Shown here: positions 1-64,000 of the stretch, piece after piece
Position numbering within the stretch: position 1 is the first letter of the stretch
Layout: each line of letters starts with the position of its first letter
Source: an uncultured Microbacteriaceae bacterium
GTDB lineage: Bacteria; Actinomycetota; Actinomycetes; Actinomycetales; Microbacteriaceae
Direction of reading: 5' to 3'
Length of the DNA stretch: 64,000 nucleotides
Assembly: GCA_903940225.1 (NCBI GenBank)
Contig: CAJAKC010000007.1
Span: forward strand, 28,108-92,107
The notes under the pieces: model-generated
The model's database searches: none
Told to the model about the DNA's origin: nothing
Seen by the model: the letters and a program-made list of their open reading frames with translations, nothing else
Position numbers and translations under genes: made by a program

Positions 1-2
1 GA

Positions 3-125
3 CGGCCTTTGTTCGCGGGCACGTCCTCGCTCGGCGACCATCACCCGCTACGCCGTAATGCGCTTGAGGAGCTAGCGCACGCAGCACCTCTGTTTGTGAT
101 TGAACTGTGCGAGTACACTCGCTGA
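3..125 (+). CDS. 3' end of an upstream CDS (partial, product unknown)
   Basis: Frame 3 is open from the window edge (RPLFAGTSSLGDHHPLRRNALEELAHAAPLFVIELCEYTR*) and its stop lies 1 bp before the next ATG. Confidence 0.5.
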   Translation, partial: RPLFAGTSSLGDHHPLRRNALEELAHAAPLFVIELCEYTR

Positions 126-126
126 T

Positions 127-714
127 ATGACACGCACGGGACTGGACCGCATCTGGACTGTCCCTAACGCCATTTCGTTTCTCCGACTTGCGTGCGTCCC
201 GCTGTTTTATTGGCTCCTCGTTACCGGGCAAGATGGGCCGGCACTGACGGTTCTCATCATCGCCACGGCCAGTGACTTCGTTGACGGTTACATCGCCCGC
301 ACGTTCAACCAGGTCACTACTCTCGGCGCGTTGCTTGACCCAGCGTCCGACAGGTTGTTTATTGCGGCGAGTGTTGTCGGTCTTGCGGTCCGCGGGATGA
401 TCCCCATCCCTCTACTTGTGGCGATTATGGCGCGCGACGTGCTTTTGCTCACCGTCGTTCTCGTGCGTGGGGTTCGAGTCAGGGACTTTCCGCGGGTCAA
501 TCTCGTTGGCAAGACGGCGACGTTTGTCCTCTTTGTTGCGTTTCCCGTGATCGTGCTTAGCCATGTCATGCCGTCCGCTGCGATTTCACTCGCCGTGATC
601 GGTTGGGTTTTGGGGTCGTCGGGCGCGGTCCTGTATTGGGTTGCTGGATTCACGTATTTGCCCGCTCTCGCGCGCGTGCCGGCCCGTCGCGCTCGACTAC
701 TAAAGCGAATATAG
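127..714 (+). CDS. CDP-alcohol phosphatidyltransferase family membrane protein (PgsA-like)
   Basis: ORF with the CDP-alcohol motif region DFVDGYIARTFNQVTTLGALLDPASDR; ATG at 127 preferred over 100. Confidence 0.85.
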   Translation: MTRTGLDRIWTVPNAISFLRLACVPLFYWLLVTGQDGPALTVLIIATASDFVDGYIARTFNQVTTLGALLDPASDRLFIAASVVGLAVRGMIPIPLLVAIMARDVLLLTVVLVRGVRVRDFPRVNLVGKTATFVLFVAFPVIVLSHVMPSAAISLAVIGWVLGSSGAVLYWVAGFTYLPALARVPARRARLLKRI

Positions 715-731
715 TTGTGAGCGGAGGAACG

Positions 732-1169
732 ATGAATCACGACGGCGACGATAACGGGACCGAGCAATTCGGTCGCGATTTTGCCGCTCGCCTTGCCGAA
801 CTCGAGGAATCCGCCTCTGCCGAAGAGCTCGCGGCGATTGCCGCCCTTCCGTCGGGTAGTGCTTTGCTCATTGTTCGCCGCGGCCCGACCGTCGGTGCCC
901 GCTTTCTGCTCGACTCGAACGTGACTATTGCTGGTCGGCACCCGGACGCCGAAATCTTTTTGGATGATGTCACCGTGTCCCGTCGTCACGCCGAAATTGT
1001 TCGCGCCGTCGGCGCGTTCACGATCCGCGATCTCGATTCACTCAACGGCACCTATCTCGACGGCGAACGCGTTTCTGACGGCAACCTGGTCGACGGGTCC
1101 GAGGTCCAAATTGGCAAATACCGCATGACCTTCTTTGCTTCTCGCCACGACCTCCCCGCAGGGGGTTAG
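732..1169 (+). CDS. FHA domain protein (GarA/OdhI-like)
   Basis: FHA signature GRHPDAEIFLDDVTVSRRHAEI...LNGTYLDGERV; synteny with downstream merR genes as at M. tuberculosis Rv1827-Rv1830. Confidence 0.85.
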   Translation: MNHDGDDNGTEQFGRDFAARLAELEESASAEELAAIAALPSGSALLIVRRGPTVGARFLLDSNVTIAGRHPDAEIFLDDVTVSRRHAEIVRAVGAFTIRDLDSLNGTYLDGERVSDGNLVDGSEVQIGKYRMTFFASRHDLPAGG

Positions 1170-1171
1170 GC

Positions 1172-1861
1172 ATGGGCGCACTTTCTGCCGAGTCAACCCC
1201 GATAGGCCAATCGATTGGTCAGGTACTCACGCAACTGAGAATTCAGTTCCCGGACCTCACCTCGACGAAACTGCGGTACCTCGAAGACGAGGGACTCATC
1301 AGTCCAACTCGCCTTTCGAGCGGATACCGCTCGTACGCCCCGAACGATGTGGCCCGCATCCGCATGGTTCTGACGCTGCAGCGCGACCACTTCCTCCCGC
1401 TGAAGGTCATTCAAGGGATCCTCGCAGACGTTGACGCGGGAAAGAAGCCGGCTCTTCCCAGCGGCACCGAACTGACGGTTGAATCAATGTTGTCGATTGA
1501 CGTGCGCTACACCCGAACCGAGCTACTTGCGAAAACGGGTGCGCCGGCAACGCTGCTCAACGACGCCGTTTCAATGGGCTTGGTTCAGCCTGCCGATGTT
1601 TACGGCGAAGAGACGCTGACGATTCTTGCTGCGCTCGTGGAGCTCAAAAAGTCCGGACTTGAGCCGCGACACTTGCGCTCACTGAAACTTCAAGCGGAGA
1701 AGGATGCTGCAACGCTGCGAAATGTCATCCTTCCGGTAGCGAAGAGTTCGAGTAGAGTAGGGCGACAGAAGGCAATCGACATGGCTCGCGACCTCGCAGT
1801 GAATCTGGAAAAAGTACGACTCGGTGTGATGATGAGGTCGGTCGAGGAGTCAATCGACTAA
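1172..1861 (+). CDS. ftsR: MerR-family transcriptional regulator (FtsR / Rv1828-like)
   Basis: MerR HTH (LRYLEDEGLISPTRLSSGYRSYAPNDVARI); directly follows the FHA gene. Confidence 0.75.
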   Translation: MGALSAESTPIGQSIGQVLTQLRIQFPDLTSTKLRYLEDEGLISPTRLSSGYRSYAPNDVARIRMVLTLQRDHFLPLKVIQGILADVDAGKKPALPSGTELTVESMLSIDVRYTRTELLAKTGAPATLLNDAVSMGLVQPADVYGEETLTILAALVELKKSGLEPRHLRSLKLQAEKDAATLRNVILPVAKSSSRVGRQKAIDMARDLAVNLEKVRLGVMMRSVEESID

Positions 1862-1954
1862 CGCGACACGCCCAGAGCGTTTCGCAGCCAGTGGCGAATT
1901 CGTCACTAAAGTGGAGACATTAACGCTCAAGTAGAAGGTGAAGGTTGGTGCAGA

Positions 1955-2455
1955 ATGACTGACATGACGCAGAACCTCGGAAACGCAACCGAAGGCTACC
2001 GCGGACTCGTTGCCGCCAAGGCTTCGGGGATTTCGTATCGCCAACTTGACTATTGGGCGCGAACGGAACTCGTCGCACCGACGGTTCAAAATGCGACCGG
2101 CTCTGGCTCTCAGCGACTGTACTCCTTCCGCGACATCCTCGTGTTAAAGCTGGTTAAGCGACTCCTAGACACGGGAATCTCGTTGCAGCAAATCCGCATC
2201 GCCGTTGACCAGTTGCGCACGGCCGGAATTGATGACCTCACCGGTACAACACTGATGAGTGACGGAGCATCCGTCTACCTCTGCACGTCGAGCGACCAGG
2301 TCATTGACCTCGTCAATCGCGGTCAAGGAGTTTTCGGGATCGCTGTGGGTGCTGTCCTGCGCGAAGTAGAGACGACACTGATCGAATTCGACACGGCCCC
2401 CGTTGCCGCGGTACTCGATGAGCTTGCCGCGAAGCGCGCCAGCCGCGCGTCCTAA
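1955..2455 (+). CDS. MerR-family transcriptional regulator (Rv1830-like)
   Basis: MerR HTH (SYRQLDYWARTELVAPTVQNATGSGSQRLYSFRDILVLKLVKRLLD). Confidence 0.8.
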   Translation: MTDMTQNLGNATEGYRGLVAAKASGISYRQLDYWARTELVAPTVQNATGSGSQRLYSFRDILVLKLVKRLLDTGISLQQIRIAVDQLRTAGIDDLTGTTLMSDGASVYLCTSSDQVIDLVNRGQGVFGIAVGAVLREVETTLIEFDTAPVAAVLDELAAKRASRAS

Positions 2456-3237
2456 ATGCGGTTGTGCACGACGATCTGACGAAGCAAGACGTCAAACTTC
2501 TGCGCAAGGCCCTGGGCCAGATCTCCCGGCCAGCGGTGAATAGGTGATGCCGCACCTGTCGCTTGTTGCATCGTCAGAGTTTCGTCGACAGTGGGCGTGA
2601 GGAGATACTCACCGAACAGTTGCTGCATCTCGTTCATTCGGAATAGATGTTCACGGCTGTCGGATCGGTAGCGATTGATAATCACACCCGCTGTTCGCAA
2701 TCGAGGTGACACGCTCTGCCGCATGGATTCGAGCGCGAGAAGTGTGCGGTGAACAGCGGTCACGGAAAAGAGTCCCGGTTCCGCAACAATGGCGACGGCG
2801 TCCGATGCCGTCCACGCAGTCTGCGTGAGCGCGTTGAACGACGGAGGGCAGTCGATCAGCACAAGGTCGTAATTCTTTTCGACGAGCACGAGTGCCTCCT
2901 CGAGACGCCACAGTTCGTTTTTCGCCGGGTTCGGAACATCGTGGTTTGACGCCGCTTGCGAGCCCATCAACACATCGACGGTGACATCGCCGGATTCGGT
3001 CCAGGAACTCGGCGCAATGGCCAGGCGAACATTCCTTTTTGTTGCCGCCTTGAGGACCGTGTCAATTGTGTAGCCGTGGGTTGAGCGCGAGGCGAGCGCT
3101 GCGGAAACGTCGGACTGCGGGTCCATGTCAATGATGAGGACGCGCGAGCCTTGAGCAAATGCGGCAGACGCCAAGCCGAGGGTGATCGTGGTCTTTCCGA
3201 CCCCGCCCTTTAGCGAACTGACGCTAACTACCTTCAC
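2452..3237 (-). CDS. ParA/Soj-family ATPase
   Basis: Deviant Walker A KGGVGKTT, IDMDPQSD, LIDCPPS motifs; GTG at 3237 preferred (VKVVSVSSLKGGVGKTT; -10-like TAATGT 7 nt upstream). Confidence 0.85.
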   Translation of the reverse strand: MKVVSVSSLKGGVGKTTITLGLASAAFAQGSRVLIIDMDPQSDVSAALASRSTHGYTIDTVLKAATKRNVRLAIAPSSWTESGDVTVDVLMGSQAASNHDVPNPAKNELWRLEEALVLVEKNYDLVLIDCPPSFNALTQTAWTASDAVAIVAEPGLFSVTAVHRTLLALESMRQSVSPRLRTAGVIINRYRSDSREHLFRMNEMQQLFGEYLLTPTVDETLTMQQATGAASPIHRWPGDLAQGLAQKFDVLLRQIVVHNRI

Positions 3238-3317
3238 TCTGACTACATTAGCCGTCAAGTAGGCTGGAAGTCTTGATTCCGCCTGCGACGGCCCAAGGGT
3301 AAAGTGAACGGGAATCA

Positions 3318-3409
3318 TGTTTCGCAAAATTCTTATCTCAATCCCCGCGACGCACCAGGTGGAGCCCGGTGATTTGCTCGTTGTGCTCGAGCCTCGCGCC
3401 ACCGCCTAA
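3318..3409 (+). pseudogene. Possible 3' relic of a biotin-carboxyl-carrier domain (pyruvate carboxylase C-terminus-like)
   Basis: MFRKILISIPATHQVEPGDLLVVLEPRATA* resembles the terminal strand of biotinyl domains (...ATQQVEPGDLLVVLE); in-frame stop just upstream; no biotinylation motif (MKM) nearby. Confidence 0.35.
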
Positions 3410-3460
3410 ACGTTTTCGGCTAGAATAATGATTCGTGTTCGCACGGTGAAGGAGTCACAG

Positions 3461-4600
3461 TTGGTAGAACGCAAAAAGACGACGAAAAAAGTCAGCGCAC
3501 CCGTCGCCAAAGTTCCCACCGAACCGACTGAGGTGGATATCCCCGCGACCGAAGTCACGCCCGATTCGATTGATCTTTCCGTTCCCGAGTTTTCTATCCC
3601 GATTTCGGCCACCTCCGACGGTGAGGAAATGTACCTGCGGCGTCACACTGGTGTGGCTGACGCTCCAGAGCCGACGGCTCTTCTGACGGACGAGCGACTC
3701 CTCGACATCAAGGTAAAGCGGTTGGCGCCCGAAGGGTTTTGGCAGGAGTTCGTTTATGCCATCACGTTCCACACCGTCCACCTCGGCGATTCTCGAAGGG
3801 CGAGCGCGCGCAAGGCAATCGACGCTCGCATCGCAAGCCCGCTGGTTGGCGATGCCCGATTCGTTCCCGTCCTGACCCGAAAGGGTGGCGTTGGAAAGAC
3901 GACGACTACCGTGTTGCTGGGAATGGCTCTGGCCCGAATCAGAGAAGACCGTGTCATTGCCATCGATGCCAACCCCGACCGCGGAACCCTCGCCGACCGA
4001 ATCCAACGCGAGACGCGCGACACGATCCGTTCGGTCGTCGCGAAAGCGCCGGCGATTAATTCGTTCAGTGAATTCGCCAAGTACGTCAGCCACGACGTGA
4101 CCCGCCTCCACGTGCTCGCGTCGGATTCCGACCCGCTCATTTCGCAGTCTTTCGATGAATTTGATTACAACATCGTCGCCGACATCACGTCGCGCTACTA
4201 CTCGATTGTGCTCACCGACTGCGGTACCGGAATCGTCAACTCTGTTATGAGGCCGATTCTGCAGCGAGCAGACGGACTGGTCATCGTGTCGGGTGGCTCT
4301 GTCGACGAAGCCCGACTCGCGTCAGAAACGCTCACGTGGCTTGAATCCAACGGCCACGCAGAACTCGTCGCGAATTCAATCGTCGTTATCAACACGGCGA
4401 CGCAAAACACGGTCCTGGTCAAACTCGACGAGATCGAGAACCACTTCCGCTCGCGCGTTCGTGATGTTGTTCGTATTCCTTACGACGCGCACATTGCTGC
4501 CGGTTCGGTCATTACCTGGGACAAACTGAGCAAGCTCACTCGCGATTCGGCGAGCCTCCTCGCGGGTCTCGTCGCCGAGGGACTTCCCTCCACCAAGTAA
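3461..4600 (+). CDS. MinD/ParA-like P-loop ATPase with N-terminal extension
   Basis: KGGVGKTTTTVLLGMALA, AIDANPDRG, LTDCGTG; TTG at 3461 preceded by GAAGGAG (ORF extends to 3428). Confidence 0.75.
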   Translation: MVERKKTTKKVSAPVAKVPTEPTEVDIPATEVTPDSIDLSVPEFSIPISATSDGEEMYLRRHTGVADAPEPTALLTDERLLDIKVKRLAPEGFWQEFVYAITFHTVHLGDSRRASARKAIDARIASPLVGDARFVPVLTRKGGVGKTTTTVLLGMALARIREDRVIAIDANPDRGTLADRIQRETRDTIRSVVAKAPAINSFSEFAKYVSHDVTRLHVLASDSDPLISQSFDEFDYNIVADITSRYYSIVLTDCGTGIVNSVMRPILQRADGLVIVSGGSVDEARLASETLTWLESNGHAELVANSIVVINTATQNTVLVKLDEIENHFRSRVRDVVRIPYDAHIAAGSVITWDKLSKLTRDSASLLAGLVAEGLPSTK

Positions 4601-5097
4601 TGGCCGTTCGCGAGATTCGACTGTTCGGCGATCCCGTTCTGCGCAGCGCAACGGATCCGATCGATTCGGTCAACGACTCCGTGCACGCGCTAGTGAGAGA
4701 CCTGTTGGACACCGTTGCGCTTGCAGGGCGGGCGGGCGTTGCCGCGAACCAAATCGGCGTCGGGCGTCGCGCATTCAGCTTCAACATCGATGGTCGACTG
4801 GGATACATTCTCAACCCCGTGCTGGCGGAAACGCGCGGTGAGCCAGCACTGGTCGACGAGGCGTGCCTGTCAGTGCCGGGGTTTGGTTACCCGCGACTTC
4901 GATACCCCTGGGCGCGCGTCACGGGAACAAATTTGGCCGGTGAGCCAATCGAACTTTCCGGTGACGGACTGATGGCGCAGGCTCTGCAACATGAAACGGA
5001 CCATCTTGATGGTCGCGTTTACGTCGAAGGTCTCGACCCTCTAACCAAACGTCAGGCGATGCGCGAGATTCGCGAATCCGACTGGTTCCAGCGCTAG
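4600..5097 (+). CDS. def: Peptide deformylase
   Basis: AGVAANQIG, EACLSVPG, QHETDHLDG motifs. Confidence 0.92.
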   Translation: MAVREIRLFGDPVLRSATDPIDSVNDSVHALVRDLLDTVALAGRAGVAANQIGVGRRAFSFNIDGRLGYILNPVLAETRGEPALVDEACLSVPGFGYPRLRYPWARVTGTNLAGEPIELSGDGLMAQALQHETDHLDGRVYVEGLDPLTKRQAMREIRESDWFQR

Positions 5098-6923
5098 GCG
5101 CCCAGGCTCAGTCCCTTGGTGTCCGGATTGTTGTCGTAAATTCCCTCGATTTCAGCCGCGAAATCTTGAACGATGACGTGTCTCTTTATGCTCAGCTTTG
5201 GCGTGAGGTGGCCACTCGCCTCGGTGAACTCAAGGGGGAGCACAATGAACTTTCGGATGGATTCGGCGCGCGACACTTTTGCGTTAGCGCGGTCGACGGC
5301 CGTTTGAATCTCTGCGAGAACCGCCGGGTGCGCTCCTGCTTGTTCGAGTGACATTTCGGGATCGAGCTTGTTGTTCGCCAACCACACGGGCAACATTTCC
5401 GAGTCCAACGTGACGATCGCGGCGACGTACGGGCGATTGTCTCCGACGACAACGCACTGCCCGACGAGCGGGTTGGCGCGAATCGGATCTTCGAGGACAG
5501 CCGGTGCGACGTTCTTTCCGCCCGCGGTGACGATGATTTCCTTCTTGCGCCCGGTGATGATCAGGTAACCGTCTTCGTCGATTGTGCCGATGTCACCGGT
5601 TCGGAACCAGCCCTTGTCGAAGGTCTCTTTTGTTGCTTTCTCGTTGTGCCAGTATCCCTGGAACACGTTGACGCCCTTTGCGAGAATTTCACCGTCGGCG
5701 GCGATTTTCGCACTCACGCCCGGAACCACAGGACCGACAGTCCCAATCTTGAACTTCTGTGGGACGTTGATGGAAATCGGTGCGGTCGTTTCGGTCAGTC
5801 CGTAGCCTTCGAGCACCCGGATGCCGAGTGCACGGTAGAAGTGACCGAGTCGCATTCCGAGAGGCGCTGATCCGCTGATCGCATAGACCACGTTCCCACC
5901 CATCGCTGCGCGCAACTTTGACAAGACAAGTTTGTCTAGTGCCATGAACTGAATTCGAAGGCCGAGCGGAACCTTGCCTGCATCGAGTGCCTTCGAATAG
6001 GCGATTGCCGTGTGGGCCGCGAGACGGAAAATCTTTCCCTTCCCGCCCGCTTCGGCCTTCTGCTCGGCAGAGTTGTAGACCTTTTCGAATACACGAGGTA
6101 CTGCCAGGAGGAAGGTCGGCTTGAACGATGCGAGGGCGGGGAGCAGGAACTTGGTGTCGGGTTGGTGCCCGACGCGAACACCTGCGTGGATACAGAGGAT
6201 GGAAACGACTCGCGCAAAAATGTGCGCGGTTGTAATGAACAGCAGTGTCGAAGCGCCTGGAGTGAGAACGACTTCTTCCATCCAGATGGTCGAGCTCGCG
6301 ATGGTGTCGACAAAATTCGCGTGCGTGAGGACGCACCCCTTCGGGCTTCCTGTCGTGCCCGATGTGTAGAGCAGCGTCGCGATGTCCTCGCCCTTTGCCA
6401 GGTTTCGGCGCTTGTGGACTTCGGCGTCGCTAATCGACTTGCCCGATTCAATAAGCTTGTCTATGTCGCCGTGGCCCAACTGCCACACGGATTTAATCCC
6501 GGGTACATCCGACCGTACTTCGTCGAATCGAGTGAACTGTTCGGCCGTATCAACAATGAGCGCGACGGAACCGGAGTCGGAGAGGATGTACGCAATCTGG
6601 CTCGGCGACGACGTCTCGTAAATGGGCACGAGAATGGCACCGGCATAGAACATTGCGAAGTCGACGAGTGACCATTCGAATTTCGTTGCGCAGATGAAGC
6701 CGACCTTGTCGCCGGGCTTGATGCCTGCATCAATGAAGCCCTTCGCGAGGGCCACGACGCGATGACGGAATTCCGCGGTGGTCATCGGATCCCAGCCGCC
6801 ATCCTGGCGCGGAATACCAAACGTCACGTGGTCGGGGTGGCTGTTGTATCGCTCTTCGAGGAAGTCTGAAATCGTCCGTGCTGGGTCATGGGGGACAATG
6901 AGGGGGTTTGTTGTCTCAATCAC
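5094..6923 (-). CDS. Long-chain fatty acid-CoA ligase (AMP-binding, FadD15-like)
   Basis: LLYTSGTTGSPKGCVLTH, YGLTETT, GWFRTGDIG motifs. Confidence 0.9.
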   Translation of the reverse strand: MIETTNPLIVPHDPARTISDFLEERYNSHPDHVTFGIPRQDGGWDPMTTAEFRHRVVALAKGFIDAGIKPGDKVGFICATKFEWSLVDFAMFYAGAILVPIYETSSPSQIAYILSDSGSVALIVDTAEQFTRFDEVRSDVPGIKSVWQLGHGDIDKLIESGKSISDAEVHKRRNLAKGEDIATLLYTSGTTGSPKGCVLTHANFVDTIASSTIWMEEVVLTPGASTLLFITTAHIFARVVSILCIHAGVRVGHQPDTKFLLPALASFKPTFLLAVPRVFEKVYNSAEQKAEAGGKGKIFRLAAHTAIAYSKALDAGKVPLGLRIQFMALDKLVLSKLRAAMGGNVVYAISGSAPLGMRLGHFYRALGIRVLEGYGLTETTAPISINVPQKFKIGTVGPVVPGVSAKIAADGEILAKGVNVFQGYWHNEKATKETFDKGWFRTGDIGTIDEDGYLIITGRKKEIIVTAGGKNVAPAVLEDPIRANPLVGQCVVVGDNRPYVAAIVTLDSEMLPVWLANNKLDPEMSLEQAGAHPAVLAEIQTAVDRANAKVSRAESIRKFIVLPLEFTEASGHLTPKLSIKRHVIVQDFAAEIEGIYDNNPDTKGLSLGA

Positions 6924-6982
6924 GGGGACTCCTTCGTCGCGCAGGTAATTTTGACTACTCTACTTGTCCTTCCTGTGTTTAA

Positions 6983-7708
6983 GTGAACGTTTATTCGAAA
7001 AGTTTTCCAGCAGACTATGCTTTCGACGTGTTCTATTGGCTGGTGAAAAACCTCGTATTGGGACCGCTCCTGTTGCGGGTCTTCCGCCCGTGGGTGCGGG
7101 GTCTCGAGAATGTCCCGACGACGGGTGCGGCAATTCTCGCGAGCAACCATCTCTCTTTTGTCGACTCGATTTTCTTGCCACTCGTCCTCCGCCGGCCTGT
7201 CGTGTTCTTGGCGAAGGCCGAATACTTCACCGGCCGCGGTCTGAAGGGGTGGCTGGTCAGGCAGTTCTTCCTTGCCGCCGGCCAACTTCCCATCGATCGC
7301 TCAGGCGGTAAAGCCAGCGAAGATGCACTCAATACGGGGCTTGCGGTTCTCGCGGAAGGAAAGCTCCTCGGGATTTACCCTGAGGGTACGCGCAGCCCCG
7401 ACGCCAAGCTGTATCGCGGTAGAACCGGCATTGCACGAATGGTGCTCGAAGCGAACGTTCCGGTCATCCCCGTCGCGATGATCGACACCGAGAAAGTTAT
7501 GCCGATCGGCAAGCCGATTCCGAACGTGAAACGAATTGGTGTTGTCTTCGGGCAGCCACTCGACTTCTCCCGATTTCACGGCTACGAGGGTGACCGATTC
7601 GTCTTGCGCTCGATCACGGACGAAATCATGTTTGAAATTTTTGCGTTGTCGGGTCAGGAATACGCCGACGAATATGCGAGCTCGGCACGGGCACGGGCTG
7701 AGCAATAG
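6983..7708 (+). CDS. 1-acyl-sn-glycerol-3-phosphate acyltransferase family (PlsC)
   Basis: NHLSFVDS and YPEGTRSPD motifs. Confidence 0.88.
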   Translation: MNVYSKSFPADYAFDVFYWLVKNLVLGPLLLRVFRPWVRGLENVPTTGAAILASNHLSFVDSIFLPLVLRRPVVFLAKAEYFTGRGLKGWLVRQFFLAAGQLPIDRSGGKASEDALNTGLAVLAEGKLLGIYPEGTRSPDAKLYRGRTGIARMVLEANVPVIPVAMIDTEKVMPIGKPIPNVKRIGVVFGQPLDFSRFHGYEGDRFVLRSITDEIMFEIFALSGQEYADEYASSARARAEQ

Positions 7709-7751
7709 CGCGCTCACGATAGGCTGAAAACCCTGATTGATAAGGATTCCC

Positions 7752-9116
7752 GTGACCGAACACAACGTGGCAGCTTCCGCTCACGTGCTCGCTGGGCTCG
7801 ACGCGTGGAAGTCCTTGCCGATCAAGCAACAACCCGCGTGGCCGGATTCCACGGTTCTCGATGCCGTCACCGCGGAGCTGGCAAAGCTGCCACCGTTGGT
7901 TTTTGCCGGAGAGGTCGACCAGCTCAAGAACCGTCTTGCGCGCGTTGCGCGCGGAGATGCTTTCTTGTTGCAAGGGGGAGACTGCGCAGAGACGTTCGAG
8001 GGTGCTACTGCGGACAAGATTCGTAATCGCGTCAAGACCATCCTTCAGATGGCCGTCGTCCTCACCTATGGCGCTGCTATGCCCGTGGTCAAGATGGGCC
8101 GAATGGCGGGACAGTTTGCAAAGCCGCGCTCAAGTGACTCGGAGACGCGAGGCGAATTGACGCTTCCGGCGTATCGGGGCGACATCGTCAATGGCTACGA
8201 CTTCACCCTCGAATCGCGAACCGCAAACCCGCATCGAATCGTGCAGGGTTATCACACCGCTGCGTCGACACTCAATCTCATTCGTGCTTTCACCCAGGGA
8301 GGTTTCGCGGATCTCCGCGAGGTGCACTCCTGGAACAAGGGCTTTGCCGAGAACCCGGCAAACAAGCGCTACGAGCAAGTTGCGAAGGACATTGACCGCG
8401 CCATCAAATTCATGGCTGCCGCCGGCGCGGATTTTGAATCGCTCAAGACCGTCGAGTTCTATTCCAGCCACGAGGGGTTGCTGATGGATTACGAGCGACC
8501 GATGACACGAATAGATTCGCGCACCGGAAACCCCTACAACACCTCGGCGCATTTCTTGTGGATTGGGGAACGAACGCGCGACCTCGGCGGAGCACACATC
8601 GACTTCTTCTCGCGAATCCAGAACCCAATCGGTGTCAAGCTTGGCCCGTCAACCGCGGTCGACGACGTCAGAAAACTCATCGACGTTCTCGACCCGAATC
8701 GCGAACCCGGTCGTCTCACGTTCATCACGCGCATGGGCGCCGGAGTAATCCGCGACAAGCTTCCGCCGTTGCTCGAGGCAGTCCGGGACAGTGACGCACT
8801 TCCCGTGTGGGTTACCGATCCGATGCACGGCAACGGAATCACAACCCCGAACGGCTACAAGACCCGCCAGTTTGATGACGTCGTCGATGAGGTAAAGGGA
8901 TTCTTCGAAGCCCACCGCGGGGTAGGAACTTTCCCGGGTGGAATTCATGTCGAACTGACGGGCGACGATGTCACCGAATGTCTCGGGGGCAGCGAGATGA
9001 TTGACGAAGAAACGCTATCGTCGCGTTACGAATCGCTGTGCGATCCCCGACTAAACCACAAGCAATCACTCGAACTCGCGTTCCTCGTTGCCGAAGAGAT
9101 TGCCTCGGGAAACTAG
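7752..9116 (+). CDS. aroG: Class II 3-deoxy-7-phosphoheptulonate synthase
   Basis: LQGGDCAETFEG, EFYSSHEGLLMDYE, WVTDPMHGNGI motifs; GTG 7752 with upstream AAGGA (ORF extends to 7737). Confidence 0.92.
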   Translation: MTEHNVAASAHVLAGLDAWKSLPIKQQPAWPDSTVLDAVTAELAKLPPLVFAGEVDQLKNRLARVARGDAFLLQGGDCAETFEGATADKIRNRVKTILQMAVVLTYGAAMPVVKMGRMAGQFAKPRSSDSETRGELTLPAYRGDIVNGYDFTLESRTANPHRIVQGYHTAASTLNLIRAFTQGGFADLREVHSWNKGFAENPANKRYEQVAKDIDRAIKFMAAAGADFESLKTVEFYSSHEGLLMDYERPMTRIDSRTGNPYNTSAHFLWIGERTRDLGGAHIDFFSRIQNPIGVKLGPSTAVDDVRKLIDVLDPNREPGRLTFITRMGAGVIRDKLPPLLEAVRDSDALPVWVTDPMHGNGITTPNGYKTRQFDDVVDEVKGFFEAHRGVGTFPGGIHVELTGDDVTECLGGSEMIDEETLSSRYESLCDPRLNHKQSLELAFLVAEEIASGN

Positions 9117-9119
9117 TCG

Positions 9120-9734
9120 ATGACGGGTGCGACGGCGATGCTGCCGGGTCTCGTCACCGGGCTTTCGCTCATCATCGCAATCGGTGCACAAAACGCGTTT
9201 GTTATTCGACAGGGACTCACGCGTCGGTTTGTCTTTGAGGTCGCAATCGTCTCGGCGTCGCTCGACGCAACGCTCATTCTGCTGGGGACGGGCGGGCTCG
9301 GCGCTCTGATCCAGACACTTCCCGCACTTTTCGAAATAGTCCGCTGGTTTGGCGTCGCCTATCTTGTGTGGTTTGGCGTTTCCTCGGTTCGACGGGCCTT
9401 CGCGAGTGAATCCATGTCCCTCGACGGGGATTCTGCGACAAGTCGACGGGGAATCATACTGAGCACTGTGACGTTCTCGCTCCTCAATCCGCACGTGTAC
9501 CTCGACACGGTTGTGTTTCTCGGTTCCATTGCGAATCAATTTGGGGCAGACCGCTGGTGGTTTGCTCTGGGTGCCTGCGTCGCGAGCTTCCTCTGGTTTT
9601 TCGGCATCGCCTACGGTGCGCGCAGGCTATCTCGCTATGTGACGCGGCCGATTTTCTGGCGCGTCCTGGACAGTGCCATTGCGGTGACGATGTTCACCAT
9701 CGCGGGTGTTCTCGCGACCACCCCACTCGGGTAA
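9120..9734 (+). CDS. LysE/ArgO family amino-acid exporter
   Basis: GLSLIIAIGAQNAFVIRQGL signature, multiple TM segments. Confidence 0.88.
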   Translation: MTGATAMLPGLVTGLSLIIAIGAQNAFVIRQGLTRRFVFEVAIVSASLDATLILLGTGGLGALIQTLPALFEIVRWFGVAYLVWFGVSSVRRAFASESMSLDGDSATSRRGIILSTVTFSLLNPHVYLDTVVFLGSIANQFGADRWWFALGACVASFLWFFGIAYGARRLSRYVTRPIFWRVLDSAIAVTMFTIAGVLATTPLG

Positions 9735-9739
9735 TCACC

Positions 9740-11716
9740 TTACTGAGTAAGCGTTCCGAAGATTTTGACGGTCGAACCTCTCGGCGCTGTGGTTCCACCG
9801 TTGGGGTACGTGCTGGTGACTTTCGCGGAGCCCCACTCGGATGGCGCGGCGTCCGAGATGACGGTGATGGCGAAACCCGCGCCAGTGAGAGTGTCGCTGG
9901 CAATCTGAATTGTCATCCCCATGACATTGGGGATGACGATCATTTCCGGACCTTTGGACAAAACAAGGGTGACGGTGTCGCCGGGTCGCACAACACCGGT
10001 TCTAACCGAGAGTGACGAGACCTTTCCGTCGGGCACTGTCAGCGAGAATTCGCGTGAGTCCGAGACCGCGACGGTGAGTCCGGCGTTTTGCAACTCAGTA
10101 GTCGCTTTGGAAACAGTTTTACCATTCACGTCGGGCACCGCTCCTACAGAACGAGCGATGACCACCGAATCACCGCGATGAAGGGTCGTTCCAGCGGATA
10201 TCGATTTTCCGGCCTCTGACCGCACGCTGATGATCAACCCATCGGGGACGTCATCACTGAATTGGTCGTCGGTTTTTGTTACTGAAATTCCCAGTGAGAC
10301 CAGTTGCGAGGAGAACTCTTCGGCGGACACGCTCTCAAAGTTGGGAAGATCTACCGGCGCAGGACCGAGAGACACGATGAGGTGCACTTCCGTTCCCTTG
10401 GTGACATCACCAGAAATATCGGGGTCGAGTCCGATGACGTAACCCTCGGCAACTTCGTCGTCGTATTGTTCGACTGCGGGGTCCAGAACCACAAGGCTGG
10501 CGTTTGTCAATGCGAGGATGGCGTCCGCAACGGTCATTCCACGCACATCCGCAACGCGAGACAAGGAACCTGGGCCAGATAGAAACCACCAGCCCGCCGT
10601 CCCGGCGCCTGCGAGTGTGATGGTGATTGCCAGCACGAGCGCACCAATTCGCGGGCGACGACGCAGAGTCGGCTCGTCAAAATCTTCAGAGGGTGACCCG
10701 CGTTTCAGTTTCGATGCGGACAACAGCCGGGGAATCTTAATCGTGGCGGCTTGTGGGATCTCGGGAGTGGCGGCGCGCGCCTTACTCGTGCGTACAGAGT
10801 GACCGGCCGCAATCGGCACAGTTTCTGCAGAGTCGTCGATGTCGCGTGCCGCTGCTGCCTCTGCTGAATCAGACGTACCCGTAATCAAAGACTTCCGCAG
10901 TGCCTCGAGAAACACTCGCGCATCCTTGGGGCGGTCATGCGGGTCCTTCGCCGTGGCGCGCTGGATTACGTCGTCGACCGCTGGGCTGACTATGGGATTG
11001 GACAGGGCAGCCAATGGCATCGGTGTTTTTGCGTGTTGCATTGCGATACGCATCGGACTGTCACCGCTAAACGGTTGCTTGCCTGCGAGCATTTCGTAAA
11101 GCATCACGCCCACCGAATACAGGTCGCTGCGATTATCAGCTTGACCGCGGGTGAGGAGTTCGGGTGCGATGTACGCAACGGTTCCCAGCAGGGACTTCCC
11201 GGTTTCCGTCGCACTCGAAACTGGCCGGGCGAGCCCGAAATCGCCCACCTTGATTCTGCCGTCATTGACGAGCATGACATTTTCGGGTTTGACGTCTCGG
11301 TGCAGAATTCCTTCGCGGTGGGCCACCACGAGTGCTTGCAGGACCGCCGTCGTGATGTCGAGTGCTTGTTCAACGGTCAGCGTGCCGAAGTCGTTGAGTA
11401 GTTCGCGCAACGTGATTCCGGGCAAGTACTCCATGACGAGGTACAACACGTCGCCCTCGTGGCCCTGGTCGAACACGGAGACGATGTTGGGGTGAGCCAG
11501 TCGCGCGGTGTGCTGTGCTTCTCGGATGAATTTCGCCGCATAGTCGGTGTCGTCCACCAGATGGTCGTGCATCACTTTGACGGCAACTTTGCGGTCGAGG
11601 CGACGATCCGTCGCGAGGTAAACCTTCGCCATTCCGCCCCGCGCAATGCGCGACTCAATCACGTATCGACCATCGATAGTCAAACCGATGAGTCGATCGG
11701 ACGATTCCTGCGCCAT
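9740..11716 (-). CDS. Ser/Thr protein kinase with C-terminal PASTA repeats (PknL/PknB-like)
   Basis: Kinase motifs HRDVKPENVML, DFGLARP; TM segment followed by PASTA-like repeats (e.g. IPNVMGMTIQIASDTLTGAGF). Synteny with aroG resembles pknL in mycobacteria. Confidence 0.9.
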   Translation of the reverse strand: MAQESSDRLIGLTIDGRYVIESRIARGGMAKVYLATDRRLDRKVAVKVMHDHLVDDTDYAAKFIREAQHTARLAHPNIVSVFDQGHEGDVLYLVMEYLPGITLRELLNDFGTLTVEQALDITTAVLQALVVAHREGILHRDVKPENVMLVNDGRIKVGDFGLARPVSSATETGKSLLGTVAYIAPELLTRGQADNRSDLYSVGVMLYEMLAGKQPFSGDSPMRIAMQHAKTPMPLAALSNPIVSPAVDDVIQRATAKDPHDRPKDARVFLEALRKSLITGTSDSAEAAAARDIDDSAETVPIAAGHSVRTSKARAATPEIPQAATIKIPRLLSASKLKRGSPSEDFDEPTLRRRPRIGALVLAITITLAGAGTAGWWFLSGPGSLSRVADVRGMTVADAILALTNASLVVLDPAVEQYDDEVAEGYVIGLDPDISGDVTKGTEVHLIVSLGPAPVDLPNFESVSAEEFSSQLVSLGISVTKTDDQFSDDVPDGLIISVRSEAGKSISAGTTLHRGDSVVIARSVGAVPDVNGKTVSKATTELQNAGLTVAVSDSREFSLTVPDGKVSSLSVRTGVVRPGDTVTLVLSKGPEMIVIPNVMGMTIQIASDTLTGAGFAITVISDAAPSEWGSAKVTSTYPNGGTTAPRGSTVKIFGTLTQ

Positions 11717-11764
11717 GTCAAGTAGTTTACGCGTTCGAGTTTGGCGCCCGGGATGCGCCGTTGT

Positions 11765-12688
11765 TTAAGTGAGCTCGAATAGCCAGTTCCAGGCGCTGAC
11801 TTCCCACCGCGCGTAGGCGCGGGGGAAGGCACTGATTTGCACAGCTTGGGCTGCTTCGGCCACCGACATATCCTGCCAGCCGCGGATATCCAGCAGCCCG
11901 CGAGTCGAACCGGGGGTGGGAGAAGCGGGTCCTCCAAAAAACGCTCGCGTCGCATACCGCGGGTCGCGAATCTGTTGAACCGTTCCCCAGCCCGACGAGG
12001 GACGCTGTTGGAACAGCCCGACAGAGTCGCGATCTCCATAATCAAGATTCCGCATTCGTGATTCCTGCGCGGCAGTCGCAAGGGCAATCACAATTCCGTA
12101 GTTGGGAATGTTCATCTCTCGTCCGACTTGAATAATGATGCGCGCGTTGACGGTCATTTCACTCGTCAACTCCGTGATGTCCGCTTCATCGCGACCGTCC
12201 GCGGGAACCCCCGATGCTAGGACGGGGCGTTTCTCGAGGGAAGGCGACTCGGCAGCTTCTGCCATGGCCGGCGCCAGGCTCTTGCCGACAACAAGAATTT
12301 GTCCGGCATGAACGGCTGTTTGCCACGAGAGACCGTTCAGTGCGAGAAGCGCAGCGGTGGGAATTCCGTGGAGTTCCGCGATGGACTGCAGAGAGTCTCC
12401 CTGCTCGACGGTATGGGTGGTCGCTCCCGTTGAGGAGATAACTTCGGTGTGGTCGCCATCAGACGACTGCGCATCAACCGGAGACTGGTCTTGCGCCTCA
12501 GCGGGGGCAGGCGTTGGCGTTCCGGTGACCCACGTCACGGCACCCGCCGCAATCAGTGGAATGACACCCGCGGCTGTCGCTAGTGCCCGGCCACGTCGGG
12601 AAGTCCGAACCTCCGCAACCACTTCGGGCTTCAACCCGGCGAAAACGGGGTTCGGTGACGATTCTGCTGCTTCTGACTCGGCCACCAC
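11765..12688 (-). CDS. LysM domain protein with SLT/lytic-type C-terminal domain
   Basis: TM segment, LysM (HTVEQGDSLQSIAELHGIPTAALLALNGL), and AAQESRMRNLDYGDRDSVGLFQQRPSSGWG. Confidence 0.8.
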   Translation of the reverse strand: MVAESEAAESSPNPVFAGLKPEVVAEVRTSRRGRALATAAGVIPLIAAGAVTWVTGTPTPAPAEAQDQSPVDAQSSDGDHTEVISSTGATTHTVEQGDSLQSIAELHGIPTAALLALNGLSWQTAVHAGQILVVGKSLAPAMAEAAESPSLEKRPVLASGVPADGRDEADITELTSEMTVNARIIIQVGREMNIPNYGIVIALATAAQESRMRNLDYGDRDSVGLFQQRPSSGWGTVQQIRDPRYATRAFFGGPASPTPGSTRGLLDIRGWQDMSVAEAAQAVQISAFPRAYARWEVSAWNWLFELT

Positions 12689-12764
12689 ACCTCCTTGGTG
12701 TACTTCCCATTCTCAAAGGGAAGCGAATCAACCTCGGGGTTTAGAGCATCGGGCGTGTCGTGTT

Positions 12765-13874
12765 TCAGACGGCGCGATTGGTGACCGCGTCGACGAGTCC
12801 GCGCAATTCTCGATCCACGGCGGAGTCCAGGCCCAATTCATCTAGTGCGCTGAGGGAACGCTCGCGTGACCGATCGATGAGCTCCTCAATCGCGTTGTCG
12901 GCGCCGGTTTCGGTCAGTGTTGCGCGCAACATCGCAATCTGTTGATCACTCAGATTGGGGTCGCCCACGAGTTCATCGAGCAGAGTGACCGTCGACCGAT
13001 CGGCGTTCCGTCGTGCCATCGCCAGGAGGACCGTTCGTTTTCCCTCACGGAGGTCGTCTCCCGCTGGCTTGCCCGTCACCTCGGTGTCTCCGAAGACGCC
13101 GAGTAGGTCGTCGCGCATTTGGAAGGCAAAACCGAGTGGGAGCGCGAAGGCGCGGAGAGCGTCGACGAGCGTGGGGGAGGCGCCGCCGACAATCGCACCA
13201 AGCGCAATCGGAGCTTCGACACTGTATTTGGCTGACTTGTAGAGGACTACGCGCTGAGCGCGTTCGACTGCGACTTCGTCGCTAATCGTTTGCCACGCCG
13301 ATGAATCGTGGTTGTCGAGAAACTGACCAGCTGTGACATCCGTCCGCATAGTTCGAAGTTCCGAGCGGAACGCGTTGTTGCGGTCGTCACCGAGAGCAAT
13401 ACCCACAGTGAGGAATTGGTCGTCCGCCCACGCCAGTAATAGGTCGCCGAGCAGAATCGCGGACGAACGACCGTAGGTCGCGGCGTCCCCGACAAAATTG
13501 CGGTCGGTGTGAAGGGTTTCAAACTGACGGTGTGCCGCCGGGGTTCCCCGACGGGTATCGCTGTTATCGATGATGTCATCGTGGACGAGTGCCGCAGCGT
13601 GAAAAAGTTCTAGACCCGCGGCGAGGGAAGCGACGAGATCGGCTTGCGGGTGCGTGTCAGCATCCGCCGACGGATCGCCATACGTGATGGCGGCGCGCCA
13701 GCCCCAGTAAGCGAGTCGTGCGCGGAACCGTTTCCCGCCTTTGACGAGAGACGAACCGACCGCGGAGAGCGATTCGGCGTCGCGGCCGATCGCGCTGACG
13801 TCTGTGTGACCCGCACGCATCACCTCGTCGATTCGAGATTGCACCAAGTCGACAAAGGCGGATTGCGTGGACAC
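12765..13874 (-). CDS. Polyprenyl (geranylgeranyl-type) diphosphate synthase
   Basis: FARM-like DDIIDNSDTRRG and SARM-like MRDDLLGVFGD. Confidence 0.9.
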   Translation of the reverse strand: MSTQSAFVDLVQSRIDEVMRAGHTDVSAIGRDAESLSAVGSSLVKGGKRFRARLAYWGWRAAITYGDPSADADTHPQADLVASLAAGLELFHAAALVHDDIIDNSDTRRGTPAAHRQFETLHTDRNFVGDAATYGRSSAILLGDLLLAWADDQFLTVGIALGDDRNNAFRSELRTMRTDVTAGQFLDNHDSSAWQTISDEVAVERAQRVVLYKSAKYSVEAPIALGAIVGGASPTLVDALRAFALPLGFAFQMRDDLLGVFGDTEVTGKPAGDDLREGKRTVLLAMARRNADRSTVTLLDELVGDPNLSDQQIAMLRATLTETGADNAIEELIDRSRERSLSALDELGLDSAVDRELRGLVDAVTNRAV

Positions 13875-13931
13875 GGTCCCAGACTATCGGCGCAAGTCGT
13901 AGACTAGGGGCAACCGATTGGAGGCGATTCG

Positions 13932-14288
13932 ATGGCTCTGTCCGACGATGAACGAAAAGTTCTCGAAGAGATGGAACGGCAGTTGCAGTCCGGTTCCAGT
14001 GACGTCGTCAACCTCGATGCGCGACCCCGCCTCAACGCGACAGCCGCGACGATCGGTGTCCTAATCATCGTTGCGGGAATCGCCGTGCTTCTTGGCGGAA
14101 TCATCTACCGAATCCCGCTCATCGGTGTCGCTGGGTTTGGAACGATGGTCGTTGGAGTCCTCATCGCCACGACCCGTCGTGGTTCGACCGGTCCAGCTTC
14201 GCCACGACCATCCGCCCCTCGCGCGCCACGCGCATCCACTTCGTCCTTCGAAGACCGTTGGGATCGCCGAATGGGCGGAGACCTCTAA
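13932..14288 (+). CDS. DUF3040 family membrane protein
   Basis: MALSDDERKVLEEMERQL start typical of DUF3040 next to mraZ in actinobacteria; two TM segments. Confidence 0.8.
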   Translation: MALSDDERKVLEEMERQLQSGSSDVVNLDARPRLNATAATIGVLIIVAGIAVLLGGIIYRIPLIGVAGFGTMVVGVLIATTRRGSTGPASPRPSAPRAPRASTSSFEDRWDRRMGGDL

Positions 14289-14309
14289 GACCCGTTCGAC
14301 CTTCGACGC

Positions 14310-14334
14310 AACCCGGCTGAGGCCGGGTTTTTTT
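14310..14334 (+). terminator. Rho-independent terminator
   Basis: AACCCGGC-TGAG-GCCGGGTT followed by a T run. Confidence 0.85.
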
Positions 14335-14385
14335 GTTGCGCCAATGGCGCGGCGTGGAGCGATCGGTGAAAATATTTCCCAATTG

Positions 14386-14425
14386 TGGAGCAAAATGGAG
14401 AAAAGTGGAGTAAAGTGGAGTAAAC
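14386..14425 (+). promoter_or_regulatory. MraZ-box array upstream of mraZ
   Basis: Four tandem 10-bp repeats: TGGAGCAAAA TGGAGAAAAG TGGAGTAAAG TGGAGTAAAC. Confidence 0.8.
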
Positions 14426-14456
14426 GTGAACGCTACGACAGCGGAAGGAGGCGACC

Positions 14457-14888
14457 ATGTTGCTCGGGACTTACGAACCCAGACTCGACGAGAAGGGTCG
14501 CATCATCCTTCCCGCGAAGTTCCGCGACGAATTCGCCGGAGGGCTTGTCCTGACCCGTGGCCAAGAACGTTGCATCTATGTCTTCCCTCGACAGACCTTT
14601 GAGGGTCTCGTTGAAACCGTTCAGTCGGCGCCGCTATCGAGCAAAGTTGCCCGTGACTACGTCCGCCTTTTGCTCTCGGGCGGAAGCGACGAGATTCCGG
14701 ACAAACAGAGCCGCGTCACGATTCCCGTTCAACTGCGTGACTATGCGGGTCTCGGACGCGACCTGGTTGTCATCGGTGCGGGGAGCCGCGCCGAGATTTG
14801 GGCAGCCGACGCGTGGGCGACGTACTACGCCGACAAGGAACAAGCCTTCTCCGACACCGAGGAGGAGGTGATCCCGGGTCTTTTCTAG
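14457..14888 (+). CDS. mraZ: Transcriptional regulator MraZ
   Basis: [26 protein letters not shown]; first gene of the dcw cluster. Confidence 0.95.
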
Positions 14889-14903
14889 CGACGTTGCGAC
14901 TCC

Positions 14904-14934
14904 CTGCCGCCCCTGAAGTACTTCCCCACGGCAG
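14904..14934 (+). ncRNA. Candidate mraW-type RNA motif (cis-regulatory hairpin upstream of rsmH)
   Basis: CTGCCG...CGGCAG stem enclosing CCCCTGAAGTACTTCCCCA, in the mraZ-rsmH spacer; resembles my recollection of the actinobacterial mraW motif with conserved CUUCCCC. Confidence 0.5.
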
Positions 14935-14976
14935 GTAGCGGACGGGAATCGGAACATCGCTGGAAACCGGAATGAC

Positions 14977-15927
14977 ATGCACACCCCAACACACATCCCC
15001 GTGCTCCTCGACGATTGCGTCGACGCTCTCGCTCCCGCGCTGTCGGCAACGGGTGCGGTGATGGTCGACGGAACGCTCGGACTGGGCGGACACAGTGAGG
15101 CTGTTCTCGAACGATTCCCCGACGTGACCGTCGTCGGGATTGACCGCGATGACACCGCGCTGGCCCACGCGACACAGCGACTTGCCCGATTCGACGGTCG
15201 ATTCATTCCCGTTCATGCCACGTACGACGAAATTCAGCGTGCGTTGCGGGTCGTCAAGCGTGATTCAGCAAACGGAATATTGCTCGACCTCGGTGTCTCT
15301 TCGATGCAAATCGACGACGCCGATAGAGGGTTTGCGTATTCACAGGATGCGCCGCTTGACATGCGGATGGACCAATCGACGGGCATCACTGCGGCCGACA
15401 TCATCAGCTCTTACGGCGAACGTCAACTCGCGCGAATCTTCCGCATCTACGGTGAAGAAAAACTTGCCGGCAGATATGCACGAGCAATCGTTGCCGCGCG
15501 CAGCGATGCCCCGATTGACCGGAGCGCGAACCTTGTCGCCATTCTCAACGATGCGACTCCCTATGCGCTGAAGAACGCCGGACACCCCGCCAAGCGCGTT
15601 TTCCAGGCTTTGCGCATCGAAGTAAACGGTGAGCTTGACATCTTGCGCAATGCCATCGACAACGCCTTGGCTGCCCTAGCGCCCGGTGGCCGACTCGTCG
15701 TCCTCGCGTACCACTCGCTGGAAGACCGAATTGTGAAATCGGCCTTCGTGAGTGCGACCACGAGCAAAGCACCTCACGGCCTGCCCGTCGTCCCTGCCGA
15801 GCTGAAGGCGGGCTATCGCCTAGTTTTCCCCGGGGCTCGAACCGCGAGCGAAGCCGAGATCGCTGCAAATTCGCGGGCGACGTCGGTCAAGTTCCGCGCA
15901 ATTGAGAGATTGGCGGTCGCTGCATGA
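14977..15927 (+). CDS. rsmH: 16S rRNA (cytosine1402-N4)-methyltransferase
   Basis: HIPVLLDDCVDAL, DGTLGLGGHSEA, LDLGVSSMQID, SLEDRIVK motifs. Confidence 0.95.
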   Translation: MHTPTHIPVLLDDCVDALAPALSATGAVMVDGTLGLGGHSEAVLERFPDVTVVGIDRDDTALAHATQRLARFDGRFIPVHATYDEIQRALRVVKRDSANGILLDLGVSSMQIDDADRGFAYSQDAPLDMRMDQSTGITAADIISSYGERQLARIFRIYGEEKLAGRYARAIVAARSDAPIDRSANLVAILNDATPYALKNAGHPAKRVFQALRIEVNGELDILRNAIDNALAALAPGGRLVVLAYHSLEDRIVKSAFVSATTSKAPHGLPVVPAELKAGYRLVFPGARTASEAEIAANSRATSVKFRAIERLAVAA

Positions 15928-16475
15928 GTGCCGTCACTCATTCCGATTTTGGGTATCCCCGAGCACAGGGGTCACCGCGACCCGGCTTGCGCGCCATTTC
16001 TCGTCAACAGCCTCGCCTTTCTGTCAAGACCGTCACCGTCCTGGTTTCCGCCTTCGTTGCGCTCATCATCGTGAGACTCTTTGTGACCGTGGCGATTGAA
16101 TCCTCGGCTTACGAAATCGCATCGCTCAATCAACAGAACGTCAGCTTGGGCCGCGACGCTGCGTTCCTCCAAGAGCAGCTCAACGTGCTCGATTCTCCCC
16201 AAAATGTCGCCGCAATGGCCGCGGAACTGGGGATGGTCTCGAATTCTCGACCCACCTATCTTCAACTTTCCGATGGCAAGGTGTGGGGCAGTGGCAAAGC
16301 CGCCAGCGCTCGTTCGACGTCAGTTGCGACCGTTGCAAACGACCTCATCGGCGCATACGGTCAAACACCGTCACTTGCGGGCGTGGCAACTCGGTCGGCC
16401 ACCAACGGTGAGACACAATCGGGTAGCGCCTCAACGGCTGCGCCGACGGGGATTCCCGCTCCGTTCACTCACTAA
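15924..16475 (+). CDS. ftsL: Bitopic membrane protein in the FtsL position
   Basis: Single TM followed by coiled coil, between rsmH and ftsI. Confidence 0.65.
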   Translation: MSAVTHSDFGYPRAQGSPRPGLRAISRQQPRLSVKTVTVLVSAFVALIIVRLFVTVAIESSAYEIASLNQQNVSLGRDAAFLQEQLNVLDSPQNVAAMAAELGMVSNSRPTYLQLSDGKVWGSGKAASARSTSVATVANDLIGAYGQTPSLAGVATRSATNGETQSGSASTAAPTGIPAPFTH

Positions 16476-16499
16476 AACGACTCGACAAGGATTCAGCTG

Positions 16500-18254
16500 A
16501 TGAGCAATTCGGCACTGATTTCTCGACGAATCGGGCTCCTCCTCCTCGCCGTAGTCGCAATTGTTGCGCTCTTCATCGGTCGATTGTTTTGGATTCAGAT
16601 TGTTGACGGGCCCCGGCTTTCACGGGAGGCTCGCGACCGACAGAGCATTGCGCAGACTCTCTATGGCACGCGAGGATCCATTGTCGACACCAATGGGGTG
16701 GCGCTTGCCGAAAGCGTCGAACGCTATGACATCACAGTGTCCCCGAAGTTCGTGTCGGACTTTATTCGTGATGGAGAGCCCGTCACAATTCAGGAAGCCT
16801 TGACCGAACTGGCCACCGTAACGGGTGCAGACCAGGGAGTGATGCACACCGCAATTACGGGCGATCCGACCTCCGACTTCGCCTATCTAGTGAAGGGCGT
16901 CACGATCGATGTTCTTCGCACGGTGCAAGACCTCAAAATCCCATGGGTCTACAACGACCTGAGACCATCCCGCACCTATCCGCGGGGCTCGGTTGCGGGA
17001 AACCTCGTCGGGTTCATGGGAACAGACGGTCCACTGACCGGTGTTGAGTACTACCTCAATGACTGCCTCAAGGCAACTAACGGGTCGAGCACTTATGAAC
17101 GAGGTGCTGATGGGATACGAATTCCTGGGTCAACCGTAGTTCACACCGATTCCGTGAGCGGAGGCACAGTTCGGCTCACGATCGATTCTGACCTTCAGTG
17201 GTTCGCCCAGCAAACTCTCGCTACGGAAGCGAGAAAATTGCAAGCGCGCTGGGCTACAGCGATCATTGTTCGCGTATCCGACGGGCATATCCTTGCCGCG
17301 GCGGATTGGCCGAGCGTGGATCCGAACAACGTCGACGGCTCGAAAGTCGATGACATGGGCGCGCGACTGTTCACATCTCCTTATGAACCCGGTTCCATCG
17401 TCAAACCGCTAGTGGTCGCGGGGATGTTGGACACTGGGGTGATCACTCCGACGACGACCATCATCGCGCCGGGGAGGTTCAAGATCCCGGGCGGCGGGTA
17501 TATCAAGGATTCATTCAGCCACAGTGGTCTCAGCCTTACGACGGCCGGAGTGCTCGTTCAATCGTCCAACACGGGAATTGACACTCTGTCGCTGGCTTTG
17601 ACAAAAAAACAGCGGTACGACATTCTCACGTCGTGGGGCCTCGGTTCGGCGACTCCGGTTGGGTTCCTGGGTGAAGATTCAGGTCTGGTCGTGTCGCCCG
17701 ACGTCGTGGACGATGTCACTCAATTCACCGAGTTGTTTGGTCAGGGGATGACGGTAACGAGCGCGCAAATGGCGCAGGCCTATCAGATCCTTGCCAACGG
17801 AGGCAAGCGTATGCCACTAACACTCGTCGAGCAGTGCACTCAACCGGACGGGAAAGTGACTTTTGAGCCCACGGAGAATTCGAGCAAAGTTGTCTCCAAG
17901 CGCGTCGCCAAGACAACGGTTCGAATGATGGAAAACGTCGCTCGATACGGTTCCGCGGCACGGGTCGTCAAAGTGCCCGGGTACCGAATCGCCGTCAAGA
18001 CGGGTACCGCGGAGGTGGCACGAAATGGCAAATACACATCCGACCGCATCATCTCCGTTGCGGGAATTGCCCCTGCCGAGAACCCACAATTCGTCGTCAT
18101 CGTGACCATCGGCATGCCGAAAGTGCGGCGGTCGTCGTACTATGCCGGCCCTGCTTTCGCTACTCTGATGGGGCAAGTACTGAAGTACTATCGAGTCGCA
18201 CCCTCGACGGGTAAGTTCCCCGCGATGGATCTCGGTCGAGACGGAAAGGGTTGA
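16500..18254 (+). CDS. ftsI: Penicillin-binding protein / FtsI
   Basis: YEPGSIVK (SxxK), SSNTG (SxN), VKTGTAEV (KTG) motifs, N-terminal TM. Confidence 0.92.
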   Translation: MSNSALISRRIGLLLLAVVAIVALFIGRLFWIQIVDGPRLSREARDRQSIAQTLYGTRGSIVDTNGVALAESVERYDITVSPKFVSDFIRDGEPVTIQEALTELATVTGADQGVMHTAITGDPTSDFAYLVKGVTIDVLRTVQDLKIPWVYNDLRPSRTYPRGSVAGNLVGFMGTDGPLTGVEYYLNDCLKATNGSSTYERGADGIRIPGSTVVHTDSVSGGTVRLTIDSDLQWFAQQTLATEARKLQARWATAIIVRVSDGHILAAADWPSVDPNNVDGSKVDDMGARLFTSPYEPGSIVKPLVVAGMLDTGVITPTTTIIAPGRFKIPGGGYIKDSFSHSGLSLTTAGVLVQSSNTGIDTLSLALTKKQRYDILTSWGLGSATPVGFLGEDSGLVVSPDVVDDVTQFTELFGQGMTVTSAQMAQAYQILANGGKRMPLTLVEQCTQPDGKVTFEPTENSSKVVSKRVAKTTVRMMENVARYGSAARVVKVPGYRIAVKTGTAEVARNGKYTSDRIISVAGIAPAENPQFVVIVTIGMPKVRRSSYYAGPAFATLMGQVLKYYRVAPSTGKFPAMDLGRDGKG

Positions 18255-18258
18255 CAAC

Positions 18259-19803
18259 GTGTCAGGGAACATGCCCCCGGTCATCCGACCCGAATTCGTC
18301 AGCCCACGCTCGGTTGAGTTGCTGGCGGACGAACTGGGACTCAGGATTGTTGGAAACGCGCGTGGGGTAGAGGTAACCGGGCTCACCGTCATGACGCGCG
18401 AGGTTCGGCCAGGGGACATGTTCGTCGCAGTTCGGGGTGCGAGTCGCCACGGCGCTGAGTTCATTTCGGAAGCCGTTGCGAATGGAGCGGTTGCGGTTCT
18501 CACCGACGACGAAGGCGCCACTATCGCTGTGGATTCGCCCATCCCACTTGTTGTGGTCAATTCACCGCGCGAGGCGCTGGGTGAGGTTTCACGCTGGGTG
18601 TATCGAACCGATGACAACGCCCCGCAGTATTTCGGGATTACCGGCACCAACGGTAAGACGTCGACCGCCTACCTACTCGAGGGAATCCTCAATCAGCTCG
18701 GCGTCACGACGGGTCTCTCGTCAACCGCCGAGCGCCACATAGCGGGAGAAGTCTTTGTTTCCCGCTTGACGACCCCCGAAGCGAGCGAAATGCATGCCCT
18801 CATCGCCCGGATGAAGGAACGCGATGTTCGAGCGGTTGTGATCGAGGTTTCAGCGCAAGCGCTCACGCACAATCGAATTGCGGGAATCATCTGCGACGTT
18901 GCTGCCTTCACCAACCTGTCGCACGATCACCTCGATGATTATCCGGACATGGAAGCGTATTTCCAGGCAAAACGACAGTTCTTCGAACCTGAGCACGCAT
19001 CCCGCGGTGTCGTCTCACTCGATTCCTCGTGGGGAGCCCGTGTCGTCGACGAATCGCATATTCCCGTCACAACCATCTCGTCAATGGGGGATCCAACGGC
19101 GCAGTGGCACGTCGAGATTACCGAAGACGATCCCGCCTACACGGGATTCCGGTTGACCGGCCCCGAGGGAGTCACCATCGAGACGCGCGAACCGGTGATT
19201 GGACGCCACATGGCGGCAAACGCGGGGCTCGCCATCGTCATGCTCATTGAGGCGGGCTATTCACCGGACGCGATCAATCAGGCACTCGAACGCGACGGCG
19301 GAATTCGCGCGTACCTTCCCGGTCGCACGGAGAAGGTATCGGGGGAGAGCGGACCCAACGTGTACGTTGACTTTGGCCATTCGCCCGACGCGTTCGAGCA
19401 CACACTCGCGGCGGTTCGCCGATTCACGACGGGTCGAACGATCATGGTGTTCGGGGCGGACGGCGACCGTGATGCGACCAAGCGTTTCGACATGGGTCGA
19501 GTGTCCGCCGAGGGGTGCGACGTGCTTGTGATCACCGACCACCACCCGCGATTTGAAGACCCGGCGTCGATTCGCGCGCAGTTGCTCGTCGGCGCGCGCT
19601 CCGTTGACAACGGCCCAGAAATACACGAGGTCTCGCCACCCGAAGAGGCGATTCGCTTCGCGGTGTCGCTCGCGGGCGAGGGGGATTCGATTCTGTGGGC
19701 AGGGCCCGGACACCAGAACTATCGCGATATCAGGGGAGTGCGAACCGAGTATTCTGCGCGTGATCTTGCCCGAGCAGCGCTGGCCGAAGCAGGTTGGGCG
19801 TGA
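18259..19803 (+). CDS. murE: UDP-N-acetylmuramoyl-tripeptide synthetase, MurE-like
   Basis: MurE N-terminal domain, GITGTNGKTST, AYFQAKRQFF; C-terminal domain present but with variant motifs. Confidence 0.88.
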   Translation: MSGNMPPVIRPEFVSPRSVELLADELGLRIVGNARGVEVTGLTVMTREVRPGDMFVAVRGASRHGAEFISEAVANGAVAVLTDDEGATIAVDSPIPLVVVNSPREALGEVSRWVYRTDDNAPQYFGITGTNGKTSTAYLLEGILNQLGVTTGLSSTAERHIAGEVFVSRLTTPEASEMHALIARMKERDVRAVVIEVSAQALTHNRIAGIICDVAAFTNLSHDHLDDYPDMEAYFQAKRQFFEPEHASRGVVSLDSSWGARVVDESHIPVTTISSMGDPTAQWHVEITEDDPAYTGFRLTGPEGVTIETREPVIGRHMAANAGLAIVMLIEAGYSPDAINQALERDGGIRAYLPGRTEKVSGESGPNVYVDFGHSPDAFEHTLAAVRRFTTGRTIMVFGADGDRDATKRFDMGRVSAEGCDVLVITDHHPRFEDPASIRAQLLVGARSVDNGPEIHEVSPPEEAIRFAVSLAGEGDSILWAGPGHQNYRDIRGVRTEYSARDLARAALAEAGWA

Positions 19804-20225
19804 CAGCACCGGCAACTCTCGCCGACGGCACGATCGTGCTTGACGGCTCCTCGATCACGGACACCGACGCAATTCGCGACCTGCAGTCCGACCTCGCCGA
19901 GTGGCGCCTTCGCGGGCACCCGACAATTCATGTCGCGGGAGCGTTCGGTGCAGGCTCGGGTTTCGATGCGATGGATGCACTCGGTCGGCGCACCGTCAGA
20001 CTCAACATCGGCACGCTCATCGTGATCGGCGCCGATGCGCGAGTGATGTATCTCGCCGCCGAGCTCGAGGGTTCGTGGGACGGGGAGTCGCTCCCTGTCG
20101 CTGATATCAACTCCGCATACGATGAACTGAAACGATTGCGGGGAGACGGCGTTGTCATTCTCGTCACCGGTTCGACTGACGGAACAATGCCCGAACTGGT
20201 GGAACGACTGAAGGAGAGCGCGTGA
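19800..20225 (+). CDS. MurF C-terminal-domain-like ORF (catalytic domains absent)
   Basis: 141 aa ORF in the murF slot. [32 protein letters not shown]...[19 protein letters not shown] resembles the MurF C-terminal domain; no N-terminal domain and no GTNGKT P-loop. Confidence 0.7.
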
Positions 20226-21319
20226 GATCTCTGCTCTTGGGTGCGGGATTCGCCCTGTTCTTCACGCTGTTCGTTACCCCGGCGTTTATGCGGCTCTTCG
20301 AGCGAATTGGCTGGGGCCAGTTCATTCGCGACGACGGGCCTCAAAGTCACCACACCAAACGGGGCACTCCGACCATGGGTGGCATCGTCATCATTTTCGG
20401 AGCGGTGCTCGGATACTTTTTTGGACACGCGATCGACGCGTATCCGCCCTCAGCCAGCGCGCTGCTCGTCATTTTCATGATGGTCGGTATGGGTCTCGTC
20501 GGCTTCATCGACGACTTCACAAAAACACGCAAGCAGCGCAGCCTTGGTTTGGGTGGTTGGGCCAAGATCGCCGGGCAAGCAGCGATTGCCTCCGCATTCG
20601 CGCTTCTCGCCATCAATTTCCCTGACGCCAACGGAATTACGCCGGCGTCCCTTGCCATTAGTGCGGTTCGCGACATTCCGTGGTTGAACTTTGCTCTCAT
20701 CGGCGGCGGGTTTGGAATCGGACTTTTTGTTCTCTGGGTCAATCTCATCGTTGTTTCGACCGCAAACGGAGTCAACGTTGCCGATGGTCTCGACGGTCTC
20801 GCGTCAGGAAGCGCGATTCTTGCGCTCACCGCCTACGTCGTCATCGGATTCTGGCAATTCAACCAAAGCTGTTTCAGTCTCGTGCTTGATCCTGAGGTCC
20901 AGTACAAGTGTTACGAGGTGCGCGACTCTCTCGATCTCGCCGCTATCGCTGCCGCGATCGCCGCTAGCACCGTTGGCTTTTTGTGGTGGAACACGTCGCC
21001 GGCACAGATCTTTATGGGCGACACGGGGTCGCTCGCACTCGGTGGAGCGCTGGCCGCACTCGCCATTCTGACGCGAACCGAAATTCTCATCATCCTCATC
21101 GGCTCACTGTTTGTCATTGTTGCTGGCTCGGTCATCATTCAGCGGTTGTATTTCAAGCTGACGAAGGGCAAACGCATCTTCCTCATGAGCCCACTGCATC
21201 ATCACTTCGAACTCAAGGGCTGGGCGGAAATCACGGTCGTTGTGCGGTTCTGGCTCATCGCAGCATTCGGTGTAGCCGTCGGCATAGGCATCTTCTACCT
21301 CGAATGGGTGAGCCGCTGA
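20222..21319 (+). CDS. mraY: Phospho-N-acetylmuramoyl-pentapeptide-transferase
   Basis: [47 protein letters not shown] motifs. Confidence 0.96.
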
Positions 21320-22794
21320 TGTCACTCCGTGCGGGCCTCACCAGCTGGCACGCCGATTGGACTGACCTCAAGGTTCTCGTGGTCGGTCTCGGAGTCACCG
21401 GTTTCAGCGTCGCCGACACACTGTGGGAATTGGGTTCTACCGTGCTCGTCACGACTCGAGAGGCGGGGGAGAACCACCGCGCGATGCTCGACGCCCTCGG
21501 AGTTGAATACGTGCTTGCCGAGGACGAAGCAGCATTGGTCGTGACGGCAAACGATTTTGGACCCGACGTGGTTATCGTCAGTCCCGGGATCAACCCGCGT
21601 CACGCCATTGTCGCGTGGGCTAAGGATGCAGGCGTTCCCGTGTGGAGTGACATGGAACTTGCCTGGAGAGTGCGGGACAAGGTTCGGACCGCTGAGTGGA
21701 TCCTCATCACCGGCACGAACGGGAAGACGACGACAACCCAATTGACGAGCCATGTGTTGACAACCGCTGGTTTTCGAACAGCGGCCGTTGGCAATATTGG
21801 GACCCCCATCCTCGACGCGATCCGCGATCCGCTGGGTTTCGATTTTCTCGTGGTCGAGATTTCCAGCTTTCAATTGCACTGGCTTCCCGGTGTGGGCGAA
21901 GGCGCACTGCGACCGATGTCCAGTGCGTGCCTCAACGTCGGTGATGACCACCTCGACTGGCACGGCACGGCGGCCGCGTATCGAGCGGCGAAGGGTGCTG
22001 TTTACGGGAACACCCGTGTCGCCGTGGTGTACTCGAAGGTTGACCCCGTAACCGAGGCCCTCGTGCGCGACGCCAATGTCGCTGAGGGGTGTGAGGCGAT
22101 CGGCTTCGGTTTCATGACTCCCGATACCGGCGAACTCGGGACGATCGAGGGACTGCTCGTTGATCGTGCGTTTGTGCCCGACCGGCGCAACACCGCTCAT
22201 GAGATTGTCACCGTTGACCACCTCGCCGAGCTGGGTTTTGCTACACCTCACATGATTCTCAACATTCTCGCCGCGTCCGGATTGGCGCTTTCCGTCGGCG
22301 CATCTGCCGAAGCGGTAGCGGAGGCGCTCGATTCTTTCGCTCTCGACCATCACCGCTGTGAAACGGTGGCCGAATTCGATGGCATTCGGTGGGTTGACGA
22401 TTCCAAGGCGACGAACGCGCACGCTGCCAATGCGTCGCTTCGGTCGTTCCCGTCACTTGTCTGGATTGTCGGTGGGTTGTTTAAGGGAACCGCAATCGAT
22501 GAGCTGGTGCAGGCACACGCGTCTCGACTTCGAGCAGTGATCGCCATCGGACTCGATCGGGATGAACCCCGCAGGGTGATGGCCGAATGGGCGCCACACA
22601 TTCCCTTTGCTGAAATCTCGGGCGACGACATCATGAGACAAGCGGTCGCGGTGGCCGCGGAACACGCCCACGACGGGGACACCGTGCTGCTCGCCCCCGC
22701 GGCGGCGTCGATGGATCAGTTCGTGGACTATGCGGACCGCGGTCGACAATTCGCAGCTGCTGTTCGAGCACACGTGGGACTCGACGATGAATAA
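21319..22794 (+). CDS. murD: UDP-N-acetylmuramoyl-L-alanine--D-glutamate ligase
   Basis: ITGTNGKTTTTQL, VEISSFQL, DDSKATN motifs. Confidence 0.95.
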   Translation: MSLRAGLTSWHADWTDLKVLVVGLGVTGFSVADTLWELGSTVLVTTREAGENHRAMLDALGVEYVLAEDEAALVVTANDFGPDVVIVSPGINPRHAIVAWAKDAGVPVWSDMELAWRVRDKVRTAEWILITGTNGKTTTTQLTSHVLTTAGFRTAAVGNIGTPILDAIRDPLGFDFLVVEISSFQLHWLPGVGEGALRPMSSACLNVGDDHLDWHGTAAAYRAAKGAVYGNTRVAVVYSKVDPVTEALVRDANVAEGCEAIGFGFMTPDTGELGTIEGLLVDRAFVPDRRNTAHEIVTVDHLAELGFATPHMILNILAASGLALSVGASAEAVAEALDSFALDHHRCETVAEFDGIRWVDDSKATNAHAANASLRSFPSLVWIVGGLFKGTAIDELVQAHASRLRAVIAIGLDRDEPRRVMAEWAPHIPFAEISGDDIMRQAVAVAAEHAHDGDTVLLAPAAASMDQFVDYADRGRQFAAAVRAHVGLDDE

Positions 22795-23941
22795 CCCGCG
22801 TCGAACCACCGTTCGAATTCCGAACCTGTTTAGTTCCGATTCGCCTCTCGTCACGACTCTTTTGGCGATCACGGCGCTACTCGTTGGTTTCGGATTACTG
22901 ATGGTGCTGTCGGCTTCATCGATTACGAGCGGCATCAACAATGACGGAAACTTTTTACACGACACACTCACTCAGTCGGCGGGAGTCGCTCTCGGCTCCG
23001 CCGCGGCCCTAATCATCGCTCGATTTCCGCTCGATTTCTGGCGGCGATTTCGAAACAGTTTCATCGTGATCGGAATCGGCTTGCAGGCCGCGGTTCTGCT
23101 GGTGGGAGATTCCTACGGCGGGAACCGGAACTGGATCCAGATCGGTGGCGTTTCACTGCAGCCGTCCGAATTCATCAAGCTTGCTCTCATCGTGTGGCTC
23201 GCGGTGTGGATTCACGACAATCCTCACCACTTCGACCAGCCCCTCTTGTACTGGTGGGACCGGCAATTGCTGTGGATTATCGCCCCGGTCCTTCTCATCC
23301 TCGGCGGGGGTGACATCGGCACCGTACTTATCATCGGTCTCATCATCCTGGGCATGTTGGTTATCGCGGGTGCTCCAGCGCGACCACTTGTATTTCTCGG
23401 CTTGTCCGCCATTCTCCTCATCGTCGCCTATGTCACCATCGCGCCGAGTTCTCGCGGCGATCGCTTCTCAATCTGGTTGAGTGGTTGCAAGCCCGAGGAT
23501 TACGAGGGCGCGTGTTGGCAGACGATTCACGGTTATTGGGCGCTCGGCTCGGGAGGCCTCTTTGGTTTAGGCGCAGGAAGTTCGCGCTCTAAATGGTCAT
23601 GGCTCCCTCACGCAGAATCGGACTATATCTTTGCGATCATCGGCGAAGAGTTCGGACTTGTTGGTGCCATCTTCCTGCTGCTCATCATTGTTGCTCTCGC
23701 GGTGACACTGGTTCGCCTGATGCGCGCCTATCCGCAACCGCTCACGCGCGCGATCATCGCCGGGGTCCTCGTATGGATTGTCGGGCAATCGCTCGTCAAC
23801 ATCGCCGTTGTCCTCGGGCTCTTGCCCGTGCTCGGCGTCCCGCTGCCCATGGTGTCCTCGGGCGGGTCCGCGATCATGGCGAATCTGCTCGCCATCGGTG
23901 TGGTTATTTCGTGCGTGCGATACGAGGAGAGGTACGGATGA
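22787..23941 (+). CDS. ftsW: SEDS-family FtsW
   Basis: Polytopic; NRNWIQIGGVSLQPSEFIKLA and PLPMVSSGGSA motifs; ATG at 22787 (ORF extends to 22730). Confidence 0.94.
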   Translation: MNNPRRTTVRIPNLFSSDSPLVTTLLAITALLVGFGLLMVLSASSITSGINNDGNFLHDTLTQSAGVALGSAAALIIARFPLDFWRRFRNSFIVIGIGLQAAVLLVGDSYGGNRNWIQIGGVSLQPSEFIKLALIVWLAVWIHDNPHHFDQPLLYWWDRQLLWIIAPVLLILGGGDIGTVLIIGLIILGMLVIAGAPARPLVFLGLSAILLIVAYVTIAPSSRGDRFSIWLSGCKPEDYEGACWQTIHGYWALGSGGLFGLGAGSSRSKWSWLPHAESDYIFAIIGEEFGLVGAIFLLLIIVALAVTLVRLMRAYPQPLTRAIIAGVLVWIVGQSLVNIAVVLGLLPVLGVPLPMVSSGGSAIMANLLAIGVVISCVRYEERYG

Positions 23942-25020
23942 CGACGTACCTGCTCGCGGGTGGGGGTACCGCCGGACACGTCAATCCGCTCCTGGCGACG
24001 GCCGACGAACTTCGGCGGACCGAAAAGAGCGCAACTATCATCGTTCTTGGCACGGCGGAGGGTCTCGAATCTCGACTCGTTCCGGAATCGGGATTTGAAC
24101 TGGTGACAATTGCGAAACTGCCGTTTCCGCGAGCCCTGTCTGTTTCTGCGGTGACCTACCCCGCACGACTCGCGAAGGCCGTGAGGGCGGTGCGGACCAT
24201 CATTCGCGAACGCAAGGTTGACGTCGTAGTCGGGTTTGGTGGTTATGCGTCGGCGCCGGCCTATCTCGCTGCCCGCGCGGAGCGAATCCCCATTGTCGTT
24301 CACGAAGCAAACTCGATTCCGGGCATTGCCAACAAGCTCGGCGCAGCGTTCACTCGATTTGTCGGCGTGACCTTTGCGGAAACTCCCATCGCCCACGCCA
24401 CAATGGTCGGAATGCCGCTGCGGCGAGAGATTGCGAGCCTCGATAGGGAATCTCTTCGAGACGAAGCGCGCCGCTTTTTTGGGATTCGCGGAACCAACCC
24501 TGTGTTGCTCGTCACGGGGGGCTCGACGGGGGCTGCTCGAATCAATGCCACGGTTGCCGCGACGGCCGCGGAAATCATCGCTTCCGGCTGGGACATCATC
24601 CACACGGTGGGTGAGTCGCGAGAATTCCGTGACCCCGCAATCCCCGGGTACCACGCTCTGCCATATTGCAACCGGATGGATCTCGCCCTAGCCGTCGCGG
24701 AACTCGTTATCGCCCGCGCGGGTGCGGCGACGGTGAGTGAATTGTCCGGCCTGGGAATTCCCACAGTGTTCGTGCCCTACCCGGTCGGAAATGGCGAACA
24801 GACGCGAAACGCCTCGGACATAGTCGCCGCTGGCGGCGCACTGCTGTGTCTCGACGCCGATTTCACCCCCGATTTTGTTCGAACAACGGTTCTCGGGCTG
24901 ATGTCCGATGCCCCAGCGCGGCGGGCGATGTCACAGGCTTCCACGTCGGTGGGGATTCGCGACGGCGCTGCGCGACTTGCCGCACTGATTCGCAGCGCCA
25001 TCGCACAGGCCACCCCATAG
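23938..25020 (+). CDS. murG: UDP-GlcNAc--undecaprenyl-pyrophosphoryl-MurNAc-pentapeptide transferase
   Basis: LAGGGTAGHVNPLLA, HEANSIPGIANK, RAGAATVSEL motifs; ATG at 23938. Confidence 0.95.
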   Translation: MTTYLLAGGGTAGHVNPLLATADELRRTEKSATIIVLGTAEGLESRLVPESGFELVTIAKLPFPRALSVSAVTYPARLAKAVRAVRTIIRERKVDVVVGFGGYASAPAYLAARAERIPIVVHEANSIPGIANKLGAAFTRFVGVTFAETPIAHATMVGMPLRREIASLDRESLRDEARRFFGIRGTNPVLLVTGGSTGAARINATVAATAAEIIASGWDIIHTVGESREFRDPAIPGYHALPYCNRMDLALAVAELVIARAGAATVSELSGLGIPTVFVPYPVGNGEQTRNASDIVAAGGALLCLDADFTPDFVRTTVLGLMSDAPARRAMSQASTSVGIRDGAARLAALIRSAIAQATP

Positions 25021-25030
25021 GGTTGGTGCT

Positions 25031-26422
25031 GTGATTGCCCCGGATTTAACCCAAGCCATTCCTGACGATCTGGGTCGCGTCCACTTCATCGGTATCGGCG
25101 GCAGCGGAATGAGCGGAATTGCACGTCTCTTCCACGCCCGCGGACTAACCGTCACCGGGTCGGACCGCAGTGAATCGGCAACGATCACCGCACTCCGAGC
25201 GTTAGGGATCGAGGTTCAGATTGGCCACGAACCGGCGCTCGTCACGAGCGCAAACACGGTCGTTGTCACCGGTGCGCTGTGGGACGATAACCCCGAGTAC
25301 GCGTGGGCTCTCGAACACGACATTCCCGTCCTGCATCGCTCTCTCGCTCTGCACTGGTTGACCCGAACCGGCCGTGTCATCGCGATAGCTGGTGCCCACG
25401 GCAAGACGACATCCACCGCGATGGTGGTGACCGCACTTCGGGGTGTCGGGGCGGATCCGTCGTTCGTCAATGGTGGTGTTATCGCATCCCTGGGCGTATC
25501 CGCCGATGTTGGACGTGATTCAGAATTCGTCATCGAAGCGGACGAATCGGACGGGTCATTCTTGCTCTACACCGTGGCTATCGGATTGATTACGAATATC
25601 GACACGGATCACCTCGAGACATACGGCTCGATGGACGCATTCGACGATGCCTTTGTCACGTTCGCCAATGGTTGTTCGGAGACGGTTGTTGTCTCTTCGG
25701 ATGACCCGCACCTCGAGCGACTTCGACCGCGAATCACCGCGACGACAATCTCGTTCGGCGAGGACGCTGCGGCGGATGTGCGAGTGACCGATATTGCCGC
25801 CACGTCGACGGGTGTCACCGCTACCGTCCACCACGGGAATGAGAGAGAAGCACTGGTACTTTCCGTCGCGGGACGGCACAACGCCACCAACGCGACCGGC
25901 GCGATTGCTGTTCTCATCGCGATGGGGTATTCGTTGGGCGCGGCAGCGACAGCGCTCGCCGCGTTTGCCGGGACCGGGAGACGTTTTGAGTTGAACGGAG
26001 AATGCCGGGGAGTGCGGGTTTTTGACGATTATGCCCACCACCCGCGCGAAGTTCGTGCCGCTCTTGCAACGGCACGAAGTGTTGTGGGTGATGGCCGGGT
26101 GATTGCTATTCATCAACCGCACTTGTATTCGCGAACCCGCGACATGGCGGGGGAGTTCGCGGCGGAGTATGAAATGGGCGCTGATTTCACCGTCGTCCTT
26201 GACGTTTATGGCGCTAGGGAAGACCCCATCGCCGGCGTCACCGGTGAACTGGTGTCGAGCGCCTTCACGGACTCTGATCGAGTCGCGTACTGCCCCGATT
26301 GGACCGATGCCGCTCGAGTGGCCGCCGAATACGCGAAGGACGGGGACATCATCATGACCCTCTCGTGCGGTGACGTCTACCGAATCATTCCGCACGTCCT
26401 TTCCGCACTGGAAACCTCGTGA
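25031..26422 (+). CDS. murC: UDP-N-acetylmuramate--L-alanine ligase
   Basis: HFIGIGGSGMSGIA, AGAHGKTTST, EADESDGSFL, DDYAHHPREV motifs. Confidence 0.95.
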   Translation: MIAPDLTQAIPDDLGRVHFIGIGGSGMSGIARLFHARGLTVTGSDRSESATITALRALGIEVQIGHEPALVTSANTVVVTGALWDDNPEYAWALEHDIPVLHRSLALHWLTRTGRVIAIAGAHGKTTSTAMVVTALRGVGADPSFVNGGVIASLGVSADVGRDSEFVIEADESDGSFLLYTVAIGLITNIDTDHLETYGSMDAFDDAFVTFANGCSETVVVSSDDPHLERLRPRITATTISFGEDAAADVRVTDIAATSTGVTATVHHGNEREALVLSVAGRHNATNATGAIAVLIAMGYSLGAAATALAAFAGTGRRFELNGECRGVRVFDDYAHHPREVRAALATARSVVGDGRVIAIHQPHLYSRTRDMAGEFAAEYEMGADFTVVLDVYGAREDPIAGVTGELVSSAFTDSDRVAYCPDWTDAARVAAEYAKDGDIIMTLSCGDVYRIIPHVLSALETS

Positions 26423-27243
26423 AGAGGCCCCAACACCACGGCGCCACTCCCGACCGCAAGCAGACTCAGCGCCCGATTCGTCGCGCGTCCTCCAACCCTC
26501 ACGCCCGTGTGCATCGAGCTGAGGAACGCGAAGCGCAACGGTTCACCGAAGGGCCGCGTCGACAACGGCGGTTTCGCTTGGCGGTGACGATGTCGGTCCT
26601 GGGTTTCATCGGGCTGGTGAGTGGGATCGTCCTGTCACCGCTGATGACACTCGACGAAGTTGTCGTCGCCGGGTTGGAGTCCGTGCCGGAAGAGGTCGTC
26701 GTCGGTGCGGTCAAAGAGCAGCTCGGGACTCCGCTGGCACTCCTTGATTACGGCTCTATCGAAAAGAGGCTTGGGGGAGTCGTGCAAATTCAATCGTTTG
26801 CCACGGAACTTCGCCCGCCGCACACGCTCGTCATTCGAATTGTCGAACGCGTCCCGATCGGTGCGATTGCCTCAGACTCCGGCTGGGACGTTGTTGACGC
26901 GGCGGGAGTTGTCTTGCGTTCATCCGCCGCGGCCCCCCGAACGGTTCCCCGACTCAACATCGAGGGCGTCGATTCCCCTGGGTTCCTCGCAGCGGTCAGG
27001 GCGTTGTTGGCGTTGCCGCCTTCACTGCGCGGCGATGTTGCGACGATTTCGGCGGAGACGCGCGACACGGTGCGTCTCATTCTCCGAGGTGTTCCCCACG
27101 AGATTCGATGGGGTTCGGATGAACTGTCGACTCTCAAGGCGGCAGTTCTTGAGCGTGCTCTGGAGATTGCGAGTGAGAAGGGCGGGACATTTGTCATCGA
27201 TGTTTCCGCGCCGGACACGCTCATCATGAACCGCATGAATTAG
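26419..27243 (+). CDS. ftsQ: Cell division protein FtsQ
   Basis: Basic cytoplasmic N-terminus, single TM, POTRA-like region; position between murC and ftsZ. Confidence 0.85.
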   Translation: MKRPQHHGATPDRKQTQRPIRRASSNPHARVHRAEEREAQRFTEGPRRQRRFRLAVTMSVLGFIGLVSGIVLSPLMTLDEVVVAGLESVPEEVVVGAVKEQLGTPLALLDYGSIEKRLGGVVQIQSFATELRPPHTLVIRIVERVPIGAIASDSGWDVVDAAGVVLRSSAAAPRTVPRLNIEGVDSPGFLAAVRALLALPPSLRGDVATISAETRDTVRLILRGVPHEIRWGSDELSTLKAAVLERALEIASEKGGTFVIDVSAPDTLIMNRMN

Positions 27244-27352
27244 GACACAAATTGGTGAGAGTCATCAAACCGCGACACGCCGACTTCACCTCCCGCGCTT
27301 TGGACACCCGCGCACGTAACTTGTGGGTGCCTCTCGGGGCGCAAAAAGTCTC

Positions 27353-27368
27353 GGCTTCAAGTAGAGCC
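27353..27368 (+). promoter_or_regulatory. Candidate MerR/FtsR operator upstream of ftsZ
   Basis: GGCTTCAAGTAGAGCC (GGCT/AGCC dyad ends) 19 bp upstream of the ftsZ ATG; TCAAGTAG core also upstream of merR2. Confidence 0.4.
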
Positions 27369-27386
27369 TGAATGTTGGAGGAACCC

Positions 27387-28523
27387 ATGGCCGGCAAAGG
27401 CAATAACCACCTCGCTGTCATCAAAGTTGTTGGTGTCGGCGGCGGCGGTGTCAACGCCGTGAATCGCATGATTGAAGCAGGCATCCGTGGAGTGGAGTTC
27501 ATCGCCATCAACACGGACGCGCAGGCGCTGTTGATGAGTGACGCCGACGTGAAGCTCGACGTCGGACGAGAACTCACACGCGGACTCGGAGCGGGGGCGG
27601 ACCCGGAGATGGGACGTCGCGCCGCAGAGGACCACGCTCAGGAGATCGAAGAGTGCCTTGCCGGAGCAGACCTTGTTTTTGTCACGGCTGGTGAGGGCGG
27701 TGGAACCGGCACCGGGGGAGCGCCCGTCGTTGCGCGCATCGCGAAATCGATTGGCGCGCTCACCGTCGGAGTTGTCACCAAACCGTTCAAGTTTGAGGCT
27801 CGTCGCCGTCGTGACCAGGCCGAAACCGGAATCGCTGCGCTGCGCAATGAGGTCGACACACTCATTGTCGTTCCCAACGATCGGTTGTTGGAGCTTTCCG
27901 ACCGCGCGATTTCCGCCACCGAAGCATTCGCGATCGCGGACGAAGTGCTCCTGTCGGGCGTGCAGGGGATTTCGGACCTCATCACAAACCCCGGGCTGAT
28001 TAACCTCGACTTCGCCGATGTGCGTTCCGTCATGCAAGATGCCGGCACCGCACTCATGGGAATTGGTAGCGCACGCGGAGCTGAACGTGCGATCAAGGCA
28101 ACCGAGATGGCGGCCCGTTCGCCTCTGCTCGACCAAACAATCGACGGCGCGCACGGCGTACTGTTGTCGATTCAGGGCGGCTCGAACCTCGGAATTCACG
28201 AAATCAACGAGGCAGCGACACTTATCACCGAGCACGTTCACCCCGACGCGAACGTCATCTTCGGAATGTCGATTGACGACACGCTCGGAGACGAAGTTCG
28301 GGTCACGGTCATCGCCGCCGGATTCGACAACGAGGCAGCGCCACGCGTGCGGAGCTCGGAGCCCCGGGTCGAATCGTTCAACACGAACGAAGTCGATCGC
28401 GTCAACTCCTCGGTGTACTCGGAAGCAACGCCAACGATGGAACACCAGAATGTTCCCAAGTTGACCGATGCATTCGATTCGGTGCCCGAAGACTACGACC
28501 TACCCGAGTTCCTCAAGTCATGA
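27387..28523 (+). CDS. ftsZ: Cell division protein FtsZ
   Basis: Tubulin signature [16 protein letters not shown]-terminal peptide [10 protein letters not shown]. Confidence 0.97.
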
Positions 28524-29194
28524 GTGAGGCGGCCGCGCGCTGGCGCGCGGTCCGCGATCAGATTGACGCGGAGTGCCAACGGCTGAACCGTGATCCGGCG
28601 GGCCTAAGTCTTGTGGTCGTCACAAAGTTTCACCCCGTGGAGTTGATTGAGGAACTTCTCGCGGTGGGCGCGCGCGATTTCGGTGAAAGTCGACACCAGG
28701 ATGCCGTGCAGAAGGCCGCTGCGCTGGAAGGACGTGACCTCACCTGGCACTTTGTGGGGCAGATTCAATCCAACAAGGCTCGGCCAATTGCACAGTATGC
28801 CGATGTGTTGCACTCCCTGGATCGCGACAGTGTCGTTGATGCGCTGGCAACGGCGGAACGGCGCGTTCAGGGTTTCATCGAACTGAATTTGACCGATGAC
28901 CCGGGTCGAGGCGGCGTGAACTCTGCCGATGAGATGCTTCGATTGGCCGAACGAATCGCGCAAACGGAAACAATCGATCTGCGCGGCGTGATGGCGGTCG
29001 CTCCGCTGGGGATGGATCCGCCGCAAGCGTTCGAGCGCGTTCAAACGTTTTCGGCAATCCTCACCCAAGCGCACTCTTCCGCAGCCGAGATTTCCGCCGG
29101 GATGAGCGCGGACTGGGAGGCCGCTCTGGCCGCTGGAGCGACACACCTGCGCATTGGCACGTCAATAACGGGAAATCGACCCCAACCGCGTTAA
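28520..29194 (+). CDS. YggS-family PLP-binding protein
   Basis: [46 protein letters not shown]. Confidence 0.9.
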
Positions 29195-29222
29195 TCTGAA
29201 CAGAACCTCAAGGAGGAAACTC

Positions 29223-29666
29223 ATGGTCAGAAAAGCATTGGAATTCTTCGGGATTGTTGAAGCCGGAGCGGCGCCTCGCGTTGCACCTCGGCGCCCCGAA
29301 AGTTCTCGACCCGCGCCGGCGGCGAAGCCCATCGTTCGTTTGAACAACGGTTACCGTGGCCGCGACAATAACTTTGCCACGATTCACACCGTTCGCCCCC
29401 GCCGTTACCAGAGCGACGCCGAGGGCATCGCCTACACGTTCCGCGACGGTTCGCCCGTCATTGTTGACCTCGGGCAGATGGCCGAGGCCGAAGTTCGCCG
29501 CATGATCGACTTCCTCAGCGGGCTCGTCAAGGGACTTGATGGTGCGATCAGTCGCGTCTCAGGCAAGGTGTACATGTTGACGCCGGCCGGCATTGAACAG
29601 TTCGACGACACGCAGTCCGCCGACGGTCTATCCGACGGAAACATTGACGCGGAACTGTTCGACTAG
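29223..29666 (+). CDS. sepF: Cell division protein SepF
   Basis: C-terminal SepF domain (RPRRYQSDAEGIAYTFRDGSPVIVDLGQMAEAEVRRMIDFLSGLVKGLDGAI). Confidence 0.93.
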   Translation: MVRKALEFFGIVEAGAAPRVAPRRPESSRPAPAAKPIVRLNNGYRGRDNNFATIHTVRPRRYQSDAEGIAYTFRDGSPVIVDLGQMAEAEVRRMIDFLSGLVKGLDGAISRVSGKVYMLTPAGIEQFDDTQSADGLSDGNIDAELFD

Positions 29667-29669
29667 ACC

Positions 29670-29948
29670 GTGCCAGTGTTGAGCGTCGTTCTCGGAACGG
29701 CTTTGTGGGTTTACACACTGATTCTGTGGGCTCGCCTCATTCTCGAGTGGGTTCGGCAGTTCCGACCGGATTGGCGTCCGCGGGGTTTGATTCTGATTGC
29801 GGCCGAGATTGTCTACACACTCACCGATCCACCGCTTAAGTTCATCCGGCGCTTCGTTCGGCCGGTTCGCCTTGGAGGAGTCGCTATCGACTTCTCGTGG
29901 ACAATTTTGCTCATTGCGGTCTACATCCTGATGTCTTTCGTCGGGTAG
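29670..29948 (+). CDS. YggT family membrane protein
   Basis: Small two-TM protein with ILIAAEIVYTLTDPPLKFIRRFV. Confidence 0.9.
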   Translation: MPVLSVVLGTALWVYTLILWARLILEWVRQFRPDWRPRGLILIAAEIVYTLTDPPLKFIRRFVRPVRLGGVAIDFSWTILLIAVYILMSFVG

Positions 29949-29998
29949 TCTTGTCAAACAACAGTTTCACCTTGTGGGAATTAAAGGAGTGATTGCGC

Positions 29999-30571
29999 AT
30001 GGCGCTCACCGCTGAAGACATCGTCAACAAACAGTTCAAACCAAAACCTCGGCTCAGTGAGGGTTACGACGCTGATGAAGTCGACGACTTTCTCGACGAG
30101 ATAGTGAAGGCTTATCGCGCCATCAAGGCCGAGAACGACGAACTCAATCAAAAGCTCGTGGGCGCCCAGGGACGCATCGACGAACTCGAGCGAGCGCGGA
30201 GTTCTGGCGCTGTGTCGGTGGTCGGTGCCGGTGCCGTCGCCGGTGTCGAAGGACCAAACGATTCTGCGACGTCAAGCCAACTTCTTCAGCTCGCACGAAA
30301 ACTGCACGACCAGCACATTCAAGAGGGTCTCAACGAGCGCGAGCGGATCATCGAAGAGGGCAAGGCTCAGGTTCAGCGCAACATCGCGGAAGCGGAACAG
30401 CGCCAAAAGAACGAGATCAATGAACTTGAGCTGCAACGTGTCGCGATCGAACGCCGAGTCGAAGAGCTCAAGTTGTTCGAAAAGGAATATCGCACGCAGC
30501 TCAAGCAATACCTCGAGACGTCTCTCAATGACCTCAACGCCAGCGGTCAGGCTTCCGCAGCGAACTACTAG
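29999..30571 (+). CDS. divIVA: DivIVA/Wag31
   Basis: MALTAEDIVNKQFKPKPRLSEGYDADEVDDFLDEIV plus coiled coil. Confidence 0.93.
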   Translation: MALTAEDIVNKQFKPKPRLSEGYDADEVDDFLDEIVKAYRAIKAENDELNQKLVGAQGRIDELERARSSGAVSVVGAGAVAGVEGPNDSATSSQLLQLARKLHDQHIQEGLNERERIIEEGKAQVQRNIAEAEQRQKNEINELELQRVAIERRVEELKLFEKEYRTQLKQYLETSLNDLNASGQASAANY

Positions 30572-30577
30572 GCCAGG

Positions 30578-31501
30578 TTGAGTCACCGGCGAAGTTTCGC
30601 GGTCCCCGACGGTCTTGTCGGCGAGCGGGTGGATGTCGTCGTCGCTCGACTCATCGGTGTGTCTCGAAGTTTCGCCGTCGAGATTGTTGAAGCCGGCGGT
30701 GTCGCGATCGGAGGTCTCATTGCGACCAAGTCGGACCGCGTGCCATTCGACGTCACCATCGATGTCGAGTGGGAGGACAAGCGCGAGCCCGTGATTGTGC
30801 CGGTCGTCGTCGACGAAATGACAATCGTGTATGACGATGACGACATCGTCGTCGTCGATAAGCCCCCATTCCTCGCCGCCCATCCCAGCCTTGGCTGGAC
30901 GGGAGACACTGTTGTTGGCGCTCTGGCAGGAGCGGGGTATCGGATTTCAACATCGGGGCCGCCCGAACGCCAAGGAATTGTGCACCGCCTAGATGTCGGC
31001 ACATCGGGACTGATGGCTGTCGCAAAGAGTGAAATTGCTTATTCCGTCATGAAACGGAAGTTCAAGCAGCGCGAAATCGACAAGACGTATCACGCGGTGG
31101 TCCAGGGTCACCCCGACCCTTCGGAGGGGACGATCGACGCACCGATTGGGCGACACCCCGGTTCGTCGTGGAAGTTTGCGGTGACTGCGGATGGTCGTGA
31201 CTCGGTCACTCATTATTCAACGCTCGAGTCATTTCCAGGAGCCAGCCTCGTCGAGGTGGAACTCGAAACGGGTCGCACGCACCAAATCAGAGTTCACATG
31301 GCTGCACATCGCCACCCGCTCGTCGGCGACGAACTGTACGGTGCCGACCCAACGCTCACGGCGCGACTGGGACTGACGAGGCAGTGGCTGCACGCGATAC
31401 GGCTCGGGTTTGAACACCCGACAACGGGTAAGCGCCTCGAACTCGAAGCCCCCTACCCCGCAGATTTGCAACTCGCGCTCGAAATTCTCGCGGCGCACTG
31501 A
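30578..31501 (+). CDS. rluD: RluA/RluD family pseudouridine synthase
   Basis: S4-like N-terminus; [18 protein letters not shown]. Confidence 0.92.
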
Positions 31502-31567
31502 CGCGCCTCACGACCGAGTCGACGGTCAGACCTAAACTGAGTATCCGCGCACGTCGAAGGAGGATCA

Positions 31568-34500
31568 ATGAGTGAGAATTTTGTGCACCTGCACGTTCAC
31601 ACCGATAACTCCATGCTCGATGGTGCGGCGCGAATCGGACCATTGCTCGACGCGGCGGTAGCGCAGGGAATGCCGGCAATCGCCATGACCGATCACGGAA
31701 CGCTGTTCGGAGCGTTTGAGTTTTGGACGAAGGCTCGCGACAGGGGAATCAAGCCGATTATCGGGATTGAGGCGTACCTCGCCCCGGAAAGCAGACTCGA
31801 CAAACGGCCAATTCGTTGGGGCGATGGAGGCGAGGACGACACGTCGGGTGGCGGCGCGTACACCCACCTGACGTTGCTCAGCGAGTCGACTGAAGGCATG
31901 CACAACCTCTTCACACTGTCGTCGGCGTCCTACATTGAAGGTTTCTACTCCCACCCGCGAATGGACCTCGAGATCCTGGCTCAGAATGCGAAAGGGCTCA
32001 TCGCCACGAGCGGTTGCGTCAGTGGCGAAGTCCAGACGCGAATCCGACTCGGCCAATACGACGAGGCAAAGAAGGTCGCGGCGAACATGCGCGACATCTT
32101 CGGTAAAGAGAATTACTTCATCGAGATCATGGACCACGGAATTCCGATCGAGCGACGTGGAATCAAAGATCTCCTCCGCCTGGCAAATGAGCTAGACCTT
32201 CCGCTCGTGCTCACAAACGACTTGCACTATGTTCACCACGATGACCACACCGCTCACGCTGCGCTGCTATGCGTGCAGTCGGGGTCGACGCTATTGGACG
32301 AAAAGCGCTTCAAATTCGACGCCGACCAGTTCTATTTGAAATCGGCCGCCGAGATGCGACGACTTTTTCCCGATCATCCGGAGGCGTCCGACAACACTCT
32401 GCTCATTGCGGAACGCTGTGGAGTTGAGTTCGATACGACCACGAACCACATGCCGCACTTTCCCGTGGCAGCGGAGGACACCGAGGACGAAGCTTTCGAA
32501 CGTGCCGTGTGGGCGGGGCTCGAGTTCCGCTACGGGAAGGACATGTCGTCCGAGGTTCGTGAGCGTGCCGCCTACGAGATTGAAATCATCCGGACAAAGG
32601 GCTTCGCCGGGTACTACCTGATTGTTGCCGACTTCATCGGGTGGGCGCGCGACAACGCTATTCGTGTCGGGCCGGGTCGAGGGTCGGGCGCCGGGTCCAT
32701 CGCGGCCTATGCGATGCGGATCACCGATCTCGAGCCCTTGGCCCACGGGCTCCTGTTCGAGCGTTTTCTGAACCCCGAACGCGAGTCGATGCCCGACTTC
32801 GATATCGACTTCTCGACTAAGCGACGCGATGATGTCAAACGGTACGTCACCGAAAAGTATGGTTCGGACCACGTCGCTCAAATCGCAACGTACAACATCA
32901 TCAAGGCAAAGCAGGCGTTGAAGGACTCCGCTCGCGTGCTCGGGTATCCCTACGAGGTGGGGGAGCGTCTGACAAAGGCAGTGCCGCCGATGAAACTCGG
33001 GCGTGACATGTCGTTGAGCGAAATGTTCGACAAGAACAATGAACGCTTCAAGGAAGCGGCTCCGTTCCGCGACGTGGTTGAGGCGACTCCCGAGGCCACA
33101 ATTGTCTACGAGACGGCAAAGGGCATCGAGAGCATCAAGCGCAACACCGGGGTGCACGCGGCCGGGGTCATCATGTCGGACACCAAACTGTCGGACATCG
33201 TGCCGTTGATGATGAGATCAAACGACGGCCAGATCATCACCCAGTTCGACTACCCAACCTGTGAGTCGCTCGGGCTCATCAAGATGGACTTCCTCGGACT
33301 GCGAAACCTCGACATTCTTGACGATGCGTTGATTAACATCCAGCGAAACCGCGGGGAAACCTTTGTTCTCGAGGACTTGACCTACGACGACCCGGCGGTG
33401 TTCGAACTGCTCTCGACGGGGGAGACGCTGGGCATCTTCCAACTGGACTCACCGCCGATGCGTCAATTGCTCAAACAGATGCAACCCGACTCGTTCGAGG
33501 ACATTTCCGCTGTGCTTGCGCTGTACCGGCCCGGTCCGATGGCCATGAAGTCGCACACAAACTATGCGATGCGCAAACAGGGCATGCAGGTCATTGCACC
33601 GATTCACAAAGAGCTCGCCGAACCGTTGAGTGACATTCTCGACCCGACCTACGGGCTCATCGTGTACCAAGAGCAGGTTATGCAGATCGCCCAGCGCGTC
33701 GCCGGGTTCACGCTCGCGCGGGCAGAGAACCTGCGCCGCGCGATGGGTAAGAAAAAGAAGGAAGTGATTGACGAAGAGTTCGCTCCATTCTCGGCCGGAA
33801 TGATTGAACGCGGATTCAGCAAAAAGGCGATTGACACGCTGTGGGAGATTCTCGTTCCCTTCTCGGATTACGCGTTCAACAAGTCGCACTCGGCCGCATA
33901 CGGGGTCGTAGCCTACTTCACGGCTTATCTGAAGGCGCACTATCCCCAAGAATTCATGGCAGGACTGCTCACCAGTGTTGGTGACGACCGCGACAAACTC
34001 GGCGGTTATCTCGTCGAAGCACGTCGAATGGGGGTCAAGGTGCTTGCCCCTGACATTAACGAATCAGTGCTCGACTTTGCTGCCGTCGGGGATGACGTTC
34101 GCTTTGGACTCGGGTCCATCAAGAATGTTGGCGAGGGAGTCGTTGACCACATTGTCTCGGAACGCATTGCCAACGGCCCGTACGAATCGTTCCCCGATTT
34201 CCTTGAGCGCGCGCCGCTTCCCGCCCTGCAGAAACGCACGGTGGAAGCCCTGATCAAGGCCGGTGCGTTTGACCGTTTCGGGCATACCCGTCGGGCTCTG
34301 ATCGATGTGCACGAGAAGGCGGTTGAGGACGCTCAGCGCACGAAGAAGGACGCGTCGAAGGGCGACATTGGTTTCGATTTTGGAGGGCTGTTCGATGAAC
34401 CCGTTGTGCTCGTACCCGACCGCCCCGAGTGGCCGCGCAAGACGAAGCTCGAGTTCGAGCGGGACATGCTCGGGCTGTATGTGTCCGACCATCCGCTCAA

Positions 34501-35110
34501 CGGTCAAGAATCGGCACTGTCTCGTGCCGCGTCCATTCTGGTCAGCGACCTGCAGGTCGTACAGAAGGTCTCGGAGAGCGACGACGCCGACGCGGAATAC
34601 GAACTGATCGGAGCCACCGAGGGTGACATCGTGACGTTTGCCGGCCTGCTGCGGAACGTCGAGCTGCGCGTTGCGCGCACCTCAGGAAAACCGTTTGCGA
34701 TGGCCATGCTGGAAGACATGTCGGGTTCCGTTCCCGTCTCTGTCCTCGGCCGCGCGTATGACGACCTCAGGCTCAAACTCGTCAACGATACGGTCGTCGC
34801 CGTATCCGGCCGGATTCGACTGCGCGAGAACACGGTCTCGCTCATGGCGAACGATATCCGCGAGCTTGAAATGGTTCGAGTGGACGAAGTCACGGTGGTG
34901 AAGGTTCAAGTTCCATCGAGTCACGCAACGACGAGTGTCATTGCCGAACTCGACGAAATTCTCAAACGGCACCCGGGTGGTTCCGAGGTTGAGCTGCGCG
35001 TTCGCCACCCCGACACCGTCCGAGTTTTTACGCTTCCGCACCGAGTGACGGTGAGCGGAGCGCTGTACGGCGAGTTGCGACGGGTTCTCGGGCCGAACGC
35101 TCTTGCCTAG
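31568..35110 (+). CDS. dnaE: DNA polymerase III subunit alpha
   Basis: N-terminal PHP domain (FVHLHVHTDNSMLDGA), PDFDIDFSTKRRDDV, C-terminal OB fold; 1180 aa, no intein. Confidence 0.97.
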   Translation: MSENFVHLHVHTDNSMLDGAARIGPLLDAAVAQGMPAIAMTDHGTLFGAFEFWTKARDRGIKPIIGIEAYLAPESRLDKRPIRWGDGGEDDTSGGGAYTHLTLLSESTEGMHNLFTLSSASYIEGFYSHPRMDLEILAQNAKGLIATSGCVSGEVQTRIRLGQYDEAKKVAANMRDIFGKENYFIEIMDHGIPIERRGIKDLLRLANELDLPLVLTNDLHYVHHDDHTAHAALLCVQSGSTLLDEKRFKFDADQFYLKSAAEMRRLFPDHPEASDNTLLIAERCGVEFDTTTNHMPHFPVAAEDTEDEAFERAVWAGLEFRYGKDMSSEVRERAAYEIEIIRTKGFAGYYLIVADFIGWARDNAIRVGPGRGSGAGSIAAYAMRITDLEPLAHGLLFERFLNPERESMPDFDIDFSTKRRDDVKRYVTEKYGSDHVAQIATYNIIKAKQALKDSARVLGYPYEVGERLTKAVPPMKLGRDMSLSEMFDKNNERFKEAAPFRDVVEATPEATIVYETAKGIESIKRNTGVHAAGVIMSDTKLSDIVPLMMRSNDGQIITQFDYPTCESLGLIKMDFLGLRNLDILDDALINIQRNRGETFVLEDLTYDDPAVFELLSTGETLGIFQLDSPPMRQLLKQMQPDSFEDISAVLALYRPGPMAMKSHTNYAMRKQGMQVIAPIHKELAEPLSDILDPTYGLIVYQEQVMQIAQRVAGFTLARAENLRRAMGKKKKEVIDEEFAPFSAGMIERGFSKKAIDTLWEILVPFSDYAFNKSHSAAYGVVAYFTAYLKAHYPQEFMAGLLTSVGDDRDKLGGYLVEARRMGVKVLAPDINESVLDFAAVGDDVRFGLGSIKNVGEGVVDHIVSERIANGPYESFPDFLERAPLPALQKRTVEALIKAGAFDRFGHTRRALIDVHEKAVEDAQRTKKDASKGDIGFDFGGLFDEPVVLVPDRPEWPRKTKLEFERDMLGLYVSDHPLNGQESALSRAASILVSDLQVVQKVSESDDADAEYELIGATEGDIVTFAGLLRNVELRVARTSGKPFAMAMLEDMSGSVPVSVLGRAYDDLRLKLVNDTVVAVSGRIRLRENTVSLMANDIRELEMVRVDEVTVVKVQVPSSHATTSVIAELDEILKRHPGGSEVELRVRHPDTVRVFTLPHRVTVSGALYGELRRVLGPNALA

Positions 35111-35592
35111 CTGACGACGTCACCGACCGCGTGATACCGACGTTCGACGTACACAAGTGGTGAGCAGTCGGTGTTGGTGGTCCCTCCGTCGATTTCGACG
35201 ATGACGGCAGCGTTCGAACCAACCTCCGCAACGCTCACCACGCGAGCCTCGAGCACCGCGCGAACGCCGTTCAGGCGAGGGAGACCCCGGTCATCGGGGG
35301 ACCAGTGGTTGCCTTCAAATCGTTGTGCTGCGGGTCCAGCCATGACCCTCGCGACGTCGACTTGATGACCCGCGAGGAAGTGGAGGAGGATGCGTGACCC
35401 GAGTGCAACAGCCGGGTACGAGGAAGCGTGCTGAGCGATGTTGAAGGATGCCCGCGGAGGTTCGGCGGAAAACGAGGCGAGCGATGTCGCGGTGAAACCG
35501 ACCGGCGAACCATCCACTGCGAGTGCTGTGATGACGGCAACCCCGGCGGGGTGCAAAGCGAACGCCGCGAGGAACGTTGATTCGGGGGTCAT
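35107..35592 (-). CDS. Flavin reductase family protein
   Basis: PAGVAVITALAVDGSPVGFTATSLASFSAEPPRASFNI. Confidence 0.88.
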   Translation of the reverse strand: MTPESTFLAAFALHPAGVAVITALAVDGSPVGFTATSLASFSAEPPRASFNIAQHASSYPAVALGSRILLHFLAGHQVDVARVMAGPAAQRFEGNHWSPDDRGLPRLNGVRAVLEARVVSVAEVGSNAAVIVEIDGGTTNTDCSPLVYVERRYHAVGDVVS

Positions 35593-35725
35593 GCGGGCGA
35601 CGTGCTCCTCGGTGAATCATTAGACGGAATAGTCACAACGGTAGCATTGAGACGATGGTGACCACGATTTCTAGCCCTTGTGGTTGACGGTCAGACCGTG
35701 ACCGCAGGATCCGAGAGGTAACGAG

Positions 35726-36190
35726 ATGCATTGTCCGTTTTGCCGCCACACCGACAGTCGTGTCGTCGATTCCCGCACGGCCGAAGACGGGCTGTCGATT
35801 CGCCGCCGCCGTGAATGTCCCTCGTGCGGGGGTCGGTTTTCGACTCTCGAGACGGCGAGCCTTTCGGTCATTAAACGCAACGGAGTAATCGAACCGTTTT
35901 CGAGAAACAAGATCGTGTCCGGCGTTCGCAAAGCCTGTCAGGGGCTCTCGGTCACGGACTCAGAACTGTCGGCACTCGCGCAACGCGTTGAGGAAACCGT
36001 TCGCGCAACCGGAGTTTCGCAGATTGACGCGAACGAGATTGGGTTGGCGATTTTGCCGGAACTGCGCACCATCGATCTTGTCGCCTATTTGCGTTTCGCG
36101 AGCGTGTATAAAGCGTTCGAATCCCTCGCCGACTTTGATCGCGCGATTGAGGAATTACGCGCTGATGGTGGAAAGCCTTCCGACTCGTGA
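35726..36190 (+). CDS. nrdR: Transcriptional repressor NrdR
   Basis: Zinc ribbon [17 protein letters not shown]...[15 protein letters not shown] plus ATP-cone. Confidence 0.96.
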
Positions 36191-37194
36191 TCTATCGCGC
36201 GCTCTTTCGGCTCGTCTTTGCACGGATGGACCCTGAGCACGCACACGAATTAGTGGTTGCGCTTTTGCGCTTCGCCCAGAAAGTAGGGGCAACCCGCCTG
36301 TTACGGCTGGGCACGTCACCCGCCCGCAATCAGTCGGTGCATACGTTGGGCTTGACTTTTGAGTCGCCGTTTGGACTCGCTGCGGGGTTCGATAAAAACG
36401 CACTGACCTATCGAATTCTCTGGGGCCTCGGATTCGGTCACGTTGAAGTCGGCACCGTCACGGCGCTGGCCCAGGCCGGGAACCCGAAACCGCGACTCTT
36501 TCGACTCTTGGCCGACAACGCGCTCATTAACCGAATGGGCTTCAATAACGATGGTGCCGAGCTCGTCGCGCAGCGCCTGAGGCGTCGGCACGGTCCAATC
36601 CTTGGAGTCAACATCGGCAAAAGCCGAATTGTCGACGTGGACGAGGCTATCGAGGATTATCTGCAGTCAACCCGTGTGCTTGCGCCACGCGCGGACTATC
36701 TCGCGGTCAACGTGTCGTCGCCCAATACGCCGGGGTTACGCGGCCTTCAAGAGATTGACAAACTCGAGCCACTCTTGACGGCGGTCAAAAAGGAAGCGGG
36801 ACGGACTCCGGTCCTGGTTAAAATTGCGCCAGACCTTTCCGATGAAGGGGTTGACGCCGTCGCAGAATTGGCACTGAGAATTGGCCTGGACGGCATCATC
36901 GCGACCAACACGACGCTGTCCCGCGCCGGGTTGCAGACCCCGCGCGCGGAAGTCGAGGCGATGGGGGACGGCGGTCTGTCGGGACCGCCCGTAGCCGCGC
37001 GGTCGCGAGAGGTTCTGCGGCGTTTGCGCGACCGTGTACCAGCAGACTTTTGCATTATCTCCGTGGGTGGAGTGACGTCATCCGAGGACATCGCACAACG
37101 ACTTGCAGACGGTGCAACACTCGTGCAGGGCTATACGGCTTTTTTGTACGAGGGGCCGTTGTGGGCGGCGCGGGTAATTCGAGGGTTGCGCTAA
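36187..37194 (+). CDS. pyrD: Quinone-dependent dihydroorotate dehydrogenase
   Basis: [35 protein letters not shown] motifs. Confidence 0.94.
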
Positions 37195-37764
37195 CTACTC
37201 GATTGTTGCGCCGCGGGCAACACGGGCCTTAGGAACGCGCAGCGGGCGGAACTGGAACGCGCGCATACCCGCGTACCATCTGACGCCCTTCTCCACGTCG
37301 CCGAACTTGGCCTGAAGTTTCCTCGTGACCTGACGACCAAGGAAGATCGCGTCGATGACACCGACGAGGAAGAATCCATAGAGAGCGATCAGGACCGTCA
37401 ACTGAAGAGTTGCGGCGATTGAGGTCACTTTTCCGTTGGCATCGGTCGCGTTGTAGTCGGGGATGAAGGTCATGATGATGACAGCAAACATGAGCGGAAT
37501 CATGAACTCACCGACGGTGAAACGCGCATCAACGATGTCGCGAACCATTCGTTTTTGCGGTCCCTTGTCTCGCAGCGGGAGGTAGCGTTCGTCGCCGGCT
37601 TCCATGCCCGCACGTGCCATCTGGCGCTGATCCGCCTTTTTGCGACGGTCCTCTTTCGACTGCTTGGTTCGAACGGGTACGAGCGGGCGCTGCCGCGCTG
37701 CCTCGCGCTCTTTGCGCGTCGGGGTAGCGCGTCCCTTGCCGGTCTTATCGGTCGGTTCAGTCAC
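37195..37764 (-). CDS. DUF3043 family membrane protein
   Basis: KGRATPTRKEREAARQRPLVP N-terminus and two TM segments, typical of DUF3043. Confidence 0.82.
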   Translation of the reverse strand: MTEPTDKTGKGRATPTRKEREAARQRPLVPVRTKQSKEDRRKKADQRQMARAGMEAGDERYLPLRDKGPQKRMVRDIVDARFTVGEFMIPLMFAVIIMTFIPDYNATDANGKVTSIAATLQLTVLIALYGFFLVGVIDAIFLGRQVTRKLQAKFGDVEKGVRWYAGMRAFQFRPLRVPKARVARGATIE

Positions 37765-37805
37765 GTCGTCGACTCCTTTGGTTCAGTGTTTACTAGATTA
37801 CCGTT

Positions 37806-39203
37806 ATGACCGACCACGCCAGAACTACCGATTCACTTCGCGACCTCATCGCGGGCGCGATGCCCGGCGCCGTTGATGCGCTCAAGGAACTCGTCCGCAT
37901 TCCCTCCGTCTCGTGGGATGGCTTCGACCCCGAGCGTGTTCAGGAGTCTGCGGAGTTTGTCGCTGTGCGACTGAAAGCACTGGACCTGTTTGACGAGGTG
38001 ACTATCGTTCGCGAACAACAGGCGAACTCGTCGGATTACGGCCAGCCGGCCGTCCTCGCGCGCCGAGAAGCCGCCCCCGGCTATCCGACTGTCCTCCTGT
38101 ATGCCCACCACGATGTTCAACCGCCCGGTGATCGGGCCGCGTGGGACAGCGAACCCTTCGAACCCGAAGAGCGTGAGGGCCGACTTTACGGGCGCGGTGC
38201 TGCTGACGACAAGGCGGGCGTGCTGGTGCACCTCACCGCTCTCGAAGCCGTGCGCGATGTTCTGCTCGACGATCTCAAAATCGGAATCGCCGTCTTTGTG
38301 GAGGGAGAGGAAGAGTTCGGCTCTCGCTCCTTCACCACGATTCTCGACGCCCACACGCGACTCTTGCGCAGCGATGTGATCATCGTCGCCGACAGTGACA
38401 ACCGCACCGTTGACATCCCGTCCCTCACGGTCAGCCTGCGCGGGAACGTTGCCTTTTCGCTGACGGTGTCAACACTTTCCCACGCATCACACTCGGGGAT
38501 GCTCGGGGGAGCGGTGCCCGACGCGATGATGGCCGCGATGACCCTCGTCTCGCGCTTGTATAACGCCGACGGATCGGTGGCGGTTGAGGGACTTCGCGGA
38601 TACGCTGCCCCCGTCCCTGAATTCAGCCATGACGAGCTGGTCCACGATTCAGGACTCCTTGACGGCGTATCGGAAATCGGCAAAGGTCCGATCTTGTCGC
38701 GAATCTGGTTCCAACCGGCAATCTCCATCACAGGGATTGATGCCCCGAGTGTTCAGAATGCCTCGAACACGCTCATCCCCTCGGTCACGATAAAGGTGTC
38801 CGTGCGCGTTGCGCCCGGACAGACCGCGACCGAAGCCTGGGATGCCATCCGTACTCACCTCGAAGCCACTGCTCCGTGGGGGGCTCACCTCGCGTTCAGC
38901 GAACCCGATTTGGGTAATGCGTTCCTCGTCGACACATCCGGTTCCGCAGTTGCACTGGAGTTGGACGCGCTGCGCGACGCGTGGGGAGGGACCGATCCCG
39001 TACTCGCGGGAGTGGGTGGCTCAATTCCGTTCATCGCGGACCTGGTGACTCGTTTCCCGGAGGCGCAAATTCTCGTCACCGGGGTCGAAGACCCAGCCTC
39101 GCGAGCACACAGCCCCAACGAATCGCTGTCTCTCGCCGTCTTTGAACGCGCAATTCTTGCCGAAACACTCTTCCTCTTGCGACTCAACGACCGCGAAGTG
39201 TGA
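37806..39203 (+). CDS. M20-family dipeptidase
   Basis: LLYAHHDVQPPGD, GRGAADDKAG, EGEEEFGS motifs. Confidence 0.9.
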   Translation: MTDHARTTDSLRDLIAGAMPGAVDALKELVRIPSVSWDGFDPERVQESAEFVAVRLKALDLFDEVTIVREQQANSSDYGQPAVLARREAAPGYPTVLLYAHHDVQPPGDRAAWDSEPFEPEEREGRLYGRGAADDKAGVLVHLTALEAVRDVLLDDLKIGIAVFVEGEEEFGSRSFTTILDAHTRLLRSDVIIVADSDNRTVDIPSLTVSLRGNVAFSLTVSTLSHASHSGMLGGAVPDAMMAAMTLVSRLYNADGSVAVEGLRGYAAPVPEFSHDELVHDSGLLDGVSEIGKGPILSRIWFQPAISITGIDAPSVQNASNTLIPSVTIKVSVRVAPGQTATEAWDAIRTHLEATAPWGAHLAFSEPDLGNAFLVDTSGSAVALELDALRDAWGGTDPVLAGVGGSIPFIADLVTRFPEAQILVTGVEDPASRAHSPNESLSLAVFERAILAETLFLLRLNDREV

Positions 39204-39225
39204 GTTGAGGGGGTAAAATCAGACC

Positions 39226-39579
39226 ATGACTGGAAACACTCTCACCGAAGCTACGCACGGCGTCGTTCTGACTCCCGCTGCCGTCGACAAGGCCAAAGGC
39301 CTCATCATGCGCGAACAGCGCGACGATCTTCGTCTCCGCCTCGTCGTCAAAGCGGGCGGGTGCAGCGGATTCCGTTACGATCTCTTCTTTGACGAGCGCG
39401 ACAACGAGGGTGACGCTGTTGTCGAATTCGACGGAGTGCAGGTCGTCGTTGACAAGAAGAGCGCGCCGTACCTCGAGGGTGCCGAAATCGACTACGAGGA
39501 CACGATTCAGGCGTCCGGCTTCCAGATCAACAACCCCAATGCGCAAAGCACGTGTGCTTGCGGCGACTCGTTCAACTAA
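39226..39579 (+). CDS. erpA: HesB/IscA/ErpA-type iron-sulfur insertion protein
   Basis: KAGGCSGFRYDLFFDE and CACGDSF. Confidence 0.9.
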   Translation: MTGNTLTEATHGVVLTPAAVDKAKGLIMREQRDDLRLRLVVKAGGCSGFRYDLFFDERDNEGDAVVEFDGVQVVVDKKSAPYLEGAEIDYEDTIQASGFQINNPNAQSTCACGDSFN

Positions 39580-39606
39580 CGGCGACTCACGCAACAACTT
39601 CGAACA

Positions 39607-39641
39607 AACCGCGAAAAATCAACGATTTTTCGCGGTTTTTT
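39607..39641 (+). terminator. Rho-independent terminator
   Basis: Perfect 14-bp stem AACCGCGAAAAATC / GATTTTTCGCGGTT, 3-nt loop, T tail. Confidence 0.9.
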
Positions 39642-39722
39642 CGCGCCAAAACGACAGAACTTGCGTTCCTGGTCGCGTAGACTGAAGGCATCGCCACACA
39701 CAGGATGTCCGAAAGGCTAGAC

Positions 39723-40562
39723 GTGCATAAGAACCGAGTGCGCTGGATCGCGGCAGTTGTATCAAGTGCTGTCGCGCTGAGTCTTGCGGGATGCACCGCC
39801 CAGGAACTTCGAGGATGGTTACCGTCTGACGCCGAGACGACGAACAACACGTCGCGCGTCATTGGCCTGTGGTCGACGTCGTGGATTGTTCTGCTCGCCG
39901 TGGGAGTCCTGACCTGGGGATTGATTATCTGGGCAGCGATTTCCTATCGCCGCCGCCAGAGCGACACCGGGTTACCCTCGCAACTCCGCTACAACCTGCC
40001 GATCGAAACTTTTTTCACCATCGTTCCGCTGATCCTCATCATCGGATTCTTTGCGTTTACCGCGAGAGACGATTCGGTCATCGAGAAGGCAAATCCAAAC
40101 CCCGATTACACCATCCAGGTTTTTGGCAAGCGATGGGCGTGGGACTTCAACTACATCACCGACGGCGTCTACGAATCGGGCATTCAAGCACAGCTGAATG
40201 ATTCGAATAACGTCGACATCACGTCGTTGCCCGTTTTGTACTTGCCGGTCGGAAAGACCATCGAGTTCGACCTCGAATCCCGTGACGTCAATCACTCCTT
40301 CTGGATTGTGGACTTCCTCTACAAGAAAGACATGCTTCCGGGGCAGACTAACCACTGGTACGTCACTCCCGAAAAGGAGGGCACTTTCCGCGGAAAGTGC
40401 GCCGAGCTCTGCGGTGAATACCACTCGCTGATGCTCTTCACCGTCAAGGTGGTTTCGCAGTCGGAATACGACGCTTACATCCAGTCACTTCGAGATGCCG
40501 GCCAGGTCGGACAACTCGGAGCGGACCTCAATACCAACAACGATGGAACCACTGAAGGCTAG
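39723..40562 (+). CDS. ctaC: Cytochrome c oxidase subunit II (lipoprotein)
   Basis: Lipobox LAGC, two TM, CuA motif CAELCGEYHSLM; start 39723 (ORF extends to 39705). Confidence 0.93.
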   Translation: MHKNRVRWIAAVVSSAVALSLAGCTAQELRGWLPSDAETTNNTSRVIGLWSTSWIVLLAVGVLTWGLIIWAAISYRRRQSDTGLPSQLRYNLPIETFFTIVPLILIIGFFAFTARDDSVIEKANPNPDYTIQVFGKRWAWDFNYITDGVYESGIQAQLNDSNNVDITSLPVLYLPVGKTIEFDLESRDVNHSFWIVDFLYKKDMLPGQTNHWYVTPEKEGTFRGKCAELCGEYHSLMLFTVKVVSQSEYDAYIQSLRDAGQVGQLGADLNTNNDGTTEG

Positions 40563-40571
40563 GGCGGCAAC

Positions 40572-42248
40572 ATGACAACCACAGCACCCCGTCCCGCGGA
40601 AGTTATCCCCGCCGGAGCATCGTCGGTCAAGGCCGGCAAGCAGGGCATGGTTTTCCTTGATTACTTGACAACGACAAACCACAAGACGATCGGCTACATG
40701 TATTTCGTCACGTCGTTCGTGTACTTCCTCATCGCGGGAATCATGGCGCTCATCATCCGCGCGCAACTATTTCAGCCCGGCCTGAGCCTCGTCACCAAAG
40801 AGCAGTACAACCAGCTCTTCACCATGCACGGCACGCTCATGTTGCTGATGTTCGCAACGCCGTTGTTCGCCGCGTTCGCCAACGTTCTCATGCCCCTACA
40901 GATCGGCGCACCGGACGTTGCGTTCCCGCGCCTCAATGCGCTTGCGTTCTGGTTCTATTTCTTCGGTTCCGCCGTTGCCACCGCCGGATTCCTCACTCCG
41001 CAGGGCGCGGCGTCGTTCGGGTGGTTCGCCTATACGCCGCTGTCAACGTCAACTTTCACCCCCGGAGTCGGAGCCAACATGTGGGTGTTCGGTCTGGGGC
41101 TTTCCGGTTTCGGAACCATCATGGGCGCGGTCAACTTCATTACGACAATCATCACCATGCGTGCCCCGGGAATGACGATGTGGCGCATGTCAATTTTCTC
41201 GTGGAACACGCTCGTCACGTCGCTTCTCATCATCATGGTCTTCCCGGTTTTCGCTGCTGCCGCTCTCGCGCTCGGTTCCGACCGAATATTCGGTTCTCAT
41301 GTCTATGACGCTGCAACCGGCGGGTCCATTCTCTGGCAGCACTTGTTCTGGTTCTTTGGGCACCCCGAGGTGTACATCATCGCGCTACCGTTCTTCGGGA
41401 TTATCTCCGAAATTTTGCCGGTGTTCTCCCGTAAGCCCATCTTTGGATACAAGACCCTGGTCTTTGCCACCATTGCGATTGCCGCCCTGTCGATGACGGT
41501 GTGGGCACACCACATGTACGTCACCGGTAGCGTTCTTCTGCCGTTCTTTGCGCTCATGACGATGCTCATTGCTGTACCCACCGGTGTGAAGATTTTCAAC
41601 TGGGTCGGCACGATGTGGCGCGGTTCCATCACTTTTGAGACACCGATCGTGTTCGCCCTCGGCTTCCTCGTTTCCTTCGTGTTTGGCGGGTTGACCGGGG
41701 TCATCCTCGCCTCGCCGACACTCGACTTCCACTTGTCTGACTCTTACTTCGTCGTCGCACACTTCCACTACGTCATCTTCGGAACTGTTGTCTTTGCGAT
41801 GTTCGCTGGCTTCTACTTCTGGTGGCCGAAGATGACCGGAAAGATGTTGCGCGAAGACCTCGGCCACCTGCACTTCTGGTTGTTGTTCATCGGGTTCCAC
41901 ATGACCTTCCTCATTCAGCACTGGGCCGGGGTCATGGGAATGCCTCGCCGATACGCGTCCTATCTGGTCGAAGACGGCTTCACCTGGATGAATCAGCTCT
42001 CGACGGTTGGCGCAATGATCCTCGCGGTGTCCATGATTCCGTTCCTCTACAACGTGTGGTGGACCAAGCGAAACGCACCCGACGTCACGGTCAACGATCC
42101 GTGGGGTTACGGTCGTTCGCTCGAGTGGGCAACGTCGTGCCCGCCGCCACGACACAACTTCACGTCGATCCCGCGCATTCGTTCCGAGGCGCCAGCATTC
42201 GACCTGAATCACCCCGAGACGGCACCCGCCGGCTACCTGGACAAGTAG
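40572..42248 (+). CDS. ctaD: Cytochrome c oxidase subunit I
   Basis: [32 protein letters not shown]. Confidence 0.96.
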
Positions 42249-42259
42249 GGGAGTAGGCC

Positions 42260-42676
42260 ATGAAGACCAATGTCATCATGTTCGGTCTGTTGACCGTCTT
42301 TTTTGGAATCTTCGCCGTGATTTACCCGACGTGGAATTACTTTGGTGACGGTCGCATCGAGTGGGTTGGAAACATCGCCATTGCTCTGACGATGGTGATG
42401 TTCTTGCTTCTCGGCAGCTTCCTGTATTTGAACCTGCGTCGACAGGGTGGCACGTTGCCGGAAGATTCGGAAACTGCCGACATTGATGACGGTGATTCGG
42501 AGATGGGCTATTACCTTCCGTGGTCGTGGTGGCCGTTCTTTGCCGGAGCCGCCGGCGGTATCGCGATGTTGGCCATGTCGGTCGGCGTTTGGCTTGCGCT
42601 CTTCTCGCTCGGCCTTGTCCTCATCACCTTCATCGGATGGTTCTTTGAGCCATTCCGCGGCTCCTACCGACGATAA
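42260..42676 (+). CDS. ctaF: Cytochrome c oxidase subunit IV (actinobacterial)
   Basis: Four-TM protein directly after ctaD, ending FFEPFRGSYRR. Confidence 0.88.
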   Translation: MKTNVIMFGLLTVFFGIFAVIYPTWNYFGDGRIEWVGNIAIALTMVMFLLLGSFLYLNLRRQGGTLPEDSETADIDDGDSEMGYYLPWSWWPFFAGAAGGIAMLAMSVGVWLALFSLGLVLITFIGWFFEPFRGSYRR

Positions 42677-42747
42677 AGTTCGCGATCTCGCGGTGAGGTT
42701 TTAGTAGCCCGATTTTGTGTGTCTCTCCTCGACGCTAGTGTGAGCAC

Positions 42748-42996
42748 ATGACCGCGAAAAACCCGCCGGAACCCGGTGTCCCAGCTGATGACAGTGGCTC
42801 TACGCCAGACGAGTTAACGCTGCGCGATGGTGAAAGCACTAACGTCCGCATTCCGACCGACGGCAGTACTCACATCGTGGTCAACGTTGTGCCGCCGCAA
42901 CGGTCAGCTGGATTCTTCTCGTCCTGCCTGCAGGGGTGCGGTTGCCTCGTGCTTGTTGTAGTGATCTTCGGCATCATCGGGTCGCTTACGCGCTAA
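42748..42996 (+). CDS. Small single-TM protein with juxtamembrane cysteines, unknown function
   Basis: 82 aa ORF, SSCLQGCGCLVLVVVIFGIIGSL; own -10-like TAGTGT 6 nt upstream of ATG. Confidence 0.65.
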   Translation: MTAKNPPEPGVPADDSGSTPDELTLRDGESTNVRIPTDGSTHIVVNVVPPQRSAGFFSSCLQGCGCLVLVVVIFGIIGSLTR

Positions 42997-43006
42997 CAAC
43001 AAACGA

Positions 43007-43026
43007 GCCGCACCCGAGAGTGCGGC
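43007..43026 (-). terminator. Hairpin between convergent genes, likely terminator for the qcr operon
   Basis: GCCGCAC-CCGAGA-GTGCGGC; on the minus strand followed by T-rich CTCGTTTGTTG. Confidence 0.5.
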
Positions 43027-43046
43027 CCGATTAAGTGTTGTAGCTG

Positions 43047-44663
43047 TTAGTGCTGCGATGCCGATTCGAGTTCGGGCTTTGTGACCGGCGCAATGCGGTC
43101 TTCGAAGTAGAACTTCGAGACGCTTGCTTTTGCGCGAGCGGAAAGAGTGATTCGCCCACGGTCGTTGGGTCGCAACACAATCGGTTCGAACTCATCGAAC
43201 GACACCAAACGCCACTTCTCGAAGTCGTCCAGCGGAGTGTGAATTTCGCGGTACTCGCCACCGGGCAGTCGCACAATTCGGCTCGATTCGTAGCCGTGTA
43301 AGACGACTTCGCGATCCTTGCGCTGCAGAGCGAGTGCCATCTTTTTCGTCAGCCAGAAGGCGATGAATGGTCCGACGATGAGCAGAATCTGCAGAGTGAG
43401 GATGACGCCCTCGATTGTGGTGCGGAAGTGCGTCGCAATCAGGTCGGAGGACGCCGCCGCCCACAACACTGCGTAGAACGCAACACCCGCCGCACCGATT
43501 GCGGTGCGTGTTGGGGCGTTGCGCGGACGCTCGGCGATGTGGTGTTCGCGCTTGTCGCCGGTGACCCACGCTTCGAAGAACGGGTAGAAGGCTACGAGGC
43601 CGAGGAACACCATGAGGACAACGATCGGGACGATGAGATTCAGCGAGAGCGTTCCGCCGAGGACTTCGAATTCCCAACCGGAGGGGATGAGGCGCAACAT
43701 GCCATCGGCGAATCCGATATACCAGTCGGGCTGAGTTCCAGCCGAGACGGGCGACGGATCGTAGGGTCCGTAACTCCAGATGGGGTTGATGGTGACGAGC
43801 GAGGCGATCAGCATCGTGACGCCGAACACGAGGAAGAAGAACCCGCCGGCCTTGGCCGCGAAGACAGCGAGGATCGGCGAACCGACGACGTTCTCTTCGG
43901 TGCGACCCGGCCCAGCGAACTGAGTGTGCTTGTTGACGATCAGCAAAACAAGGTGCACGGCGATCAGAGCGATGACGATGGCCGGGAGCAACATGATGTG
44001 CAGCATATACAGGCGTGGGATGACGTCGTCACCGGGGAATTCCCCTCCGAAGAGCAGGTATGAAATCCACAGGCCCGCACCGGGTACAGCCTTGATCATG
44101 CCGTCGATGATGCGTAGTCCGTTGCCCGAGAGGAGGTCATCGGGCAGTGAGTAACCGGTGAAGCCTTCCGCCATTGCCATGATGAAAAGCAGGAATCCGA
44201 CGACCCAGTTGATCTCGCGAGGCTTGCGGAATGCGCCGGTGAAGAACACTCGGAGCATGTGCAGTCCGATCGCGGCGACGAACAGCAACGCCGCCCAGTG
44301 GTGGACCTGGCGCATGAGCAGACCGCCACGGATGTCGAACGTGATGTTGAGTGTTGACGAGTAGGCCGCCGACATGTGAATTCCCTTGAGCGGCACGTAC
44401 GAACCGTCGTAGTGAACTTCCGTCATCGAGGGGTCGTAGAACAGTGTGAGGAAAGTGCCGGACAGCAAGATGATGACGAACGAGTACAACGCGATCTCGC
44501 CGAGCATGAACGACCAGTGATCGGGGAAAATCTTGCGACCGAGTGCCTTCACGGCCGTCGAGATGGAGGTGCGTTCGTCGAGGTAGTTCGCCACACCGCC
44601 GACGAAACGCATGCCTGTACCGGACGACTGGCGAGCGGGCTTTGATTTAGTTGCTACGGTCAT
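43047..44663 (-). CDS. qcrB: Cytochrome bc1 complex cytochrome b subunit
   Basis: VHHWAALLFVAAIGLHMLRVFFTGAFRKPREINW, PIWSYGPYDPS, TQPDWYIGF. Confidence 0.95.
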   Translation of the reverse strand: MTVATKSKPARQSSGTGMRFVGGVANYLDERTSISTAVKALGRKIFPDHWSFMLGEIALYSFVIILLSGTFLTLFYDPSMTEVHYDGSYVPLKGIHMSAAYSSTLNITFDIRGGLLMRQVHHWAALLFVAAIGLHMLRVFFTGAFRKPREINWVVGFLLFIMAMAEGFTGYSLPDDLLSGNGLRIIDGMIKAVPGAGLWISYLLFGGEFPGDDVIPRLYMLHIMLLPAIVIALIAVHLVLLIVNKHTQFAGPGRTEENVVGSPILAVFAAKAGGFFFLVFGVTMLIASLVTINPIWSYGPYDPSPVSAGTQPDWYIGFADGMLRLIPSGWEFEVLGGTLSLNLIVPIVVLMVFLGLVAFYPFFEAWVTGDKREHHIAERPRNAPTRTAIGAAGVAFYAVLWAAASSDLIATHFRTTIEGVILTLQILLIVGPFIAFWLTKKMALALQRKDREVVLHGYESSRIVRLPGGEYREIHTPLDDFEKWRLVSFDEFEPIVLRPNDRGRITLSARAKASVSKFYFEDRIAPVTKPELESASQH

Positions 44664-45691
44664 TGGTTACGCTCCCAAAAGCTCGGTCCAACGGGTTCTA
44701 GGAAGTCACTCTGTGCGACGAGGTAACCCTCAGCGTCCACCGAGATGGGCAACTGGGGCAGTGGGCGTGCTGCTGGTCCGAAGATAACGGCACACTCATT
44801 GGACACGTCAAACTGTGATTGGTGGCACGGGCACAGCAAGTGGTGCGTCTGCTGTTCGTAAAGGGCAACGGGGCAGCCGACGTGGGTGCAAATCTTGGAA
44901 TAGGCAACAATTCCGTCGTACGACCAGTCCTTGCGCTCCTCGGAGATGTTGAGATCCGCAGGGTCCAGGCGCATGAGCAACACGGCCGCTTTTGCCTTTT
45001 CGTTCAGGAAGGTTTCCTCGTAGGTGTCGAGGTTTTCGGGAATGACGTGCACCGCCGAACCGATGGTGATTTCACTCGCCTTGATCGGCGTACCGCTGGG
45101 GTCTCGGGCAAGCCTGGTTCCAGCCCGCCAGATGGTGTGCTTGAGCGCCTCAACCGGGTCCGCCGCTGGCGCGAGGTCCCGAAATAACGCGATTGCGGGA
45201 ACGGGGAATGCGACGAGGGCGGTAATCAGCGAATTCCGCAGTAGACGACGACGAGTCCAGCCCGATTCTGCGTTTGCTTCCTGGAAGATTTCCACCGCGC
45301 GTGCACGAGTCGGTTCGTCTCCGCGTGTCTCGTGGCGTTCCTCGACGAGTTCGTGTCCGTGCATGAGCGTTTTTGCCCAGTGCACGACACCGACGCCGAG
45401 CGTCAGAAGGCTGGCCGCAATCGCAACGCCAACCAGGAGAGTGCTGATTCGGACCGTCCACAAATCACCGGGGACGATGGGAAAAAGGAAGTACAAAACG
45501 AATGCGGTGACGCTGAGTAAACCCGACAGCAAGAAGAGTAAAGAGATTCCGCGTTCCGCCGAAGCGGCCTTGTCGGGGTTGACGTCGTGAACGCGCTGGT
45601 GAGCTGGCTCGAAACCGGGGTTGTCGATACGGCCGGAACGTTCGACGGCGCTGCTGCCTTTGAGCGCTACCTTCTTGCCTGACTCAGCCAT
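44660..45691 (-). CDS. qcrA: Cytochrome bc1 complex Rieske iron-sulfur subunit
   Basis: CTHVGCPVALYEQ and CPCHQSQFD Rieske motifs; N-terminal TM segments. Confidence 0.95.
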   Translation of the reverse strand: MAESGKKVALKGSSAVERSGRIDNPGFEPAHQRVHDVNPDKAASAERGISLLFLLSGLLSVTAFVLYFLFPIVPGDLWTVRISTLLVGVAIAASLLTLGVGVVHWAKTLMHGHELVEERHETRGDEPTRARAVEIFQEANAESGWTRRRLLRNSLITALVAFPVPAIALFRDLAPAADPVEALKHTIWRAGTRLARDPSGTPIKASEITIGSAVHVIPENLDTYEETFLNEKAKAAVLLMRLDPADLNISEERKDWSYDGIVAYSKICTHVGCPVALYEQQTHHLLCPCHQSQFDVSNECAVIFGPAARPLPQLPISVDAEGYLVAQSDFLEPVGPSFWERNQ

Positions 45692-45712
45692 GTGTGTGAC
45701 CTTTCCGTATGC

Positions 45713-46495
45713 CTAGTTCGACTTCGCCGTGAGCCAGATGGTGATCGCGACGAGGCCGCCGAGGGCAAAAATCCAGACGAAGAGGCCCTCCGACACGGGC
45801 CCGAGGGCACCGAGGTCGAGTCCGCCGACCGAGCCGTTTTCATCCATCCACTTGAGGTAGGCGATGATGTCGCGCTTCTCTTCGGGGGTGATGTTCATGT
45901 CCGAGAAAACGGGCATGTTTTGTGGACCGGTGACCATCGCAGCGTAAATGTGGACGGGGTCGATGTCATGAAGGTTTGGAGCGAACTTGCCTTCGGTCAG
46001 TGCACCACCAGCGCCAGCAACGTTGTGACACATCGCGCAGTTGACGCGAAACAGCTCCGCACCGTTCGACTCGTTCCCCCCAGAAAGGAAGCGGTTGTCG
46101 GGAAGCCCGGGACCGGGGGCAAGTGTTGCGACCCACGCCGCCATTGCGTCGATCTCATCTTGCGCAAACTGAACGGGCTTCTTTTCGGCCTGTGGTCCGC
46201 TGCCGGCCATGGGCATGCGGCCGGTTCCCACCTGGAATTCAACGGCAAGAGCGCCAACTCCGACAAGCGACGGGCCTGCGGCTGTGCCTTCCGCGCTCAG
46301 CCCGTGGCAGGACGCACAGTTTGCGGCGAAAAGTGCCTTGCCGTTTTCGACCTGGGCGGCTGGGGGAACGGTGTCCGCTGCTGTTGCGGTTCCCGTGAAC
46401 AAGGCGTAGGCGCCACCCGAAGCGAAAAGACCAATGAGCAAAAGGGCGATGGCGGCGAGAGGGTGACGTCGCCCGCGACGAGGGTAAGTTGCCAT
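45713..46495 (-). CDS. qcrC: Diheme cytochrome c (bc1 complex)
   Basis: Two CxxCH motifs (CASCH, CAMCH), N- and C-terminal TM; ATG at 46495 (longer ORF to 47203 is antisense run-through). Confidence 0.93.
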   Translation of the reverse strand: MATYPRRGRRHPLAAIALLLIGLFASGGAYALFTGTATAADTVPPAAQVENGKALFAANCASCHGLSAEGTAAGPSLVGVGALAVEFQVGTGRMPMAGSGPQAEKKPVQFAQDEIDAMAAWVATLAPGPGLPDNRFLSGGNESNGAELFRVNCAMCHNVAGAGGALTEGKFAPNLHDIDPVHIYAAMVTGPQNMPVFSDMNITPEEKRDIIAYLKWMDENGSVGGLDLGALGPVSEGLFVWIFALGGLVAITIWLTAKSN

Positions 46496-46509
46496 GATGT
46501 TCCTTTCGC

Positions 46510-47133
46510 TTACTTGAGGACGTAGATGACGAGGAAGAGGCCGATCCACACGACGTCGACGAAGTGCCAGTAGTACGAAACGGCGACGGCAGAAATGGCG
46601 TCGCGGTGAGTAAACACCTTGAGCGCCTGAATTCGCGCGATGATGAGGACGAAAGCGATGAGGCCGACGGTCACGTGCAAGCCGTGGAAGCCGGTTGTGA
46701 GGTAGAACGCAGAACCGTAGGCGTCGGAGTTCAGTGTGACCCATTCCGAGGTGAGCACAGCGTATTCGTAGACCTGGCCGACAACGAAGAATGCGCCCAT
46801 TGCATACGTGAGCCAGAACCATTCGATAGCGCCCCATTTGACGGGAGACCAGCTCGTCCGGCGGGCTTGGAGTCGTTCGGCAGCGAATACTCCGAACTGG
46901 CAGGTCACCGACGACAGCACGAGGACGGTCGTGTTGACGAGCGAGAAGCCGACGTTCAGCTTGGCGGTTTGCTCGGACCAGAGTTCTGGTGCCATGGAGC
47001 GGAGCGAGAAGTAGATCGCGAACAAGCCGGCGAAGAACATCACTTCGCTCGCGAGCCAGACGATCGTCCCGACCGCAACCGAATTTGGCCGATTCACAAT
47101 CGGACTTGAGCGGAGCATGGATGCGCTGGTCAC
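46510..47133 (-). CDS. ctaE: Cytochrome c oxidase subunit III
   Basis: Heme-copper oxidase subunit III; GTG at 47133 preferred over ATG 47142 because -10-like CATAAT lies 7 nt upstream of the GTG. Confidence 0.92.
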   Translation of the reverse strand: MTSASMLRSSPIVNRPNSVAVGTIVWLASEVMFFAGLFAIYFSLRSMAPELWSEQTAKLNVGFSLVNTTVLVLSSVTCQFGVFAAERLQARRTSWSPVKWGAIEWFWLTYAMGAFFVVGQVYEYAVLTSEWVTLNSDAYGSAFYLTTGFHGLHVTVGLIAFVLIIARIQALKVFTHRDAISAVAVSYYWHFVDVVWIGLFLVIYVLK

Positions 47134-47248
47134 AGTTTCCATTATGCCGAACTTCGGACCGGGCTTTCGCCAATTGTGCGGTGTTTTCCGCCGTTTTCCG
47201 CAATTTTGTGTCTAATTTCTCGGTCTGCCCACCCGATAGGGTGGGGGA

Positions 47249-48295
47249 GTGAGTTCGACACCGTGGACCGACATTCTTGATGCACTCGTGCGCGGAGATT
47301 CGCTCACGGTTGCGCAGGCGTCAGCCGCGATGGGCAACATCATGAATGGCGATGTGTCGGACGCTCAGCTCGCCGGTTTTCTTGTTGCTCTCCGTGCCAA
47401 GGGGGAGTCGGTCGACGAGGTCGTCGGTTTCCGTGACGCAATCTTGGCGGCGGCGCTTCCGCTCGATGTGTCCAGTGACGCCGTCGACATCGTCGGCAGT
47501 GGGGGCGATCCGGTCGGAATCCTCAACGTCTCGTCGATCGCTGCGATGGTTGTGTCGGCTGCCGGTGTTCCCGTCATCAAACACGGCAATCGCGCTGCGT
47601 CGAGCAAGTCGGGCGCAAATGATGTGTTGACGGCTCTCGGAATTGACATTTCGCTGGCACCCGAGCGCGTCGCGAAGGTTTTTGCCGAAGTCGGCGTGAC
47701 GTACATCAACGCGATGGTGTTCCACCCTGGGTTTAAGAACGCGGGCCCGGTTCGATCTCAGCTGGGAATTCCCACGATTTTTAACGTCTTGGGGCCGCTG
47801 TGCAACCCCGCCCGACCCGAAGCGAATGCCCTGGGTATGGCAAATGCTGCCCGAATTCCTATCGCTGTCGGGCTGTTCCAGCAGCGCGGTGCCACGGCTC
47901 TCGTTTACCGCGGTGAAGACGGAATTGACAAGGTGACGACCACCGGCCACACCCACGTCATCGAGGTCGCGCGCGGCTCAGTAACGGAACACGATTTCGA
48001 CCCGCGCGAGGTGGGATACGCATACTCGACGATTGACGCTATTCGCGGCGGCGACCCCGACGAGAACGCTGCGACTGCTCGTCGTGTTTTGGCGGGGGAG
48101 AAATCGGCTGCACGCGACATCATTGTGCTCAATTCGGCGGCAGGCATCGTCGCACATCGACTGTCGCACAACATCGCCGAGCGCGACCGATCCTTCGTCG
48201 AACGAATGGCGGAGGCCGTCGCTATTGCCGAACACTCGATCGATTCGGGTGCGGCCGAGGCGAAACTGCACGCCTGGGTCGCCGCAACGGCCTAG
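47249..48295 (+). CDS. trpD: Anthranilate phosphoribosyltransferase
   Basis: VGSGGDPVGILNVSS (variant of GTGGD), KHGNRAASSKSGANDVL, HPGFKNAGPVRSQLGIPTIFNVLGPLCNPA. Confidence 0.93.
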   Translation: MSSTPWTDILDALVRGDSLTVAQASAAMGNIMNGDVSDAQLAGFLVALRAKGESVDEVVGFRDAILAAALPLDVSSDAVDIVGSGGDPVGILNVSSIAAMVVSAAGVPVIKHGNRAASSKSGANDVLTALGIDISLAPERVAKVFAEVGVTYINAMVFHPGFKNAGPVRSQLGIPTIFNVLGPLCNPARPEANALGMANAARIPIAVGLFQQRGATALVYRGEDGIDKVTTTGHTHVIEVARGSVTEHDFDPREVGYAYSTIDAIRGGDPDENAATARRVLAGEKSAARDIIVLNSAAGIVAHRLSHNIAERDRSFVERMAEAVAIAEHSIDSGAAEAKLHAWVAATA

Positions 48296-48813
48296 CGTCG
48301 TCCCAATCGCCGAACGGTAAGCACAACCACGGCCACAATCGCGCCAGCCACCGCGCCGACGGAATTGGCGACGAAGTCACTGGGGTCGGGGATTCCCACC
48401 GAGGTGATCTGCTGAACGGACTCAATCAGAAAAGAGCCAAGGGACAGTGTGAGGACCGCGCGAACGGGCGAGCGAAGGAACATCGCCAGTGTGAAGCCAG
48501 CTGGGATGAACAGGGCAGCGTTGAGGGTCCAATTTGCACCGACAACGATCGAGTCGGTCCACAGCGCAGGGTCGAGGAACCAAACGTAGTTAGCGGTGCC
48601 GTTCGCGTCACCCAGTCGAAGAGTGAATCCCGTCACGAGAGCCAGCGACCAGAGCGTTGCGACGGTCAGTCCGAGTGTGCGACCTGATCCTTTCGCAATG
48701 TATTTGGAGAACAGCGTCAGCAGGAATCCGACGACGAGAGTCGTGGGGAGAGCGCCATTGGTGACGAACGGCTGCACGAAGGCGGCCAGGGAGTCGAGGG
48801 AGGGCATCGGCAA
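48292..48813 (-). CDS. VanZ-like family membrane protein
   Basis: Multi-TM; GSFLIESVQQITSVG, DPSDFVANSVGAVAGA. Confidence 0.8.
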   Translation of the reverse strand: MPMPSLDSLAAFVQPFVTNGALPTTLVVGFLLTLFSKYIAKGSGRTLGLTVATLWSLALVTGFTLRLGDANGTANYVWFLDPALWTDSIVVGANWTLNAALFIPAGFTLAMFLRSPVRAVLTLSLGSFLIESVQQITSVGIPDPSDFVANSVGAVAGAIVAVVVLTVRRLGRR

Positions 48814-48849
48814 TCCTAATCTGACATAATGTGTATTATCGGATACTAA

Positions 48850-49332
48850 CTATGACCGGGAAACGGCCGCTAACACGCTGGTGAGGCCCGGAGGCCCGAG
48901 AAATGGCTGTTCTGCGGCGATTTCGTCCATAGTCCACCATCGCATGTCGAGTACGTCGTGGTGTTCAGAATCCGTCCAGCCCGTCGTGTCGGGTTCAAAA
49001 CGATCCACCGCCAAGGCGTAGAAATGATCGACGTACGAATGGAAGCGCTCGCCGTCCGCCCAATCCCACCAGCCCGGAACCTCGGCGATGACGTCCCCCA
49101 ACTCCCGTGGTTCGACAATTCGACCGGTTTCTTCTCGGAGCTCGCGCACGGCCGCCTCGAGGACACTTTCACCCTCGTCGATGCCTCCGCCGGGGGCAAT
49201 CCACCGGGGTGGAAGACCAACCGCGGCGTCGAAGTGTGTGAGAAGCAGTAAAAAGTGCCCCTCGCGGTCGTGCAGCACGATTCGAGCAGTTTCCCGGTGG
49301 GTGACGTGCTCGCGGCCATCGGGGTGAATCAT
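48850..49332 (-). CDS. NUDIX hydrolase
   Basis: Nudix box [26 protein letters not shown] at 49332. Confidence 0.9.
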
Positions 49333-49943
49333 TTCCCGCCCTTGCCGACCAACCCGAATGCTCGCATCGACACTTGCACCATGGGGCCAATGCCCACGAC
49401 GAACAACAGTGTTCCGAGGCCAACGGGCCCACCGCACGCCAGTCCAATCAGCGTCGCACCGCCCTCGAGAATCGTTCGCACCAGCCAGACGGGCTTGTTG
49501 AACTTCTTCACCGAACCGGTCATGAGCCCATCGCGAGGACCCGGCCCGAGGCGTGCGCCGATGTACATACCCGTTCCGAGTGCGATGGTGGCCATGCCGA
49601 GCAGGTACCACCCGATTTGGCCCGCGAGCCCCCAGTCGGTCGCCGAGGGCACAAACCGTAACGATAAATCGACAAAAGGACCGATCAGGAGTGCATTGAA
49701 CACAGTACCGAGTCCCGGCATTTGCTTGAGCGGGATCCACAACAGCAGGATGAGCGCGCTGGCGAGAACGGTCGCCAACCCGAAGCTCAAACCCGTGATG
49801 TTGGCCAATCCCTGCCCAAAGACGTCCCAGGGGGCGAGACCGAGCCCCGCCCGAATCTGCAAGGCAATGCCAAGTCCAAAAAGGTAGAGACCCAGAATCA
49901 GTCGCCCAAGAATCAGTGGGCGAGGAAATGGGATGGTGGCCAT
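49329..49943 (-). CDS. YczE/YitT-like membrane protein
   Basis: [23 protein letters not shown] and [13 protein letters not shown]. Confidence 0.8.
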
Positions 49944-49946
49944 GAA

Positions 49947-50711
49947 CTAGTTGGTGAAATAGCCGACGTCGCCGACGAGACGTGTGTTGTCGGCGGGGAC
50001 GGGCTCAACCGCCGCGCGGGCGATTTCGGCGGCGAATTCCTCAACGTTGTACAACTTCCCCACCGCTTGCTTTCGAGATTCAATGGTGCCGGGATTGGCT
50101 CTATCGAGCAGGGTCGCCGTTACGGTTCCCTCAATCATGTCTGCGGAGACAACGACGAAGCCGATGCCATCGGCCTCGAGTCCAGGGATCAGCTCTCTCA
50201 GGGCGTCTTCGCCCGCGCGTTTCGAGAGCGCGACGGGCAGATATTCGGGCATGGTGTCGACGGTGCGAATGAAGTGTGCCTGGTGACTGGTAACGAAAAC
50301 CACACGCGAACCCTCGTGCAACAGCGGCCGCAACGTCGTGAGCAGGTTCACCTGCGCGTCACGGTTGAGGCGCATCGCGTAGTCCTCACCCTTCCCCGCT
50401 TCCATCCCGCCCGACGCGTTGAGAACGAGGATGTCCAATTGTCCGAATTCGGTTTCGAGAGTGTGGCGCAGACTCGCAATGGTGTCGTAATCGGTCAGGT
50501 CAGCGCCGACGACGATGGCGTCGCCACCGTTTTCGCGAATTCCGGCCGCCACCTTCTCGGCGCGAACGGCCTTGTCACGGTAGTTGATCGCGACGCGGGC
50601 ACCGGCTTCGGCAAAAAATCCGACCGTATCGGCGCCAATTCCGCGGGACGAACCCGTCACGAATGCGGTCTTTCCCGCAAGTTGTCCTGGCTTCAAAGGG
50701 TTGTGGCTCAT
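49947..50711 (-). CDS. SDR-family oxidoreductase (atypical active site)
   Basis: TGSSRGIG cofactor motif, LNASGG; Tyr displaced relative to YxxxK. Confidence 0.82.
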
Positions 50712-50754
50712 GGGACAACACTAACAACCAAACCGACCGTGATACCGTTCCCCC

Positions 50755-51504
50755 GTGACGTTTCGAGCCGATGCGATGGCCTTTTTCGGGGGCCCCAGGC
50801 CCCGCGTGTTCGCACACCGAGGACTGCACACGAACTACCCCGAGAACTCTCGAGGCGCGTTTCGAGCGGCCGTCGACGCGGGAGTGACCTACATCGAAAC
50901 CGATGTTGTAGCGTCGCGTGACGGGATTGCGATGATTTGCCATGACCTGGACCTCGACCGAGTCGCCGGTATCCGAGCCGCGGTGGGTGACTTATCCGCA
51001 GCGGAACTGGCCAAGGTTGACCTCGGTGGCGAAGGATTCATCACCCTGCGTCAGGCGCTCGTGGAATTTCCGACGACTCGATTCAACATCGATGTCAAAG
51101 ACCCACGCGCCATCGCGGACGTCACTGCATCGATTCGTGATGCATCGGCGCCCGACCGCGTGTTGGTTTCCTCGTTTTCCGCGGCACGGCGACGCGCGGC
51201 GCTCGCCGACCTTCCCGGCGTCGCATCCAGTGCATCGTCCACCGAGTTCGTGCGCATCTTCGCCGCTGTCCGACTAGGGCTCACTCCCCCGCTCCCCCGC
51301 ATTCAGGCGCTGCAGATTCCGTCCTCGGTTAACGGAATCCCCACTGTCACTCGCGCGCTGCTCGAGCGTTACCACCGACTCGGACTGGAAGTTCACGTCT
51401 GGACGATCAACGACGAGTCGGAAATCCGCCGGCTCGTGGAGCTCGGCGTTGATGGAATAGTGTCCGATCGCGCCGACATCGCCCTGCGCGCCATCGCTTC
51501 ATAG
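50755..51504 (+). CDS. Glycerophosphodiester phosphodiesterase
   Basis: FAHRGLHTNYPENS, YIETDVVASRDGIAMICHDLDLDR, VWTIND. Confidence 0.92.
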   Translation: MTFRADAMAFFGGPRPRVFAHRGLHTNYPENSRGAFRAAVDAGVTYIETDVVASRDGIAMICHDLDLDRVAGIRAAVGDLSAAELAKVDLGGEGFITLRQALVEFPTTRFNIDVKDPRAIADVTASIRDASAPDRVLVSSFSAARRRAALADLPGVASSASSTEFVRIFAAVRLGLTPPLPRIQALQIPSSVNGIPTVTRALLERYHRLGLEVHVWTINDESEIRRLVELGVDGIVSDRADIALRAIAS

Positions 51505-51587
51505 CCAATTCAGGGGCATTTCAGGGGAATAAACCAGTGCCGAGGTGTCTTCTAGAGGTGAGGACAGACGTCCGAAGGAGGCACAAG

Positions 51588-51965
51588 ATGAGTGAAAAGC
51601 GATTGCGCGGTACGCGCCTCGGGGCGACAAGTCTCGAAACAGAAGAAGGCGTTGAGTTCGTTGCCACGCAGACAATCACGTTCCGAACCGACGACGGTGA
51701 AGAGTTTCAGGTGCGGTTCATGGAGGGCGTCGACCTTCCCTACAACTGGAATTCTCCCCACACCGCCAAATCCGGGCGTCGACTCGACGCCAAAGGCAAT
51801 CCCGTCCAAGGGGTTGACCCCAATGCGCCGTCAGCCCCCAACCCGACCGTCACTCACTGGGAACAGCTAATGAAACGTCGCACGATCGATGAACTCGAAT
51901 TGATTCTCGCTGAGCGACGGGCTGCAATGCGCGCCGCCGGTGAATTCAACAGCAAAGCGGCCTAA
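51588..51965 (+). CDS. rbpA: RNA polymerase-binding protein RbpA (zinc-less form)
   Basis: LRGTRLGATSLETEEGVE...YRTDDGEEF-like core (FRTDDGEEFQVRF), THWEQLMKRRTIDELELIL; ATG at 51588. Confidence 0.9.
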   Translation: MSEKRLRGTRLGATSLETEEGVEFVATQTITFRTDDGEEFQVRFMEGVDLPYNWNSPHTAKSGRRLDAKGNPVQGVDPNAPSAPNPTVTHWEQLMKRRTIDELELILAERRAAMRAAGEFNSKAA

Positions 51966-52678
51966 CGCCTCCGCAGCCCTGTAAACGCCCACACCGTGAT
52001 GCGCCACAGGGCTTCGAGCACAATTCCGATGTGCATCTTCGAGACTCCCGCTTCACGTTCGCGAAAGATGATGGGGTGTTCAACGATGGTGGCTCCGGTT
52101 GCCTCGATGCGCTTTGCGATCTCGATTTGGAAGCAATAGCCGCTCGACGCGATTGTCGAAAGGTCCAGTTCGCGCAACGCGTCGGCGCGCATCACTCGAA
52201 ACCCAGCCGTCAGGTCGTGGATTCGAGAGCGCAGAACCGAACGCGCATAAGCGTTGCCGGTCCGTGAAATCGCTTCGCGGAATCGACTCCACCCGGCGAT
52301 CGCGCCGCCGTGCACCCAACGAGAACCGATGACGAGAGCGGCATCGGAGTGTTGGGCGATGTCGACGAGAGTTGCCAATACTGCCGGGTCGTGGGATCCG
52401 TCCGCATCCATTTCCGCGATCCACTCGTAGTCGCGCTCAAACGCCCAGCGGAACCCCGCGATGTATGCGGGCCCGAGTCCTGCTTTTGCGCTTCGGTGCA
52501 GAGTGAACACGTGCGCGTCGGATTCCGAAATGGCGTCGGCCAGTTTTCCTGTCCCGTCGGGCGATGCGTCATCAACGACGAGGATTTCGATATCGGACGA
52601 CCTGCGGACCCGTTCAACGATGGACGCGAGGTTTTCGATTTCGTTGTAGGTCGGAATGATGACGAGCGATCTACTCAT
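51962..52678 (-). CDS. Polyprenol monophosphomannose synthase (GT2, DPM1-like)
   Basis: VIIPTYNEIENL, VVDDASPDGT, MDADGSHDP; ATG at 52678. Confidence 0.9.
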   Translation of the reverse strand: MSRSLVIIPTYNEIENLASIVERVRRSSDIEILVVDDASPDGTGKLADAISESDAHVFTLHRSAKAGLGPAYIAGFRWAFERDYEWIAEMDADGSHDPAVLATLVDIAQHSDAALVIGSRWVHGGAIAGWSRFREAISRTGNAYARSVLRSRIHDLTAGFRVMRADALRELDLSTIASSGYCFQIEIAKRIEATGATIVEHPIIFREREAGVSKMHIGIVLEALWRITVWAFTGLRRR

Positions 52679-54185
52679 CGTTACCGAATCGACGTGTGAT
52701 GAATGGCGCGAACATCGGCACAATTCCGCTGAGAATGAGAGCCCACTCGAGGGGCAACCCAATAATCGACGCTGGAGTCACCACGGTCGACAACGGCACA
52801 TCGGCAACCATTACTCCCGGTTCGAACGCGGTCAGTCGGTCGATGTCGGTGCCGTCCGGTGCGACGATGGCGCTGACGCCGACAGTGGAGGTGTTGACAA
52901 CCGCGCGACCGGTTTCTACTGCGCGCATGCGGGCGATTTCCAGTTGTTGGATGCCTTCGTCGGTGCGACCGAAATCGGAATTGTTTGTTGGCGCGATGAT
53001 CACGTTTCCGCCCTGGGCGAGGATGGAGCGAAACAGACCGTCGTCGATGATGTCGAAGCAGATGGAGATTCCCGCTCGAACTTCGCCGAACTCGAAGATG
53101 GGGTCACGCGTCCCCTTGGTGTAATCACGCGGGACCATGTCGAACAGGTCGGGCGCTAAGGGATAAAAGAATTCCCGCTGGGGCAGGTATTCGGCAAACG
53201 GGACGGGATTGACTTTGTCGTATTGGTCAACGGCTCCCTTTCCCGCCTCCCACATCAGGGCCGAGTTGAAGGTTTCATCGCCGATCGCGGTCAGCGTGCC
53301 GAAGATAAACGGCGCGTCGGTTTCAGTCGAGATGAGGTCGGCCAAATCCGCAACGCGCTGGTCTTCGGCGGGATTGATGTCCATCGCGTTTTCCGGCCAA
53401 ACAACAACGTCGACCTTTCCAATGGACACAGCGTTCATCGCGTCAAAGTGTTTCTGAATCGCGTCTCCCTGACGTGCGCTGGAAAACAGCGACGAGTCGC
53501 TATTGCCTTGAACCGCGGCAACCCGGAACGAACCGCTGGGTGCGTTCACGAGAAGCGCATACGGAATGGGTAGCAACGCGGCCAGAGCGGCAACAACCCC
53601 GGCAACGCGCACAATGATGTCGCGGCGCGACCCGCCCCACTGAACCACGAGGACAACGGCGACGGTGGCCATGCACAGCACCGCGGTTGCACCCGTCATT
53701 CCGAACAGCGTTGCGAGGTAGCGGAGCGGTGTTTCAGACTGGCTCTGGCTGACGCGCGCCCAACCGAAACCGTCCCACGGCCACTGGGCAATGATCGCTT
53801 CGCGCGCGGTCCATGCGGCGGCGACGAGGAAACTCGCCGACAGAACTCCTCGCACGGACCGCAGATTGAGCCGGTCGGCAGCTCGCCATGCGGCGACGAG
53901 CAACATGCCACCAACGGCGAAGAAAACAGCTTCGGCAAGGACTAGGGCAAGCCACGGAACGACACCGAGGTACATCGTCAACCACCGCACAACGCTGCCA
54001 AAATAAGCGAAACCGACGGCAAAGCCGATGAGCGCGCCCCTCGGCAGTGTGGTTCCGCGGAATGCAAACAGCGTCATCGGGAGGCCGATCAACATGAGAA
54101 TACCAATTCCCGGTTGCGGAAATGCGAGGCTCGACACGATGGCACCGGCCACGGCCACGAGCAGTCGCGACAACATCGATTTCAC
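52671..54185 (-). CDS. lnt: Apolipoprotein N-acyltransferase
   Basis: N-terminal TM segments and nitrilase domain (WPENAMDINP, YDKVNPVPFAEYLP, GISICFDIIDD). Confidence 0.9.
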   Translation of the reverse strand: MKSMLSRLLVAVAGAIVSSLAFPQPGIGILMLIGLPMTLFAFRGTTLPRGALIGFAVGFAYFGSVVRWLTMYLGVVPWLALVLAEAVFFAVGGMLLVAAWRAADRLNLRSVRGVLSASFLVAAAWTAREAIIAQWPWDGFGWARVSQSQSETPLRYLATLFGMTGATAVLCMATVAVVLVVQWGGSRRDIIVRVAGVVAALAALLPIPYALLVNAPSGSFRVAAVQGNSDSSLFSSARQGDAIQKHFDAMNAVSIGKVDVVVWPENAMDINPAEDQRVADLADLISTETDAPFIFGTLTAIGDETFNSALMWEAGKGAVDQYDKVNPVPFAEYLPQREFFYPLAPDLFDMVPRDYTKGTRDPIFEFGEVRAGISICFDIIDDGLFRSILAQGGNVIIAPTNNSDFGRTDEGIQQLEIARMRAVETGRAVVNTSTVGVSAIVAPDGTDIDRLTAFEPGVMVADVPLSTVVTPASIIGLPLEWALILSGIVPMFAPFITRRFGNDE

Positions 54186-54202
54186 GGTTTCAGCCTAAAC
54201 GG

Positions 54203-56554
54203 TTAGAGCGACGCTGAATCGGCGACGATGCCGCGGCGGATGAGCGGAATGGTGGCTCGAGCGATTTCCGCTAGACCGGTAGGTGCAACGTGCGCTATTT
54301 GGTCGAGCGAGTCGATGACTTGCTTTGCCCAGCGAACGAAGTCGCCTCCCGCAAGCGAACATTCCTTGAGCACGTCGTCGAGTCGCTGACCCTTCGCCCA
54401 TCGATGCATTCCCAGGGCCAATCCGTAGGCGAGCGGAGGTGTGACCTCGAGATCTTCACTTTCTTCGGCTGAGTTGATGTCATCCCAAACGTGTTCCATC
54501 GCGGTGGTGATCGCCAAGAAGTCGCCCTTGGGAATTCGCCGCTGCATGTCGACGTCATCGTCGCGTCGCGCTTCGTAGAGGGCTGTTGACAATACGGCGG
54601 CAAGCATCGGCCCGTCAAGGTCATCCCAAAGGCCTCGACGCAGGCATTCGGCGACCAGCAAATCGCGCTCACCGTAAATGCGTTGCAGCGAGACGCCAGC
54701 GGCGGTCAGCGTGTAGTCGTCGTCGGCGGGAATGAGGTAGCCGTTTCGCTCGAGAATGCGGCAGACGCGGTCGAAGATGCTGGCGATTGCGCCGGTCTTG
54801 GAACGGATCTGGTTCGCCATCCGGTCGGTTTGGCTCTGAAGTTTCCAAAACCGTTCCCCCCACCGCGCGTGCTTTTCGCGCTCGGGGCAGGTGTGACAGT
54901 TGTGCTTGCGCAATTGCGCGCGCAAACGCTCAATCTGGTCCGCGCGCTTCTTTTGCACCGCGTGCGGGGTGTGACTGCCCCGATTCGATTTGCCTTCAAG
55001 GTCGGTGATTTCGCGACGAATTCGCGAATACTCTCGGAAGTCCCCGAGATGACAATCCATTGCCTCGGCGTATTGCGTGAGCGAGCTCTGGTTGCCTTTG
55101 ACAGTTTGCGCCATGTCCACCACGGCACTGTCCGCCTGAAATTGGGCGAAAGACCGCTCAAGAATCTCGCGCGCTTCTCCCCTGCCGTATCGGTCAATCA
55201 GGTTGACCGCCATGTTGTACGTCGGGCGAAAACTCGAATACAACGGGTAGGCGCGGCGCGATGCCAACATCCCCAGCGCATGCGGGTTCATGCCGTCGCG
55301 CCAGAGAATGATCGAGTGCCCCTCGACGTCGATGCCCCGACGACCCGCGCGACCCGTCAGTTGTGTGTACTCCCCCGGCGTGATGGCGACGCGAGACTCG
55401 CCGTTGAACTTGTCCAACTTGTCTAAAACGACGCTGTGGGCCGGCATGTTGATTCCCAGAGCAAGCGTTTCGGTCGCAAAGATCAGTTTCACGAGCTTGC
55501 GGCGGAAAAGGTGTTCGACGGTCTCCTTGAACACCGGAATGAGTCCGGCGTGGTGCGCAGCGACACCCGCGAGGAGGGAATCTTCCCACTCGTTGAAACC
55601 CAGTGACGACAGGTCATCGCCTGACAGGTGTGCGGTGCGTTGCTCAATCGCCTCGTGAATCTCGCGCCGCTCCTCGGGAGTTGTCAAAACCGTGTCCGAG
55701 AAGAGTACGTCGCGGACGGCGTTGTCACACCCGATGCGGGAGAAGACGAAATAGATGGCGGGCAGCATCGAGTGTTGCTTGAGCGCTCGAGCGACCTGAA
55801 TCGGGGCGGTTCGGTTGCCGCCACCCTGTCGAAAGCCGCGTCGCCCCTGGTGACCCCTCGACTGACCGCGACCCAAACCCTCGATGTCGCGATGAATGCG
55901 CGGCGGATTCTGAAACTCGCCTCCCGGTTCGAAGAGTTCGTAGAGATCCCCACGAGCATAAACGTGCTGAAACAGGGGAACGGGTCGATCTTCGGACACG
56001 ATGATGTCCGTCTGACCACGCACAACCCCCAGCCACTCGCCGAACTCTTCGGCATTGGAAACGGTCGCGGAAAGGGATACCAGCGTGACGCTTTGCGGGA
56101 GGTGGAGAATGACCTCCTCCCACACCGGTCCGCGAAACTTGTCGGCAAGATAGTGAACCTCGTCCATGATGACAAAGCGGAGGTTCGTCAAGAGGTCGCT
56201 TTGTGCGTAGAGCATGTTGCGCAACACTTCGGTTGTCATGATGACAATGCGGGCGGTCGGGTTGATGCTCGTATCACCCGTCAACAGCCCAACCTGATCG
56301 GGCCCGTACACCGCGACCAGATCCTGAAACTTCTGGTTTGACAGCGCCTTCATCGGCGTGGTGTAAAACGTTTTGTCGTCGAGGTTTTGCTGCCCGAGGT
56401 ACACCGCGAAATCGGCGATTATCGTTTTTCCCGCTCCCGTCGGCGCGGCGACGAGGACACCGTGCCCAGCTTCTAGCGACCGGCAGGATTCGAGTTGGAA
56501 AGGGTCGAGGGGGAACGGCTGTGCGCGGCAGAATTCGTCGAGAACGACGCTCAC
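54203..56554 (-). CDS. DEAD/DEAH RNA helicase, HelY/Ski2-like
   Basis: APTGAGKTI, DEVHYLAD, SATVSN, QLTGRAGRRGID; C-terminal DSHCT-like region. Confidence 0.92.
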   Translation of the reverse strand: MSVVLDEFCRAQPFPLDPFQLESCRSLEAGHGVLVAAPTGAGKTIIADFAVYLGQQNLDDKTFYTTPMKALSNQKFQDLVAVYGPDQVGLLTGDTSINPTARIVIMTTEVLRNMLYAQSDLLTNLRFVIMDEVHYLADKFRGPVWEEVILHLPQSVTLVSLSATVSNAEEFGEWLGVVRGQTDIIVSEDRPVPLFQHVYARGDLYELFEPGGEFQNPPRIHRDIEGLGRGQSRGHQGRRGFRQGGGNRTAPIQVARALKQHSMLPAIYFVFSRIGCDNAVRDVLFSDTVLTTPEERREIHEAIEQRTAHLSGDDLSSLGFNEWEDSLLAGVAAHHAGLIPVFKETVEHLFRRKLVKLIFATETLALGINMPAHSVVLDKLDKFNGESRVAITPGEYTQLTGRAGRRGIDVEGHSIILWRDGMNPHALGMLASRRAYPLYSSFRPTYNMAVNLIDRYGRGEAREILERSFAQFQADSAVVDMAQTVKGNQSSLTQYAEAMDCHLGDFREYSRIRREITDLEGKSNRGSHTPHAVQKKRADQIERLRAQLRKHNCHTCPEREKHARWGERFWKLQSQTDRMANQIRSKTGAIASIFDRVCRILERNGYLIPADDDYTLTAAGVSLQRIYGERDLLVAECLRRGLWDDLDGPMLAAVLSTALYEARRDDDVDMQRRIPKGDFLAITTAMEHVWDDINSAEESEDLEVTPPLAYGLALGMHRWAKGQRLDDVLKECSLAGGDFVRWAKQVIDSLDQIAHVAPTGLAEIARATIPLIRRGIVADSASL

Positions 56555-57324
56555 GACAACGCCTCGAGCGCCTTTGCTTCTCGGCGAGCGAGTCGACGGT
56601 CATGGAGAACGGCGATGAACGCCGCGATGAAGTAGAGCGCGATCATGGGGATCGCCAGCAAGAACATCGAGAGGACGTCGGCGGCCGGCGTTGCCAACGC
56701 CGTGAACGTTGTGATGAGGACAATCGCCCAGCGCCACCCCTTGATGATGGCGCGTGCGGAGAGCACACGGGTGAAGTTCAGCAGGACGATGAAGACGGGG
56801 AGGACGAAACCAATCCCGATGGCCAGAATGAACTTGATCGAAAAATCGAGGTAGTACCGGGCGGTCAGCAGGGTCGTCGTTCCGTCCGGTGCGAATCCGG
56901 TCATCAGCTCGACGACGTGCGGGAACACCCACCAGCCAGCCAAACAACCGGCCAAAAAGAGCGGAACGGCGCTGCCCAGGAACCCGAGAATATACGCTTT
57001 CTCGCGCCGCACCAGTGCCGGGGTAACGAACGCCCAAACTTGCCACAACCAGAACGGACTGGTCAGCACGACTCCGACCGTCATCGAAATCGCCAGCTTG
57101 GTGTCGAATGCTTCCGAGATTGAGGTGTAGTTGATTTGTGCGAGTCGATGGCTCGTCGCCGCGACGGAGTCGAGGGGTGCACTCAACGCTGCCCAAACCT
57201 GGTCGGCGAGAAAGAAGCCACCAACAGCCGCGACGGCGACGACTGCCGCGGTGAGAAACAATCTGCGTCGAAACTCGACGAGGTGTTCCCCGAGCGACAT
57301 CCGCCCCTCGGGATTGCGCGCCAT
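56551..57324 (-). CDS. tatC: Sec-independent translocase TatC
   Basis: SLGEHLVEFRRRLF, multi-TM, adjacent tatA. Confidence 0.95.
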   Translation of the reverse strand: MARNPEGRMSLGEHLVEFRRRLFLTAAVVAVAAVGGFFLADQVWAALSAPLDSVAATSHRLAQINYTSISEAFDTKLAISMTVGVVLTSPFWLWQVWAFVTPALVRREKAYILGFLGSAVPLFLAGCLAGWWVFPHVVELMTGFAPDGTTTLLTARYYLDFSIKFILAIGIGFVLPVFIVLLNFTRVLSARAIIKGWRWAIVLITTFTALATPAADVLSMFLLAIPMIALYFIAAFIAVLHDRRLARREAKALEALS

Positions 57325-57326
57325 TG

Positions 57327-57506
57327 TTACTTGGCGGGCTTGTCAGTCGAGTCGTCGTCCGTTTGGTCGGACTTCATCTCGGAGCGGAAAATCTTGAGCG
57401 ACTGTCCGAGGCTCTTGGCGAGGCCGGGCAACTTGGGAGCGCCGAACACCAGCAGGATGACGACGAGCAGGATGAGAAAGTGCCATCCGTTGAGGTTCCC
57501 GAGCAT
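57327..57506 (-). CDS. tatA: Sec-independent translocase TatA (59 aa; below ORF-track cutoff)
   Basis: Hand translation: MLGNLNGWHFLILLVVILLVFGAPKLPGLAKSLGQSLKIFRSEMKSDQTDDDSTDKPAK*. Confidence 0.95.
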   Translation of the reverse strand: MLGNLNGWHFLILLVVILLVFGAPKLPGLAKSLGQSLKIFRSEMKSDQTDDDSTDKPAK

Positions 57507-57547
57507 GGTGGACTCCTTTGGTTTCGTTCGCGCTAAGTCTACGAGAT

Positions 57548-58534
57548 TTAGACCGAAGCGCGGTACGCCGACAGTGCGTCACGCGCAAAATCCGCGACCG
57601 TTTTGCGAACCTCGCTCGGGCCGGTGATTCGCGCAACACCGGACAGCACCGCGATCATGCGAATCGCGCTAGCCGAGTGAGTGAAGGGAATCGTCACTGT
57701 TTCGCGCTCCCCCGACTTGTCGGGCTTGTCGCCGGGTTGGCGGTAAGCCGCGATCAGTGGCGCCGCGGCGGAGTCGATCACGACGGTGACGTGCAGGTCG
57801 TCCTCGTGAGCATGAAACAGCGACCCAGACAGTGCCAGGGTGTCGATCGCGCGCGGTTCGACCGACTCGTCGGTGATGTCGAGGCGTTCAATCGAGTCAA
57901 GGTTGAAGGTGCGCATACCGTCACGCGTGAGACACCAGCCCGACAGGTACCGCTGACCGTTTTCGACATCTTGTCGGTATGGCTCCACGGTTCGTTCGGT
58001 TCGCTCTCCCTTGTTGTCTGTGTAGGTGAACCGCACGCACACACCCTTGTCTATCGCGTCCTGAATTGCGCTCGCTGTCGGATTATTCGTGTCGATCGCA
58101 ACAGCGAACACGTCGGTCGGATGGGTGCCGTCGTCACCGCGCAACTTGTCGATGAGCGTGTCAAATTCGGGCAAGCGTCGGTAGTGCGGGTGCGCCTTGA
58201 GCAGTTCGAGTCCGGCGAGGAACATCGCTTTTTGGCGTCCACCGAACGGTGCGGGGACCTGGAGAGCCTCGGCCACCGTGAGAATGACCGTTTTGTCGTC
58301 ATCCCATGAGTCCCAATCGATATTGAAGAGCTCGGTGTCGAAGTTGAGCCGCGCCTCGTTTGCGCCGCCGTCGCACGCAATGGCGATGATGGCGTCGCTG
58401 ACGCGTTGTTCGGGAACGCCAAATCGTTCGGCGATTTCCGTCACGTTCGTCACACCGCGTGCCAGCACGAACGGAACGATTGCGAGAAAGAGGTTGAGGC
58501 GATCGCGTGCACTGTCTCCCGGTGGCCTAGGCAT
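57548..58534 (-). CDS. pafC: WYL-domain regulator PafC
   Basis: HTH then WYL-type region (VCVRFTYTDNKGERTERTVEPYRQDVENGQRYLSGWCLTRDGMRTFNLDSIERLD); ATG at 58534. Confidence 0.85.
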   Translation of the reverse strand: MPRPPGDSARDRLNLFLAIVPFVLARGVTNVTEIAERFGVPEQRVSDAIIAIACDGGANEARLNFDTELFNIDWDSWDDDKTVILTVAEALQVPAPFGGRQKAMFLAGLELLKAHPHYRRLPEFDTLIDKLRGDDGTHPTDVFAVAIDTNNPTASAIQDAIDKGVCVRFTYTDNKGERTERTVEPYRQDVENGQRYLSGWCLTRDGMRTFNLDSIERLDITDESVEPRAIDTLALSGSLFHAHEDDLHVTVVIDSAAAPLIAAYRQPGDKPDKSGERETVTIPFTHSASAIRMIAVLSGVARITGPSEVRKTVADFARDALSAYRASV

Positions 58535-59492
58535 GGTCGGCCACCACTCGCTCGAGTCGCGCGATGACCCCGTCGCGCAGGGACTGTGGTTCGAGGGCAA
58601 TCGCTTCGGCACCGTATTCGCACAATTCGTCCGCAAAGACCGCTTCGTCCAGATAGTGAACCGTGTAGATGTCACCGTCGATGGCGGTACCTTCACGGTT
58701 TGCCAGTGCCACGGCCGCTTTGGTATTGGGCATGACACGAATGGTGGCCGTCAGTGACTGCCACAGTTCCGTCAGGTGTTGTGCGAAGTTTGTGCCTGCT
58801 CGAGGCTCCGGCGTGCGCAGGGCTGGCCCTGTTTTGACAACCTTGCCGACAATCCGACGGAGGAGGAACGTTCGTTCAGCATCGCGGTCGTGATCGAAGG
58901 CCAGAAGATGCCATCGACCGTCATAAATGGCCAGAGCGAGCGGTGAAACGCGACGCAGTTCGGGTTTCACTTGCCCCGGCTTGAGATAGGGAAACGCAAG
59001 GTCACTTCCACCAATGAGTGCATCCGCGACGACAGGGTAGGCAACATCTCGAGTGTCGATTCGGGGCGCATACGCTACGAGTTCAGGGTTCGCATCGACG
59101 TCGGCCGCAAGTAAACGCATCTTTGCTTCGCGGGCGTCGTTGGAGTGCGCGCTTTCCCGCCAGACTGCGCTCGCGGCGGTGAGGAGTGAAATTTCTGCGG
59201 GTGAGAACGTCAACGCTTCGTAATCGGACTCGGAAATCGAGTAGACGGCGTCCGCGGGGTTCTCGGGTTCGCTCGTCGTGAGTGGAATCCCCATCGACTT
59301 CAGTTCGTCTTTGTCGCGATCAAACTTCTTGTTGAGCGCGTCCGTCTGGCCTTTGGTGAGGTAATCCTCGCGGTATCCGCGCACGGTCTCAAAGATTTCT
59401 TGCTTCGACATTCCGCGTCGCGACGGGACCAACGCCAACAACAGGCAGAGCAGGCGTTCTTCCGCCGGCACGCTGTTATCGATGAGAGTCAC
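58527..59492 (-). CDS. pafB: WYL-domain regulator PafB
   Basis: HTH N-terminus and VSPLALAIYDGRWHLLAFDHDRDAERTFLLRRIVG; directly upstream of pafC. Confidence 0.85.
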   Translation of the reverse strand: MTLIDNSVPAEERLLCLLLALVPSRRGMSKQEIFETVRGYREDYLTKGQTDALNKKFDRDKDELKSMGIPLTTSEPENPADAVYSISESDYEALTFSPAEISLLTAASAVWRESAHSNDAREAKMRLLAADVDANPELVAYAPRIDTRDVAYPVVADALIGGSDLAFPYLKPGQVKPELRRVSPLALAIYDGRWHLLAFDHDRDAERTFLLRRIVGKVVKTGPALRTPEPRAGTNFAQHLTELWQSLTATIRVMPNTKAAVALANREGTAIDGDIYTVHYLDEAVFADELCEYGAEAIALEPQSLRDGVIARLERVVADHA

Positions 59493-59549
59493 ACGCTCAC
59501 TCTAATTGCCTCGGTCGCAGCACGCGGGACATTTCCTCGACGGCGAAAA

Positions 59550-60503
59550 CTATTGAACGCCCAGAATGTCAATGACGAAAATCATGGTTGAGCCGACGGG
59601 AATCGATGGCGGCGCTTGGCCGATCGGGTACCCCTGTGCCGGCGGGATAACGACAATCACGCGCGAGCCGACGGTTTGCCCAATCAGTGCCTGTGCGAAG
59701 CCGGGAACGACGCCGACACCGTTGTTTTTTGTGAAGTCCTGGGCAACCAGATTCGCGGGTTGGTCTTCTTCCCACGTGCTGTCAAAAACGCTCGCACCCC
59801 ACAAAACACCGGTGTAATGCGCGACGACGGTTTGCCCTTCCGAAACGACGGCACCGTCACCCTTGGTCAAGGTCGAGATTCGCAATTCAGCAGGAGCGGC
59901 GGAGTTGGGAACGGCAATTCCGGGCCGACCCGACGGGTCGGAGGTGACTGCGGGCATTCCGTCTTGTGCGAACTGCGGCAAACCGCTTGACCGACCGGGG
60001 TACACCGCGACGATATCGAAGACAACCGCGACCGTGTCCGTGGGAAGAAGATCGGCGCCGCTCACCGGGCCGAAGATGTCGCCAACGGTGCCGGTCAACG
60101 CAACGCGTGAACCCGCTCGCTGACACACGAGTGCGTCCGTCAACAGCCTGCCGTCGGACAAGACGTGCGCCCGCTCCGTTTCGCCCCGAGTGTAGGAGGT
60201 CGCCGTCAATTCGGTGAGGTCGTCACCGTGAACGACGACGGCGTCGAAGTCAACATAGTCACCCGTGGTGACACGAGAACCAGTCCCCTCGTGAATGACG
60301 GCTACTGCAGCACTGCGTGAGACGAGTGGCAGGGGAAAGTCAACGGTTGGTTTGGTCCCCAAGGCTCCGGGAGCGGTGACGAAAGCGGCGCTTCCTTCCG
60401 GAAAAGCCGAATCACACGACGACGACGTGGCACATCCGGCAAGGCCGACGGATACGACAACCGCGGTGGACACAACGGCGACGACTCGAGCTATGGATCG
60501 CAC
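59550..60503 (-). CDS. FKBP-type peptidyl-prolyl isomerase lipoprotein
   Basis: Lipobox GLAGC; FKBP motifs VVAHYTGVLWGASVFDSTW, GVVPGFAQALIGQTVGSRVIVVIPPAQGY. Confidence 0.88.
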   Translation of the reverse strand: MRSIARVVAVVSTAVVVSVGLAGCATSSSCDSAFPEGSAAFVTAPGALGTKPTVDFPLPLVSRSAAVAVIHEGTGSRVTTGDYVDFDAVVVHGDDLTELTATSYTRGETERAHVLSDGRLLTDALVCQRAGSRVALTGTVGDIFGPVSGADLLPTDTVAVVFDIVAVYPGRSSGLPQFAQDGMPAVTSDPSGRPGIAVPNSAAPAELRISTLTKGDGAVVSEGQTVVAHYTGVLWGASVFDSTWEEDQPANLVAQDFTKNNGVGVVPGFAQALIGQTVGSRVIVVIPPAQGYPIGQAPPSIPVGSTMIFVIDILGVQ

Positions 60504-60528
60504 GGAAACCTCTTTCGACGTCACAAGT

Positions 60529-61503
60529 CTATTCGTCGCCCGCGGCGGCGATGTCGCGATTCGACAGCGCTTCACGGGTCGCTTTGCGAAGTCGTTTGGC
60601 GGATGACTCCCGTTGCCCGATCGCTCCCGGTGTCCACGCCTCGATGTCCGCGTCCTCGAATTCCGGTTTGTTGCGACGGGTGCGCGGCGGGACGGTACCG
60701 TCGGTCAATCGACGAGCCGTGATGAGGAAGCCGGTGTGTGCGACCATGCGGTGATCGGGGCGAACGGCAAGTCCGTCGACGTGCCAACCGCGAACGAGCG
60801 TCTCGAATTGTTCGATGTTGGTGAAACCGGTGTGTTGGCGCAGCGCTTCTACCGTGCGCGACATTTGGGTGACGGTGGCAACGTAACTAACGACGACACC
60901 GCCGGCGACGAGGGCGTCAGCCACGACGTCGACGCACTCCCAGGGGGCCAACATGTCGAGTACGACACGGTCAACCTCCCCCGCGGCAAATGTTTTCGGC
61001 AATTCATCAACAAGGTCTCCGATGCGCAGAGCGTGCGTTGCAGGAGTCTCACCGAAGAAACTGGCGATGTTTGCTTGTGCAATCTCGGCAAACTCCGCGC
61101 GTCGTTCAAAGCTCGTGACGGAGCCGGACTCCCCCACAGCACGAAGTAGCGAGAGCGTGAGCGCGCCAGAACCGATGCCGGCCTCGACGACGACAGCGCC
61201 GGGGAAAATGTCGCCGAACGTGACGATCTGAGCGGCGTCTTTCGGATAGACGATGGCCGCGCCGCGCGGCATCGACATCGCAAAATCGTCGAGCAGTGGA
61301 CGAAACGCAAGATATTCAACGCCGTGTGAGTTGACCACGACTGACCCCTCGGGAACGTCGATGAGCGTTTCGTGCGGCAAAACCCCCTTGTGCGAGTGGC
61401 TTTCGCCACCGGGAGTGAGGGACACCGTGACGTGTCGACCCTTGTTGTCGGTCAATTGCACCCGGTCGCCCCACTGGAACGGTCCGCGATGGGTGCGCGT
61501 CAT
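60529..61503 (-). CDS. trmI: tRNA (adenine-N1)-methyltransferase (TrmI, m1A58)
   Basis: FPGAVVVEAGIGSGALTLSLLRAVG, VDRVVLDMLAPWE. Confidence 0.92.
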   Translation of the reverse strand: MTRTHRGPFQWGDRVQLTDNKGRHVTVSLTPGGESHSHKGVLPHETLIDVPEGSVVVNSHGVEYLAFRPLLDDFAMSMPRGAAIVYPKDAAQIVTFGDIFPGAVVVEAGIGSGALTLSLLRAVGESGSVTSFERRAEFAEIAQANIASFFGETPATHALRIGDLVDELPKTFAAGEVDRVVLDMLAPWECVDVVADALVAGGVVVSYVATVTQMSRTVEALRQHTGFTNIEQFETLVRGWHVDGLAVRPDHRMVAHTGFLITARRLTDGTVPPRTRRNKPEFEDADIEAWTPGAIGQRESSAKRLRKATREALSNRDIAAAGDE

Positions 61504-62156
61504 TGACGGGCCCCGAACACCTCGGCAATGTGCGAGGCGTCACGCCCGACGAGCGAGTGCCACAGGGTGTACTCGGGGCTCTCGGGCAACGCAATGTGCA
61601 GGGGAACAGCAATTGTTGCGCAACCGGCCGCAACGGCGGACTGTGCACCGGGACCAGAATCTTCCAGCGCAACACACTCGTGAGCGGAGGCACCGACCGC
61701 AGCAGCGCCCAGCTGGTAGGGCTCCGGGTGGGGTTTGGGGTGCGTCACGGCGTCGCCGGTGATGAGGTCTTCGAATACGCCCAGCACATCGGCGATGGCC
61801 AAAGCCGACGATCGGTACGACATCGTCACCATGACCTGCGGAATTCCCGCCTCGCGAATGCTCTCGATCAGCTCGCGGGCACCCGGTCGCCACGGAATCT
61901 CGCGGTCAACCATTTCGTTCACCTCGGCCACCATCTGGTCGACGATGTCATCGATGGGCATGTCCACCCCACGACGGTTGAGAAAAGCCGCGGCGTTCAG
62001 CAACCCACTCCCCACAAGCGAAAGCCCGTCCGCCTCGGACCACTCGCCACCGAACGATTCGACGAGCCGCCGCTCCGAGATGAGCCAATAGGGTTCCGAG
62101 TCGATAATCGTGCCATCAAGGTCCCACAACACGGCTTTTGGATAAACGACGGTCAC
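61500..62156 (-). CDS. HAD-superfamily hydrolase
   Basis: LWDLDGTIIDSEPYW, DAVTHPKPHPEPY, ALEDSGPG. Confidence 0.92.
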   Translation of the reverse strand: MTVVYPKAVLWDLDGTIIDSEPYWLISERRLVESFGGEWSEADGLSLVGSGLLNAAAFLNRRGVDMPIDDIVDQMVAEVNEMVDREIPWRPGARELIESIREAGIPQVMVTMSYRSSALAIADVLGVFEDLITGDAVTHPKPHPEPYQLGAAAVGASAHECVALEDSGPGAQSAVAAGCATIAVPLHIALPESPEYTLWHSLVGRDASHIAEVFGARQ

Positions 62157-62207
62157 GTGAGTGAGTCTACGGGCGGATATTGTGGGAATTGAACAGGAAG
62201 GGAGTCG

Positions 62208-63053
62208 ATGAACCCGTTCTCCAGCCGAACCGGCCGACCGTTACTCATTGCGTTTGAGGGATGGAACGACGCCGGTGACGCCGCAAGTGGAGTGGTCGAG
62301 GCCGTGATCGCGCAATTCGGGTTGGTTCCCGGCCCCACCGTCGATTCCGAGCAGTATTACGACTATCAGCTCAATCGCCCCTCGGTGGAAACAAACGCGG
62401 ACGGAACCCGTCGAATCAATTGGCCGACAACGACGATGTACATCCCCGGTGACGCCGATACGCGCATTCACGCGCTGCTGGGCACCGAACCGTCACGGGC
62501 GTGGCCCACGTTCGCCGCAAATTTTCTCGACGAGGCGCTCGCCGCCGACATCACGGGCATCATCGTGCTCGGCGCAATGCTCGCCGACGTTCCCCACACT
62601 CGACCGATCGAGGTGAGTCGCTCGAGCGAGAGCGCGACCGTTCGCGGTCTGCTCGGTTGCGAGCGCTCCCAGTACGAGGGGCCAGTCGGAATCCCCACGG
62701 TCTTTGCCGGATTCAGCGAACAGGTCGGAATCCCGTCCGTCTCGCTGTGGGCATCGGTCCCCCACTATGTGCACCACTCGCCCGTCCCCAAAGTCACTCT
62801 GGCACTTCTCGAAAGCGTCGTTGAAATCACCGAACTCGACTTCGACCTGACCGATTTGCGCAACGACGCGCGCGAATGGGAAGAAGGGGTCAACGAGATG
62901 GCCGAGAGCGACGAGGACATGTCCGAGTACATCCAGCGTCTCGAGGAAGAACGCGACATTACCGGCGACGCGGAAGAGGCCTCGGCGGATTCGATCGCCG
63001 AAGAGTTTGAGCGATTCCTGCGCTCAACCGATGACGGTAAAGCGAGTTCCTAA
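62208..63053 (+). CDS. PAC2 (proteasome assembly chaperone-like) family protein
   Basis: LLIAFEGWNDAGDAASGVVEAV, YYDYQLNRP, VSLWASVPHYVHHSPVPK. Confidence 0.9.
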   Translation: MNPFSSRTGRPLLIAFEGWNDAGDAASGVVEAVIAQFGLVPGPTVDSEQYYDYQLNRPSVETNADGTRRINWPTTTMYIPGDADTRIHALLGTEPSRAWPTFAANFLDEALAADITGIIVLGAMLADVPHTRPIEVSRSSESATVRGLLGCERSQYEGPVGIPTVFAGFSEQVGIPSVSLWASVPHYVHHSPVPKVTLALLESVVEITELDFDLTDLRNDAREWEEGVNEMAESDEDMSEYIQRLEEERDITGDAEEASADSIAEEFERFLRSTDDGKASS

Positions 63054-63961
63054 GCCTGGATAACACCCGCGCCGAGCAGCGCGAGCAGTGTGCCACCCAG
63101 AGCAATGCGATAGATGACGAACGGCAAGAACGAGCGCGTCTTCAGGTAGCGCATGAGGAATGCGATGACCGCAAGCCCCACGACAAAAGCGACCGTTGTG
63201 GCCGTGAGGGTTTCGAGCCAGGAGTAAGGGCGAACCACATACATTTCCGCACTGAGTGGCGTGTAGGCGTACCACCCGACAGCGGACGATTCCTTGATGG
63301 CGGTGTACAGCTCGTAAAAGCCACTAGCGAGGACGGCGGGGATGGCGAGGAGGAACGCGAAGCGGGCCGCTGCCTCGCGCTCATAACCGAGCGCCCGCGC
63401 CATCGAAATAGTCGCGCCCGAGCGGGAAACGCCGGGAATCAGCGCGAGAGTTTGGGCTAGTCCAATGGCGAGGCCGTGACCGGCACTCATCTCGCGCATC
63501 ACTCGCTTGCTGCGACCGAGTCGATCGGCCAGGTACAGCAGAACACCGAAAACGATGAGCGTCGCGGCAATGAGCCACAGCGACCGGAACGTTTCGCGGA
63601 TGGTGTCCTGCAACAGAATTCCAACTACACCGATGGGGATGGTTCCCGCGATTATGTACCACCCCAGTCGCGCCTCGGCGCGCTGCTCCGGTGTCAGCGT
63701 TCGACCGGAGGCCTTCCCTCGCGAAAACACGCTCAAAAACCAGGAACGGATGATGTTGCCGATGTCGCGCGCGAAGTACAGAATCACAGCCAACTCCGTG
63801 CCGATCTGGGTGATGGCGGTGAACGTTGCACCAGGGTCGGTTGCGCCGGGCAAAAACAAACCCGCGATACGCAAGTGTGCGCTCGACGAAATGGGCAGAA
63901 ACTCGGTCAAGCCCTGGATGAGCCCCAAAACCATTGCTTCAACGATGCGCGAATAGTCCAT
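63050..63961 (-). CDS. uppP: Undecaprenyl-diphosphatase (BacA/UppP)
   Basis: LGLIQGLTEFLPISSSAHL and IPGVSRSGATI. Confidence 0.95.
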   Translation of the reverse strand: MDYSRIVEAMVLGLIQGLTEFLPISSSAHLRIAGLFLPGATDPGATFTAITQIGTELAVILYFARDIGNIIRSWFLSVFSRGKASGRTLTPEQRAEARLGWYIIAGTIPIGVVGILLQDTIRETFRSLWLIAATLIVFGVLLYLADRLGRSKRVMREMSAGHGLAIGLAQTLALIPGVSRSGATISMARALGYEREAAARFAFLLAIPAVLASGFYELYTAIKESSAVGWYAYTPLSAEMYVVRPYSWLETLTATTVAFVVGLAVIAFLMRYLKTRSFLPFVIYRIALGGTLLALLGAGVIQA

Positions 63962-64000
63962 CCGATAATCCTCTAGTACGTGCGTAAGAAATCGGTCAGC

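Follow-up and report, generated by a model that had tools for sequence, protein, structure and literature searches.

The murE-mraY locus

The window, a stretch of 64,000 nucleotides, derives from a Microbacteriaceae genome of 1.37 Mb that is 94.5% complete and assembled in 49 contigs. On its forward strand, an intact murE (18,259–19,803; 514 aa) is followed by a 141-codon open reading frame (ORF; 19,800–20,225) and an intact mraY (20,222–21,319; 365 aa), and the dcw cluster around these genes is otherwise ordinary. The ORF, labeled psMurF here, occupies the murF position, as had been claimed in the original prediction from the DNA alone. The two four-base overlaps described there are exact: the murE stop and the psMurF start share GTGA at 19,800–19,803 (+), and the psMurF stop and the mraY start share GTGA at 20,222–20,225 (+). 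The start codon of psMurF is GTG, and the sole alternative is a TTG six bases upstream. Codons 90–97 (20,067–20,090, +) encode an EGSWDGES loop, and the pattern EGSWxGES does not vary among the 22 psMurF proteins aligned, which come from eight genera.

Descent from MurF domain 3 and loss of catalysis

In BLASTP searches, psMurF is 54% identical over 68 aa to the full-length MurF of a sister genus (E 3e-18) and 38% identical over 118 aa to a second sister-genus MurF. When scanned as a single sequence, it scores far under the cut-off of both Pfam Mur_ligase_C (14.3 bits) and NCBIfam TIGR01143 (13.4 bits, positions 347–417). With a profile of psMurF proteins, the top solved structures are those of MurF (4ziy, 6e-14; 1gg4, 1e-13). 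The AlphaFold2 model of psMurF has an alternating α/β fold (pLDDT 93.5, pTM 0.89), and its best Foldseek matches are again MurF (2am1, 2.9e-6; 1gg4, 7.4e-6, with a TM-score of 0.77 and 2.1 Å). The suggested comparison of a predicted structure with MurF domain 3 thus returned clear similarity rather than none, and the likeness to the MurF C-terminal domain that had been read from the sequence is borne out by BLASTP, the family profile, and the model. Homology, fold, and position between murE and mraY show that psMurF truly descends from domain 3 of MurF. It also matches the structure of MurT, the member of the Mur ligase family found in the MurT-GatD complex (PDB 7q8e, 6h5e).

Descent, the dcw slot, and the domain 3 fold are common to psMurF and MurF (TIGR01143; PDB 1gg4, 2am1, 4qf5, 3zl8), and the EGSWDGES loop is shared with the MurF of Microbacteriaceae, whereas domain 1, domain 2, and the YNANP-type, AELG, and KSS motifs are absent from psMurF. 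The N-terminal domain 1, which binds UDP-MurNAc-tripeptide, has no counterpart in the 141 aa, and throughout the genus the canonical MurF profile aligns with domain 3 alone (positions 353–455 of 469 in the relative G061), so the missing substrate and ATP-binding domains had been correctly recognized. The P-loop of domain 2 (TGSNGKT) is absent in the genus, and it is degraded in larger remnants that retain the domain 2 region. In an alignment with 27 canonical MurF proteins of the family, NDAYNASPDS, AELG, H58, and KSS are invariant or nearly so in the canonical enzymes and scrambled in psMurF; the motif replacements first noted were right, with a different ten-residue stretch in place of the NDAYNASPDS of sister genera and TGS in place of KSS. 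Residues conserved in both groups are G47, G62, V66, R67, L68, G77, A80, E90–W93, E96, A106, and L121. EGSWxGES is present in 100% of the 22 psMurF proteins and EGSWDGES in 23 of the 27 canonical enzymes, so that in this alignment the loop is somewhat more conserved in psMurF than in the MurF enzymes. Judged from its sequence, psMurF cannot be a ligase by itself.

Retention under purifying selection

Of the 15 genomes of the genus, 14 carry psMurF (13 relatives, 47–70% identical), and the genome that lacks it is 61% complete. All 14 copies are free of stop codons and have the same slot and the same overlap with mraY. Since stop-free copies recur in the same slot in 14 of the 15 genomes, the ORF is not a product of chance. 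By the Nei-Gojobori method, dN/dS of psMurF is 0.055–0.14 for pairs with dS below 0.9, compared with 0.04–0.11 for murE and 0.02–0.05 for mraY, and psMurF evolves faster than its neighbors. More distant pairs give 0.2–0.38 for psMurF, but at these distances dS is near saturation. The relaxed selection, frameshifts, or stops of a pseudogene are not found. psMurF is kept by purifying selection and is not undergoing ordinary decay, and the earlier view that it is retained rather than decaying is supported by the dN/dS proposed as a check (about 0.06–0.14 in close pairs), by its presence in eight genera, and by the invariant loop.

A slowly decaying pseudogene, left open only for translational coupling between murE and mraY, might nonetheless be envisaged: four-base overlaps occur on both sides in the source genome and many relatives, and the graded sizes of the remnants resemble progressive erosion. 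Coupling, however, would not preserve amino acids, as is evident here in the low dN/dS, the invariant EGSWxGES, and the confident fold, and in other genomes with the replacement ligase described below murE and mraY are directly adjacent or overlapping. This explanation is quite improbable.

The MurF2-Ddl2 cassette

A search of the source genome with the TIGR01143 profile found no canonical murF elsewhere. Its best match is a 546-aa Mur ligase (G000:C12:51803-53440), labeled MurF2 here, which reaches 194–195 bits over positions 64–403 only and so stays under the curated cut-off of 288.6 bits. The N-terminal 210 residues of MurF2 are modeled as long, largely hydrophobic helices in place of domain 1 (AlphaFold2, moderate pLDDT of 80). 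The Mur ligase ATPase and domain 3 motifs are intact, namely the P-loop TGSYGKTSTK, GEAHLER, AK.EI, DDTYNSNP, and a motif of the VTPGMxELG type, and the best PDB sequence matches of MurF2 are MurF. MurT likewise has no canonical domain 1. MurT lacks membrane helices, however, and has GatD as its partner, whereas MurF2 is membrane-anchored and lies beside Ddl2. A MurT-like Mur ligase is also encoded in the source genome (L005:1501-2328; G000:C33:27069-27896), suggesting lipid II amidation in this organism.

MurF2 belongs to a three-gene cassette at a locus separate from the dcw cluster, in the order α/β hydrolase, MurF2, and Ddl2, the last being our label for the Ddl-like ATP-grasp ligase of the cassette. 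The top model for Ddl2 is the general D-Ala-D-Ala ligase and not the D-Lac/D-Ser type, with scores under every cut-off. The order is retained in the MurF2-positive Microbacteriaceae, where one contig stops before the third gene, and it recurs in Propionibacteriaceae, Nocardioides, Frankiales, and most Acidimicrobiia contigs; a more distant form exists in Poribacteria, Oscillospiraceae, Obscuribacterales, and Aquibacillus. A few of the cassette contigs checked gave no Ddl2 match. The hydrolase (L001:170-895) opens the cassette in almost all lineages checked. The cassette genomes of Poribacteria, Oscillospiraceae, Obscuribacterales, and Aquibacillus (L127, L134, L141, L162) have no MurF over the family cut-off and may point to a more widespread alternative Ddl-MurF route.

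MurF and MurF2 are nearly exclusive of one another in 195 Microbacteriaceae genomes. MurF scores over its cut-off in 174 and MurF2 occurs in 21; 173 genomes have MurF only, 20 have MurF2 only, one (G100) has both, and one (G155; 94% complete, 5% contaminated) has neither. Fisher's exact test gives p = 5e-25, a descriptive value given that the genomes are related. The figure of 174 is the tally given by the search tool; two genomes (G094 and G192) have a best single match under the cut-off, yet their slot holds MurF and not a remnant-sized ORF. Canonical Ddl follows nearly the same split: it scores over its cut-off in nine MurF control genomes and in G094, G192, G155, and G100, and in only one other MurF2 genome among those tested (G154), which is flagged as 5% contaminated. 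In the genome with both enzymes, the slot is occupied by psMurF, and an additional murF-alr-ddl cluster lies at another locus; the MurF of that cluster lacks the EGSW loop. This cluster (about 3763–7708 of L201, G100:C1:1904000-1916000) is possibly an acquired accessory cluster. Across the class, a MurF2 search with a strict cut-off returned only 3 of 395 genomes.

From the exclusion pattern and the linkage to Ddl2, it is most likely that the formation and addition of D-Ala-D-Ala have passed to the MurF2-Ddl2 cassette. The original prediction that another route would be needed fits this result best in its option of a murF elsewhere, although the candidate is a distant, membrane-anchored ligase with its own Ddl and not a canonical murF; the genome search that it proposed for MurF and ddl found MurF2 and Ddl2 and no canonical murF. 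Its option of a split MurF is disfavored, as no separate piece with domains 1 and 2 was found in the genome, where the other MurF-profile matches are MurE, MurD, MurC, the MurT-like ligase, and FolC. An altered MurE, an altered MurD, or a different stem peptide is conceivable but not needed. Loss of a canonical murF to incomplete assembly (94.5%) is unlikely, since the same state is seen in G061 (99% complete, two contigs) and in single-contig genomes of other genera.

It is doubtful that the product of the cassette ends differently, for example in D-Ala-D-Ser or a depsipeptide, which would have left canonical MurF useless and led to its loss; the joint displacement of Ddl and MurF would agree with this, but Ddl2 scores best against the general D-Ala-D-Ala model and not against D-Lac/D-Ser (under every cut-off), and the retention of psMurF is left unexplained.

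Distribution and history of the remnants

A psMurF-type remnant was found in all 21 MurF2-positive genomes of the 195-genome sample, spanning eight genera and about 141–337 aa. Remnants are about 141–142 aa in the source genus (g1), 150–216 aa in g28, 173–177 aa in g39, 214–216 aa in g67, 301–313 aa in g35 (about 217 aa in G100), 309 aa in g42, 323–335 aa in g73, and 337 aa in g76. Their main matches to the canonical MurF profile start at different positions (about 184–223, 254, 327, and 353 of 469). Two further metagenome-assembled genomes, UBA6152 and F1-120, also carry a remnant. The hydrolase-MurF2-Ddl2 cassette of Acidimicrobiia, Propionibacteriales, Frankiales, and some Bacillota has the same gene order and a related Mur ligase, but outside Microbacteriaceae the genomes checked showed no psMurF next to murE, save for one Frankiales genome with MurF2, where the remnant is about 115 aa with the loop EGSWGEES. 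Acidimicrobiia have MurF2 with murE adjoining mraY and no remnant, and so do two genomes from a different family (f4) within the order of the Microbacteriaceae. Because such outside relatives can have murE directly beside mraY, MurF2 can work without the remnant. Nocardioides sp. YR527 (L194, G208:C12:37000-46500) encodes both MurF2 and a canonical MurF, the latter well away from the dcw cluster; between its murE and mraY no remnant was seen.

The MurF2 proteins of Microbacteriaceae form one clade (support 99/97). In the MraY tree, psMurF carriers do not form one clade (AU p = 2.7e-32), and at least five changes are forced. Two genera, g39 and g76, contain both states. The gene tree of domain 3 does not resolve the history and allows one origin of psMurF, perhaps due to attraction of fast-evolving rows. 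The MraY tree, the mixed genera, and the differing breakpoints speak against a single origin, which the domain 3 tree would permit, and make a repeated origin of psMurF likely. Our preferred reading is that MurF2 spread within the family and that several separate reductions of MurF followed.

Proposed role of psMurF

We regard the following explanation, taken as a whole, as fairly probable. The canonical MurF in the ancestral dcw slot would have been reduced to domain 3 with loss of its catalytic residues, while a MurF2-Ddl2 cassette at another locus would have taken over the formation and addition of D-Ala-D-Ala. psMurF would then serve as a non-catalytic docking or regulatory subunit, in which R67, G77, A80, EGSWxGES, and A106 may preserve a contact of the old MurF, for instance with MurE, MraY, or MurG. 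Such docking could keep the soluble steps linked to MraY though the catalyst is now MurF2.

A docking or regulatory role with these candidate partners appears most likely because the conserved loop is separate from the active-site motifs that were lost, psMurF is coupled to both murE and mraY, and MurF contacts have been published. In Bordetella pertussis, MurE and MurF are fused, MurG is described as a scaffold, and MurF forms complexes with MurE and MurG, and a two-hybrid contact between MraY and MurF is cited in connection with Caulobacter work (PMC6420597). The MurF of the B. pertussis system is an active enzyme, however, and the relevant passages of that source describe no retained dead MurF domain (PMC6420597). 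Given that MurF2 occurs without psMurF in other lineages, the role of psMurF is therefore lineage-specific or one of fine-tuning.

psMurF may instead assist MurF2 or Ddl2 as a subunit or an allosteric activator, so that MurF would be functionally split. Every one of the 21 sampled Microbacteriaceae genomes with MurF2 has psMurF, as does the Frankiales MurF2 genome, and MurF2 lacks a domain 1 of its own. MurF2 does, however, have its own domain 3, Acidimicrobiia, Propionibacteriaceae, and family f4 have the cassette but no psMurF, and psMurF and the cassette genes lie at separate loci, which makes this proposal rather unlikely. We give still less credence to the idea that psMurF binds a ligand, as a sensor of a precursor or nucleotide, and thereby regulates MurE or MraY; the preserved α/β fold and the coupling of the gene to murE and mraY would suit this function, but domain 3 has lost its catalytic-site motifs.

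Building on the docking role, a broader and more tentative possibility is that MurF has been repeatedly reduced after takeover by the cassette, with EGSWxGES as a required docking site in a Mur ligase-MraY complex, so that catalysis and scaffolding have been separated.

Implications

Non-orthologous replacement of essential enzymes is a known kind of event, as is the keeping of dead enzymes as scaffolds. In the open-access literature searched, no precedent was found for MurF loss, a MurF pseudoenzyme, an alternative MurF, or Microbacteriaceae MurF, and no earlier report was found in open-access papers of a domain 3-only MurF that persists in its operon alongside a membrane-anchored MurF2-Ddl2 pair.

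MurF, an essential cell-wall enzyme that is also a drug target, is commonly regarded as present in all walled bacteria. In these genomes its place has apparently been taken by another Mur ligase accompanied by a dedicated Ddl, in a cassette also present in other phyla. The retained dead remnant is a natural separation-of-function experiment that points to a part of MurF being important apart from catalysis, and with one small protein it becomes possible to test the long-standing question of whether the Mur ligases and MraY form a physical complex.
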